DNA of 64,000 bases from Sternotherus odoratus (lineage: Eukaryota > Chordata > Testudines > Kinosternidae), in NCBI GenBank assembly GCA_032164245.1, contig JAVMKO010000003.1, positions 93,495,890-93,559,889 of the forward strand, read 5' to 3'. The position numbers were made by a program, and so were the translations under genes. The notes beneath the pieces are model-generated. The model did no database searches and was not told the origin of the DNA. It worked only from the letters and a program-made list of their open reading frames with translations. Positions 1 to 64,000 of the stretch are shown here, one piece after another; position 1 is the first letter of the stretch; each line of letters opens with the position of its first letter.

Positions 1-1168
1 AACTTAAGTTGGTAACTTGGAATTTTAACACAGTTTTCAATACACCACAATTTTCAGTGCAATGCTGATGAGACTGGTGTCCCTACTGATACATATATGC
101 AACTTGAGCAGCACAGCAGGCCGGAGCTATGTTTAATTGGAAACCAGCACCAGAAACTATGGTAGCATGGAAGCTGCGTATGAGGGCTAATAGGACATTT
201 GATATAAAGGCCCCAATTCTCCATTGCCCTGAACTATGTGTGGTCATTTACATTAGCACAAAGAGTGTCAGGTGAGGTTAAACTGTTACTGAGTCACAAT
301 GGTAGCATTTGTACCTACTGTACACCAGAGCAAGGGAAGCCTAAATGACCACACCAAGTGTAAGGCAATAGAAAATCAGCTGCTAAACGTAGTTTTGCTA
401 TTCACTGACTCATAGTGGTACCTAGAGGCTCAGCAGTTGCCACTGGGATGGTGCCAAAGCAACTTAATTAAATAAATAAATGCACAAGGCTGTAGAGAGT
501 CTCTCAGAAATGTAGAAGGCAAGCAGAGACTAATTATCTTAGAGAGAAAAGGCGGCATGTGTGTTGCCTGATCTCGCTGAGTGGTGATTATTTGAAAATT
601 CTCAAAATCAGTTTAATCAAAGAGTCATTAAAATGTGATGGTTTTTAAAAGGTTCTAGTCCAGAACCAGGCACAACAGAATCAAGGTCAATATCTGGTTA
701 GGGAGCCCCCAGGTGCAAAGCGATGATGACACTGAGGCCAAAACAAAGCTTGAATATTTTTATTAGCATCATTAGTAAAACCACAAATGAAGCACCACCC
801 CTTGCACACACTCATAACCTTCTCATGGAGACTTAGAGGTGAGAGACTGGCGGTGCTCCAGAAGGGTCCTACCCTGCCTGCAGCCAAGCGAGTCCGATGG
901 TCAAGATCTCAAAGCTGATATGGTTGTTTGGCCTATTACAGGACTTGTGACCGCCAGGAATATTCATATTGTCCAGAACTGACTGCCTCACCCTCACAAT
1001 GTTGGGATGTTCTTATCTATAGGTTAGTATAGTGATGATCTAAACTCATCATCACATACTTCAATTCGTTGCCAAGGCAAGTTTGTGCCAAAGCATCTGC
1101 AGATGTTCCTATCCTAAAATATGCAAAAGCTGGCATCGGTTCATACTCCTGCAGTTACCTGGTATAAT
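1..1168. other. No gene recognised; AT-rich intergenic or intronic DNA
   Basis: I see no coding exon, RNA gene or repeat that I recognise here. Open frames are short and lack any recognisable domain. It ends at the first solo LTR. Confidence 0.5.
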
Positions 1169-2110
1169 TGTAGGAACTGAATTTTATAATTGTTCAATAA
1201 GAATTGATGTAAACTTTAATTTCATTCTTCCAGCAACCCTTTTTGAATAACAGAAAGGAATGACTGCCTAAGGCTGGGATGTTGTTTCCCATATGCATTA
1301 CAATTAGGACCTGTTATGAAGTTTAGCATGGTAAGAGACAGAATTTTGTAAGCGACTTCAATGATAAATAGATTAGAGAAATGTTGAGGGCTTGAAGCCA
1401 ATGTGAATTGTTTTAGTTATAAAATTTAGCAAGGCTTAATTTACACTGTATTCTGTATTCTGAATACCTTTGAAGGTTCCTGTAAAAGATTTTTTGTATG
1501 AATGAGGAATGCATACATCATAAAAAGATAGGAGTGAAAGCCCATCACAAATATCCAGATGGTCAGGAAAGAGTAAGAGACTTGAAAACACCAATCAGAA
1601 TTTGATTTGTATTTGATGCTAAACATGGTAAGTAGCATTGACGGGCCTCAGGTGAGGCAAGCACTCCCCAAAAGAGACAACAAATAGGAGATAATGATGG
1701 GAAACCCGACAATAACCATCAAATGATGACAGCAGGAAATCCCAAGATTAACACCACTAAAGGACTAATGATTATAGGAGGACATCGCAAAATGCATGGA
1801 CTCAAATGGGAATTTACAAGTATAAAGCTGGGGTATTTTTGCCATGAAACTCTGGGTTCAGTCCTGCAAAGCCTTGGAGCATCAAACCATGACTGACAAG
1901 AGCCCCGCTCCTTACTCGTGCTCAGTCTAACTGGCCATTAGATTGACTCGAGCTACAACAAACTGGAAACTATAAACATCAACTGGCAGGACTTGTGTGC
2001 ATGATGTGTGTGTGAGAGACTAAAAACATATGATAACTGTTGTATTCTTAACATGGCATATATTAGCCTTCCTCTTATAAAAGATCCCGGGTGCTTTGTA
2101 TAGCATAACA
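1169..2110 (+). mobile_element. Solo LTR, class I ERV-like, copy A
   Basis: A 942-bp retroviral-type LTR. It begins TGTAGGA and ends GCATAACA, giving the TG...CA ends of an LTR. TAAT stands immediately before it (1165-1168) and immediately after it (2111-2114), a 4-bp target duplication as expected for gammaretrovirus-like (class I) insertions. A TATA box lies at 1821-1827. A second copy of the same repeat lies in opposite orientation at 55486-56459 and aligns along its whole length, with the same ends. No gag, pol or env coding sequence is adjacent, so this is a solo LTR left by recombination between the two LTRs of a provirus. Family placement is inferred from the duplication length; no internal sequence is available to confirm it. 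Confidence 0.85.
1821..1827 (+). promoter_or_regulatory. TATA box of LTR copy A
   Basis: TATAAAG lies about 650 bp into the LTR. The matching place in copy B (minus strand, 55787-55793) reads TATAAAA. Conservation between the two copies supports it as the old LTR promoter. Present activity cannot be judged. Confidence 0.6.
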
Positions 2111-2130
2111 TAATTTTATACAAAAATCCT

Positions 2131-2850
2131 TGTCACAGGGTCACTTTCCACACTGGCGCCTCCCGCTGGGTGTTTCAGGAATTAACTCAGTCCCAGCAGG
2201 TGTGCCCTTGGGGGAGGGGTGTGTGTGGCTCTCTTGTCCTCATCTCCACCTGCAGACCCGTTACAGCTCCTTTGTCTCAGCATCTGCTTCGTGGCACAGC
2301 CCTCCATTTCCCCCTCTTCCCAGGGGACTTCTCCATTAAGAGTTCAGCTACTCCTCATAGTGGCTTAGCATTCCTTCAGCGGCTAGTGAGGGGGTCCAGG
2401 ACCCCCACTATTCTGGGCCCTGGCCCAGGGACCCTGCAAACAGCAGCTTCCTGCTGCCTTTTCATTCCAGAAGACTTGTCTCTATTCCCTGGGGCACTTC
2501 CCCACAGCCTTCGTTCCTTCTGCTCCTGCCTCTGGCGCCAGCTCCTTTGCCCTCTTCTCAGGCCCTTGAGCCTGTAAGTCCTGGCAGCCTCCAGGAGCCC
2601 TCTAGGAAACCAGTCTTCTCCCTGCAGCAGACTTCCTCGCTCCGGTCTGGAGACTCTTTTTATATGGGCCAGCGGGGCTCTGATTGGCTGGTCTAGCTGC
2701 CACCTTCATTGTCTGCAGCCATAGCCCTAACTGACTGTTTCCCTTGTAGCCACTCCTTTGGCTGCCTGCCGCTCAGTCTCCCTAGGATGGTTTTAACCCT
2801 CTCAGTGCAGGACAGGTGCTCTTTCACACCCCTAAACATAATATTCCCAG
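2131..2850. repeat. Probable LTR-type or other interspersed repeat
   Basis: A GC-richer block beginning TGTCACAGGG, with pyrimidine-rich tracts and a TATA-like word (TTTTTATATGG) near 2657. I recognise it as a repeat seen many times in turtle genomes, but the exact right end and class are unclear. The proline- and serine-rich open frame at 2170-2577 is a by-product of base composition and has no domain. Confidence 0.4.
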
Positions 2851-3111
2851 TTCCCCAATAACTCAGGGTCACTGTTGGGTAACTTACTTATGCTAAGGCT
2901 CATAGGCCTCACAGCCTAATGCCAGCTGCTTAAGCTAAATACATTACAAGATGTAGTCTTCTAAGTTTCTAGTGTTGCTGCTACATAAAATACCGTAAGC
3001 TAGCTCTATGGTCTACACATGTGAGTAACAGGCCAGACTGGGGCTGGCTGCCACACATGCATAGGATAGGATGCAAGGAGCCTCAACCCCCACCCAATGA
3101 ACTCAATCAAG

Positions 3112-3277
3112 AGTGATATTGGGTTTGTGGATAGCTCAGATCAAAAATAAATGGTTATAGAACTCCCCAACCATGAAAACAATCTTGGAGAAATTTGAGG
3201 AAGAGAATAAAAGTATGGTTGGGAAGTTTTGTAGCCATTTATTTTTGATCTGAGCTATCCACAAACCCAATATCACT
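3112..3277. repeat. Long inverted repeat (63-nt arms, 40-nt loop)
   Basis: The left arm (3112-3174) and the right arm (3215-3277) are reverse complements over 63 nt with about four mismatches, separated by 3175-3214. The arms begin and end with AGTGATATTGGG and its complement. No flanking target duplication is evident. It could be a short MITE or a local inverted duplication. If transcribed it would fold into a near-perfect hairpin. Confidence 0.85.
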
Positions 3278-5879
3278 TCACATAGATGAAGGGCTAGGAT
3301 AGAGAATCTGATATAAGCAAATGAAAGCAGTGATAAGTTGGCTCCATTTTTCACTTACATGTTTTGTTGTTGGGTTTGCAGAAGAAATGGCTACATTTGG
3401 ACAGAAATGCAGAAGAAAAAGAAATAGGAGTTGAAAGAGGAAATTCTGACCCTCATTGAGGTCAATGGGAGTTTTGCCATTGCCTGCCCTTGGGCCAGGA
3501 TTTCACTGTGAGTGCAGAGGACTTACGCTGCTTTATTCAATTTGGCTGTATGGTCTCTGTTGGTTTGTGTCTCCAGTTAGAATGAGGCAGGGTGACCATA
3601 TCTTTCCCTGTACATTATGCAATGGCAAGCACACTATTGGCTCATAACCAGTAATATCAACAATTATACTGCTTGAGCTAGAAGGAACTTCCCTGTAGCT
3701 TTTAACATCTCGTCCAAGGGCTGGCTCCATGGGCCACTCAAGAAATATCACACTTCATTGATAAAACAATAAACACACACACAAAAAATGATGAGATGAA
3801 TTTAGCCCATTAAGTCTGAGGAGCACAAAAAGTCAACCCTCTGAGAACTGAAAAGTCTTTTCACTGCTACTTAAAACGATTAGATCAAACAGTCCACCAC
3901 CTCAGTAGCTTGAAACTAGTGATTTAGGGCTTTGCCATTTATCACAATCGTCTTCCAAATATACTGTAGGACCTAATGCTGATCCCATTGAAGTCAATGA
4001 AACTACTCACAGTAGAAAGCACTGTATGCGATGGCATAAGCCTGGGACACAAAAAAGACCTTTCAGGTTCAGTGTTGGTGGGGAAGGGCTACTGGGTTAA
4101 CAAATCAAGGGTTGGGTTCTCCAAAAATAATTTTTATAATTAGTTCTGGCTTAGGCCTTTGGCATGATTTAGTGATTAATTTTAATAAACTCTTTAAAGA
4201 AGGGGCTAAGTTTTCTATGTACTGTACAGCACCTCACACAATTTTTAGACCACTAATATTTTTATTAATACAATAACTTCTTTCCTTGAGGGAAGGGTTT
4301 GTTGAAAAATGTTTCTAAGCAAAATATTTCATATACTCTGTGGCATTTCATAGATTTGAACATGTGAAGTTTCTCTTACCATCTACAGATCATTTTGTAA
4401 GAGGGGAACTAATTGCACAGCAATGGATTAAGTGTAATGAGAACCAACATCCTGTTCCAATGAGCACTTTATAAATATGGCATTAGGCTGCTGAACATTG
4501 TCTATTTGTCAATAGCACTATAGTGATCTTGAGTGGCATTGGTTATAAAGCTAAATAGCTACCAAGACTTGAGGTGGATATTTGTTTCCATTCAGAAATG
4601 GAGGGTTTACTAGGGAAAATAAAGAAAAATGTGTTTATGTATGTAAAAATGTACGTAAAAATGGTGTGAAATGCTTAGGACACACACTGCGAGCCTGATT
4701 CTGATCCCCTCACTCATACTGAATGGTACCTTACTCAGTGAATGGTCCTGCTGAGATTCCTGTTACAGCACTTGTGGCGTGACATGATAGGAGCAAGGTT
4801 ATCTCATTCTTTGTAGTTCTGAATGAGAAAATTGGTGGCTCATGTGAAGAAAATAGAACAAGGTCCAGACGTTTTCCTTCAGGATAACAGTCAGAATCCC
4901 AGACTAAGCTCTGGTGTCCATAATGTGTCAGGCTACAGACAGCGTTATGAGGGCCATCACACCTATACCTGGTTCTCAGCTTGATTAGATCAGGCACACC
5001 ATTATGCCCTGTCTCCTGGGTCCCATGGGTGCGACTTACCCCTCCTTTTCTGCCCACATTGCCTGCTTTTGTCCTGATCAGCAAGCTTCTGTTGCTTCAC
5101 CTCTTCCTCCTAACTCAAGACACCTGGCCTCCTGCTCTGCCCATCTCTCCTCCACTAGCAACCTTTTCAACTCCTAAGGTTGAAGGACCTCCCACCAATT
5201 GCTGCTGCCTCTGCTGGATCGTCTGCTTGGTCTCCCTGTAGGAGATAAAGGGACCCTTCTGTATTCTGGTTTGAAGCAGTTGCCTCATCACCCCTCATGG
5301 TATACGAGTGCAGCATGGTCACTAGCTCCAGTTGCTCCTGGTTAAGCTGCTGCCAGACCGCACTGTGCACACAGCTCTAGGTGCTCCTTGGTGAGCTCAG
5401 TGTCTACTCTTTGTTCCTCCTGCCTTTTCTGCTGCTTACTCATCTTTATACTTCCCTTTGTTGTATTTCCTTTGCCCGAAGAAAGAAACAGAAAATAATA
5501 AAACTGTAACCTTTCTAGGACTGTTCCCAGCCTCTCACATGAGAATCACATAAACCTATTTCATCAGTGCTTGCCACGTAAACCTCAGTTTAAACAGCAA
5601 GCTGTGAGGGGTGCAATCCAGATCAGTGAGGGATTAGTCACCATTTGCCCTGCAACCCTGGGTGCCTTACAATGCTTTGCTGCCGCAACTCCCAACCTAG
5701 GATGCTCCCAACCAGCCTATGAGCATGCAGGTCACACCCTGCGTGTAGAGAACCCTAGTTCAACAGCTCCACAGCCCACTCTGACTTCCTCAAGCCTGGG
5801 TTAAAACAAGCAAGGTGATGCGAACACACTCCTGGTCCCGAATTTCCCCTAAACTGTGTGCTCTGCAGTGTGTCCAGCC
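3278..5879. other. No gene recognised
   Basis: AT-rich DNA with scattered pyrimidine-rich stretches around 5030-5240. The open frames here overlap one another on both strands, are short and show no motif. I see no clear repeat boundary. Confidence 0.45.
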
Positions 5880-6155
5880 CTCTCCTGCACAGTTCAGAGG
5901 TGCTTAAATCCCATTTTTAGGCAGCTCTGAGATCCATAAAACCTCTGCATGGCTGCTGTCAAATGCTGTGAGTGTCTAAACTCAATTTAGTGCCTTTGCA
6001 GTAAAAGTTTCCTAGGCATCTATGTTTCTGCCTCTGGACATATGCACTGCTGACTCCTATTAGGCATCTGGGTGCTTATCTTCTGCCTAAGCCCCAGAGC
6101 AGTTCATAAACCAGGGGAAGATAGGCACTCCTCTGCCTAAGTTGTGTATGGGGCC
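5880..6155. repeat. Left part of old composite SINE-like repeat
   Basis: Contains words typical of a repeat also present at 8975-9600 and 33855-34640 (GATCCA near an A-rich stretch, TAGGCA/GCCTAA motifs). It is interrupted by the LTR at 6156 and resumes after 7055. Classification is uncertain; the later part contains tRNA-like SINE modules. Confidence 0.5.
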
Positions 6156-7055
6156 TGTGACGTTGCACTCTGTTGGGTTTATGGAAATATGCTTACAAGT
6201 GTGAATATGATGTAGCTGGAATATGCTTTATGCAAAAGGTCTTTTGTAGGTATCATCACTGAGGTTATAAACTACTGAATATATTCCTCTTATTTGTATG
6301 CATGTATCAGTCTTGTATCTGAAGCTAGAAATATGAAGTATAATTCGGAGGTCCTATTGTAATTATGCAAAGCATGGGTCATTAATGGTGGTTTAGAATC
6401 TTGATGGCTTCCATTGAGTAGGACAATTGGTTGTAAATGGTTTATCTACCTGCAAGCCTTCCTGTGTCCCTGTGAGCCAGCCCAGGAAGACGGGAGACTA
6501 GGGGTCCTACAGTGACATGTGATCATGTCATATGATATTGGAATCCATCTTAATCCTTGTACTTTTCCATTAATGAGATGGTGGTGGGGACAAGCACAGA
6601 CATGCTTTTTGTCAAAGCTATAAAAAGGGGGTGGAGCAGAATAAAAGAGGCTGCCAGTCATAAGAACACCCCTGCTTACCATTAAATCTGCTGGATCTAA
6701 CAATGACCCTACCAGGGGAAAAGATTGTGCCTAGACTAATCTGTGAAAGAAGCTTACTTGAACATGTTAGAGGGTGAGATTTTACCTGTAATCAGTTTCT
6801 TAATGTATTAGGCTTAAACTTGCATGTTTTGTTTTATTTTGCTTTGTAATTGACTTTGTTCTGTCTGTTATTACTTGAAACCACTTAAATCCTTCTTTTT
6901 ATACTTAATAAAATCACTTTTATTAATAAACCCAGAGTAAGTGATTAATACCGGAGGAGCAAACAGCTGGGTATATCTATCAGTGATATAGAGGGTGAAC
7001 AATATACAAATCAGGCAACAGTCCCAAGGGGATCTCTGTGACTGAACTTGCCACA
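6156..7055 (+). mobile_element. Solo LTR of a turtle-type ERV
   Basis: A 900-bp LTR beginning TGTGACGTTGCACTC and ending TTGCCACA. The flanks are GGGCC (6151-6155) and GAGCC (7056-7060), a 5-bp target duplication with one change. Promoter and polyadenylation signals are in the expected order: TATAAAAA at 6619-6626 and AATAAA at 6907-6912. I recognise the sequence as a common turtle and crocodilian ERV LTR family. No retroviral coding region is attached. It sits inside an older composite repeat, which dates it as the younger element. Confidence 0.85.
6619..6626 (+). promoter_or_regulatory. TATA box of the 6156-7055 LTR
   Basis: TATAAAAA followed by a G-rich run, about 290 bp upstream of the LTR's AATAAA signal. 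This is the usual U3/R arrangement. Confidence 0.7.
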
Positions 7056-7480
7056 GAGCCCAATCTGTTAGGCATGTTCAGAGGCTGCCTAACTCCACAC
7101 CAAATAGCTGGGGGAAGGGAGGACCATCGCCCCTAAAAGCTTTAGGCCAGGGGTCAGGGTACTCATTGGCATGTGAAAGACACCCCACTTCAGGTTCCCC
7201 TCTGCCTGATCGGAGGGGGATTTGAACAGGCATCTGCTGCCTCTCAGGTGAGTGCCCCAACCAGAAGTTTATGGAATATTCTGATGTGGGGGTTCCCTCA
7301 GTCTCTCCTATTGAGGTTGTGCCACTTTAATTAAATAAATGACTACTTAAATATTAATTGGGCCAGAATCATTCTGTAGTGCTGTGGCTAGGGCACTCAT
7401 TTGAGAAGTGGCAGAACCCTACATTTACTCCCTGCCACATAAGGATTAGGATGAGACCTAAATAGCCAGAGTTTAAATTC
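7056..7480. repeat. Right part of old composite SINE-like repeat
   Basis: Continues the repeat broken by the LTR. Near 7218 it has a GATTTGAAC word and near 7247 GGTGAGTGCCCCAACCA, resembling the complement of a tRNA-derived SINE B box and acceptor region. Near 7378 the plus-strand version (GTGGCTAGGGCACTCA) appears, so two tRNA-like modules face each other. Degraded. Confidence 0.5.
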
Positions 7481-8974
7481 TGAAAGACGAGGTTTATCTC
7501 CTTCCCAATATTTATTTCTTAGTAGTATCTATTAATAATTAATAAATATGTAGTAGCTCCACAACAGCGATGCCCAGTTTCATGTGGCAACTTCTCTTTG
7601 CACTTTCTTTTTTTAAACAAAACCATGACTGTTTGCACTTAACTTTAATTGTATTAAGTACATAGGAGCCAGATTTGACCATTCCATTGAAATCAATAAA
7701 GCTAACTAAGGAACAAGGTAATTCAAAGTAAATGGCACAATCTCTTCTCTTTGGTTCTTAAATGGCACCCATCTGTGTGGTATCTGAGTGTATGAAGTAC
7801 ATATTTAATATTAAGCGTGTGCTTAAATTCATCCCTGTTCAGCAAAACACTTAGCACATGTTAAAGTGCTTTGCTGAATCAGGACCTAAAAGTATGAAAC
7901 GGGTACCAGAACTCACTAAAGTGGAGCTCCTATGGAAGGGACACAAGATACAGGTACAATCTGAATAGGGGAAGCAAAGTGTAATGGTTCTGTTCATGGA
8001 ACCTTTACAAACATTCCCTACAATGCAAACATAATATGTAATAATAAATATACGAAGAGCAGGTGTGCGGAGGGAAGGTTGAAAAAATGGATGTAGTGAG
8101 CATGGAGCTAAGAAATATGTCTGCAAATTAAATTAATTTGTTTACTTCTAAAATACATCATGTCCTGAAAACATAATTCTGTGGAGGCACAGAGAAATTT
8201 TACAGCATTCAAACTCTACTCAAAGAGGTTGGAGTGGGTCTTTCACATACGAGGTTTTAAAAGAAATATTTGTATTGAAAGAAAAATTAATGAGGTACGA
8301 GAAATAGCACAAAATGAACTGCAACAAAGACTTTTTTCCATACAAGTACCATTTAGTACTGGGGACTTATTTCTTTTAGTTATTAGGCAGGTTCATATTA
8401 TGCAATTGTTACAGGGTTCATCAGTTTTGGAAGAACTAAAACAGTTTAAGAGAGAATGTAACACAGTCAAGAAATAAATAACTACAACAAAATTGTATAG
8501 GCCATACCTACATTATCTAACTGATGAGGCTGAACATATATACAAGCTACGGGGTCGTGTCAAGAAAGTGGGACATTAACCCATCAAGGGGCTGAAACTG
8601 CACCATTAAACTCAATGGAATTTTTGCCATTAGATTCAATGGGAGCAGGAATGGGCTTTATGTGCCTTAATCACCGATAAGGGTAGGGAAATTCAGCTCT
8701 CATGGGCCTATTCAGCAAAAGGAGGTGTGTGGTTTATTGTATGAAGCTGAGAGTCCAGACTGAAAGTAAATTGTGGAACGGATAAATACATTTCTATGTA
8801 CTGTACTCTAGCCTAGCACCCGCTGATGTACAACACATATCAACTTTTCCCTAAACATACGCTCAGGTTGCCCAATAGCTGAGTAGTGGTAGTTACCATT
8901 TTTCCTCAATATGCCATCAAGTGATTATATTTATTTTATTTTATGCTTTGCTGTGGCCTATAAATCTCCAATAG
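7481..8974. other. No gene recognised; one unexplained 98-codon open frame
   Basis: AT-rich DNA. The frame at 8181-8477 (plus strand) runs 98 codons and reads as a lysine- and glutamate-rich, possibly helical peptide, but I recognise no family, no splice context and no repeat family around it. Chance cannot be excluded. Confidence 0.35.
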
Positions 8975-9075
8975 TAACTTAGGCCTGGATCCACAAAGAG
9001 ACTTAGGCACTGCAGTGCTGAGTGTTGCAATGCCGAACTTTTAGGCACCTAGGAAAATCACTGGAATCCAACAAA
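8975..9075. repeat. Old composite repeat, left fragment
   Basis: GGATCCACAAAGAG with TTAGGCAC and TTTTAGGCACC words matches the family at 33855. It is interrupted at 9076 by a MITE and continues at 9368-9600 with further AGGCACCT words. Confidence 0.5.
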
Positions 9076-9367
9076 GGGCTTGCCCTCACTGGGGGGGAGG
9101 GAAGGGGATCGACGGCAGATACGCAACTTCAGCTACGTGAATCACATAGCTGAAGTTTGTGTATCTGCCGCCGACTTACCGCTTGTCCCCACGGTGGTGG
9201 CAGTCGGCGGCGCGCTCCCCCGTCTACTCCAGCTTGCGCCTCCTGGCGAGCTGGAGTTCCGGAGTCGACGGGGGAGCTCCGGGCAATCGATTTATTGCAT
9301 CTTAGTGAGACGCAATAAATCGATAGCCAGAAGATCGATCTCCGGCAGCGCTAGTGAAGACCAGCCC
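9076..9367. mobile_element. Palindromic MITE, Harbinger-like
   Basis: About 292 bp with imperfect terminal inverted repeats (GGGCTTGCCCTCACTGG on the left, CTAGTGAAGACCAGCCC on the right) and AAA on both sides (9073-9075, 9368-9370), a possible 3-bp target duplication. Internally it has strong hairpins: 9113-9134 with 9148-9170, and 9282-9298 with 9311-9327. It is GC- and CpG-rich, unlike its surroundings. The family is known to me from turtles and crocodilians; the superfamily label is inferred from the 3-bp duplication. Confidence 0.65.
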
Positions 9368-9600
9368 AAAGGTTCCTTATACAATGAATAATAGGCCCCT
9401 GGAATGGGATGCATAAAAATCAGCAAGCTAGGCAGGGACCTGCCTAAACTAGCTAATGGGAGATGCAGAGGAGTGGAATGTGTCTGAAGTCCTTTGATCC
9501 ACAGTTGGGAACTTCTCTCCTGGAGCCAGGCACCTACGCTGTTTCTTGTGAGAACAATTTAGGCACCTGTCTAATGCCACACAAAATGGCCAGGTGAGGG
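9368..9600. repeat. Old composite repeat, right fragment
   Basis: Continues the repeat split by the MITE, with AGGCACCTACGC and TTAGGCACCTG words. Open frames here have no domain. Confidence 0.45.
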
Positions 9601-9666
9601 AGCAGAAGAGGACGAAATATTTCTTTTATCTACCTTATTTTCTTTATCATTTTATAAACATAGCAG

Positions 9667-10690
9667 TGTCAGGGGAAAAGTAATGGCACGTCTCTCCCCC
9701 TTACCGTACACTCTGGATAGTAGTGGCGGCGTTGAGGCAAGGAGCTCACAAGCTGTCAGAGACCATTGAAGAAACACACAAGTTAACTTTGATCAAAGGG
9801 GAAACTGAGGCACTCACCTCTCGGTCACGAAAGGGGGTTAGCAGCAGCTCCGTTTATTATCAGTACCAAGCAAACGTTTATAGAGTATATTCAAAGGGGA
9901 GGGGGAATGGGTAGAGGGAGGGACAGAACTACTTGAAGCATGCGCATTAGCAAACCCTTACATCACGCCTAGGTCATTGCCCTCTTGAGGCACCTGGTGT
10001 GTAGACCTTGAGACCGTTTACATGATGCCAACGAGCTTATGAATAGGTGTCTATTCATTCGCTAGCGAAATCGTTACATACATATAATGCAATCTGGCGA
10101 TATAACACATTAGCTCATCTCGTGAGGCCTACAGCCCGTGATTGTCTAGGCAAGGTCACATTCTCGGTATAGATAACAATACAGAAACAACTTCTTGTGC
10201 AGCACTATTACACTGAATGTCTAAAGCCTCAAGCGAATGCTTTGCTACTCTTGGGGGTTTAACTATGTGATTGCTGGTGAGGAAGAATACATGGGGAGAA
10301 GGAGCAAGGGAAACTGAGTCTGCCCTAACAGCAGGATTTGTATTGTGTTTTAGCAATGGCTGGTTTCTGGTCGATTTTCTCTTTATCCTACATCAATGCA
10401 GCAAGGACGTGGTATTGAATTTGTACCATCATAATAATTTCCATAGCAACAAATATACATCAGAAATACAGGGTTATTGTGTCATTCCATAACTATCAGA
10501 AGAGCCTGAGCTGTGAAGACAAGTTCTTATTGTAACAGACATAACCAGGAAATAGAAATGAATAGTTAGACAATTAAAAGGCAAATGCCTAATTCCATGT
10601 CCATGTCTAACTCTTTCCGCACCTTTACCCCCATATGGAAACACTTCATTAAGAATGACTGAGCTGCCATGGTGATTGAAATACATCACA
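9667..10690. repeat. Possible LTR-type repeat
   Basis: Begins TGTCAGGGGAAAAG and can be read to a CATCACA word near 10689. CGTTTATTATC near 9850 could be a minus-strand polyadenylation signal. No target duplication is visible, so boundaries and class are tentative. The short frames within it are not gene-like. Confidence 0.3.
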
Positions 10691-10869
10691 AACAGTTGAT
10701 AAGTGAGGAATAAGCAGAAGGAGAAGTTTATGCTAGAACCAGTCCAAATTATAAATAGCTAGAGGAATTTGCATTTTAGCAACATTGATCCATTAATCTT
10801 TACAAGTATAATTGCTTTTCAAAACAAATCATGAGGTAGAAAGAATACCTTCATGCCACCAGCTTCCAT

Positions 10870-11757
10870 CCCAGACATACCACATGATCCATTGTCTACA
10901 GCCAAGCACTGAGGTATTGCTCCAACCCCTCAGACAGAGACCAACACCTACGAGATCTTCACCAAGCTTTCTCAAAACTACAATACCCGCACAAGGAAAT
11001 AAGGACACAGATCTACAGAGCCAGACATGTACCCAGAAGCCTGCTGCTGCAAGACAAGCCCAAGAAAGAAAACAACAGAACACCACTGGCCATCACCTAC
11101 AGTCCTCAGTTAAAACCTCTGCAACGCATCATCAGTGACCTACAACCCATCCTGGACAATAATCCCTCACTTTCACAGGCCTTGGGAGGAAGGCCAGTCC
11201 TGGCACACAGACAACCTGCCAACCTTAAGCAGATTCTCACCAGCAACAGCACACTGCACCACAATAACTCCAACTCAGGAACCAATCCATGCAACAAACC
11301 TCGATGCCAACTCTGCCCACATATCTACACCAGCAACACCATCACAGGACCTAACCAGATCAACCATACCATCACTGGTTCATTCACCTGCACATCAAGC
11401 AATGTCATATATGCCATTATATGCCACCAATGTCCCTCTGCTATGTACATCGACCAAACTGGACAGTCCCTACGAAAAAGGATAAATGCACACAAATCAG
11501 TAGGAGAACACTTCAATCTGCTTGGACACACAATTACAGATTTAAAAGTCATCATACTGCAGCAAAAAAACTTCAAGTCCAGACTGCAAAGGGAAACTGC
11601 AGAGCTGCAATTCATTTGCAAATTTAACACAATCAATCTGGGACTGAACAAAGACCTTGAGTGGCTTGCCAATTACAAAAATAGCTTCTCCTCCCTCCGA
11701 GTTCACACCTTCAATTCAGCTGCTAGAAGAATACCTCACCTCCCTGCTTTGAGATAA
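10870..11757 (+). pseudogene. PLE polyprotein C-terminus: linker and GIY-YIG endonuclease remnant
   Basis: The frame runs to the stop just after 11754. It begins with a region like the part of PLE proteins that follows the reverse transcriptase (ITYSPQLKPLQRIISDL), then a cysteine linker (CNKPRCQLC near 11299), then a GIY-YIG nuclease domain. In PLEs this enzyme nicks target DNA for target-primed reverse transcription. The GIY half reads VIYAI, but the YIG half reads YID (11444-11452), so the conserved glycine is lost. The LRKRI arginine and the GEHF glutamate remain. About 30 nt between INAHKS and VGEHF are deleted relative to the copy at 15987. The catalytic polymerase part is absent and an early stop lies near 10890, so the element is dead. 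An alternative domain reading is unlikely. Confidence 0.75.
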
Positions 11758-11793
11758 CAAGCTGGTTCAGCATGATTGGACTAACCTTGTTAC

Positions 11794-13039
11794 ATAAGAA
11801 CATAAGAACATAAGAACGGCCATACTGGGTCAGACCAAAGGTCCATCTAGCCCAGCATCCTGTCTACCGACAGTGGCCAATGCCAGGTGCCCCGGAGTGA
11901 GTGAACCTAACAGGTATGATCGAGCGATCTCTCTCCTGCCATCCATCACCCCCCTCTGACAGACAGAGGCTAGGGACACCATTCATTACCCATCCGGCTA
12001 ATAGCCATTTATGGACTTAGCCTCCAAGAATTTATCCAGCTCTCTTTTAAACCCTGTTATAGTCCTAGCCTTCACAGCCTCCTCAGGTAAGGAGTTCCAC
12101 AGGTTGACTGTGCGCTGTGTGAAGAAGAACTTCCTTTTATTTGTTTTAAACCTGCTGCATGCCAATTTCATTGAATGGCCCCTAGTTCTTCTATTTTGGG
12201 AACAAGTAAATAACTTTTCCTTATTCACTTCCTCCACTCCACTCATAATTTTATATACCTCTATCATATCCCCCCTTAGTCTCCTCTTTTCCAAGCTAAA
12301 AAGTCCTAGCCTCCTTAATCTCTCTTCATATGGGACCCGTTCCAAACCCCTAATCATTTTAGTTGCCCTTCTCTGAACCTTTTCTAGTGCCAGTATATCC
12401 TTTTTGAGATGAGGAGACCACATTTGTACGCAGTATTCAAGATGTGGGCGCACCATGGATTTGTACAAGGGCAATAAGATATTCTCCGACTTATTCTCTA
12501 TCCCCTTTTTAATGATTCCTAACATCCTGTTTGCTTTTTTGACTGCCACTGCACACTGCGTGGATGCCTTCAGAGAACTATCCACAATGACTCCCAGGTC
12601 TTTTTCCTGATTGGTTGTAGCTAAATTAGCCCCCATCATATTGTATGTATAGTTGGGGTTATTTTTTCCAATGTGCATTACGTACTTTACATTTATCCAC
12701 ATTAAATTTCATTTGCCATTTTGTTGCCCAATCACTTAGTTTAGTGAGATCTTTTTGAAGTTCTTCACAGTCTGCTTTGGTCCTTACTACTTTGAGCAGT
12801 TTAGTATCATCTGCAAACTTTGCCACATCACTGTTTACCCCTTTCTCCAAATCATTTATAAATAAGTTGAATAGGATCGGCCCCAGGACTGACCCTTGGG
12901 GAACACCACTAGTTACCCCTCTCCATTCTGAAAAAGTTCCATTTATCCCTACCCTTTGTTCCCTGTCTTTTAACCAGTTTTCAATCCATGAGAGGATCTT
13001 CCCTCTTATCCCATGGCAGCTTAATTTACGTAAGAGCCT
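11794..13039 (-). mobile_element. CR1 LINE, 5'-truncated
   Basis: Its 3' end is on the left, with the tandem ACATAAGA repeats typical of reptile CR1 3' termini (11794-11815), followed by the GGCCATACTGGGTCAGACC block. It carries the C-terminal half of the CR1 ORF2 protein on the minus strand. TTGTTAC flanks both ends (11787-11793, 13040-13046) as the target duplication. It lies inside the PLE of 10835-13197. Confidence 0.93.
11998..12850 (-). pseudogene. CR1 ORF2 reverse transcriptase, C-terminal part, frameshifted
   Basis: The upstream frame (12850-12659) holds the reverse transcriptase active-site motif FADDTKLL. The downstream frame (12702-11998, 234 codons) holds the thumb and C-terminal region, including LGVIVDSSLK, SMVRPHLEYCVQMWSPHLKKD and LWNSLPEEAVKA, and ends in the stop at 11998. 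The two frames are out of register because of a 4-nt insertion near 12683 within the KCKV/MHIG segment. Full CR1 ORF2 proteins also have an endonuclease domain, which is missing through 5' truncation. This is a decayed retrotransposon gene. The open frame on the opposite strand at 12011-12376 is its shadow. Confidence 0.92.
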
Positions 13040-13046
13040 TTGTTAC

Positions 13047-13197
13047 CTCCTACCTGATTCTTGACTATTTATTTATACTTGCCCTTGGACACTTCCACTG
13101 CTTGCATCTGACGAAGTGGGTATTAGCCCACAAAAGCTTATGCTCCAATACTTTAGTTAGTCTTTAAGGTGCCACAGGACTCTTTGTTACCTCTAAA
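13047..13197 (+). mobile_element. PLE copy 1, 3' tail with hammerhead-like hairpin
   Basis: After the CR1 the PLE resumes and ends with the conserved tail: CATCTGACGAAG, a GUGGG hairpin, AAGCTTATGCTCC, TAGTTAGTCTTTAAGGTG and GACTCTTTGTTACCTCT. The same tail recurs at 16500, 21090 and 52050 and, reversed, at 19322 and 39722. Confidence 0.85.
13109..13146 (+). other. Hammerhead-like core in PLE tail, copy 1
   Basis: CTGACGA (fits CUGANGA), a stem GTGGG/CCCAC, then AAAA where GAAA is expected, then a 3-bp stem AGC/GCT around TTAT, then C at the cleavage position. The first G of GAAA is lost, so this copy should be inactive. Confidence 0.45.
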
Positions 13198-14289
13198 TTG
13201 TTTGTGTTATTTACTTTACAGTAACCAAATGTCTACTAAGTTCTTCATGGTAATAATAAAGTGACTTGATCCCAGGTCTATATAGTTTACATCTGATTTA
13301 AAAGATGGCAACAAGAGGGAGGCATTCAGCTTTGGGCTCTTAATGTGTTGTGCAGAAGCTATGGTGTGGGTGGATTAGAATGGCTATAAAGGAATAGATA
13401 CTATTACATTGAGAAACTACATACTCTACAGCTCTCAGCTACGGCTTGTCAGACTCTAAAGTACCTAGTACATATATTTAGAATTGATTGAGATTTCACA
13501 CACAGATATAGTCTGTCAGTAGCTCTTTACCAAGGGCGATCATGATTGAAGGTGGTTCTGTTCTAATAGTGCTTTAGCTCCCTCTTTTGGAAAAGCATGT
13601 TTCCCAGAAATGCAGAAACATTCTCTTATTCTTATGGCAGGTAGCAATAAGAATTTTATGCTGTAAGCTTTCCTACAAGATTACCTATAACAAGGTAAAT
13701 GCACATATTGGAAATTTCTTTGTGGAGTTTATCTACCTCTGTACTTACTGCACTGGCACATGGGTGCCCTATGAGATATTTTTTCTTGTTAGTTTTACAG
13801 CTAAATATAAATTCTCAATCAAGAAATGTTAGTCAGAGGCACTCATTTGCCTCCTTGGCCAACACAGTCATTCAGGTCCCATGGTTTTCAAAAGTGCCTA
13901 ATGGAGAAAGCATCAAAGTTTAGAACATGGGTTGGGCACCTAACTTTAGAACAGGGATTGGGCACTTTAGAAAACTCCACCCTCTTCTCTTAAGCCACAT
14001 TTTTCTGTTCAAAGTAGTTAAAAAAAACAAGACTATATCAAAGTGCAGTGTTACCCAAAGCGTAGGTGCATTCCTCCTGGGAGTAAAAAAAATAAACACT
14101 TTGGGAAAAATGAGGGTGGGTGGGAGAGGAGGCACAGGGAAGCCTCCTAATTGTTCTCCAGGGTCTTAGTTTTAATTTGTTTTTTAAAGTTAGTTTCTAG
14201 TTATTATGGTTGCGGTGTAAATGACATCCAAGTACAACTGATGCAGCAAAGAGCCTGAAACAATAGCATTCAATGGGTGCTAACTGAAA
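13198..14289. other. No gene recognised
   Basis: AT-rich DNA with overlapping short frames on both strands around 13900-14170. I see no domain and no repeat boundary. Confidence 0.4.
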
Positions 14290-14825
14290 TACCAGTGTAG
14301 GCCTGGCTTGAGATGAGTAATTGAACATGGATGAGGTCTTATTTCTTGGGAGACAGGATTAGGGAAGTAAATGGATCTCCAGACTGGAAACAGAAGGTCT
14401 GTACTATTTAAGATAAGGGGGAATCCACAGGGAGCCATTTACAATGGACAATCTAACAATGGATAAAATAACCCTGGAACCTACACTGAGGTGTAGAGTA
14501 AACCATGCATGCACAGTGTGTGGACAGAGCATTTTGTATAGGGATTGGTTCCTACAAACACATCAAACGGACCCCAAAACGTGTGATGCAATATATACTA
14601 AATGCCACTTAATATGTAAATGGATGTAAAAGAAGAGCTTTGCAGAGCATTCTTTGGATGTGTGGTATACCCTGTACCCACCCCCAATGCTTGAGCCTGA
14701 TCAACTCAAGTGTAGCTGGATTGCATGCCAATAAAGAAACCTCAGTGATGAGACCTGAGTCAAGCTGAATTCCTGGGAACCAAGTGGATAGGTTCTCAGA
14801 GGCTTCTGAAAGGTCTCAGAAGTCA
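14290..14825 (+). repeat. LTR-like repeat, arm 1 of an inverted pair
   Basis: Matches, in reverse complement, the segment 17120-17640 over about 500 bp. Shared blocks include GTAGGCCTGGCTTGA, GTCTGTACTATTTAAGATAA, GCACAGTGTGTGGACAGAGC and GGTCTCAGAAG. An AATAAA signal at 14730-14735 is followed by a stretch that could be R-U5, hence the LTR reading. No TG...CA ends or target duplication could be fixed, so the class is inferred. Confidence 0.6.
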
Positions 14826-15986
14826 CTTAAGCATACTTCCGGATATTTTCCTTTTGTAAATTGCAAATTATGGGCAGAAGACTCATTTAAGTTTCTGACA
14901 TTTCTAAACCTCAGTTTTTAGGATTCCATTTAAGCTTTCAATAAGTTCTTTACAGATGAGATAACGTTTTTGGCCTGGGCTCCGACAACCGCTATATCCT
15001 AGCAACGTTTTGTTGTACTGTCATTTTCACTCCTTTCTTTTTCTTCTGTATCTCAGCTAGCTGAGGCTTTAATAAGCTAATTCTTACACTTATTCTTTTT
15101 CTGACAGGCAGCATCTCTTTTTCAACTTACTAGGTGTTTTCCCTTTTAAAAAGTATTGATTGTTTGAGCTGATCAGTGTCCGGGGCATTGCTCTTAATTA
15201 TTTTTCTACACAACTGTACCTCGATTACATTCCCACTAGTATATTGGGAAGCAGTCAAGCTATACAGAAATTCCTATTTCATCTTTAATGATTTTGACTA
15301 AATCATCCATAGTCCAATAAATCAAATCAGATCGTCACTCTATCTGCAGCAGCCAGCGCAACTGATTATTTACCGACACAGTCATCAGGAACGGCCTTAT
15401 CTTTTTCAGAATGGTTATAAAGGCTTCTGGGAGGGGGGGGGGAGGGGGAGGAAGCATATGGTGGTGGGAGTTACCACCACCTGACCTCTCTTTTGCATAA
15501 AGTGTTTTATGACTAAGGGTTTCACTGGGTGTGACAGCATTCCATTGCCATGATGGGGTTTCCTCCTCAAGCTAAGCATTCTCTTCTTTAACACTTCAAC
15601 ATCCTCATTAACACTCGCCCCCCTTTAACATTTACACAACCCCCAACTACTTAATTCTCTCTGATCTCGGCAGTGTTTATTTGTACAAAAGCAGCTTTTA
15701 ACTCCTCACTTTCTTTCTTAAAATTCCATTCTGATCCAGGGGGGCTGGATCAATTTTTATAGTGGCTGTGCTGATGATGGAAACCATGTCTTTGGTATTT
15801 GTTATTACTACTTCAAGCCAGGAGGTGTGGCAGCACCACTGTTCTTATCTTCTAAAGTGACACATTTCTCAGACAAATTCTTGTCAGTTCTAAGCTCTTC
15901 TTTTTTTTTTTTAAATAGTTTTTGCACTTATTTTTTAACATAGTACATTTTGCATGCAAAGCTGTACTTTAATGGTGTGGCTGATG
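14826..15986. other. Spacer between inverted LTR-like arms; no gene recognised
   Basis: Pyrimidine-rich DNA with a G-run at 15429-15451. No retroviral coding motif is apparent. Part of the spacer is occupied by the PLE starting near 15987. Confidence 0.4.
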
Positions 15987-16320
15987 CTCATTTACCTGCA
16001 TATCGACCAATGTGATATACACCATCATGTGCCAGCAATGCCCCTCTGCTATGTACATCGGCCAAACCAGACAATCCCTACGTAAAAGGATAAATGGACA
16101 CAAATCTGACATCAAGAATCATAACATTCAAAGACCAGTAGGAGAACACTTCAATCTTCTTGGACATTCCATTAAAGATTTGATGGTGTCAATTTTGAAA
16201 CAGAAAAACTTCCAAAACAGACTCCAATGAGAAACTGAGGAACTGGAATTAATTTTCAAATTGGACACAATTAACCAAGGGCTAAATAGGACTTGCGAAT
16301 GGTTCTCTCATTACACTAAT
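15987..16320 (+). pseudogene. PLE GIY-YIG endonuclease fragment
   Basis: The translated segment starts FTCISTNVIYTIMCQQCP and carries both halves of the nuclease motif (VIYTI ... MYIGQT), the LRKRINGH arginine and the GEHFNLLGH glutamate. The active-site signature is therefore better kept here than in the copies at 10870 and 40129. A TGA at 16228-16230 interrupts the frame just before ETEELELIFKLDTI, which aligns with the copy 1 C-terminus. The reverse transcriptase is wholly absent. It is a dead fragment of the enzyme that nicks target DNA for PLE insertion. Confidence 0.8.
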
Positions 16321-16521
16321 TGATTGCATTTCCCTTGTTAATTTACCTTCACTAGTTATCTCATGCAGACACAGAGATCCATTTCAAAAGGTATTTTTTT
16401 CTCCTGCTGATAATGGCCCATCCAAATTTAACAGCCTCTTAGAATTGGTATGCTAATGTGCAACTTTTTTTTTTTGCTTTCTGTTTATAAATGCATCTTA
16501 CTTCTGTTCCATTCTATGCAT

Positions 16522-16558
16522 CCGATGAAGTGGGCTATAGCCCACGAAAGCTTATGCT
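16522..16558 (+). other. Hammerhead-like core in PLE tail, copy 2
   Basis: CCGATGA (one change from CUGAUGA), one extra A, stem GTGGGC/GCCCAC with TATA loop, GAAA, then AGC/GCT closing on TTAT. This resembles the hammerhead order CUGANGA, stem II, GAAA, stem III. The base after the last stem is G, which would not be cleaved, and stem I is not evident. I treat it as a decayed or divergent hammerhead. Confidence 0.45.
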
Positions 16559-16612
16559 GAAATAAACTGCTTAGTCTCTAAGATGCTACAAAGTCTTCCT
16601 TTTCCATTAAGT

Positions 16613-17119
16613 TTGTTTCCTCTTCTACAACTTTCATTTGCTTTTTATGATTTTTTACATGCATCCTTCAAGTTACCAAATTCTGTTTGTAAAGGTTAAA
16701 CAACCAGAAATAATCCTGGTGAAACTGCTGCCTTGATTTGGGGTTTCTTTGCCTTAGAGGGAGAAGGGAAGAACAACTAGACATTATTTCTTCTCATGGC
16801 TGCCAATGGGTCATAGTTTTTTTAAAAATCAGTTGCAATCAACAGCCCTTTGCTGTGTCCTGCCAATACTTTTTTCTCTCTCTAATAAGGCTCTCCGGAG
16901 TCCTTTTACACCTGGTCCCAGTCTTCCTCTAATATTTCTCTTGTAAGTCTTAAAGGGCCACCCTTGGATTTAACTTACTTCTCTAGCATTGTACTAACTT
17001 CTTCATATTTAAACTCTTAAACCTTCCAATGCCATTTCCCATAATGCTAATTTGTGGCTCTCACACTAAAGAGTGTACACATTACCTGCTCTGCACAAGC
17101 GGATCCAAGACATGGCATT
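16613..17119. other. No gene recognised
   Basis: Part of the spacer between the two LTR-like arms. A short frame at 16738-16932 has no domain. Confidence 0.4.
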
Positions 17120-17640
17120 AGTACGTTGGGACAGCTTCTGAGACCTTATCCACTCAGTAGCCCCTGAGAACTTATCCACTTGGTTCCCAGGAACTCAGGT
17201 CTCATCACTGAGGTTTCCTTATTGGCATGCAATCAAGCTAATTTGAGTTGATCAGTTTCAAGCATTGGGGGTGGGTACGGGTATACCACACATCCAAAGA
17301 CTACGCTGCAAAGCTCTTCCTTTACATACACGTCTTGGGGTTGGCTTGGTCTCTTTGTAGGAACCAATCCCTATACAGAATGCTCTGTCCACACACTGTG
17401 CATGCAAGACTTATTTTTTACCTCAGCGTATGTTCCAGGCTTATTTTATTCATTGTTAGCTTTTCCATCGTAAATGGTTCCCTGGGTGTTCCCCCTTATC
17501 TTAAATAGTACAGACCTTCTGTTTCCAGCCTGGTGATCCATTCACTTCTCTAATCCTGTCTCCCAAAAATGAGGCCTCGCCCATGTCCAATTACTCATGT
17601 CAAGCCAGGCCTACAGCCAGTGGATGATTGTTGAAATATC
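17120..17640 (-). repeat. LTR-like repeat, arm 2 of an inverted pair
   Basis: Reverse-complement partner of 14290-14825. At the place of the arm-1 AATAAA signal it reads, on the minus strand, AATAAG, a decayed version. Opposite orientation excludes the two arms being the LTRs of a single provirus. Confidence 0.6.
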
Positions 17641-19309
17641 AACAATGATGTTTTGTTGTACCACTGCTCAGCAAAGTAAGCAAGTAAAGGAAAGGAAGTA
17701 TGTGAGTAACCACTCCTTTTTGGTATGTCTTTAGCAATACATGGCAAGGCATGACTGGAGCACGGAGCTGGAGAGGGCATGGCTAGCGTAATTCTCCTGA
17801 AAGGGACCTCAGTTTTTCAAAGTTGAGGAAAATACTGTCTTAGTGTTAAAGTAATTCCAGCATAAAGGGCCTGCAGAGGACCCTTAAATAGTGTGTGGTA
17901 GGTTTTTGCTCCCCCTCTAGACTACAGTGAATTATACTGGAAGCCACCGACAAAGGGAAAAAATGAAGGATGCTAAGGATTACAGCATTCTGACAGGCAC
18001 TCCAAGAATTTGACCTTGCTGATGACTCACTGGATATAATAGCCCTTGGTAGAATTAGAAGCAGATTAGTAAAGACAAGGCCAACTGTCATGAAAATAAT
18101 ATAGCACCCTCTTAGGGGGGGAAAAAATTGAAGGGTAGTAAGAGGTGCAAACAAAGGAGAGAAATATTGATTTTTTCACTGTGTTTTACTACTGTTTCTT
18201 TTATACCTAAGCATTTTGAAATCCTGGTAGTGTTGGTGTTAGGTTTAGAGGGTGAGGCTTCTCAAAAAGCAGGGTTACGAAGTGAATACAAGGGCTGCAG
18301 ATGCAGAAAGTAATGTTGCACATTTCCATTGGCCCTGAAAAAGCATGATTTAGAGATCTTGGGCTGAACTGAATAGTGATATAAACAGTCAAAAGAATGG
18401 GCAAGGTTTACAGCAATCCTGATCTCTCTCTGTATGTATAGAGAGAGAGGCAATGAAAGTTACCTGTACTAAGTGGGTGTAATTTGCACATGCAATAACC
18501 AGAAGTTAAAGCTGGAGGAGGCTAACTTTTATTTATACATTCTTATTCTTTAAGGTAGTCTTTCTTCTTCCTCCCACCTTCCTCTGAGTGTCTAGATTAG
18601 GAAAATAAACCCAGGTTAGGGCAGTGTTATGTGATATGTGCCACTCCCTGACCCTCACTTAGAGCAAATCCACTCTGCAGAGCTGAGCCAGAGTATCTTC
18701 GCTAGGCATTGGAGATTCCATGGCTTGGACCTCCCATAAGTACTGGTGGATGACTCTGTGACCCTACCACTTTCCTTTCTTCCCAGCGGATGGTGAAGAG
18801 CTGGAGGATATACTTGGAAGTGGCTTCACAGGTGTCCTCCATCCCTTCTCATGGCCCACTCCAATCTCCTTTCTATGATGCTACAGGGGAAACCTGTTCT
18901 GCATGTTCTGCAAGGATGCACCCCTCCAGCCCCCACCTTCCCACTGAGTGTCATCTTCCATTTTGCCGCCTTCTCTCATACAGATTAACTCTACTGGTTG
19001 TACTGGAAGAGGACACTCAGAGGATGCGTCAGACATCCTTGCCCTCAATTGCTAACATGTATGATGGTACAAACTGGATCACCTTTAAATTTGGCTCATG
19101 TCTTACTACTGCTTATAATAGTAATTAATGATACTCTGCATTTATGTGGCGTTTTCAGTTCAAGGATGTTAAAACTCCTCAAGCACTAAGTTGACAAGGA
19201 GTATATGAAAGATGGTAGGAGATGGAGACAATCAAATATACACAGTCTCTATATACAAATATATAAACTTGACAGCTTTCTAGATTATTATACAATTAAA
19301 GCGAATGAC
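17641..19309. other. No gene recognised
   Basis: Mixed AT-rich DNA. A small palindrome lies at 18422-18450 (CTCTCTCTG ... AGAGAGAGG). The frame at 18790-19128 has no domain or splice context. Possibly old repeats that I cannot name. Confidence 0.35.
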
Positions 19310-19321
19310 ATCTATCTCCAT

Positions 19322-19415
19322 CAGAGGGGTAGCCGTGTTAGTCTGGATCTGCAAAAGCGACAAAGGGTCTTGTAACACCTTATAGACTAACAGATAAGGT
19401 GTTACAAGACTCTTT
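19322..19415 (-). mobile_element. Short PLE insertion with inverted 5' stub
   Basis: A 94-bp insertion flanked by a perfect 12-bp target duplication, ATCTATCTCCAT (19310-19321 and 19416-19427). It is the minus-strand PLE 3' terminus (CAGAGGGGTAGCCGTGTTAG on the left), and its other end is an inverted copy of its own tail: 19362-19383 pairs with 19394-19415 over 22 nt with one mismatch, leaving a 10-nt loop. No coding sequence. Confidence 0.88.
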
Positions 19416-19427
19416 ATCTATCTCCAT

Positions 19428-20819
19428 GTGCCCTGCATCTTAGCCGTTGCTAAGAAAGGTTTTAAACAGTTGTAGGAAGAGGGAAAAGTGGCCTTGTAGA
19501 CCAATTTGGAGAGCGTAATTCTGACACTGGAGATATGGCTTTAAATCCTCATGTGGAAATTAATTGGCATTCATAATTGCCATTTGTCCCCATCAAAAGC
19601 TCCACCCCTCGAGTGCAATTCAGTGGAGCGGGTGATCTTGGTTCAAGAAGGACGCAGGACCTGCAGTAACACTGGCTGCTGTAGTTCAAGTTTAGGTGCA
19701 CTGAGGGATCCGTCCAAGAAAATTTGTTCAGTGTCTACTCAGACTGTTGCTATGCACCCTTTGTTCATTTTCGTGGTCACTAAAGTCACTCATTTTTTGT
19801 ATGTAAAGAAGTCTAAATCTAAAACAAAAGCCATTTTTAAGTGACAGGATCTCGAAAGAGCATTTGAAATCATGGTTTGTTGACTTTCCTGTAATACCAC
19901 CACCAAAGCTTTTTTAAAAATTTCAAACAAAAGTGATTGAGAATGGGCTGAAGACATAAACACAGAATTTCAGCCTGGAAGAAAGTTTTACAGAAATGGA
20001 AGGAAAATATGCTGATAAAGTTTGGTCATCAATGTAATTAAACCTTACACCATTGTCTCTCCCCCGCACCTCAGGTAAACACTGTCATCAAAGTAATGCA
20101 ATAGGGTAGGAATCCTAGAGAACTCAGAGACATCAGCTTCACCATCTGGTTTATTTTCAATATGATCTTAGGTAGTATGGTGAGAGTTTTCAAAACAAAA
20201 TGTGGGATCCTAGGCATTTAAATAAAGGGTTTAATCTTTCCTATGCTGACTTGGAAAGGGTGAAAAGATTATAAGGCGAGGCCCCAAGTAATATTAGATA
20301 ACCTGTGGCGAGAATAAATGAATAAATATATACACCAGCTCAACAGAGGAACTACAGCACGCACCAAGCACCGACAAGCAAATTGCTCTGCAGTTACAAA
20401 TGTCATGCTGGCAGTTCTGTTATGCTAGTGTGCCCTACACAGGAAGGATTTATTTTGGTCATGACACACCAGCTGTGTATGCTGGTTATATGGCCAGCTT
20501 AGCCCCCGGGGCTGGTGGTGGTATTCATCTAGGAGAGGGAGCTTGCTGTGCTGCTGTTTCATGTTATTTATGGTGAAAGAGACCTCTCCCACTGGGAACC
20601 ACTGAACAGAAGCTTTGAATCAGCACACTCCCTGACTGTGCCCTTTCTACTTGAGCCTACTGACTTTTGCTTGCATGTGCAATCTTCATAATGACATTTC
20701 TTGACAATCCTTTGCTTACTCGGGCAATCATAACATTTGCTTCATACATGTAATTTATAGTGTGTGTGTACACACATCTCACATGTATACAAACATGGTG
20801 GGGTATAAAGATTTTATAC
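19428..20819. other. No gene recognised
   Basis: AT-rich DNA with a (GT)n/(AC)n patch around 20760-20780. No domain in the short frames. Confidence 0.4.
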
Positions 20820-21010
20820 TACAGGAACTCCTCACTTAACATTTAAGTTATGTTCTGAAAAATGTGACTTTAAGCGAAATGACGTTAAATGAAGCAAGTT
20901 TTCCCATAAGAATTAATGTAAATGGAGGGGTTAGGATCCAGGGAATTTTTTTTCCACCAGACAAAAGACTAATATTTACACACACACACAGTATAAGTTT
21001 TAAACAAATA

Positions 21011-21176
21011 AAACAGCCACTTAGAATTGGTATGCTAATGTTCAACTTTTTTTTTGCGCTTTCTGTGTGTATAAATGCATCTTACTTCTGTTCCATTCTA
21101 TGCATCCGATGAAGTGGGCTGTAGCCCATGAAAGCTTATGCTGAAATAAACTGGTTAGTCTCTAAGGCTTCCTCGT
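21011..21176 (+). mobile_element. PLE 3' tail fragment inside the Tigger-like element
   Basis: From CTTAGAATTGGTATGCTAAT it follows the tail of the copy at 15987, including CATCCGATGAAG, the GTGGGC/GCCCAT hairpin, GAAAGCTTATGCTGAAATAAA and TGGTTAGTCTCTAAG. Non-coding. The joining sequences on either side agree with an intact Tigger-like element if this piece is removed. Confidence 0.8.
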
Positions 21177-21278
21177 CTTAATTTAATACTGGTACACAGT
21201 GATGATGATTGTGAAGCTTGGTTGAGGTGGAGGAGTCAGAGGGTGGGATATTTCCCAGGGAACGCCTTACTGCTAAAT

Positions 21279-21490
21279 CAGGGGTTCAGGACCTCTAAGG
21301 GGGTCATGAGGTTATTACATGGGGGGGGGGGGGTCGCAAGCTGTCAGTCTCCACCCCAAAGCCCGCTTTGCATCCAGAATTTAGAATGGTTTTAAATATA
21401 TTAAGTGTTTTTAATTTAATGAGGGGGGTGTCACACTCAGAGGCCTGCTATTTGAAAGGGGTCGCCAATACAAAAGTTTGAGAACCACTG
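21279..21490. mobile_element. hAT-type MITE
   Basis: Ends CAGGGGTTCAGGACC and GTTTGAGAACCACTG are hAT-like inverted repeats. The flanks TGCTAAAT (21271-21278) and CGCTTAAT (21491-21498) match at 6 of 8 positions, as expected for an aged 8-bp hAT duplication. It contains a G-run at 21321-21333. Confidence 0.8.
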
Positions 21491-22044
21491 CGCTTAATGA
21501 ACTAGCAATTTGATGAGCCCTCAAGGGTTAACACTCTTCTCCTTTAAGTATCAAGAGTGAAGTCAAAAGTACATTGTTAACTAGATCTGCAAGCCTCCCT
21601 TCCTGTGTTCCCTCTGCTCTATGGAAGATGGGGTAAGCGGGGTGCAGGAGCATGGGGGAAGGGAGACACCCTGACATTACCCCCCCCCTTCTTCCCTTTC
21701 CCCAGCCCAGGAAGCAGGAGTCTCAGGGAGCAGCTTCAAGGTGGAGGGCAGGAGCAGCACGTTGCAGTGGGCAAAGGGACATGAACTGCTGGCAACTGGA
21801 TAGTCTACTAGGCAGCTGACTACCTTAGAAGGGAGCACTTCACAACTTTAAATAGCGTGTTCCCTAACTGATTAGCAACGTAACAACGAAACAACGTTAA
21901 CCGGGATGACTTTAAACGAGGAGTTACTGTACATATCGGCATAAGTCTGAAATCATCATGTTACTCATGAGCGGTGAAGCTATGAGTTAGCAATGAGGTT
22001 ATTCCATAGAATGCCAATGAATTCTTTCCACCACATCACACCAT

Positions 22045-22320
22045 TCTAAATAATAATATCACCTAGCTCTTTTATAGTACTTTTCATTAGCAGATCTCAA
22101 CACACTTTGAGGAGGTCAGTATCTTATCCCCATTTTACAGATGGGGAAACTGAGGCACAGTTCAGGGAAGTGACTTTTCCTGGTCACCCAGCAGCAGAGA
22201 TGTATATATTCCATCTGTACCGCTGATAATTTATTGGCAACCTGGAGACGGTGACAGGAATCAAACCTGGGATGTTTGAAACTTAATGCATGAGCCCCTA
22301 CTGCATGAGCTAGAAGACGT
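22045..22320 (-). repeat. MIR/CORE-type SINE, antisense
   Basis: Contains CCCCATTTTACAGATGGGGA and AACTGAGGCACAG, the complement of the MIR core. Further right, AATCAAACCTGGGATG and GCATGAGC resemble the complement of a tRNA-derived B box and head. Degraded but recognisable. Confidence 0.7.
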
Positions 22321-24985
22321 GCTTTTTAGCCAAGTCCATAACAGGTTCATCAAGCTCCGGCTGGTCTAGCTGCCACTAGAGAAGGACAGAGCACCACGCC
22401 AAATAGGACTGGGTAATACATATATGCCACCAAACTTTGCCACATTTTTATAGAGTAATATTTTTAAATATTAACATTTTGTCTATGAAGTCAGGAGCCT
22501 TATTTACCAGGAGGTCAACTGCACATGCATCAAAAGGAACTACAAAAGCCTTCCTAAAATGACCCAACAGTGTTTTTCTATACATAAGTATGTCACGGTT
22601 AAAGATTTGATGCTTGTAGGCCTGGAAGGTTCCAACGTAAGTCCTCTGTATGCCACCAGAAAGGTGGGAATCCCCTCCTTCCAACTCCGCAGGGTCACAA
22701 TAATTATCTGAACTTTAACCCAGCATTGAATCTTGCCTGTCCTGGCTTTGACCAGTGGTAACTTGGGGTTAACCATTCTCTCTACTACTCAGGTCAGAAA
22801 CCCAATCATAGCTTTTTAAAGAAATGATGAACACAATAAAAAAATTCTTTGTCTCCCTTACAGCAAGGCTATAGCTGCAAGAAATGTTTGGTCTTAGCAT
22901 CGGACTTTCCACATAAGAGCTCTAGCCATCACCTCTGGCTGGAGTTTTCACAGATCATATATAAATCAGGGTGACCCATGAGGGCAAGAGCCCAGGAAGA
23001 GGGCACTTATGGTGTATTCTGTACATGGGTGGAAAAAAATAAAATATAATAAATAATAAATCCCACAAAAAACAATGAAAGAATAAATTATTGGGCAAGC
23101 ACTACTTGCCTTCTAGAAGTGCTTAGGTTCCATTAACACCCAAAGGCTGATCATCAGGGAGGACTAGGCCATTTGCCCCAGCAGAAGTGACACCCAACTT
23201 CGACTTGCAAGAAATCATGATTGGTCGTTACTTGCATAAAATCTCCAGTTTCCCAACTTGCTGGTCACAACCCAAATACCACAAGGCTTGAACTGGGAAT
23301 GGGGAGAGACTAGGGTGGTGAAGTTGGGCTGCAGCAGCAGGGTATACCATCACCTCTTTCAATAGGCTATTTTGTGCTCCAAAATCACAGCTTCATTTGA
23401 AGTGCCCTGTTTATCTCAGTAAAATATTGATGGAGATGCCGAGTGATTGAAATGCAATTATTTACATCACACTGCTGATCAAAACACATAAGAAAGGAGG
23501 GCCCTAGAGGATGCATGATCGTATTTGGACATCTGAAGTTTACTGTAAATGAAGTCTCATTTTGTCATATCAAATGGGCAGAGCTTGTTTTATGGGCGAG
23601 CAATTCTTCCTACAATGTGATCCTTGAAACAGTAGGGCAAGACAGAGTAGCCAGCTGTCTGGGCTGTTATCCCTATAGATGCTGAAAGCAGTTAGCACTA
23701 TTAGCCTTTTGTCTACCAGTGATAAAATAGCTAGGAACTCCATCAGCTCATGCAGAGACTTTGCAGTGCAGTATGTGAACTGCTCCCTTTGTATTTCCAT
23801 CTCAGGTTACACATATAAGGTGCACACACTGTAAATTAACCAGGTTTTATGGTGGTTTACCTCCTGCATTTCAGACTGCATGTAAACAAGTCATCAATAT
23901 GACCTTATCGATTCCTCTTTGATTCAGATTGCACCAAATATCTGGCTGGAGACAATGATGCCAGAATAGGTCCAGTCATATCATCTGTCAAGGTTTAAAA
24001 TGTCAGAAACTACTATATTTATAGTTATTATAATTTATGCTACATGTAAGGACCCTTTCCTCTCTCCAATATTAAATATGGTCCAAATTCATCCCTGGCA
24101 TTTACAAATGGAATTACACCATGATGAACTTGAGCAATACATTTTCCAATGACATTAGTCTTAATTTGTCTGTGTCCAATTAAAAATTCTCCTTTAACAC
24201 AGGCAAGCCATTTCACTTTGGGTATGAATGAACCTGTGGTTCTTACTTAATCTCATCTCAAAAGCACAAGTAATACTGTTTGTTGAAAAATAACATGTGA
24301 TTCCCTTCAAATAAACAAGAATCACTTATTCTTAAAATCAAACATCTTCTGTTTTTGAGATTAGTTGCTTTACTTGTGAGTGCATTGAGATGCTTGATTG
24401 ATTGCCAAAGAGAGCAAACACAATCTCTTCATTATGCTAATAGTGAAGTAACAGAAGTCTAGTGACATTTTTTTGACAAATGCTAATGATTACTTAATTC
24501 TCCAGTTAATTAGCATAATCACGTTGATAATGTCTTTGGTACTGATGTCAATGTCATATCTGATTCTACACAGTTGTTCAGCAAAAGTCACCAATGAAAT
24601 AAAATGTCATGATGAATCTTATTTCCTCTTATGGCTGGTGGTTTTCTGGAATCATCCTATGAAAAGACTCACATTTCAGCATTGAGGCCTGGCACCTTTC
24701 AATTCAAAGCTAGAAACTTGGGCTTCATATCAGAAAGAGAGATTCCTGTTTTTCCATTGAAATTGACATTGAGACAGAAGGTAACAATTATTTCTCACTA
24801 CATATACTACAACTGAACTAGTGACCTAGACAAAAAGTGCTCTATTTTCAGGCTCACCTTTAATGGATGGTTGATAGATATAGGAGAAATTATCACTACA
24901 CCCTCAAAGTCAACTAGCATTCCTCAGTAATTCTGCTTAGTACATATTGTCCATAAAGCTTTATGTCTTTTAAAAAGCATTGTAC
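22321..24985. other. No gene recognised
   Basis: AT-rich DNA. Overlapping minus-strand frames at 22448-22776 have no domain. Nothing else can be supported. Confidence 0.4.
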
Positions 24986-24994
24986 AAATAGTAA

Positions 24995-26330
24995 GGTGCC
25001 ACAGGATTTTGTTTCCTGTAACCCTTCTGTCCATCAGAGTTGGCAGCAACAAGGGCTGGGTTCAATATCCAGGGGTTCTGTTCCAACAATACAATATAAA
25101 ACCGGCCTGAGCCCCCACCCAGTGACCTGGGACAACCATATACCACCCTTCTGGGCTCCTCTAAGAGGCAATACTTCCCCTCTCGCAAGCACAGAGTCTG
25201 AGTGTACCAAAAGCCTTTTAATAACAGAGAGAAACAATGTGGCATTATATTGGGGAAACACCACAAACAGGATTCATAAAACAAACCATGAACCAGAAGC
25301 CCCCTCCCCACCCCACACAAGCAAATGGGCTGTGTCCTTCACCATTGGTTCTTGAGTCCCACAAGCCCCAAAGTCACTCAAGGTCCCAAAAAGTCCAACA
25401 GCCCAAAAGTCTCTGCAGAGTTCAAAAGTTCATTTGCAGAGTTCTACCTCCCAGCCCGGGGGGAAATGGGGAGCAGGTTAAGGGGCATCTTACATGGTCA
25501 GAGGCCGACAGCCCCGCCACTCAATGGGGTTCTGCTGCAGTCCTCACCATGAGCTGTTCCATCAGCTGTCCCCCAAACCGCTCCAATCTGCCAGCAGTCC
25601 CATGAGCTGCTCTGCCAGATGCTCCATTCCATCAGCTGCCCAGGAACTTCTCGGCTTCACCACTCACTCTGCCTCATCAGCTGCTGCACATCGCCAGCCA
25701 CTCCACTAGCAGTCACTCTAACTGGTCCACTCCATCAGCTGCTCAGCAATACATTTTCAGCCCCCCCTACTTAACACAGTCCTCAGTGATCTCAGCTCTT
25801 AAGTGATTTCAGCTTGGGGGGGGGGGCTTTAGTGCAGATACACTGCTGGGCCCAAAGTGAGTTCAGCTTAGCAGGCTGAAACTAGACTCCTAATGGAATC
25901 AAACATTAGCTCTGACATTCCACAGTGGAGAGAGACATGGTGCAATAAGCTTGTAGGGCCCTTAAACAAGGTCCACACCAAAACATATAAAGACTTACCC
26001 ATTTCCTTTCTCAATTCTGTGGGTTTTGGAACCCTTGGCCAGTGAGTGCTACCTAGATTATGGTGAGTCCCTCCATCATGACAAAGGCCAAGTACATGTC
26101 CCCGTCCCTCATTCATGTAATCAGGTTAACAACATTTTATCATTCCTTCCCCAACAACAGAGAAACTGGGGATCCCACAGCAGCTGAAGTGACCATTTGG
26201 GCTGCTGTGAGCTCAGGCTATGCGGGTGGGTGTTTCTATGCAAATAAGATCAGCTGAAGTTATTTTCCACAACTCACCGCAACTCACCACCAGATGTCAG
26301 GGTGGAGCTCATCCTGACACTGCTTATATA
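24995..26330. repeat. Probable LTR-type repeat, antisense reading
   Basis: A GC-richer block with many CCATCAGCTG/CTGCTC words near 25550-25745, a minus-strand polyadenylation-like AAGCCTTTTAATAAC near 25210, and a right part with TGTCAGGGTGGAGCTCATCC. I recognise the left half as common turtle repeat sequence. The ends are not fixed. The proline- and serine-rich frames here are composition artefacts. Confidence 0.4.
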
Positions 26331-28952
26331 AGTAACTTCCCCATATTTGCATAGTCTGAAACTAAGATACATAATAGTTAATGGAGTAACCAAAATATCT
26401 CACAGAAGTAAGTGGGTTCTGTTTCTGCTGAACTACACTGTCTTGGTAGGCAGCAGTTGGGGGTGACTCTATTGGCCATTAGTCTTCTTTTATTATGGAT
26501 CCAATCAACTGACCAAATAGATTCAACAATTTCTCAAGCTCAAATTCCATTTTTCTTTATGCTTGGTGTGAGATACCAAACGCCAGTTGCAAGGAAAGGG
26601 CTTAAGAAAGATGAGAATCAGGCCTAGAGCAGCTTCTGTGAATATTTAACAGATCTGTGAACTTGCAGAACACAGTGATTGTGTGCAGAGAGTCTTAATT
26701 TGAAATACAAATAAATAAAGAACATATAAACTTCCCTGTTTTATCCACATAGTTAAAGAGAAAAGTTACATGGCGGAGAGCGATGGCATCTTTCCCCCAC
26801 CCATACTGATGCTTGGATAAAATAGTACAGTATTTGAGTCTATTTTAGCTTTTCTCTTCAAAAAGAAAATCTGTAAGCATCTTAGGGGTAGGGGCTGTTT
26901 TCACTATATGTTTGTACAGCCCCTCGCACATTACAGTGTCAGTCTTGACTGGGTTTCTGGGCTCTACTGTGATATTATTATTACCAACAATGGTGTGCTG
27001 TAATTGGTCATAATATTCAATTGTCTGCACATTAGTAATTACCTATAATGTGTCTGCAGAACAATCATGCAGAGGCACCAATGATGAAGACAGCTGTAGG
27101 CATTTATAAACAGCAGAACTTTAATTTACTTGAGCCTTCCTTTGACAATTAAATTGTGCATCCCGAAGGAACAGATTGATAGACACCCCATAAGATTCTT
27201 TTAAAAATGACAGTGAAATCTGACATGCTGCATGACCAACGACGTGAAATAAGACACCAGTAGCTTTGCTTTGACTGTTTATAGGCTCTTGTTGTTGTAT
27301 TGGCCATGGTTCTCTCTCAGTCATTTATGGAACGACAAGGTATGCAAATGTCGCCAAAGTTACTGCATCAAGAATCTGGGTAGTGAATGGGAGTCTCATA
27401 AATGTAATGAGGTAAACTGGTTTCATTTTAAGTGAAGGGATTTAGCCTCTATTTCCTTTCAAGATTCTCCTAAGATTACAGTAGAGCTCAGTGTCAAAAA
27501 TGGTTAGGGAGGGCTAAGAGTGAGCTCATAGTTGAGCATGGACAATTGCCTGCATCCTCTCGAAGAACAGCGGAGCCACTAATCTGATGTCCACACCCCA
27601 GAAGTTCCCCAAAGGAATTCTGGAGGCATCAGAACTATTTAATATTGTTTTCATATACTTTCATTTTCTAGGGCCATTCTGTTGTTTACTCAGATTGAAA
27701 ACGTTAGGTTAACTAAATATAAAATAATAAAGGGTAAAATAAATATTAAAGGCAGAGGACCTTTTTCAAATACTTACTTTTGCCCTACACGCACCGTGTT
27801 TTTCAGATGTTCATTATAAAGATATAGTCAACCATACATAAGCAATTAAGGACATTTGATGTCCTTGGATGAAAAATAAAATGCAGCCTACTCCTGGGGT
27901 TTATGTTAAACTAGAAAGAAATAGCTTAAATCCTTATTGGCCCTTTATTGGAGTTAGTTATGGGCCTCACTAACAACCGCTTACAGTGGTGAGCAGTACG
28001 CCCCTTGGAGGACCAGCCATCTGTCTGAAAGGTCATTGCAGGATTGGGGCCTAATTTTGCTGTTGTTGATAGAATATGAATGTTCCTGCAGAGTGTTTCT
28101 GGTTTAAATTCTCTTCTCTCTGATGACTAGCATGATCCCACTCAGCTCTGTGATACACTCTTAGAATTTTTTTTTAAAACTGACTTCAGTACAGAGATTT
28201 GTGATTAACTACAGCCCAAAAACATGACACAAGAAGAAATGCATCTTTCATTACAATGGGAAGCACTATAGCCAGTAGCAGTGATATGTGACAGTTTAAC
28301 TCTTCGATATAAAAGATTTATTAGGCTCTAAGTAGTATCTGAGCCATCAAGCAACAGAAGCTGCAAGCTGGTAACATTTAATGGTCATCTGAAAGGACAG
28401 GAAGCCATGCTGATCAAGCCTCTGTCAGCATATGAATCACTTCAGTAATAACAAAATGGAATTACACAGAATACTGGAAGTGTATATATTTATCCTGGTT
28501 TCTAAATTTTAATTAAGAGGAGAGATATTTTTTTTAAAGGCAGCTTTATTTCAAGCACAGAATGCTTTTGGTTTTCAAAAAAAAGACAAATCAGTGGTTC
28601 TGGATATTCACTTTCTACAAATGACTGCACTCAAAATAAAATTGTAACCCATTAGACTTCATGTAATTTGCTACTGGGACTAGGTAGGTGTAATGGTCAG
28701 TGCACGGAGATGTGCCATGTTGGAAGGGGCAAACTTATTTTGATCCCTGTCAAACAATGTTGACTCAGAATTCTAACAGGCCCCCATATGCTGAGTTTGT
28801 TGACTGGACAAATTCAAAAACCAGAGCATAGAAGATGCTCATAATGCCCCCATTTGTGCCAGACTAGCTTTTGGGGAAAAGTGAAAAGACATGGCTTCTT
28901 CTAAACTGAAGGCTTCCCTTTAGCTAAAAAACGTGCATTTCAACTCTCCCGT
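26331..28952. other. No gene recognised
   Basis: AT-rich, unique-looking DNA. No exon, RNA gene or repeat boundary is seen. Confidence 0.4.
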
Positions 28953-29703
28953 TGTCAGGGTTCCTTCCCCACTCTGAATTCTAGGGTACAGAGGTGGGGA
29001 CCCACATGAAAGACCCCCTAAGCTTATTTTACCAGCTTAGGTTTTAAAATTCCCCAAAGCACAAATTCCTGTGACCTTGGATGGTAGGCTTTCACTACCA
29101 AGTGATTGAGAAAAAGAATCATGGAAAGTACCACTTGGAGTTCCTATTCCCACCAAAATATCCCCCTCAAGTCCTCACCACCTTCCTGGGAAAGTCTTGA
29201 GAATAAAACCCCCAAGAATTGTTACAGGTGGGCTCTGATCCAACTGTTGGATCTTTAAAACAATGTAAAATATCAGTCAGATTCTTAAAAGAAGGATTTT
29301 ATTTAAAGAAAAGATAAGAGACTCACACCTGTAAAATCCAGATGGAAGTTAACTTTATAGAGTCTCAAAAAGATTCAAAAAATAATACAGAGGAATCCCC
29401 TCTAACTTTAGTTTCAAAATTACAGCGAAAAAAAGGGATACACTTCCCTCTAGCAAAGAAGAGATTCATAAGTGAGAAAACAAAGAAACTAACATGCTTT
29501 GCCTGGATTGCTGTCTGGTCCCTCTAAAGTCCAAGAGCAAATGAACACACAAAGAGCCCAAAATAAAGCCTCTTCCCCCACCCAGATTTGAAAGTATCTT
29601 TTGTCCCCATTAGTTACTTTGATCAGGTGCCAGCCAGGTTATCCAAGCTTCTTAACCTCTTACAGGGAAGGAGGAATTTTAGGCTACCCTTATGGTTATG
29701 ACA
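28953..29703 (-). mobile_element. Solo LTR of a turtle-type ERV
   Basis: A 751-bp element from TGTCAGGGTTCCTTCCCC to GGTTATGACA, with TG...CA ends. TTTATT at 29298-29303 is an AATAAA signal on the minus strand, so transcription would have been leftward. I recognise this as a frequent turtle LTR family. The flanking bases do not form a clear target duplication. No internal retroviral sequence. Confidence 0.75.
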
Positions 29704-30574
29704 TCCTTGCATAAAACACTTTCATAATTTTAAATGTGGATGCCTATAGTTAGGCATCTAATGTTACATTTAGACTCTAACTCTCCAAACACTCATGCAC
29801 ATGCTTACATTTACTACCCAGAGTAAATTTCCATTATTTCAGGAAAGAAAAAGAACAAATAAATACACAGCTGAATTGCTGCCTGATTTTGCTCAGATTG
29901 CTGAGCTCTCACAGAACCCCAAGAAGTCAATTAGCAAAATTTTAGGCACCCAAGTCTGAAAATTGGGGCCTGAGGGTTTTTTAAATAAAAGCAAAGATTA
30001 CATTGATTTAACAAAACCTGAAATATTGGAAGTAGTAGTCTGAGACAGGACTGAACATTTTTCAGACATCTACCTTCCCAGAGACTACACATAGGCCAGG
30101 TTAAAGACATCTGTTTCATCAAGCACCCAAACATCCATGTCCTTGCAATTTAAAGAAATAAAATAATTATGCTCTATATTTCTTTGTAGCATTGTCAATC
30201 AACTTTCTATTTTATAAATATTGACATACGTAACTTACTTCTTGATTTACTCTGCTTTCTATTTCCTCATATAGAGCATGTTGGATCTTTCTCTGAATTG
30301 TTTTGCATGTGAGTTGTTCCCACCTCTTCTTTCCCCATCCACTCCTATTGGTTATTTTGTAAAGTTATATTTCACTTCACGTTTGGTACATTGCTAGTTT
30401 TGATTGGTCAGCTTAGTTACACAATGGTGGATTTTTTTCAAAATAAAACAACAACAACAACAAAATCACATTTAAGCTTTCTGCTTTCAAAAATTAATTG
30501 AAAAAAATTACCAGCTTTTAAAAAGACAAACAACAACAACAATAAGCTTTGTAAAATGGGGGAAAAAATCACAC
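29704..30574. other. No gene recognised; CAA-rich patches
   Basis: AT-rich DNA with (CAA)n stretches at 30447-30465 and 30527-30543. Confidence 0.4.
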
Positions 30575-30985
30575 TGTGATGGGGTATATCAGACCCTCTG
30601 AGGCTCCCTACTGGAGTCCTCATGACTCTGCCAGACCTCACCTCCAAAAAGGGCAGTAGAGAGGGTCCTCTAAGCTGTCTAGAATGGTTGTGTGGTACAC
30701 ATCCAATCAGGGCACAGCAGACTAGTATAAGAAGAGCTGAAGGGCCATAGTGAGTTCAGCTCCAGCAATGGGCTGTGTGACAGTCAGAGCTACAGGACGG
30801 TGGATAAGACGGTGCTGTCAGAAGCCAGGAAATATTAGAAGGAGCCCTGAGTTGGTCGTGGAGACTCCATCAGGACAATGCCCTGAAGTAAGGGTGAAGA
30901 TAGCACAGGGCTGTGAAGAAGTGGCCCATGGAATTGGAGTAGAATCGACATTTTCTGACCCTGTCCAGAAAAAGCTTTGTTCATA
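30575..30985 (+). repeat. LTR-like repeat, 5' part
   Basis: Begins TGTGATGGGGTATATCAGAC, followed by blocks I recognise from a turtle repeat (GAGGCTCCCTACTGGAG, AGGTCC/GGGTCCTCTA). A weak TATA-like word, AGTATAAGAAGAG, lies near 30723. A similar start appears at 48064. The end is undefined. Confidence 0.4.
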
Positions 30986-31679
30986 AATTCCTAGTCAGCT
31001 CTATTCAATATGTCCTTTGCTAGCAAGTTACCCAGAAAGGTCCAGATAATTTTCCTGAGATGCTGCTCTGACTCTAGAAAAACAGGACTCTGACAAAGCA
31101 GAATCTCATCAATGCAAATATATACCAAACATAATTATTTCTCCCATAATGCTGAACTCTGTACAACCCCTAAAAAAAATAGCATAATAGTTTAAAGATC
31201 TACTACAGCTGACAATTAAAAAGAGACAGCTCAAACAGAAGAGCTGATGATTAAAAGTAAAATCTCCTAAAGTTCTGATATGGTATGATTGTAAAAGTTT
31301 CAAGTATTCCATGTTTCACCTCTAAACTAGCAACAAGTCAGCCAGCATACTAAAGGCATTAATTTAGGGCATTAAAAAAGCCTAGATATCCCACAAGCTT
31401 CTGACAAAACTTGAATACTAAATTAAATAATAAAATATAACCAAATAAAACTTCAACCCCGTTTTCCCCTTTTGGGTCCCCATTTTCTTGAAATAATAAT
31501 TTTTCTCTGGCTAGGACTTTTCCCACTCATTATTCAATGACTGTAATTCCCTGCACAAGAAGGGCTGCAACTTTGTAATTGCACAACTGAATACCTAAGC
31601 CCCACACCTTCCCTGTGACCCCATCCCACACTCACTACATTCCCCCTCCCTTGGTGGCTTGCTCTCCCCCACTTTCACT
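30986..31679. other. No gene recognised
   Basis: AT-rich DNA without recognisable features. Confidence 0.4.
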
Positions 31680-32500
31680 GGGATGGGTCAGGAAGTTGGG
31701 GTGCAGGATATGGTGAGGGTATGGGCTCCAGCATGGAGCCAGAAATGAGGGGTTCTGGGTATGGGAGGGGGGTCTGGGCTGGGGCAGGGAGTTGGGGTGT
31801 AGGAGGGGCTGAGGGATCCAGCTGCAGTGCCAGCTCTGGAGTGGGGCTGGAGATGAGGAGCTTGGGGTGCAGGAAGGGGCTCCAAGCTGGGAGGGGTGGT
31901 ACCAAAGGATTCAGAATGTGTGAGGGGACTGCATATTGCAGTGTGCAAGAGGATATGGGCTCCGGCTGGGGGGGTGCAGGTTCTGGGTTGGGGCCAGGGA
32001 TGGGGGGTTTGGGATGCAGGAGGCGGCTCCAGGCTGGAAGGTGAAGCTGAGGGCTTCAGAGTGCAGGAGGAGGCTGCAGGGAGTTGAGGTATGGGAGGGG
32101 GTGAGGGCTCTGGGTTGGGGGATGAGGGGTTTGGGATACAGGAGGGAGCTTTGAGGGGTTTTTTTTGGGGGGGGAGGCTCAGCTGGGGGTTAGGGCTCAG
32201 GGTTGGGCCATGGGCTTACCTCAAGCAGCTCCCAGTCAGCAGCGCCAAGGCAGGCTCCCTGCCTATCTTGACACCGTGCTGCATCCCCAAAGTGAGCAGC
32301 CATTCTGGCTCCGGGGGGAAACAGGGGTAGCAGGAGGTTCCATGCACTGCTCTTGCCTACAGGCACTATCCCCCAGCTCTGATTGGCCATGGTTCCCAGC
32401 CAATGGGAGTGCAGAGCTGGGGCTCAGGCAGCACACAGAGCCTCAGGGGATCTACCGCCTAGGAGCTGGACTGGCTGGCCACTTTTAGGCCAGGGCATAG
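31680..32500 (+). repeat. G-rich minisatellite repeat, copy 1
   Basis: A degenerate tandem array with a GGGCTCTGGGCTGGGG/GAGGGGTTTGGGGTGCAGGA-like unit (31690-32200) followed by GGGCTTACCTCAAGCAGCTC and paired CCAAT-containing blocks near 32380-32405. The same order recurs at 34700-35420, where hAT-like ends are visible. The long open frames on both strands here come from the G-rich composition. Confidence 0.6.
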
Positions 32501-33854
32501 TGCAGTGTCAGGACAGGAAGGGACTAGCCTGCCTTACCCCACAGCACCACCAAATGGACTTTTAACAGGCCAGTCAGCAATGTTGATGGGAGCTGCCAAG
32601 ATCCCTTTTTGATGGGGTCTATAGTGACAACAGGCCAGATCCTCATCTCTCTGTTCCAACTGCTAGGTCCTGCTAAGGCCTTCTAGTGGCAGTAGCAGAT
32701 CCCTATGTGACCAAGGGGCATGCTCAGGTGATGCAAAAATGGCTCTATACCCACTGCCTGATCAAGCCTTTGATACAGAGCGTGGGGAGCTTGTCAGAGT
32801 GAGTAGATCCTGTTCAGATCTTTGCTTGACAGAACTGTTCATTTCAGGCAGCTTAAAGGAGGCCTGAGGTTGTTTAAATTGTGCCAGACTCCAGAGGCAG
32901 TTTCTCCCTCCAGTTATCATATGATCAGGAGAACAGAGAGGTGACTTAGAGATGTCATTTCCCTCTAAATCCAGCTATTTCCTGTGTCAACTCCATAAAG
33001 TTGGAGACTGAGCCCAGAATGTGTATTCTTTTTAACTGCTATGGTTCTGACTGGTGTAATAGGTAATAAACACCAGTTAAAGAGGTAACACTAAATGCCA
33101 CCTAGAAAACCAGTTGTTGAAGAGTTATTCCTTTAAAATAAAGTGATTGTGTCATGCTTTTCTAAGGTAACTAGGACAGCCAGTCCCAATGCTGGCAGAC
33201 AGGAAGGGAAAAGATGAAACAAAATGAAATTGAGCTTTGACATCCACTACGGCAAAGGATTACACCTAACTGACTTGAAACAGCATGCAATGCAGTTGGA
33301 ATTTAAAAATACTATACTCAAGAGATCTGAGTATCACATAAAAATTACCCAGCTTGCTAATTACCTCCTAGTATGAACACTGTCATCAGCTGAGCTTTCA
33401 GCATTGTAGTCTGGATTCTCTAAGGATGATTTCCAATTGCATGTTGTGACAAATTTAAAACAGACTGTTTGCTATACAGCAGACTCCCTCTCCTTCACTA
33501 CACAAAATCCATTCCTGGTGGAGGAAGCTTTAATCCTTTACCATTGGACTTCAAGCAAATTAAGGGCAAACAGTGGTGGAGCAGGTGGCCTTCACTCTGC
33601 CAAGAAGCCCAATACTACAAGTAGTAGCCCAAAAGATTTCCTTTAATTTAAACACCTCTTTCCTTCCTGCCTCCCTCCCCACACCACTGCTTACCAGCAC
33701 ACTGGTGTGGTGCATAAGGTTACTCCATTTTAAATGTTTCCCAGACTCTGTAGACTGGCCTTGTAGTTTTTTATGAAAAAAATCTGCATTTTCTAAGCAT
33801 TAATCAAGCCACATAACACTCCTGTGATTGTGCCTCACAAGCCAAAATAATGTT
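32501..33854. other. No gene recognised
   Basis: Mixed DNA. The short frames near 33437-33776 lack domains. Confidence 0.4.
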
Positions 33855-34640
33855 GGCATCTCCAGTCCCAGATCCACAAAGGTATTGAGGTGCCAAAGTC
33901 CCAGGTTTAGGCTCTGTGGAGGTCCACAGAACTCCTTGCACAGCTCCGTAGGCACCTAGGTTTCCAGGGTAAAAATTCCGTAGGTGACTAATTTTCTTTA
34001 GCTGGGCACATGCCCTGCTGCCCCATTCTAGGTGTGAGGATCCCTCTCCCACATAATCCTCAATGTGATCCATGAACTGGGGAGTGGGGGGGGGGAAGAT
34101 AAATGCTCCTCTACTTATCATCCTCTGAGCACCTGTAGGGATCAACCCCCCCATTCAAAATCCAGCTGGAGGAGAAGGTGGTTGTTACACCACCCACCAT
34201 ATAGTGTTTGCCCAGTAGCTAGAGAACTCACCTGACTTGAGAGATACAAACAATTCCCCCCTCTGTCTAATAGGACAAGAGGGTGGAAATACAGGTTTGT
34301 CATGAGTGCTCTAACCACTGGGGACTATGTATAATATATTATATTTAAGTAGTCATTGGACCAGGGAGTGTGGACCCTGGGTCTCTCATATTGGTGTCCT
34401 AACTAGGCTACAGAATTACCCTCACACTTTCTGTGGCCCAATAACTAACTTTTTAGTAGTACAGTAGAACAGCTTCAACAGGAGAGACTGAGGTTCCCCC
34501 CCCCCCATGTCAGAATATCCCCTCGCTATGTGATTAGAGCGCTCTCCTGAAAAGTGGGGTCTCCAGATACAGGGGGAAATTGGTCCTCTCGCCAGCATCA
34601 CAGGTGAGTGCACTAACCATTGGGCTAGCTATCAAAGCAT
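33855..34640. repeat. Old composite SINE-like repeat, fullest copy
   Basis: Begins with CCCAGATCCACAAAGGTATT and TAGGCACCTAGG words. It then holds tRNA-like SINE modules near 34300-34320 (GAGTGCTCTAACCACTGG) and 34600-34625 (GGTGAGTGCACTAACCATTG), i.e. antisense tRNA heads in series. Related pieces lie at 5880-7480 and 8975-9600. Confidence 0.55.
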
Positions 34641-34699
34641 GCATCACCACCCCCTCTTCTTCTTCCAGCCAGTTTGTGTGGAATGAGGCAAGCATCTAT

Positions 34700-35420
34700 C
34701 TCTGGGAGGGCAAAAGTTTTGGCCCGAGGGCCCCATCTGGGTATGGAAATTGTACAGCAGGCCATGACTGTTTACGAAATTGGGGTTGGGGAAGGCTTGA
34801 GGGCTCTGGCATGGGGTGCAGGTTCCAGGGTGGGGACAAATTAGGAGTTCAGGATGGAGGAGGGGGCTCTGGGCTGAGGGATGTGGCTGAGGTGTAAGGT
34901 GAAAGGTTTGGGGTGTAGTGCTCTGGGCTGGGGCAGAGGGGCTTGGAAGACAGAAGGGGGAATCAAGGCTGGGGATGAGGGGTTTGGAGTGCAGGAGGGT
35001 GCTCCAGGTTAGGTATGAGGTGTTTGGAGGGGGAAGGGGAAATCAGAGCTGGGGCAGCAGGTTGGGGGGGAAAAGGGTGACTCAGGGGTGCAGGTTCCAG
35101 ATGGCACTTACCTCAAGCAGCTCATGGAAGCAGCGGCATGTCTCTCTCCAGCTCCTATGCGGAGGTGCAGCCAGACAGCTCTGCTGCATGCTGCCCCATC
35201 TGCAGGCGCCACCCCAGCAGCTCCCATTGGCCAGGAACTGCAGAGCGCCTCTCCCCTCCCCCGGCTGCTCTGAAGCATAGGAGCCGAGTGGGGACATGCC
35301 ACTGCTTTCGGGAGCCATGCAGAGTGGGACAAGACCCTGACTCCACTTTTTGGTGGGAGCTCAAGGACTGGATTAAAAATGTCTGGGTGTGGCCTCCGGG
35401 CTGTAGTTTGCCCCCTCTGC
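34700..35420 (+). mobile_element. hAT-like non-autonomous element with G-rich minisatellite, copy 2
   Basis: The left end, GGGCAAAAGTTTTGGCCCG, and right end, CGGGCTGTAGTTTGCCCCC, are inverted and hAT-like. The inside repeats the order of 31680-32500: a G-rich degenerate tandem array, then ACTTACCTCAAGCAGCTCAT and a CCCATTGGCC block. Non-coding. The target duplication is unclear. Confidence 0.55.
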
Positions 35421-36189
35421 CGTAACATGTTCACAAAGTGGCAGTGAAGTGGAGTCTTTATTTATTGCTTCTCTATTGGTTAGCAAGGAAAAGTAAAATG
35501 ATTTTGAATTTCATCCTGATTTCTCTGCTGACCAGTTGATTTTTTTCATTTGGAATGATTTCCCCAGCCCCTTAAAGCAGCATACACCATCTTCATTCCC
35601 AAATGTCACCTTTGCTTTTGCTGCTGCTAGTCAGACTCGTTTATCAGATAACATAGGTAACTGCACCTTCTGCAGCTGGATGGCTTGCTTTACTACTGCA
35701 GCTTTTAATTAAAAGCTACAGTAGTTTCTTTATATAACAGTGTGAAGAAAGCTGAAAGGCTGAGAGAAAAAATAATCCTGTATTTCACAGAAATTTGAAG
35801 TCCCCTATTTCTACACAGCTGCAATTTAAGCAAGCTATATTTTCTTTCAGGAGGAGCAAAGTTACATGAGAATTATTGCTGGCTGGAGAATAGAAAATCC
35901 ATTTGATAGAGGATTTCAATATTTCAAAATTTATTTTCAGTCCAGTTAAGAAAAAAATCTGAATTTGAAAAATCTCCATGGAAACTTTTTCAAAGTCAAT
36001 CAAAATATTGTTGACAAAGTCTAAATGGGTTTTGTGGATTTTGACTTAATTTTTTTATAATGCAAACAGTCCTGGGCAAATGTCTGAGCAGCTACTGCCC
36101 TGTTGGACTGTGGGTAGATATCCCACCGGGCGGGAACAGGGGGTCCGCGGAGCTGCTCCGAGTGGTGGCTGGTCCCCTGGGGAGCTAAC
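35421..36189. other. No gene recognised
   Basis: AT-rich DNA. A possible small hairpin near 35700-35725 (AGCTTTTAATTAAAAGCT) is the only local structure noted. Confidence 0.4.
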
Positions 36190-36420
36190 GGGCATTGTGG
36201 AAAGTCGGAGGCTTAATGTCACATGCATCCTCACTAGTTCACAATCGACCCAGAGGGGTCGATTTCAGCGCTACTCCTATCGTTAGGGAGGAGTACAGAA
36301 GTCGATTTTTAGGTCCCTTTAAATCGACTCAAATGGCATGCATGTGAGGACGGGTACATGTTTATATCGACTTAACGTCGCTAAAGTCAATGTTAAGCCG
36401 TAGTGGGGACCAGCCCTAAT
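36190..36420. mobile_element. Second Harbinger-like MITE
   Basis: Shares style and words with 9076-9367: repeated ATCGAC/GTCGAT motifs, a hairpin at 36243-36268 (AATCGACCC/GGGGTCGATT), and the right end TAGTGGGGACCAGCCCT. The left end is not certain; a GGCTGGTCCCC word at about 36168 could be its start. Confidence 0.55.
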
Positions 36421-36954
36421 AATGAAAGTAATTGAATATTGTACCCACAGACACTACAGGGAGAATTTAGGTTGGTTAAATAAAATCAGTCATATTTCAC
36501 CTTGGCCAAGACACTGGATTAACACTGTCTGCTCTGCCATGACAATCTGCAATCATTGATGATCCCAAGACTGACACTATTTCTAGTTAGAAAAGGAACA
36601 GGTGGTACCAGATTCTGCACCCACTTACACTGCTGTAAACCTGATATAAAGCCGCTGTTTTCAAATGTACTTCAGTTTACACCAGTCTATTTTTTTTTGC
36701 CTACAAGTCCACAGTGCTCTCTCCTGAAAAGAGAGAAATGAAAATGATCACAAATTAAAAACAAGAAACAACAGGCCTACCTAGCCTATCATCATCTGTA
36801 TATTCTGGCTAGGTAGCTCCTTCACCTCATCAGCCTCAGAATTTCTTCCTGGGGTGGTGGTGAACCTGGAGTAAGAGTTAATTTGTCACTTTGGTTTACT
36901 TTTCAGTAATTACAAGGTGGACTTCAGGGCAGGAGCAAGTAGCTCTTTGAAGTA

Positions 36955-36990
36955 AAAAAACAAACAAACAAACAAACAAACAACAAAACC
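36955..36990 (+). repeat. (CAAA)n simple repeat
   Basis: About seven CAAA units. Confidence 0.9.
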
Positions 36991-38784
36991 TCATAACAAA
37001 AAGAAATACCTTTTCCAGCCTGCACTCCGCTGGGTTGTCTAATTATACTGGTTTCTGGTTTCCAGTCCTTCCCAAACAGAAGTTAACTTGGTTGTTTCCA
37101 AGAGCAATCGTCACTCAAAATAATCATTTTCTTTCTGCTACAGCTTTTTTCCAACCTATGCTCCTTCTCTCTCACCAGAAGAGGGTTTGTTTTTTTTTAA
37201 TGGTCACTGGCATTTAATTGGACTCAGGTGTCTCTAATTAACCGGAGATAACTTCTTTTCAGTTCAATTGGAAAAGGACCATTCTAGGCCTGTTATAACT
37301 GCCACTCTCTTATAGATGTCAGGTCTGACTTTGTCAAAATATGTAAAAAGGAGTCACTTTCAGCACCAAAATCTTTGATTTGGATAAAGCAGACTTCATT
37401 TTGCCAATTAGCCATCACTTGAAAACATTAGAAGTACTCTAGTTTATGTCTGTTGAAGTCCCGTGTTGCTGCATTCTCTGATGGCTTTAAAATATGTTGC
37501 TGTCTAAATGTGTAGTAAACACTACAATGAACGAGGTGCCTGTAACTGTATATTTAGCCAACTATGCAGTCAGATATCGATCCCCAACATAGAGCTCTTG
37601 TAAACAAAGTCATTGAAGCTATTTGAAGTGTTTGTGTGAAGATGCTTATATAACAAAATAATCCAGCTAACATTTGAAAACATCTAAATTAGCAAGGAAA
37701 TCAAATCAAGCATGAAGTTTCACCCAGGCTCCATTTGCTCTGGAAAGCAGTCAGCGATCTTTTTTGTTTTAAAAAGTTTGTACAAATGATTCCTATTACC
37801 ATAGTGGTACTGCTGCCTAGCTTGTCACAACACAAATTCCTTCAAGTAGTATATTGTATTTGAAAAATATTCTCAAGGTCACATTATCCTGAATTAACTG
37901 GTGACCTAGCCATTCTAGCTAAAACTACTTTCAAATGCAGTTTTCAAAAAGTTTTTTAATAATCCTTGTTGTTCTAGTTGATGCAGCCTTAACAATCTAT
38001 GGGAAATGGATGTTGTGGGTTTCAGTCCAGTTCCTAGTGGACATGTATAAAAAACATAAAAATAATTGGCCTAGATTATTTTTTAAAGCATACACGTGCT
38101 GTTTTCTTTTCTTTTTAAAATTTTTTAAGATGCAGCTGACCTGTATGATCACAAATCCTAATATGGTCTATAAATAAGGGCTTGCAGATGCTTAAGGCTT
38201 TGTGTGCATGTATGTGGTATATGTATGTGTGCAAACTCTGCTATACTCAAAGATGTCAGGCTCATGTAAAAATGGTGCATTTACTTTTGCACTCACTTTA
38301 AATCTGACCTTTTTAATGTAATGTTCAGTGAGGCCTGGAATTGAATGGATGGTACCATGTAAGGGCCTTTTTGTGCCTTCCCTGGCTCTATCAATTGAAT
38401 GGAAAAAGGACTTTACTGTCCAGTGCTGTCAATCCACCTTCTTTCATTAAGATAGTTCTTTTAAATATGTATTTTTAGTTTGAGATTGCTCATCAACATG
38501 TGGAAGGATTATGATATTTGACACATATGCTTCAATCATTGAAGCCATAAAAGGGTCCTTATAACAGTGATTCTGCCACCTTGTCGTCTAGCTCTCCTAC
38601 AGTTGATCAATTTCTCTACTATGGGAAATTCACCAAAAAGAAGTTTTCCAGAGCACATACATTCCAATCTTTGATAGAAAACTATTCACAGACTTTCATC
38701 CTTTCTGATGGCTTGTCATTTACTAGAACAACTCCTCAAGCATTATCTTCTGAGATACAAAGTAAAACATATTTTGAGTAACCT
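36991..38784. other. No gene recognised
   Basis: AT-rich DNA, no recognised element. Confidence 0.4.
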
Positions 38785-39640
38785 GCTTAACTAGAGATAG
38801 TGCAAGTGGGTAACCTATAGTGAAGGCCTTCAACCTGATCTGAACCCAGCAGGACCTGACTACAAGTGTTGGGTCCAGGTCAGGTTTGATGGGAAAACAA
38901 CTAGATCCCTTTGGGCTCAAATCAGCTCTCCTCCTCCTACCCAGGTGGTCAGTGTGGTGGTAGCTGAGTGCCCCGCTCTTGCTGGCCACCACCACCTCAA
39001 TGAGTGTGGGGGTCATAGATTCACAGGTCTGGTGGTCTTGAACAGCTCTGGAATAGTCTCCGGGAGACTCTTTCAGCGTGCCAGCCCCCTTAGGGCTACA
39101 GTCTTTCACCAGGGTAAGCCACTTGGCCCCACTGCCTCCTTAGACTGAACCTTGGAGCCTCTAGCACTCCTGCTTAATCCTATAAGCTCCCTTCAGTGAG
39201 TCCACTTGAGACTTGTACACCCAAAAGGAGCAATTGCCCCCACCCCCCGCCCCCCGTTACACTGGAGTGACTCTTAGCCAGCCTTGTTAAAACAATAGGG
39301 TTTGTGAGATGTCTGGAACACAACATACAAAGTCTTTGGTTAACATAAAGAACAGAAAGTTACAGCATTTTGTTAAACCCAGAGGTCAGACCCCTCTTTT
39401 GTCCCAGTTCAGGACAGTCTCCTGCTTCCAGAAGCCCTACTTAACAACCCTACCTGGTGCCTCTTCAGTCCTTTGTTCTTGTTCCTGAGCAAACATTGTC
39501 ACCTGGCTTTCCTGGTCAGTCCTTTGTTCTCCAGCTGGTCAAACCCAGTTGGCTTCCCGGGGAGGGGTGCCCCATCCACGGGGAATTAGATACAATGTGC
39601 CAAATGTCCAGGCAATTGAAATGGCCATTGTGTTCTTGAA
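38785..39640. repeat. Unclassified, possibly repeat-derived block
   Basis: A GC-richer block with a C-run at 39238-39257 and pyrimidine-rich tracts, unlike its AT-rich neighbours. It resembles other LTR-type repeats in style but I cannot name it or its ends. Confidence 0.25.
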
Positions 39641-39721
39641 ATCTCCAAGGAGAATGGGGCCCCAGGCCTCAGACAGCTAGGTGTCACTCACATCTATATC
39701 TCTAGGTCCCTAAAAGAAGTA

Positions 39722-40427
39722 AAGGTTTCAGGGTAGTAGCCATTTTAATCCGTATCTGCAAAAAGAATGAGGAGTACTTGTGATACTTTAGAGACTAACC
39801 AATTTATTTGGACATAAGCTTTATATAGATAGATATAGATATAGATATACACACAGAAAACATGAAAAGGTGGAGGTTGCCATATCAACTTTAAGTGGCT
39901 TAATCAATTAAGGTGAGCTATTATTAGCAGAAGAAAAAATAACCTTTTGTAGCGATAATCAGGATGGCTCATTTCAAGCAGTTGGCAAGAAGGTGTGAAT
40001 AACAGTAGGGGGATACTTGACATGGGGAAATAGATTCAATTTATGTAATGACCAAGCCACTCCCAGTCTTTATTAAAGCCTAATTTAATGGTATCTAGTT
40101 TGAAAATTAATTCCAGTTCAACAGTTTCTCATTGGAGTCTGCTTTTGAAGTTTTTTGGTTGAAGAATTGCCACTTTTAAGTCTGTTACTGAGTGACCAGA
40201 AAGATTGACGTGTTCTCCTACTGATTTTTGAATGTTATAATTCCTGATATCAGATTTGTGTCCATTTATTCTTTTGCGTTGAGACTGTTCAGTTTGGCTG
40301 GTGTACATGGCAGAGGGGCATTGCTGGCACATGATGGCATATATCACATTGGTAGATGTGCAGGTGAACAAGCCCCTGATGGCTAATCGCCTCATCACAT
40401 CAGCCACAAGTACTCCTTGTTCTTTTT
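39722..40427 (-). mobile_element. Penelope-like element, copy 4, with inverted 5' stub
   Basis: Minus-strand PLE. The 3' end (left) is GGTTTCAGGGTAGTAGCC and the tail TACTTTAGAGACTAACCAAT. A (GATATA)-type microsatellite at 39829-39850 now occupies the place of the hammerhead-like hairpin. The coding segment follows. At the right end, 40405-40427 is an inverted copy of tail segment 39760-39782, matching at 21 of 23 positions. No clear target duplication is seen. Confidence 0.82.
40010..40407 (-). pseudogene. PLE GIY-YIG endonuclease fragment
   Basis: From 40407 the frame reads into FTCTSTNVIYAIMCQQCP, RKRINGHKSDIRNYNIQK and GEHVNLSGH, the GIY-YIG nuclease layout. The second motif reads YTS instead of YIG, so the active-site signature is damaged. 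After LQ the frame meets a TGA (just below 40129) at the same codon as in the copy at 15987, then continues in register as ETVELELIFKLDTI. No polymerase part remains. Confidence 0.75.
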
Positions 40428-41318
40428 ACTATCCATGAGATAAAGTTCAAACTGAGAGGGTGTGGATCATGTTAATAAAGATGATCATGTGTAGCTAATG
40501 GTTCTAATCCACCCAATTTATACTGCTGTGCTTTGGGCAGTTAGGTTTCTAACAGCCAGTTAATTAAATGTCAAAAAAGCAACTTTATCTTTCAGACAAG
40601 TGAAATGCACTTAGCCCAGTATTTGGATCACCTCTGCCTTTTAACAAAGGTTGCTTCCTGGTGCAGTAAAAACAAAGGGGAAGCAAATTAAGTTTAGATT
40701 TCAACTCTAACATTCTCTCTTCCAGTATTCCAATTAATATTTTTGTTTGCAAATCAAAAGTGAACTTTGGTTAAAATAAGTGAAGTACATCAATAACCCT
40801 GCTTTAATTCCTTATATTGAAGTAATTTACGTATTATGGGGAAAGGATAGCAACTGGATTAAAATCTTTGCTATAAAATCTATCAAATTAAAATACGTCT
40901 ATAATTATAAAATGTTAGAGATTTAATAATTTGGGTACCGCTGACACACAATTTTGGATATTTATTAATTAGCAGATAGACCACATTTTTAGAGTGGTGC
41001 TTGTTCTAACCCGCATCAATAATAACAAGGACATGTGGTGTACAACTTTCCAGCAAGTAAGAAATATGAATTCATGAGCTTTTTTCTTCAAAGGTGTATC
41101 CCATTGTAAGAGAAGCAATACCATATATAATATGCTGTATCAGAAATGGTGTAGTTCATCTTTTCAGAGAAAAAGCAATTTGATTCAATGTGAAAAATCT
41201 GTTTTTGTTTTTAGTGCTCTTTGCAGGCTCAGATTGCCTATTGGTTAGAGGTAGTGGAAATTTTCTGTATGATTTTTTTGGTTGTTGTTGAAAAAATGGG
41301 TTTTCCCCTTTATAAGAA
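40428..41318. other. No gene recognised
   Basis: AT-rich DNA. Confidence 0.4.
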
Positions 41319-41525
41319 ACTAGCATAAGTGCCCGGCGCTGCTCGGGTCAGTCGGAGGTGGGGAGGTGGCAGACAGCTGACACCCCCTGACCAACCCCAA
41401 CACCCACCCCTCACCCCTCACCCACCCCGATACCTTCCCACCCCCCCAAGCAAACCCAACACCCCCACCTCACCCCCCGACCAAACCCGACACCCCCACC
41501 TCACTTACCGTCCCACCAAACCCGA

Positions 41526-41845
41526 GTGATCTCCGGGGTTCCGTTGGGAGGGGGGAGGGGCAGTGAGCTGAGTGATCTCCGGGGTTCCGTTGGGAGGGGG
41601 GAGGGGCAGTGAGCTGAGTGATCTCCGGGGTTCCGTTGGAGGAGGGAGGGGCAGTGAGCTGAGTGATCTCCGGGGTTCCGTTGGGAGGGGGGAGGGGCAG
41701 TGAGCTGAGTGAATCTCCGGGGTTCCGTTGGAGGAGGGAGGGGCAGTGAGCTGAGTGATCTCCGGGGTTCCGTTGGGAGGGGGGAGGGGCAGAGAACTGA
41801 GGGATCTCCGGCGTTCTGTTGGAGGAGGGAGGGGTGAGCTGAGCG
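41526..41845 (+). repeat. 46-bp minisatellite, about seven units
   Basis: Units start at 41526, 41572, 41618, 41663, 41709, 41755 and 41801. The unit begins GTGATCTCCGGGGTTCCGTT and ends GGCAGTGAGCTGA. Two variants exist in the G-rich part (GGGAGGGGGGAGGGG and GGAGGAGGGAGGGG); the first fits a G-quadruplex pattern. Confidence 0.95.
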
Positions 41846-42058
41846 AGTGAGGTATCTGTTGGAGGGGGGTATTATGACATCATCGCCACCTAACCGCCCA
41901 GCCGATGTGATTGGCCCTGAAAGACTTTCACCCCTGGGGGGCGTCAGAGGTGAGATCCGAAAATTTTTCGACCCTTACCAGCATCTAGACCCCAAGACCC
42001 CTCACTGTACCAAATTTCAAGTCTCTGGCTCAAACGGTGCGGGAGGACTTCGCAGTCA

Positions 42059-42100
42059 TACGTACATACATACATACATACACACATACATACATACACC
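42059..42100 (+). repeat. (CATA)n microsatellite
   Basis: About nine units with CACA interruptions. Confidence 0.9.
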
Positions 42101-42509
42101 ACTTGACTTTTATATATATAGTTTCTTCTCTATTTCATTTATGACCAGAATCCAGCCACTTTGTGCCACCTGATAAATATGGCCGGATCATACCAGAAAA
42201 TCTGGCCCTTTGTGCTAGAGCAAGGTAGTCTGAGAGAGATAGAAAAAATTAGAGATTATAGAGTTCACTGGTCAATAACAAGTTTAAATGGCATGTGTTT
42301 GACTCGGTGGTGGAAGACTAAACATTAGGTTTTTAACTATTAGATTTGGGATGAACCAGTATATTCTGAAAGCTCCAATACTCCAATCTATAGCTAGAAC
42401 AGCCTGTCCACAGTCTGGTCTTCTGCTTAATAAAAAGAGAGTTATTAAAGAAAGAAGCATCTGTGCTCTCTGTGCACACAATGTCAATCCATAAGATGCT
42501 AGACCTTCA

Positions 42510-42915
42510 GAGTGGCAGAGTCCTCATATAATCATATAGTTTAATGATAGATCATCTAGCCTGACCTCTGTATATCACAGGACATCAACACCACCCAGTA
42601 CCCACACACTAAACTCAACACCACCATATTATAGCCCACGGGAGAATAAGCTATTATGTACAGAAGCAGAGAAGAAGAGGGACTATGTGCACCAGGGTCA
42701 GAGTCCGCCTTATAATCAAGGGCTTCTGCAGCACATTGGACCTAAATTATACAGCAGAGATCCCAGAATTACATGGTATGGACTCCAGAGTCCTGCATCA
42801 CTGCTTCCCTGCAAGCTGGTCTCCTGCACTGACGACTCACAAATCCAGTTCAATCACTTGTGTTCATTGTGTATGTTTTTGGCTAATAAACTTCATTTAG
42901 TACTAAAAAACATTT
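42510..42915. repeat. CR1-end-like fragment and unclassified A-tailed segment
   Basis: 42525-42640 carries ATCATCTAGCCTGACCTC and TATATCACAGGACATCA, words shared with the 3' region of a CR1 family. 42660-42915 ends GCTAATAAACTTCATTTAG followed by A residues, like the 3' end of a retroposed or LTR sequence. The identity of the second part is unknown. Confidence 0.4.
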
Positions 42916-43186
42916 AATTTCCATTTTAAATGGGCTGAACCTTTGTTGTTGTTGTTGTTGTTGGGGGGGGGAACTGGAGGTATTGGCAGCTGGACAGAGA
43001 CACAGGCCAGTCTGGAGTGGGAAGCTTAGATTTATTGTGGTATACAAGGCCTAGCCAGTGGAGAGAGTCAGAAAGGGCTTGACATGGTCATATTGACAGG
43101 CAAAGATATTTTTCTACTTGCCATTTGGATAGACTACAGGGGAAACAGGTACTAGGGAGAGTGGAGAAGAGGAGGGTGCAGTAAGT

Positions 43187-43395
43187 CATAGATTCTAAGG
43201 CCTGAAGGGACAATTGTGATCAGCTAGTCTGACCTCCGTATAACACAGAACATGAGACTTCCCTGAATTAATTCCCGTTTGCGCTAGAGCAGATTTTTTA
43301 GAAAATCATCCAGTCTTGATTTAAAAATTGCCAGTGATGGGGTGTCTACCAGAGCCCTTGGTAAGTTGTTCCAATGGTTAATTACTTCAAGATAA
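43187..43395 (-). pseudogene. CR1 LINE 3' fragment
   Basis: The minus strand encodes INHWNNLPRALVDTPSLAIF followed by KSRLDDFL, the typical C-terminus of a CR1 ORF2 protein, and the left part has the 3' untranslated words GTCTGACCTCCGTATAACAC. 5'-truncated and decayed. Confidence 0.85.
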
Positions 43396-45829
43396 TCCAG
43401 AAGGAAAATCAAGGCACAGACCAACATTTTATCTATTATAACAGGAAAGGTCAGATTTTCAGTATGTTCTGGAGGGAGAAATTGCAAGATTCAGACATGG
43501 CCTGGATGTGTGAGGAAAAGGAGAGGATGGAGTGAAAAATGACCATCTGGTTGCAAATGACCATCTTGCTGTTGTCAAGAGTAACAAAGAATGGGAAAAG
43601 TGGACAGGATGTAGGAGAAAACCTATAGAGCTTGGTTTCAGCCATGTTGATCCTACATTGTTAACCAACCCTCCAGGAAGGTATCCTGAAGAGTGTGATT
43701 TATAGAACTGTGTGGAAAAGAAGAGGTCAGGTTTGGAGAAGTAGATTTGTTATTATCATAGATATTGCAATTAAATCAATGTGAGTAGATTTAAATTATA
43801 GGCACCCCTCTTCCCCTCTGCCCTGGTGCTCGATCCTACCTGCCACTGCACCACCTTCACCCCACCCCATTTCCACCCCCTTCTCCAAAGTCCCCGCCCC
43901 TGCCCCACCTTTTTACTGGCTCCTTGACTGAGTGCACCACTGAGTGCAAGGCCAGTCTCCTGGCTGAGGGCTGACTTTGTAGAAGAAGTCGAACTAGGCT
44001 GGTAAACTCTGTATATAGCTTAGCACTGATGGTGGGACAACACTTTGTAAATAAAGACATGGGTGCTGCACACTCGAGGTCTCTCTGAGCTTTATTGGGG
44101 CAGCCAGTGAGCCCCAGGAAGAGAGGCAGCCAGCAGACCCTGTAGTACCCAAAATGACATTTTTAAATTTAGCATACCGGAAAGAAAGGGTAGTTAGTTG
44201 GGTATGCTATGAATCACTGTGATTTGCAAACTGAAGTCCTTAATGACAGTCTCATTGAATGTTCTTGGTGCCAAATGCTGTTTGCTTTTGCTTTCAGAAC
44301 AGTCTGCATTAATAATGAGTGACTCCCTTTGGAAGTTATTTATATAACATATTTCTCCTGGCCACAGGCAGCTGCTCCATGCTAGGTGAGGATGAGAGAG
44401 AGAGTGTGTGTACCTGGCAACTGAATAGAGCCATCCAGTTTAATGCACTACTAAAAACCATAGAGTATTGCACCAGAAATCCTTCCCAGAACTTTGGTTA
44501 GTAAAACACCATTGTGAAGGTATTTACGTGGGTCTGGTATGGGTAGCACTTTGCAGTTAGGCTTGTCTGGGTCATCTTTGAAGAGAAGAGTTAATAGACA
44601 AGAGAATGTGAGGGTGACATTTTATACTTAAACATCTTATGTTTGGTACCAAAACAGATTTTTGAAGAGCACTGTCTGTGCTGCTCCATACTTGCAATTA
44701 AGCATAACCCATATAGAAACTACAAGCTAAAAGACTGCATATGACTGGACTCCTTAAGAATATTTTTCACACAGAACGAGTAGTTGCTAGTTGATGTATT
44801 TTCCTCTTGAAACCCCACATCATACCTAGACTCTAACAAATAATTTAAGTCACAATGAACAATTGCTTTTTGGTGCCTCTTCCATACGTTACTCTTTAAT
44901 CTCCACTAACTGAAAGTAAGGAACATCTGTTGCCATTTTGCACATTAAGTAGACCTTTCACAGCATATTCAACTGAAATTATATTTAGCTACATTTTTCC
45001 CCAGCAGTGCATTTCCTGATCAATTGCCTGAAAAAGAAAAATGAAGCAAGGTTGAGGCAAAACCCTGTTCTTCTGTTATTCCACTTCTGACTTGCTTGAA
45101 TGGTTAGTATGAAGAGCTGCTGCCCAAAATAAGGAGGGGAAAACAGAGCATGGTTAGGGTTTATTTCATTTGATCTGTTTGTGAGGATGTCATGGGGGGG
45201 AGGGGGGAGAAGGAAATGAAATGAGGGTTGGAAACATCTCTCAGGTTAAAGTTTCCTCAAGGCAGTTATAGAAATGTAGGGTTCTGATTCCCCATTGTTC
45301 TGCGCCATATGTAGTGCAATGGAAAACCATTTACACCAATACAAAACGAGTGTCTAACATGACAGTAGCATATAATATGGTTATGTAGCTTATCGGTTTC
45401 CTTCATGTCAGGTTTTTAGTGTAGAGCAACCTTCACTGTTGGATGGAATTTTTGTATGAAAATACATACATTTATGAAAGCACTCTATGCACCCAGGGCT
45501 AATGCTGTATGCACAATAGTTATGAGATATTTTATATCCATTTAGTTTCCTTTTTTTTTTTTATTCAGCAGAATATCATATCCTGGTATTGTTAATTCAG
45601 ATAATGTAGCAGTGGCCAATCCTGCTACGTGACATACGAAAAACATCAAGACAGAAATACTAAGATAGGAAAGTAAACACTGGTTAATCTTATAAAAGAT
45701 AATCTAGAATTAAAATATATTTTTCCTCCAGAATAAGATCATTGCATTTTGCTTTCCATAACCATGTAATGATGGCTAAGGCTAAGATTTTTGTCATGGT
45801 GATTTTTAGTAAAAATAATGGATATGTCA
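43396..45829. other. No gene recognised; possible LTR 3' part near 44050
   Basis: Around 43978-44150 there is TGTATATAGC, then AATAAA (44051-44056), then GCTGCACACTCGAGGTCTCT, which could be the R-U5 part of an LTR, but I could not fix ends. A G-run lies at 45194-45208. The rest is AT-rich and unassigned. Confidence 0.3.
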
Positions 45830-46250
45830 TGGGCAATTAACAAAAATCAGGGAAGCTGGGACCTGTCTGTGACTTTTGCTGCTGCGGCTCCATGGTTTCC
45901 CACACCACCATGATGGCTGGGAGCTGTGGGGTTCCCTCTCCACCCACAGTGGCTGGGAGCTGCAGTCTCCCCACCCCCCCACCCATGGCAGCTGGGAGCT
46001 GCAGGGTGACCATATTTTCCAAAGAGAAAAGAGGACACCCCAGCCACTTGCCCGAGGCATCCCCCTCGGCCCATGTGAGGCTGATGCCCCTCACTGGAAC
46101 CATGAGGAGGGCCCCTCAGGCGTCTGTCAGCTGTCGTTGGAACTTTGCAGGGGGGCCCACCAGCTGCCTGCTCCAGAGTCCTGAAGCCCCTGGGGGCTGA
46201 AGCAGAGAAAGTCAAAGATTCCATGACCTGTGTGACATAAACCTAGCCTT
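45830..46250. repeat. Composite repeat with short tandem units
   Basis: Left words TTTTTAGTAAAAATAATGGA and right GTGACATAAACCTAGCC are characteristic of a DNA-transposon-derived repeat common in turtles. Inside, GGCTGGGAGCTG recurs at about 60-bp spacing (45917, 45952, 45990). The overlapping frames on both strands are by-products. Confidence 0.45.
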
Positions 46251-47829
46251 AAGATGGCACATAAATGCCAGTGGTATTGCTTGCTAGACCACTCAATCAA
46301 AACTGGGTGTGTTTCATATAGTGGCAATTGTCCCCAGAGAATGGGAAACACTCTGTTCATTTGGCATTTTCCTTCTGTGACTAGGTCATCTTAATTTCTG
46401 TGTATACTTGTGGGCTGTGTCTGTCTTCCATCATTTGGCTCCGGACACTTCTGTCTCCTCCTTTTTGATAGGATAATTTCATTGCCTCTTACTAATTTGT
46501 CCAGTAGGCTAAAACATAGAGCCTTCCCCTCCTTTACAGCAGTTAACAAAATGTCCAAGACAATCATCCAGAAACCTCTGCTGAGGCTTCAGGGTGACTG
46601 CATCATTCTTCTGCTCTATGTATCTGACCTCCTTTATCAGTGAGCCTGCAGGGGATCTCAGGCTATCTACTTTGGGTTCCAGTCCAGGGACTCAATAGCA
46701 AACAGCTAAGGTCCTCAGGTACTCAGATCCCTAGCTTCAACACTTTCCACCCCAGTCTAACTTTAGATCTTTCCCAAAAACCTTTCTTGGGTGCTCCCTC
46801 TTTCTCCCTCTCTCTCTCTCTAGGCCTCTTCTTGGTTGGGGTCACAGAGATCCTCCTAGCACTTCCCTGCAACCTGGCTTTACTACAGGAGAACCATCCC
46901 ACTCCCTGCATGCCTTTCCCACATTTTTTCTATTGTGCCCCCTTTTTGGATTCCCAGGTTCTTTCCCCATTACCTGGGGCTGTTTTCTGTAGGACTCTTC
47001 CTGCTCTCTGTCCGCAGTAGAACTCAGTGCTTGCCTGTGTATCTTCTGACCCTGCTTGATCATGTGACTCCTCCTTGAGTGCCTCTGTCATTCTTAGCAA
47101 TTGAGACTCTTCCTAGGCAGAAGGGTCAACCCCTGTCCTGTCAGTCTATGCATCCTGTCACACCGTCACATAGCTTGGTAAGATATGGACAGAGTATTAG
47201 CTCTAGAGCGACTTTTCCTAGCTCTTGTCTATATAACATACAAAATTAATCTCAAACTTCTGTTGTTCATGAACATAAAAATGTTTCTGACTGAACTCTG
47301 TGTCTGGAGAGCAAAATATTTAATGCATATTTAGCATCCTTGCTCCTCCTGGTCTGGAACTCAGTCCAAATTCCGTTGACTTCGATATAAGCTGTGTTGA
47401 GCCCCTGGAAAGGAGGCAGATGAGAACAACAGAAGGCTAATATCTCTCTTGAGAAGTTATTCACAGAGCAATCCTCCGAAGATCAAGAGATCTGCCTAAA
47501 GCTGTGTGAAGAGGTTTTCATTACTGATGGAATGACCAAAAATAATTTGTGTAGCTTAATGAAAAACAGTGAAAAGTTGTTCATTTTGCTTGGGACAGAT
47601 TCACAAAACTTGACTTTTTCTAGGGAGAAAGTCACATTTTGCAAACAAACAAATGCCCAACCTACCCACCACCACCATAGAACTTTATAGAAATGACATT
47701 GGGCCCTGCATTAAAACTGTAATTTGTCCCACGGGTATGAAATATCACAAGCCATTACAAAGTAACGTGCTTTTTTGTGCTACTCTTTACTCATCTGTGA
47801 AATTGTATGCTGCTTTTCTTCAGTTAGCT
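46251..47829. other. No gene recognised
   Basis: Includes a pyrimidine-rich stretch (46640-47040) with a (CT)n patch at 46798-46822. The 126-codon frame there has no domain. Confidence 0.35.
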
Positions 47830-48050
47830 TCATCTCAAGGCACTTTGCAAACTATGTAAGAATAATTATATAAATACTTGCCTTCCAAAGGAACTTGAAG
47901 TGCTCCCCTAAGATAAATATCATCCTCCATTGACTGACAAAAGACTTGCTCAATATCAAACAATGAGCCAAGGGAAATGATCAGGAATAGAACCCAGGTC
48001 TCTAGACTTCGAGTTGACTGTGCTAAACAGCAGGCAATATTGTCCTGTAT
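47830..48050 (-). repeat. Degraded MIR-like SINE, antisense
   Basis: CTCAAGGCACTTTGCAAACT on the left and GGAATAGAACCCAGGTCTCT on the right match the complement of a MIR-type SINE with its tRNA-like head. Confidence 0.5.
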
Positions 48051-48063
48051 TGTTATACAGAAC

Positions 48064-48415
48064 TGTGATGGAGTACACTCCCATCCCACTCAGGAGAAGG
48101 CTCATGAGCTCCTCTGGGCTCAATCCTTACTAAAGAGACCCCCCTGCAGAGTCCGCTCCAATTGGAGAAAGCAAGTATAAAAAGGAGAGTTAGTCTCAGG
48201 AAGGGGCAGCAACCAGGAGAGAAAACGGCTGTGCCTCAGAAGGAACTGACTCTTGTTACGGAGTAGCTGGGAGGGAAACAGCTGACACGCCTCCATCACC
48301 CAAAGACTTAACAAAAGATCTTTGAAAGGGGGAAAGGGTTTAGAAGCTACCTGAGCGTGACCTGGGAGAAAGACCCTGCCTATCACGGGGCAGAACTGGA
48401 ATGCAGGCAACTCTG
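48064..48415 (+). repeat. LTR-like repeat with TATA box
   Basis: Begins TGTGATGGAGTACACTCCC. A TATA-box word, AAGTATAAAAAGGAG, lies near 48173, then purine-rich sequence. Similar in start and layout to 30575-30985. The end is not fixed. Confidence 0.4.
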
Positions 48416-48904
48416 GTTTGGAGGGTAGTATCTATACAGCACACAGCAAAATAGGAAATCAAAGTATGTTCATTTCTTGTAACACTTGCTATTTTTCTCT
48501 TATTTTTTGAAAACCAATTAATTGGTCTTTTCACCTACTTCATGCTTCATCTTTCAGTTCCTTTTCACACACAGAACTCTAAATTTCAAAAGCAATTCTG
48601 TCTGGAAAAAGTTAGAAAAAGGAAGAGTTATCCTTGCAAAAAATGTAGAAGAGCAAAGTCAGTTCTGCTTCCTGTAAAAGAAGTAGTAGTATTCACCCTT
48701 ATTGTATTGGGTGATTATATGGAAGCTTAATTCTAAAAAGAGAGGAATAATATCAAAGAGTCTAGGAAGCTATCACTATGAATATATATAATGAACCATG
48801 AGCAGTGGAAAAAGGTGATCTGCCTCTCAGGTGAGACACACTATAACAATGTAAATTTTATTCCCTTGAATTCATATTCACTTATAACTAATCTACTAAA
48901 GCAC

Positions 48905-49080
48905 AGAATTAACCGTAATAATATAAATTAAAGGTTATTTTGTCCAACTCCCTGCTGATGAAAACTTGTTCTCTATAGTGTATTTTGAAGAGCTTTATTC
49001 AATCTGGCTTCAAATGGGAAGTAACTGAGGTTCCAACGCTTCCTTTGGGATGCTACTACACAGTCTAAGAGGAATCATTG
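48905..49080 (-). repeat. Decayed CR1/L3-like 3' fragment
   Basis: Words such as TTTGTCCAACTCCCTGCTGA and GAGGTTCCAACGCTTCC resemble the antisense 3' coding end of CR1-family LINEs. Strongly diverged. Confidence 0.4.
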
Positions 49081-49800
49081 TTAGTTAGATCTAGTTGCAA
49101 AATATTGATGGAAACAGTTTTTTCCATCAGAAATTGCCACTTTTGAGGAAAAACAATATTTTTTTTCAAAATTTTAATCGTTTGACAAGTTTTTATTTGG
49201 AAAATAGGAAAGAATTCAAAAATGTTGAAAAATACAGTTTTGATACTTTTGGAACACTTTTTTTGTTTTGAAATTATTCTATTTTAAATTCTATTTTACA
49301 TAAATATCAAGGTCCAAAATCAAAATGAATGTTTTGAATTTATCGAAATGTTTTGATTTACTCAAAACAATTTTGGGGGGGAATTTAATTTCACATAAAA
49401 ACTTTTTTTTTTTTTGCTTTTTGTCCCAATTCAGACCCCTTTGAGATATGTAGAAATTATGAAATCTTGACAATTTTCATGGGTTGGATTCCCCCCTCCC
49501 CCCCCCCAGACAGCTCTGTCATTAGGAATACAGAGAAAGTGAACGGCACAATGTATTATTTGCTATCTAACATCCACTTTGTATTTCACAGCAATGCATT
49601 CCTCATCCACAGCATGAAGAATGTCTACATTTATAGGTATAGCAGCACTCTGAAAAAAAAACAACTCAAAAAGCAAAACAGATTCCCAATACTTTTTTTA
49701 TGTAGCTGCAACTATCACACTTTCCCAGCTATTTATATGGTCTTTCTCTGCTGGGCTGAAGTGTATAGCCAAAGCACTAGCCACTTATTTGAGGTAGGTA

Positions 49801-50249
49801 TGTGACGTTCCCCTCTGGTGTTATCTGGACCGGTGACCTGCTAGGTCACTCCAATCTTTGACTCTGGGAGCCAGCCTTACCCTGCTCTGTTGTGAGAACC
49901 ACTTCTCCTGGGCTATTTGCGCAAAGCCTCTGGCATGTAAGCTGCTCCTTGGGTTATGCAACCCAAAGACACTAGCCATTACCTCCGGTCCCAGACACAA
50001 CCCTAGGAATCTCCGTGTTCTAGTACCTGGGCTTGCTTTAAGCCATGAGGATACATTTTCAGCCTCATAACTATACACATTATAACATTACTGTAACGAT
50101 TACTATAACATCACTATCACCATACTCAGTGCATCATGAGCCTTTCGAAGACACCCAACATGACAAACTTTGCATTGGATATAACGCAATCATTTTATAA
50201 AGATGAACGTGGTGGTGTAGGGTGTTCCCCAGAGGTACAGAGTGTCACA
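49801..50249. mobile_element. Solo LTR with perfect 5-bp target duplication
   Basis: A 449-bp element from TGTGACGTTCCCC to AGAGTGTCACA. AGGTA stands immediately before (49796-49800) and after (50250-50254). Ends are TG...CA with a short inverted repeat (TGTGAC/GTCACA). No coding sequence. Orientation and family are not determined. Confidence 0.85.
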
Positions 50250-51456
50250 AGGTATTGGGCATTTGTCAGTACAGTATGGTATGTCATGTTGTTAGCAAAG
50301 ATTCTTGACCTAACTTAGCAGCAGCAATCAAACTCTCTCCATCATTATCTCTTATGTTAGGTCAAGTCCTCAATTACTGAACTACATTGTGAAATCCTGC
50401 TCCTTATTTCCTGCATCATATTTACTTTCCTCTTGTCTTTTTGGATGGTTTAGTTGCTATGGAGATACCATAATCTTAAAAGAAGTACTGAATTTTTTTA
50501 TTACTTTTCATGGGCAGAGCTTCAAGGACATTATTTCCATAGAGATTTCAATGCCCGATGTCCTTGGATTACTCCTTTGACGTGTTGTGCTCATCTTTCA
50601 TTTACAGGCTTTTTGCATCTTTATGTGAAAAACACTTGCAAGATGGTGGTGGAGTGCCTGCATGCTGAGAGAGGGAACTAATAGGGTTTCCACTCCAGTA
50701 AATAATTAGTCTGGCAGAAAAATATGCAGCCTCCCCAGAGTTCAACCAAGACTTTCTTCTTCAAGATGTTCTGAACCTTTAACAGTGTAATGTCGTTTAT
50801 AGTGGCTGCTTAGCTGTGCAATGGATTATTTCTTCTTAAGTGTCCTTTGCTTTTGTCCTACTGAATTTCATGCTATTCATTGCTGACCATTTATCTAGTT
50901 TGTCAAGATCATTTTGAACTCTAATCCTGGCCTCCAAAGAGCTTGCAGCCCCTTCCAGCTTGGTATCATCTGCAGACTTTCAAAGTGTACTGTCTATGCC
51001 ATTATCCAAATCATTATGAAGATATTGACTAGAACCAGACCAAGGACAGACCTCTGTGGGACTCAATTCAATATACCATTCAGGCTTGATTGTGACCCAT
51101 TGGTAACTATTCTCTGAGTATGGGTTTCCAAACACTATGCTTCCACTTTATAAACAGATTCATTTAGGCTATATTTCACTAGTTTGCTTACGAGAAGGTC
51201 ATGTTAAATGGTAGCAAAAGCCTTACTAAAGTTCAAATATATTACATCTTCTGCTTTCTACTTATCTACCAGGCTTGTTAACCTGTCAAAAGATATCAGG
51301 TTGGTTTGACATGATTTGTTCTTGACAAATCCATGTTGACAGGTATTTATCACCTTATTATCTTCTAGATGCTGACAAATTGATTGTTAATTTGCTTCAT
51401 TATCTTTCTGGGTTCCAAAATTAATCTGACTGATCTATAATTCCTTGAGTTGTCCT

Positions 51457-52682
51457 TGACATGCTGTCTGGAGTGTCTCATGACTGTGAGTGCCAATCTC
51501 AGTGCAGACTGTCAAAGCACATGGTAGATACCCCAAATTGGTGGTATGTTCCATAATTAGATTTCACCAACATAGTAACAAATGTGAACTTCTGAAGCAC
51601 TATATGCTAGACGTAGAGATAAATTGTCATTTACACCAAAAATCAAAAAATATTCAGGTTGCTGCCAGTCCCAAGAGATCAGTCACTTACCCCATATCAA
51701 TTTGTACCACATATCTTATACCAAAGACAATGCTGATAGCCAATCCTATAGTAAACTAACCAAAGATTTATTAACTTGGAAAAAGAAATGAGTTATTTAG
51801 AGGTTAAAGTGGCAACATATAAGCACAAATGAGTTAGTCTATTGCTCCAAAAGGTGAAGGACATGTAGTAATCTGTCCACTGAACGTCTTTTTGGACTAA
51901 AGCAGGTTGACCCTGGGGATCACTGCTTTTGTTTCTTAGCTCCAGCCCTTGTGAGAGTCCAAACAGAAAAGGTAACAAAGAGTCCTGTGGCACCTTAAAG
52001 ACTAACTAAAGTATTGAAGCATAAGCTGGACACTTCCACTGCTTGCATCCGACGCAGTGGGTATTAGCCCATGAAAGCTTATGCTTCAATACTTTAGTTA
52101 GTCTTTAAGGTGCCACAGGACTCTTTGTTACCTCTGCTATTCCAGACCAACACGGCTACCTCGCTGATTCTTGATAAACAGAAAAGAGATCCAGTTTCTC
52201 CTTATCAGGAATTTTTATCCCCCTTCACTCCAGAATCTAAGCTGATGGGGATGAGTTCATGTGCAAGGTCTCTCCTTCCAGGAAGGAGTTAGGAATTCAA
52301 GCAACCAAGTCTCTCCCCTTTGATGCTACACAGTACACATTTGCCTTCAATGGGCCATCTTTTGTGCCATATGAGTACTTTACCTTAATCAATGCTTCTT
52401 TTCCTTTTTGAGTTACACAGTTACAGAGGTTTACAATGCAAACATCAATACAACTTTATATCATTGGCTAGAGGGATTATAAGTGTGCTCAATATATGCA
52501 GCATCCTACAAGCAGTTCATAAAGTCTAAACACTGAATGCATTCTTATCAATTTAACATCTAATATCTATTTTGATAGTGCTAACATAGGTAAGCAAGAC
52601 TGGTTTCCAGCTCCCCAGTTGTAAATGTTCTGGGAGGCGTGAGGCCTCAGCATGAACTGGCACTTGGTCTGCCAGCATCACA
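51457..52682 (-). mobile_element. LTR element inserted in the old CR1
   Basis: Runs from TGACATGCTG to CAGCATCACA, which are inverted at 8 of 10 positions, with GTCCT on both sides (51452-51456, 52683-52687). TTTATT at 51767-51772 gives a minus-strand AATAAA. Without the nested PLE and one copy of that PLE's target duplication it is about 1.0 kb. No coding sequence; probably a solo LTR. The duplication restores a continuous CR1 sequence when the element is removed. Confidence 0.8.
51972..52175 (+). mobile_element. PLE tail insertion with perfect 58-bp inverted arms
   Basis: A 204-bp insertion flanked by AAACAGAAAAG (51961-51971 and 52176-52186). The plus-strand part runs GGACACTTCCACTGC, hammerhead-like hairpin, tail, CACGGCTACCTCGCTGATTC. 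In front of it stands an inverted copy of the tail: 51970-52027 and 52076-52133 are perfect reverse complements over 58 nt, counting two bases of chance overlap with the target, with a 48-nt spacer. Non-coding. Confidence 0.92.
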
Positions 52683-53115
52683 GTCCTTATTCCCCATTTT
52701 ATATATAGGTATTATATTTGCCCTTTTCCAGTCCTCTGGAATCTCTTCTGTCCTCCATGAGTTCTCAAAGTTAATCGCTAATGGCTCAGAGAGCTCTTCA
52801 GCCACTTTCTTAAGTATTCTAGACTAGTGTACTTCATCAGGTCCTGCTGACTTGAAGACATCCAACTAGTCTAAATATTTCTTAACTTATTCTTTTTGTA
52901 TTTTAGCCTCAGATCCTACCTCATTTATGCTGATGGTCACTATGTTGGTCATCCAATCACTGTAACCTTTTTGGTAAAATCTGAAGCAAAGAAAGTAAAA
53001 ACATTTAGCACTCGGATCATTGCTGCATCTTCTGTTGTCTTTCCCTCTTCATTGAGCAAACAGTCTTCTCTGTCCTTGGTCTTCCTCTTCCTTCTAAATG
53101 TAAATATTTTTAAAA

Positions 53116-54329
53116 TTGGTTGTTTGGGGAACTTGTGTCTGAGAAATCTATAAAATAAAGTTTCATTAGGAAGTGTATTTTATTTATACTGCATAGGGAA
53201 GTCTGATAATTTGTTTTCTTCCTGGGCCCTGTTTGCTAAACTAGGCAGGAATAACCTTATTGAATTTAATGCTGGATTCTAGTCTTAAACAGAAGAGAAA
53301 ATTCCTTAGCTATATTTTCCCAAGGCCTGTTTCCATTGCACCTATAAGAGATCAGATCCCTTCTGGTGCCTAGAAATACTGTAGCCTATAAGATTTAAGG
53401 GTTAACTGCTGTTAATACAAAGGCTGACAACTATTTTTCTACCACTGCCCAGCAGTAAGTGTCAGTTACAGATGCAGTTAGATGTACAGTACTATTTTTT
53501 TTATCGAATGATTGAATAAATCAGTAATTTTCCATGTACCTGAAGGCAAAGCAGTTAGACAAAACCGTTAATAAAAGTGAGTAATGAAGGACTATGAAGC
53601 AGTGTAATACTTATTAAATCTTAAAGTTACTGCACTGATTCTTAGCTTTCACAGACCTCAGGGAGTTAAAGGAAACGGGGGAAAGAAAAAAGTGAAATTA
53701 CAGAAAGTAAGTTGCATTAAACTCAGTCCTTTTAAATAAAGTTTGGATTTTGACTGATAGCAATAAATATATTAAAGTTTCAGTGATTATCAATCAATCA
53801 TGAAAATTAAAGTTAATTAAAGTTTATCTAACTTCTGAAGGTAGATTCATTTTCATAATGACAGTGAAAGAAGGAGCATATCAGCTATTGCAAACAAATT
53901 ACCTGAACTTGTCCTCACATGGGATGGCAACCCTTTTGGGGACATACACAGTTCTCCTTTTTAAATCAGATCAGCAAGAACATGCTCGAATGAATGAAAT
54001 AATCCTCCGAGTTTTTTAGGTTCTTTTCCCCCTCGAAGCACGTGTTGTCTCCCCACCCTCACGTTGCTCAAGATGCAGAACCAGGTATTTTAATTTGATA
54101 GCACCGTTCTCAATGCAGGACCAAAGAGGGCGGAAGAGTGCCTCTGAATCACCTCTAATCTCATTTTATACCTTCGGCTGGTTGGGGGCCAAACTGGGCA
54201 CCAGCATGACTTAGGCCAAATCAGGACTGCTTTTAATTTAAGACCTGTGGCTCCAAGAGGCTGTTTCAGCTGCAGAGACATCTAGAATTCAGGGGCATTC
54301 TGGTTTCATTCCCTCTTGTCTGTGACTAG
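53116..54329. other. No gene recognised
   Basis: AT-rich to 53930. From about 54080 to 54260 the sequence looks repeat-derived. It leads into the polypyrimidine tract before the candidate exon. Confidence 0.4.
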
Positions 54330-54407
54330 TCTTTACATCCGGGACAAAAAGGAAGAGGATGTGGAACGTGTGCAAATGGCTAAACTGGCATCACAACGCT
54401 TTGTGCA
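54330..54407 (+). CDS. Candidate internal coding exon, gene unknown
   Basis: A 78-bp stretch with a pyrimidine-rich acceptor (TTCCCTCTTGTCTGTGACTAG ends at 54329) and a strong donor, GTAAGT, from 54408. The length is a multiple of three. With the first base completing a previous codon, the frame is open and encodes about 26 residues of charged, helical character (LYIRDKKEEDVERVQMAKLA, then SQRFV). The composition differs from the surrounding repeats. A second frame is also open, so the coding claim is not firm. I do not recognise the protein, and I found no partner exon in the window. If real, the window is part of an intron-rich plus-strand gene. Confidence 0.35.
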
Positions 54408-55485
54408 GTAAGTGTTGGGCAAAGAAGCCCTAACATTGTCTAGGATCCGGATCACAGTACAAAGATATTGTAAGAGTGGGTACCCCAGTCTCTGTGCTCT
54501 TGAGTACAGAGAAAGGGACTCTTTATTACTAGACCGAATAACTCTAACTGCTTTCTAGTTAAGTTAATTCTCTACACTTCAAGACTCTTTCTTTTTACTA
54601 GTTGGGAACTTGGGGAACTACGGCTGCTATTATCTGAGTAGATATTTAAGGTCTTGGATTGGGGTACTCAGACTCTCTAAAATCTTAACTCTGTTTCCCT
54701 CTTTGAGAGCTAGAGGCAGACACCTGGAGGCTGTGTCACCTCCCCTCTCCTCTCTTCTCGCTGAAGAGAGAGAGACAGACGCTGTTTTTCAGATTATACC
54801 CTGAGCTGATCTTTTTTCTTACTTTCTTTCTTCTTCTTCTCTTCTCAGATTGGAAGCAGGGAAACCTTAAGGGAAGTAAACTAAATGTTTTATAACTACA
54901 AGATTTAATAAAGAAAAGAGCATAGAACATAGGCACAGTACAGCTTACAATTTAGAGTTTTCTAACTTTTCATCTGAAATGGACAGAGACACTTCAAATA
55001 GGCACAGGCTTAAGAAGTCAAAAGATCACTTACAGTCAGTTAAGTAGGAATATAAGAAGGAAAGTTGAGTCATCTCTACAGCTAGAGATGGGCTCCCGGA
55101 CCCTTGCTCATGTTGCATGGCAAGCTCAGACTGAAACTAACTCTAAAACCCCTCCCTCTCTCTCTCATGGCAGGGAAGCTCTTACGTCACTTGTTCTCAG
55201 GTAACATTAACCCTCTCCAGCACTTTACACTTATGACAGATATTAATACCCCTATTCTTCTAGGGGGGAAGTAATATAGTGTAATATGCTTCTGCTTCCC
55301 CATTAAGGGGGTTGCAGGTGGGTGTGGTGTGGAAGAGATACTTAGGAAGTAAGAGGACTGAAGCAAAGCCGCCTTCTTGTGGGTGGTGGTGTCTATTGTC
55401 AGTTTTAGGGGAAGCAGGAGCTGGTGTGAGGGCTCAGGAGGCATTAATTTTTTATTTTTTTTTGGAGTTTTGGACAATGTGGCCT
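54408..55485. repeat. Unclassified repeat-like block with pyrimidine-rich tracts
   Basis: 54470-55260 has the style of an antisense LTR (TTTAATAAAGAAAAGAGC near 54903, CTTATGACA near 55230), but ends and duplication are not clear. Pyrimidine-rich tracts lie at 54731-54760 and 54820-54845. Confidence 0.3.
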
Positions 55486-56459
55486 TGTTATGCTATACAG
55501 AGCACACGTGATCTTTTATAAGAGGAAGGCAATACGCCATACTTTATTAATAATACAAAGCAGTTAGCATATGCATTTCAGTCTCTCTCTCTCACACACA
55601 CACACACACCATGCACACAGTCCTGCCAGTTGATGTTTATAGTTACCAGTCTCTTGTTGTAGCTCGAGTCAATCTAATGGCCAGTTAGATTGATCACGAG
55701 TAAGAAGCTGGGGGGGGTCTCTGTTGGTCATGATGCTCGGAGGCTTTGCAGGACTGAACCCATAGTTTCATGGCAAAACACCCAAGTTTTATACCTGTAA
55801 ATTTCCATTTGAGTCCATGCATTTTGCAATGTCATCCTGTAATCATTAGTTCTTAAGTGGTGTTAATCTTGGGGTTTCCCCACTGTCATCCTTTGATGGT
55901 TATTGTCGGGTTTCCCATCAATCATCTTTTATTTGTTGTCTTGCCTTTGGAGGTGTTTGCTCACCTCTGAGGTAGTCAATGCTGCATAACATGTTTAGCA
56001 TCCGATACAATGAATGTTTTCTGATTGTCTCCTTGTCGCCTGGTCTTTTTAAGTCTCTCACTCTTCTTGACTCCCTTTGGATATTTGTGATGGCTTCATG
56101 CTTATCTCTTCCTGATGCATGCATTCCTCTTTCACACAAACAATCACACAATCTTTTACAAACATCTTTAAAGGTAGCAGAATACAGAATACATTGTAAA
56201 TTAAGCCTTGCTAAATCTTATAACTAAAACAATTTACATTGGGGGCTTCAGGCCCTCAACATTTCTTTAATCTATTTACCATAGACACAATACAAAATCC
56301 TGTCTCTTACTAACTAAACTTCGTAACAGGTCCTAATTGTAATGCATACTGGAAACATCACACAGTTTCAGACAGTCATTTATTTCTGTTATAGAATTAA
56401 ATGAAAGTTTACATCAATTCTTATAACTATTAGTACAATTATAAAATCCTGCTCCTACA
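55486..56459 (-). mobile_element. Solo LTR, class I ERV-like, copy B
   Basis: A 974-bp element, reverse complement of copy A (1169-2110), ending TGTTATGC on the left and CTCCTACA on the right. GCCT lies on both sides (55482-55485, 56460-56463), a 4-bp target duplication. Minus-strand TATAAAA is at 55787-55793 and AATAAA near 55543-55548, in correct order. No internal retroviral sequence. A (CT)n(CA)n microsatellite at 55581-55609 lies inside it. Confidence 0.88.
55787..55793 (-). promoter_or_regulatory. TATA box of LTR copy B
   Basis: TATAAAA on the minus strand, about 240 bp upstream of the AATAAA of the same LTR. Confidence 0.65.
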
Positions 56460-56543
56460 GCCTCACCCCATTCAAAGGCTGGTCCCTACTGGCCTTAAAA
56501 TCTTGAGCTGGAGCTCAAGGTCTAAAGCCCCCCTGACCCTCTC

Positions 56544-58205
56544 CAGGGGTCTCCAAACTTTTCAGCCCAAGGGCCACATTAACTATCAAATAGCAGTTCG
56601 GGGGCCGACAACACACTCGAGGTCCAAATAAAAAAGAATCAAAACATGGATGTTGTTTTTAATTATTTATTTAATATTATTTTATTCAGTTATTATTTAA
56701 TAACACATTGATACACTACACATGAACACCTGTATTAGTGGGAATGGTGAAATTGTTTCCTGGATGCCAGAATAGCAGACATTTCTGGCTTTAGATTTGA
56801 TGTCCCTAACATCAACAGTGACCTGAGATTATCATCGGACAAGTTTGTTCTCAAATTGTTCTTCACGTATTTCATTCTTGAAAATTTTTGTTCACACAGG
56901 TATGTTGTTCCAAAGATTAAAAGGTACCTTGATGCAAAAGTTTTGACATTAGGAAAGTCTTCCTTGGGCAAAAACTGGTAAAAACCCACCAGTCCTTCTT
57001 TGAACTTGTCCCTAAGGAGGTCATTTGCTTGCAACTCAATGACCTCCAGCTGCAGTTCATCTGGGCAACTGGTCACATCTGCTTCAAAGGGGTTTTGAAA
57101 CAGTCTCACTTCTTCTGCCTTTGAATCCAAGTCAGAAAACCGCCGCTGAAACTGCAGCTGGAGGTCTTTGATGATCTCGCATGCAAATGACGTGGGGAAC
57201 TCAGCTGTTACTTCAGCCATGAAGACCTTGCACTGCTGAAAGTGCGTCAAGTTGTTGGCCTGTACTTGTTCCAAAAACAAGACAAGTTTGGATCTGAAGG
57301 CCTTTAGGTTGTGTATAGATCAGAAACTAGATTTTCCTCTCCTTGTAGTTTTAGGTTCAGAAAATTTAAATGACTAGTTATGTCTGCAGCAAAGGCCAAT
57401 TTCCATACCCACTCTTCATCAGACATTAATGGCTGTGGCTTGCCTTTACTTTCCAGGAAGTCACCTATTTCCTTTCTTAACTTAAATACTCTGCTCAGAA
57501 CTTTCTCACAACTTAGCCATCTTACTGCTGTGTAATATGGTAAATCTTGCGATTCTGTGTCTGTATCTTTCAACATGTCTCTGAACTGTCTATGGTTGAG
57601 CCCATGTGACCTTATTAAATTCACCATCTTCACCACAGGATTCAGTACACTGCTAATGTCCACATATTTAGCACACAAAGCTTGCTGGTGAATAATACAG
57701 TGCAGGAACATTGGTTGTAGAATGTTTTTCTCATTACACATCTGCTTCACTTGTCCAACCAAGCCTTTCTTTATGCCACTCATGTTCTTTCCTCTATCAA
57801 CAGTCAGGCAACTGAGGTTAGTCCAGTCCAAGTTATAATCAGCAAATGTTTTTTTCAACTCATTGAATATATCCTCTCCGGTAACAGTGCCATACATGCT
57901 ATGTAGGGAAGCCAGCTCTTGTGTTATGTTCATGTCTTCATCCACACCTCTAATGAACACAAGCAGTTGAGAGGTGGAACAGCTGTCCAGCGATTCATCC
58001 ATTGCAATTGAAAAATGGCGAAACTACTGCGCGCCTCTATTTTAATTCGGTAAAAACATAACGTCCACGTAAGCGGCGGCTGATCTTGGCAGGATACACG
58101 TAAATTTCCGTAATTTTTTTCCGTAGACAAAAAGATCTCCACGGGCCGGATGAGAGGGCCTCGCAGGCCGCATCCGGCCCGCGGGCCATAGTTTGGAGAC
58201 CCCTG
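56544..58205 (-). mobile_element. hAT DNA transposon with transposase remnant
   Basis: A 1662-bp element with 16-bp identical terminal inverted repeats (CAGGGGTCTCCAAACT at the left, its complement ending at 58205). The flanking eight bases (56536-56543, 58206-58213) do not match, so the target duplication is lost or the end was rearranged. It encodes most of a hAT transposase on the minus strand. The CpG-rich right end (GGCCCGCGGGCC) is typical of the family. Confidence 0.88.
56735..58030 (-). pseudogene. hAT transposase, GTF2IRD2/ZBED-like, N-terminus missing and frameshifted
   Basis: About 415 residues in two frames: 58002-57304 (232 codons) and 57280-56735 (181 codons). Order of motifs: FSIAMDES (first candidate catalytic Asp), TVDRGKNMSG (second), a Cys-His segment HCIIHQQALC, AVRWLSCEKVLSRVFKLRKE, then the C-terminal hAT dimerisation domain with CEQKFSRMKYVKNNLR and DDNLRSLL (third acidic position). 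The family normally has an N-terminal BED zinc finger and about 600 residues; here a stop (TAG) stands just upstream of the first motif and that part is deleted. The frame breaks between 57304 and 57280 by a net one-base loss. It would have cut and joined DNA at the terminal repeats. Relatedness to GTF2IRD2-type proteins is from motif memory. The 62- and 70-codon frames near 58042-58230 are not part of it. Confidence 0.85.
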
Positions 58206-58769
58206 CGAGCCTGAGTTTCAAAATCCTCACTATTTTTAGTGCACTAGATCAACCCCCATTAGTGTGCATCTGTCTATCGAGGCTGGGAGGCACTTTTTCT
58301 GCTGCAGCATAGACAGACCCATATAATTCACTCCAATGGGAGCAGGTTCAAGCCCCTTGTGCTAAGCACCCATCATACTCTGTGAATCTTGTGTATATCA
58401 GTCAATTTCAGGTAAGATATAAATATTTCTCCAGCTGTTTGATTTTTATGTGGTGTACAACTTACATTAACATCACAGCAACATGCTCAGCTATTTCAGT
58501 TAATTTAAAAAATGTACTGGTAGCAGTATACTTGTAATCTAATGAATAAATGAGATCATTGCATTTTATCTTTCCAATCCTGGGATTGAAGATTGTGTAT
58601 TTTTTTTATGAGCACTAAGAAGGTGGAAGCTGATTAAGCTTCCTGTAGAAGTCAACATGATGAATTTTATAGTTTTCTGTCTGTTTTTTTAAACTAATTC
58701 AATTGTCTCATGATAAATTACTTTAAATAACTTGTCTGAAACAGTATATCTTCCTTCTTACAAGCTTCC
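58206..58769. other. No gene recognised
   Basis: AT-rich DNA after the transposon. Confidence 0.4.
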
Positions 58770-59290
58770 TGGTATTCAGATGTGCAGGTCTTGAATGTGG
58801 GCCCGCAGTTCCTCAAATTGCAACTGCCATCCCACAGCTCTCGGGAACCAGTACGGAAGGGAGCTAATGAAACTCTGACCCACAACAGGCTCCACCCACA
58901 GAGTTCCTGATTGGAGCAGATGTCTGGCCCCACCGATTGGCTCAAATGCCCTATTTAAGCCAGAAGGAGGCATAGGAAGCTGGCCAAGCAACCTTCTGCT
59001 GCACTGGATCGTGACTCTGGTTTAAATTTTGGTGCTGTTATCTGACTCTGACATTTGGTTTGACCTCTGGCACTGTTTCCTGACTCCAGCTCAACATCTG
59101 ACCCTTGGTATGACTTCTGACACTGATTCAAGCTCTCCCATTGGCATGACTCCTGAATCTGACTGCGGCCCTGACCCTTGGTGTGATCCTGATTCAGACT
59201 GCAGCTCTGAGTCTGGCTTTGGCTACTGGCGTCCAACCCTGGCTCCTGCCACTAGACCTAACAGTCCATGCCCTGGTCCCTACACTATAC
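58770..59290. repeat. Repeat with degenerate short tandem units
   Basis: 58790-59000 resembles promoter-like repeat sequence (CCCTATTTAAGCC near 58951). From 59040 to 59220, CTGACTCTGAC/TGACCCTTGG words recur at roughly 35-40 bp spacing. The frames on both strands over this part reflect the tandem units. Confidence 0.5.
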
Positions 59291-60778
59291 AAGGTATTAT
59301 ATATGCATGAGATCAACAGACAGAAATGCTTTGGGATGCTTAAGTTCACTTAGCGGTAGAGATGACACATTTTATAAACAGTTTCACAATATACTTGAGG
59401 ATATAACCTGCATCCCATGCCCCTGTCTCAGAACTGAGTCTCAGGTAGCACTCGTACCATATACATCATATCAGAGATAGGGAACTACTGAAATTATTAT
59501 CTTGGCCATTGATTTCCATTCCCTCCCCTTCCCTTTCTTGGGCTAGAACTATTCTCTTTGATGTAACGAAGTATTCAAGTATCTTTCTCACTTCTAAGGA
59601 ACACAGCTACTCCTTTTTTAGCAAAATGAAATCCATGACAGCAGACATAACTAGGTATCTAGGTAGTTTTATATGCCTGCAAATTGCTCAAATTCTGTAA
59701 GTAATCCAGAGTTCATCATACACACCCAAACCTCTGAGGTCTGAATGTTCAATATGAGTGGAAGTGGTTAAGGCTCTGCAAACAGTGACAGGACCTGATT
59801 GTGGCTGAGATTAATAATTCATAAATCAAATGTTCTGGAATAAGCTTTCTTTCTTTCATTAATGGTTCATAAAGTTACAAATTACATTTGTAAGGCTGTT
59901 CGCTGAACATATTCAGGTGGCAAATGGCTATAAATTAGATATTGTCTCACCATTAGATTAGTGTGAGAGGCATAGTATTTTTACAATATTCATACCTCCT
60001 ATCCAGCCAAGAGATTCAACTGATCATATTCATAGAAATAAAGGCCAATTACCAATAAAGGGTGTTCTTTGTTCATCTTTCGCCCCAGGACCCAGGCGTA
60101 TATGGAGATTTGTACCCACGCAAATTATAGAAATGTTGTTGAGAATTCATGACATCTGAGATCCTCAGATTTGTTTATTTTTTTGCACTCCTACAATGTT
60201 AATTGCAATCTTTAGGTGGTCCTTAGCTGTGGCCCAGTATGACCAAGTTTCCTACCAGGAATAAACTTTGTATAACAAATTTAACAGCCCGTTAAAACTG
60301 TAGTTAAAAATAATGGAAACTCTCCTGAGCACCTTTGACAATAACAAAAAGATTACCCTCATAACTTGGAAGCAGCTCAGAAGGGCAAAACCTGATTTTT
60401 TGAGGAAGGAGAGTTGAAGGGAGTGGAGAGAAAGATATTGTGTTTTTTACTGAATCTTTGTTACACTGAAATCCTTTTTATTTGGAAACTCATTTCCAGC
60501 TGAAGCTCAATTTCCAGAGTGATTTGCAGCGATCCTAGTTAAAGAACTAAGCTTTACAGTACATGCTGTACAAAACACAGAATTTGAAGAAATTAAAATG
60601 TCATGGTGCAGAAGTGAAGAGGGTGCAGAGTATATGAAGATGCTCACTTCCTGCTTTTAGTGCCTCGTATATGCTCAGAAGTTAGCAGCTGTGACTGTTG
60701 ATAATAGGCAGGAATGGCAGATTTCAATGGCCTAGATTAGCAGACTGCAAAAGAAGGTGAGCTGAACAGGAAGCAAGG
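59291..60778. other. No gene recognised
   Basis: AT-rich DNA, no recognised feature. Confidence 0.4.
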
Positions 60779-60985
60779 AAGTGCAGTGGTTAGGGCACTA
60801 ACTTAGGACCTTGGAGATATGGATTTAATTCTTTATTTGGCCACAGACTTCCTGTGTGACCTTGGGCAACTCACTTAACTTTACTGTGCCTTAGTAACCT
60901 ACCTGTAAAATAGGAACCTCACAGAGATGTTTTAAGGATATATATTAAAAATTGTGAGGTGTTACAGTGATGGGGATGATAGAAT
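60779..60985 (+). repeat. MIR-type SINE
   Basis: Follows the MIR order: AGTGCAGTGGTTAGGGCACT (tRNA-like head), GGATTTAATTC in place of the B box, then TTCCTGTGTGACCTTGGGCA, CTCACTTAACTTTACTGTGC and GTAAAATAGGAAC. Clear though diverged. Confidence 0.85.
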
Positions 60986-61150
60986 GAACGTGTTGGTTAT
61001 TTAGAGTTAGTTCCAATACTGCATGTGTAAGGGCAGACTCTGGATCCTCAGTGAAGAGCCATGGGCTCTAGGTCAATTATTGATTTAGCAAGTATTTGAT
61101 TGTTTTATAATTTACTAGCGATAATAAGAGTTACTCATATTTGTGTGTCT

Positions 61151-61832
61151 AAGGGTATGTGTACACATGTATTGGACACCAGAAGCTAGCCCATGTCAGC
61201 TGACTCAGCTTCTGGGAGGGGTGAAAGTGAGCCAGTACGGCGTACCAGTAAGAACCTGCACCAGCCTATAGCCAGTCCACATTAAAGCACCGCTGTGGTA
61301 GCGTTTTAATGTCTTTTCCCCTTTTGCCTCCTCCGTTGGCGGCCCTGCTGGTAGGAGCAGCTGCCCTGGGGCCGCCGATTTAAAAGGGCCTGGATCTCCG
61401 GACGCCACTGCTGCTAGCACAGCAGTGGTGTCCAGAGCCCTGAGCCCTTTAAATCAACACAGGAGCCCCTGGTGGTGTGGGCCTGGAAGGGCTGGCTGGG
61501 GGATGGTGAACCTCGCCCCCCCCCCCCTTCCGCCTCCTGCCCCCCCGGAACTAGGCCGCAACTGCCCTGACCCCATACCGGGAAGTGTCCTGAGTTACTT
61601 TCATCCCTGGGATCAGGCTAAGGGACTGTTTAATTGCAGTGCAGATATTCGAACTTTGGCTGTAGCCCGAACTCTGGGACCCTCCCACAGCACAGGGTCC
61701 TAGAGCCCTGGCTCCAGTCCAGATCTGAACATCTACACTGCAATTTAACAGCCCTTTAGTGCAAGCCTCATGAGTCTGAGTCAGCTGGGATGGGTCAGGT
61801 TTGGGTGTCTAATTGCAGTGTAGACCTATCCT
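61151..61832. mobile_element. hAT-type MITE interrupted by another MITE
   Basis: The outer ends, AAGGGTATGTGTACAC and GTGTAGACCTATCCT, are inverted. The inside has the recurring TTTAATTGCAGTG and GGCTGTAGCCCGAACTCTGG words. The inner element (about 61214-61608) begins GGGAGGGGTGAAAGTGAGCC and ends GTTACTTTCATCCC, again inverted and hAT-like. The C-run at 61517-61529 lies in the inner element. No protein. Confidence 0.6.
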
Positions 61833-62590
61833 AATACATGCATCTGAATAGCTGTTGTTCTCATGTACTATTTCTACCCAATGGATGGGAGATGATGCAC
61901 ATGGCTTCTCAAGTTGTACATGATGCTTGGTGCACATGACTAGTAAGAACCAGGACAAGTGAACAAACCTGAGTCTTCACAGAAACTAGCATACCAGAAC
62001 AAGCTGTAAAACTGAAGAAAGAAATCTGACTTCAGACCATCAATTTCACTTTCAGTTACACTCCCTAAAGTGTATGCCAACGGGCTTTTCGGGACTGGGA
62101 GTTTGCCCCTTTGCGAGCCATTGGTGTAACTGCAGCCGTGCAAAGTCTTAGTGTAGGCAAGGAATGCTGCCATTTGCATCAGTGCAATAAGCCCCTGCAT
62201 GGATCTGATTAAAAGGCAAACTGTAGCTACAGCTCTGCAATCCCCTAGTGTAGCTACACGAATAACAGGTAATGGGGCAAATCTCTAGTATAGACAAGGT
62301 CTAGGGTTTAACTTGAGAACACAATGGTGAAAATGAAAGCTGACTTTCATATTTCGTCCATTCTAGCTAAGCCATTTCCTTATGGAATATGGCAGGGACA
62401 TGCATTTAAAAATTATAGTATGAAGACTTGACTGGTGATTACGATCTAAGCTTAAAAGAATAGTGAACTACCGTCCTAGAACAATATGAGAAGCGGCCAA
62501 GCACGTGCATGCTCTAGCAACAGACACGTGTCAGACTCTGAAAGCCAAGAAAAGTTCTGTAGACAAAACTTTATAGTGTAGCCAGAGGCT
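61833..62590. other. No gene recognised
   Basis: Mixed DNA. The minus-strand frame at 61940-62200 has no domain. Confidence 0.35.
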
Positions 62591-62965
62591 TAAGGTATGT
62601 CTACACCAGGCGTAGGCAACCTATGGCATATGTGCCAAAGATGGCACACGAGCTGATTTCAGTGGCACTCACACTGCCTAGGTCCTAGCCACCAGTCCAG
62701 GGGGCTCTGAATTTTAATTTAATTTTAAATGAAGCTTCTTAAACATTTTAAAAACCTTATTTACTTTACATACAACAATAGCTTACTTATATATTATAGC
62801 CTTATAGAAAGAGACCTTCCAAAAACATCAAAATATATTACTGAAATGCGAAACCTTAAATTAGAGTGAACGAATTACTTTCACCCCTGGACTCAGGCTA
62901 AGGGACTGTTTAATTGCAGTGTAGACATTTGGACTTTGGCTGTAGCCCGGACTCTGAGACCCTCT
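62591..62965. mobile_element. Second outer-type MITE with a hAT insertion
   Basis: Starts AAGGTATGTCTACAC like the element at 61151, is broken at 62607 by a hAT-like sequence (CAGGCGTAGGCAACCTATGG ... GCGAAACCTTAAATTAGAG), and resumes with CTCAGGCTAAGGGACTG and TTTAATTGCAGTGTAGACAT. Confidence 0.6.
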
Positions 62966-63524
62966 TGTTTCTACAGAGTTTCTTTGAGATAAGAAGAAAT
63001 GAATCTCCCTACTTGCAAGACCCTATTTGCAGAAGCATAGCAATGAAAATTATATGTAATGTCACGTTTGGTCTGACTAATGAACTGATCAAAATGTATT
63101 TTTACCTCAGTGGGCTTCAACAAGAATCAGTGGTGGTAACAGAAGCTATAATTATCAGATCTCAGAACCTTGTCTGTCACCCGAATCAGGTGGTTAGAAC
63201 ACTGTATAATTCTCATCGGTATAGTTTTCCTATCAAGATGTTCCACTTACAGTGGTTTAACATGTCTTTTGCTGCCAGTTTGACACATCTGCTACATTAA
63301 AGTTGGCTCACTGCTCAGTAACCTAATCTGCCATAATAAATCCCTGCCTTTTAGATTAGCAAAATATGTCCGATTTTACTTCCTGTCAAAAGATGCGTAA
63401 AATGTTTGTTAATACTGATAAAATTACTAGAGCTTATTTCTGGTAAAATATCTCTCTTCTGTGACAATTCTTTTCATCTGTAAAAATTAGGAACATAAAA
63501 TGTTGAGAGTGAGAACAAAGTAGT
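62966..63524. other. No gene recognised
   Basis: The 128-codon frame at 62914-63300 begins inside the MITE and has no known domain. I do not support it as a gene. Confidence 0.35.
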
Positions 63525-63635
63525 GTAGAGAGGAAGGATGGCCTTGCGGTTAAGGCACTGGTTTGATCTGGAACTCAGGAGAGCTGGATCGATTTCTGGT
63601 ATTGTCATATTATATTGAGCTCCAGTCTACTTTTG
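63525..63635 (+). repeat. tRNA-like SINE head fragment
   Basis: GGCCTTGCGGTTAAGGCACT and CAGGAGAGCTGGATCGATTTC resemble the A and B box region of a tRNA-derived SINE. Confidence 0.5.
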
Positions 63636-63658
63636 GTGGATAAATCTGCAAGGGTAGT

Positions 63659-64000
63659 GTTGCAAGGTACTTTGGATTTTGCGAGACAAGGCACACACAC
63701 GTGGTTGTATAAAGTAGATGAGTTTATTGGAAGGCCTCGGTCCCTCGAATAGGCATTGAGGGGCTCGGGTCTATCAACGCGACCGCAGAAGGGGTGCCTA
63801 GCACTCCGGAGCCGTTGCTAGGAAGGAAGAGCCCACGGGCAACACACAAGTGTGGGCTTAAGTACACTCACACATTTACATCTCATACATACTCATGTCT
63901 CATTTGCAAGCAACAAGCTGATTGGTTACATGCTGTCCTGCCTCAGTTTCCCCATTTAGTTTCCCACGCATTCGTTCTCACACAGACGGGGTAAACATTC
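63659..64000. repeat. Probable LTR, cut by window end
   Basis: Begins TGTTGCAAGGTACTTTGG. GAGTTTATTGG near 63720 could be a minus-strand AATAAA. The sequence is less AT-rich than its neighbours and runs off the end. Class tentative. Confidence 0.35.

What the first reader, a model, noticed from the sequence alone, without database searches (positions are those of the whole stretch)
39722..40427. Three PLE copies share nearly the same inverted-stub breakpoint
The third stub, 40405-40427 against 39760-39782 (21 of 23 matching), belongs to a longer coding copy of a different subfamily. In all three copies the stub stops at the same tail position, next to GACTCTTT(GTTAC) or its subfamily equivalent TACTCCTTGTTCTTTTT. 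A constant breakpoint across subfamilies points to a fixed step in the insertion mechanism. I do not know of this exact rule having been described for this vertebrate family.
Basis: partly seen in the sequence, partly recalled or inferred. Interest (0 to 1): 0.75.

Follow-up and report, generated by a model that had tools for sequence, protein, structure and literature searches.

The report
Turtle retrotransposon ends follow pairing rule
Short inverted stubs on copies of a turtle jumping gene mark the second of two fixed points in its tail, and almost every stub-bearing copy that could be verified has one end at each point, which suggests that the two cut DNA ends are copied from two different starts.

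Summary
The stub is real: 40405-40427 matches 39760-39782 inverted, 21 of 23. Two more window copies (B 51972-52175, C 19322-19415) are complete fold-back insertions between 11-12 bp target-site duplications (TSDs). Tail ends are sharply bimodal: an inner site (I), where these three stubs stop, and an outer site (O) about 39 nt further on. The rule is not "the stub stops at I" but "one end at each site". Of 59 TSD-verified fold-backs from three samples, 55 are I+O, 4 have one end elsewhere, none is I+I or O+O. Either arm can reach further upstream.

Best reading: both nicked strands prime reverse transcription, one at O and one at I, and the two cDNAs meet head to head. This fits the anole Poseidon enzyme, which extends both strands and starts at two internal RNA sites (PMC11167929). 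Inverted copies with the tail at one end were described in rotifers (PMC3846280). I saw no statement of the strict pairing rule. Limits: one genome, mostly one subfamily, no biochemistry here.

The parts
39725..40427 (-). Copy A: 5'-truncated coding Penelope-like element (GIY-YIG end region), tail at 39725-39822
   Evidence: ORF remnant 40129-40425 minus
40405..40427 (+). Copy A inverted tail stub (inner-site arm)
   Evidence: 21 of 23 against 39760-39782
40389..40407 (+). Copy A inverted body piece, sharing about 6 nt (GCCACA) with the stub
   Evidence: 18 of 19 against body of L003; direct body starts near 40383
39760..39782 (-). Copy A tail segment that the stub repeats; its outer edge is the inner site I
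39725..39759 (-). Copy A outer tail (I to O), missing from the stub
51972..52175 (+). Copy B: complete fold-back insertion, I arm left (about 51972-52027), O arm right
51961..51971 (+). Copy B left target-site duplication AAACAGAAAAG
52176..52186 (+). Copy B right target-site duplication AAACAGAAAAG
19322..19415 (-). Copy C: complete 94-nt fold-back insertion, O arm left, I arm right (about 19388-19415)
   Evidence: I arm found by eye
19310..19321 (+). Copy C left target-site duplication ATCTATCTCCAT
19416..19427 (+). Copy C right target-site duplication ATCTATCTCCAT
13082..13194 (+). Copy D: tail ending at the inner site, no tail stub found
   Evidence: model end 117
15991..16599 (+). Copy E: coding copy ending near the inner site (model end 109), with an inverted body piece at its 5' end
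21005..21167 (+). Copy G: tail fragment, model end 91 (neither site)
10888..11757 (+). Copy F: 289-aa stop-free frame of a Penelope-like element C-terminal part

Best explanation
These are Penelope-like retrotransposons that insert by two-strand target-primed reverse transcription. The element's endonuclease cuts both strands of the target, mostly 11-17 nt apart. Each free 3' end primes reverse transcription on element RNA, one at the outer site (O) and the other at the inner site (I, about 39 nt upstream). The two antisense cDNAs run inward, stop at variable points and are joined head to head. The shorter cDNA is the inverted stub. Shown here: two sharp ends, one end at each site, TSDs around the whole insert, head-to-head order. 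Inferred: that the ends are RT start sites, that the two primers are the two target strands, and that an asymmetric (probably dimeric) complex assigns one site to each strand. When only one strand is copied, the end seems usually to be O.
For: (1) Bimodal ends: of 69 tail ends in 28 sequences, 34 at O, 32 at I, 3 elsewhere. (2) Pairing: 9 of 9 TSD-verified pairs in sample 1. In sample 2, chosen for O arms, 16 of 18 partners at I and 0 of 18 at O. In sample 3, not chosen for either site, 30 of 32 are I+O, 0 I+I, 0 O+O; binomial P = 1.2e-7 against 0.5. (3) TSDs enclose both arms as one insertion: 11-17 bp in sample 2, 9-20 bp in sample 3, 13 the commonest. (4) Nicks follow A or G in 15 of 18 on either side, as expected if one enzyme cuts both strands. 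(5) In the paper the anole enzyme cleaves and extends both strands and starts at two internal sites that bound the tail (PMC11167929). (6) One-armed copies in sample 3 with a TSD beside the 5' end: 6 at O, 1 at I (no control was run in that call).
Against: Four TSD-verified insertions have one end at neither site by my cut-offs: L033, L056, L086 and L113 (L113 looks by eye like an O start with repeats of the tail). Without TSD support: L071 is I+I; L026 I+I with arms 1.3 kb apart; L015:1714-2896 O+O with a 40-nt second fragment; L030 O+O by model ends, with a third arm close by. That O lies inside the RNA therefore rests on the anole paper alone. The I peak spans about 12 nt, so it is not a single base. 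[quoted passage not shown] that is compatible but does not show pairing. Samples 2 and 3 are one tail subfamily; the A type has only 2 TSD-verified pairs (L018, L020). The proposed stem has no real covariation, and the lowest-energy fold of the B-type tail pairs that region otherwise.
Confidence: 0.7

Rival explanations
1. cDNA snap-back (self-priming): one cDNA is primed at O, its 3' end folds back on itself and copies part of the first strand, making the inverted stub.
For: Palindromic junctions and head-to-head arms; self-priming was proposed for rotifer elements (PMC3846280, Discussion). The arms share variants more than arms of different insertions do (27 of 115 against 210 of 5378).
Against: In 11 of 45 measured pairs the I arm reaches at least 10 nt further upstream than the O arm, so it cannot be a copy of it (10 without L074, whose O arm is broken up). 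In L018 the I arm carries about 2 kb of body and the O arm about 90 nt; in L027 the arms hardly overlap. The O arm holds tail that the I arm lacks. L034 has a diagnostic indel in one arm only.
Confidence: 0.1
2. L1-like twin priming on a single RNA: the second strand primes inside the same RNA molecule, and the two cDNAs divide it between them.
For: L027 and L104: the O arm holds little more than the tail between O and I, and the I arm starts there. In copy A the inverted body piece abuts the direct body. Arms mostly share the same source type: 22 of 23 informative pairs are concordant for an indel.
Against: In 43 of 45 measured pairs the stretches covered by the two arms overlap (not L074 and L104), so the same stretch was copied twice. 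L034 shows two different source types. A second start at a fixed site, rather than at chance microhomology, is not L1 behaviour (recalled).
Confidence: 0.25
3. Independent use of two RNA 3' ends: the RNA pool has ends at I and at O, and each insertion end draws one at random.
For: Both ends are common: 34 O, 32 I, 3 other.
Against: Random draws would give about half I+I or O+O; none is seen in 59 TSD-verified fold-backs. Sample 2 was chosen for O arms, so it speaks only against O+O.
Confidence: 0.03
4. The stubs are later rearrangements, nested insertions or loss of unstable palindromes, and not part of the insertion step.
For: Some copies lie at other copies' ends (L118, L142, L144); copy A has no clear TSD.
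Against: TSDs enclose both arms in 59 insertions. I+I palindromes should be no more unstable than I+O ones (inference), yet none is among the TSD-verified pairs.
Confidence: 0.03

Closest known systems
Poseidon from Anolis carolinensis (PAc), Penelope/Poseidon clade, PMC11167929 (parts 1-3 of 4 read)
   Same: Tail of 30-40 nt bounded by two sites; both DNA strands cleaved and extended; RT starts inside the RNA. Its template RNA folds with the likely inner site in a loop and the published start (111-118) 11 nt 3' of the stem (my fold), a layout like the one I propose for the turtle tail.
   Different: The parts I read do not discuss inverted stubs or say that the two ends of one insertion use different sites; the paper reports no top/bottom difference in start site. 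The inner-site position in PAc is my inference from tail length.
Penelope elements of Adineta vaga, PMC3846280 (passages and Discussion read)
   Same: [quoted passage not shown] TSDs of 8-10 bp in the cases named, none in others; variable truncation.
   Different: In what I read, described family by family and explained by self-priming on an antisense template; no counts of one end at each site.
LINE-1 5' inversion by twin priming (recalled)
   Same: Second-strand priming on element RNA gives an inverted 5' part.
   Different: Here the second start is a fixed site in the tail and the arms usually overlap.

Membership tests
Penelope-like elements (Penelope/Poseidon type) | Reverse transcriptase | tested here: met
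   Not in the truncated window copies themselves; close turtle homologs of copy F's frame carry PF00078
Penelope-like elements (Penelope/Poseidon type) | GIY-YIG endonuclease | tested here: inconclusive
   Pfam PF01541 E = 0.033, 14.9 bits against a cut-off of 22.6, in 10888-11754; not listed for copy A's 98 aa; some homologs carry PF01541
Penelope-like elements (Penelope/Poseidon type) | Optional 30-40 nt tail at the 3' end | tested here: met
   Two ends about 39 nt apart, 34 O and 32 I of 69
Penelope-like elements (Penelope/Poseidon type) | Inverted partial copies | tested here: met
   39 of 80 loci have a head-to-head arm
Penelope-like elements (Penelope/Poseidon type) | Tandem units (direct pLTRs) | tested here: inconclusive
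   L030 has two direct units 58 nt apart, but the spacer is not element-like; not searched for systematically
Penelope-like elements (Penelope/Poseidon type) | Hammerhead ribozyme in the pLTR (common, not universal) | tested here: inconclusive
   No hammerhead hit in Rfam; the core CTGATGA..GAAA is visible by eye in A-type tails
Penelope-like elements (Penelope/Poseidon type) | Target-site duplications | tested here: met
   11-17 bp in 18 of sample 2, 9-20 bp in 32 of sample 3
LINE-1 twin priming | Second priming site variable, set by microhomology to the target (recalled) | tested here: not met
   The second site is at I in 16 of 18
LINE-1 twin priming | Inverted and direct parts do not overlap (recalled) | tested here: not met
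   Arms overlap in 43 of 45 measured pairs; exceptions L074 and L104, and L027 in sample 1

The most novel reading that the evidence does not exclude
The PLE integration complex is obligately asymmetric: the two reverse transcriptases, each on one cut strand, are wired to two different start sites on the RNA, O first and I second, so that a two-strand insertion always receives one tailed and one tail-less end. The tail, long a puzzle of PLEs, is then simply the distance between the two start sites on an RNA stem-loop (I in the loop, O just 3' of the stem), conserved in layout between turtle and lizard without sequence similarity.
Probability: 0.38. Interest if true: 0.78.

Novelty: new variant of a known kind. 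Interest (0 to 1): 0.62.

Why it matters
How Penelope-like elements make their inverted terminal copies, and why one end has a tail, has been open; the 2013 rotifer paper favoured self-priming and the 2024 anole paper left later steps to be validated. A strict one-of-each rule, seen in 55 of 59 verified insertions, turns this into a testable statement about an asymmetric two-strand RT complex. It can be checked in any genome rich in these elements, and in the existing in vitro system by reading both ends of the same product.

Tried and rejected
Looked for vertebrate copies in viral contigs and genome contigs: none. An I-ended query of 100 bases found nothing, probably because its words are too common. 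A gapped pattern for whole-genome counts of fold-backs was not accepted. Two plain-pattern searches, one for tailed arms and one for the A-type tail, did not complete, so the global I:O ratio and an A-type sample are missing. Hammerhead ribozyme: no Rfam support, so I do not claim it. The stem GTTAGTCT/AGACTAAC (12 columns tested, flanking columns included) pairs in 248 of 331 cells in 28 copies, against 145 and 94 when slid by one column, but it hardly varies, so it is no proof; the lowest-energy fold of the B-type tail pairs the region otherwise, and 4 of 6 single copies fold no better than shuffles. Inner-junction microhomology: overlap of 3 nt or more in 13 of 45, against a null whose 95th percentile is 3, but 16 of 45 have a gap instead; only suggestive. 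(My notebook says 15; 13 is the recount.) L030 as proof that RNA runs past O: dropped. The I-end peak at position 96 in sample 3 is partly made by the search word, which ends there; sample 2 has no such bias. L142 and L144 lie at the ends of other copies and their TSDs are doubtful; without them sample 3 is 28 of 30. Not fetched: the own copy B among the 40 places, and the last 5 of the 85 loci.

Full report
What was given.

The observation. The pair 39760-39782 / 40405-40427 is 21 of 23 complementary, E = 0.003 in the 64-kb window. Copy B (51972-52175) and copy C (19322-19415) are whole fold-back insertions, each enclosed by an exact target-site duplication, AAACAGAAAAG (11 bp) and ATCTATCTCCAT (12 bp). 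Copy A has no clear duplication. Its stub leads into a 19-nt inverted piece of the body (18 of 19), which abuts the direct body in element order and shares about 6 nt with the stub.

What the element is. Copy F's 289-aa frame (10888-11757) has 83 homologs; most of the named ones are turtle proteins, many with PF00078 (reverse transcriptase) and PF26215, some with PF01541 (GIY-YIG). The window copy itself scores below the Pfam cut-off for GIY-YIG.

Genome test, sample 1. The window's own assembly is held (G000, 1.76 Gb). I took 20 stretches of 10 kb around places matching copy A, plus 7 loci and the window: 28 sequences, 289,531 bases. A tail profile finds 68 tail ends, plus C's stub by eye. 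They fall in two narrow groups: 32 at the inner site I (model 108-134, mostly 115-121), 34 at the outer site O (150-163), 3 elsewhere. There are 17 adjacent head-to-head pairs under 3.5 kb. Nine have a duplication scoring above the maximum of about 300 mismatched-flank controls, and all 9 have one I and one O end. Of the other 8: 5 are I+O (one of them, L002, with its I end read at 134), one is O+O (second arm a 40-nt fragment), one is I plus neither, and one is I+I with arms 1.3 kb apart.

Sample 2. The 128-nt tail of copy B found 40 best places. I fetched 39 (copy B itself left out). The query selects O arms but not partners. An opposite arm lies upstream in 21 of 39. Eighteen are enclosed by a duplication (control maximum 7 in 105 mismatched flanks). 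The partner ends at I in 16 (model 89-101), elsewhere in 2 (L033, L056), at O in 0. The other 3 are L030 (O by model end, with a third arm near by and no duplication), L035 and L045.

Sample 3. A 27-mer upstream of I occurs 10,719 times. I took the first 80 of the 85 loci behind the 100 listed matches. The 27-mer selects neither I nor O arms, although it needs an arm that reaches position 96. Thirty-nine have a head-to-head pair. With a duplication (score 9 or more; 10 of 400 mismatched controls reach 9, 7 of those 10 with tail-derived letters): 32. Of these 30 are I+O, 1 is O plus elsewhere (L086), 1 is elsewhere plus I (L113, whose odd arm repeats tail and looks like an O start), none is I+I or O+O. 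Over all 39 pairs by model end alone: 35 I+O, 2 I+I (L071, L113), 2 O plus elsewhere (L076, L086). Dropping L142 and L144 gives 28 of 30. No place is shared between samples 1 and 2; nor with sample 3, by reading the coordinates.

Together 55 of 59 duplication-verified fold-backs are I+O, 4 have one end elsewhere, 0 are homo. In sample 3 the binomial P against one half is 1.2e-7.

Which arm is the stub. Either. In L018, L027 and L104 the short arm ends at O. The I arm reaches at least 10 nt further upstream than the O arm in 11 of 45 measured pairs of samples 2 and 3.

Mechanism. In the anole Poseidon assay the enzyme cleaves and extends both strands, starts inside the RNA at two adjacent sites, and the tail is the stretch between them (PMC11167929). 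Mapped onto the present data, I and O are those two sites. The head-to-head arms are then two cDNAs primed from the two cut strands, one at each site. This is inference from end positions, not biochemistry. Copying from one cDNA onto itself cannot give pairs in which neither arm contains the other. Random use of two RNA ends would give about half homo pairs. Single-RNA twin priming fits a few (L027, L104, perhaps copy A) but not the usual overlapping arms.

One RNA or two. Arms of one insertion share 27 of 115 variants, arms of different insertions 210 of 5378 (47 pairs); an indel marker agrees in 22 of 23 informative pairs and disagrees in L034. So the templates usually come from the same source, but two molecules can be used.

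Order. In sample 3, 41 loci have no opposite arm within reach: 30 end at O, 8 at I, 3 elsewhere. With a duplication next to the 5' end (score 11 or more, self-matches removed by eye) there are 6 at O and 1 at I (no control in that call). This suggests, weakly, that O is the first or main start.

RNA anatomy. A stem GTTAGTCT/AGACTAAC would enclose I in its loop, with O about 20 nt 3' of it. In 28 copies 248 of 331 cells pair, against 145 and 94 when slid by one column, but the columns hardly vary, the lowest-energy fold of the B-type tail is different, and 4 of 6 single copies fold no better than shuffles. The anole template RNA folds locally with stem 50-62/84-100 (probability 0.97 or more), an AC-rich loop at 71-84, and the published start 111-118 just 3' of the stem. 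That the loop holds the anole inner site is my inference from the tail length.

Known and new. Inverted terminal copies and a tail at one of them were described in rotifers (PMC3846280, passages and Discussion) and noted in a curation guide (PMC8969392, passages). In the listings of seven full-text searches and the papers I opened I saw none that states the pairing rule. Three papers I tried (2004, 2008, 2021) are not held, and older reviews were not tried, so it may exist there.

Noticed in passing
41524-41880: Seven tandem copies of a 46-nt G-rich unit next to a C-rich 30-nt repeat.
   Followed up: no
1169-2110 and 55486-56459: A pair of about 1-kb repeats in opposite orientation, 79% identical, not examined.
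   Followed up: no
L118, L142, L144: Fold-back insertions that start within a few bases of the end of another PLE copy, possibly targeting of element ends.
   Followed up: partly
15900-16000: Copy E has an inverted body piece (CATCAGCCACACCAT) directly before its direct body, at nearly the same body position as copy A.
   Followed up: partly
L030:34-428: Three PLE arms within 400 nt: two O-ended arms head to head and a further direct arm 58 nt on, with no duplication found.
   Followed up: partly
L113: An arm that repeats the tail stretch, as if RT restarted or jumped at the start site.
   Followed up: no
51987-52116: Fold-back copy B scores as a microRNA precursor in Rfam below the gathering cut-off (mir-577, mir-26), a palindrome effect that could mislead miRNA annotation.
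   Followed up: no
39822-39860: Copy A has a GATATA microsatellite where other copies carry the stretch before the tail.
   Followed up: no
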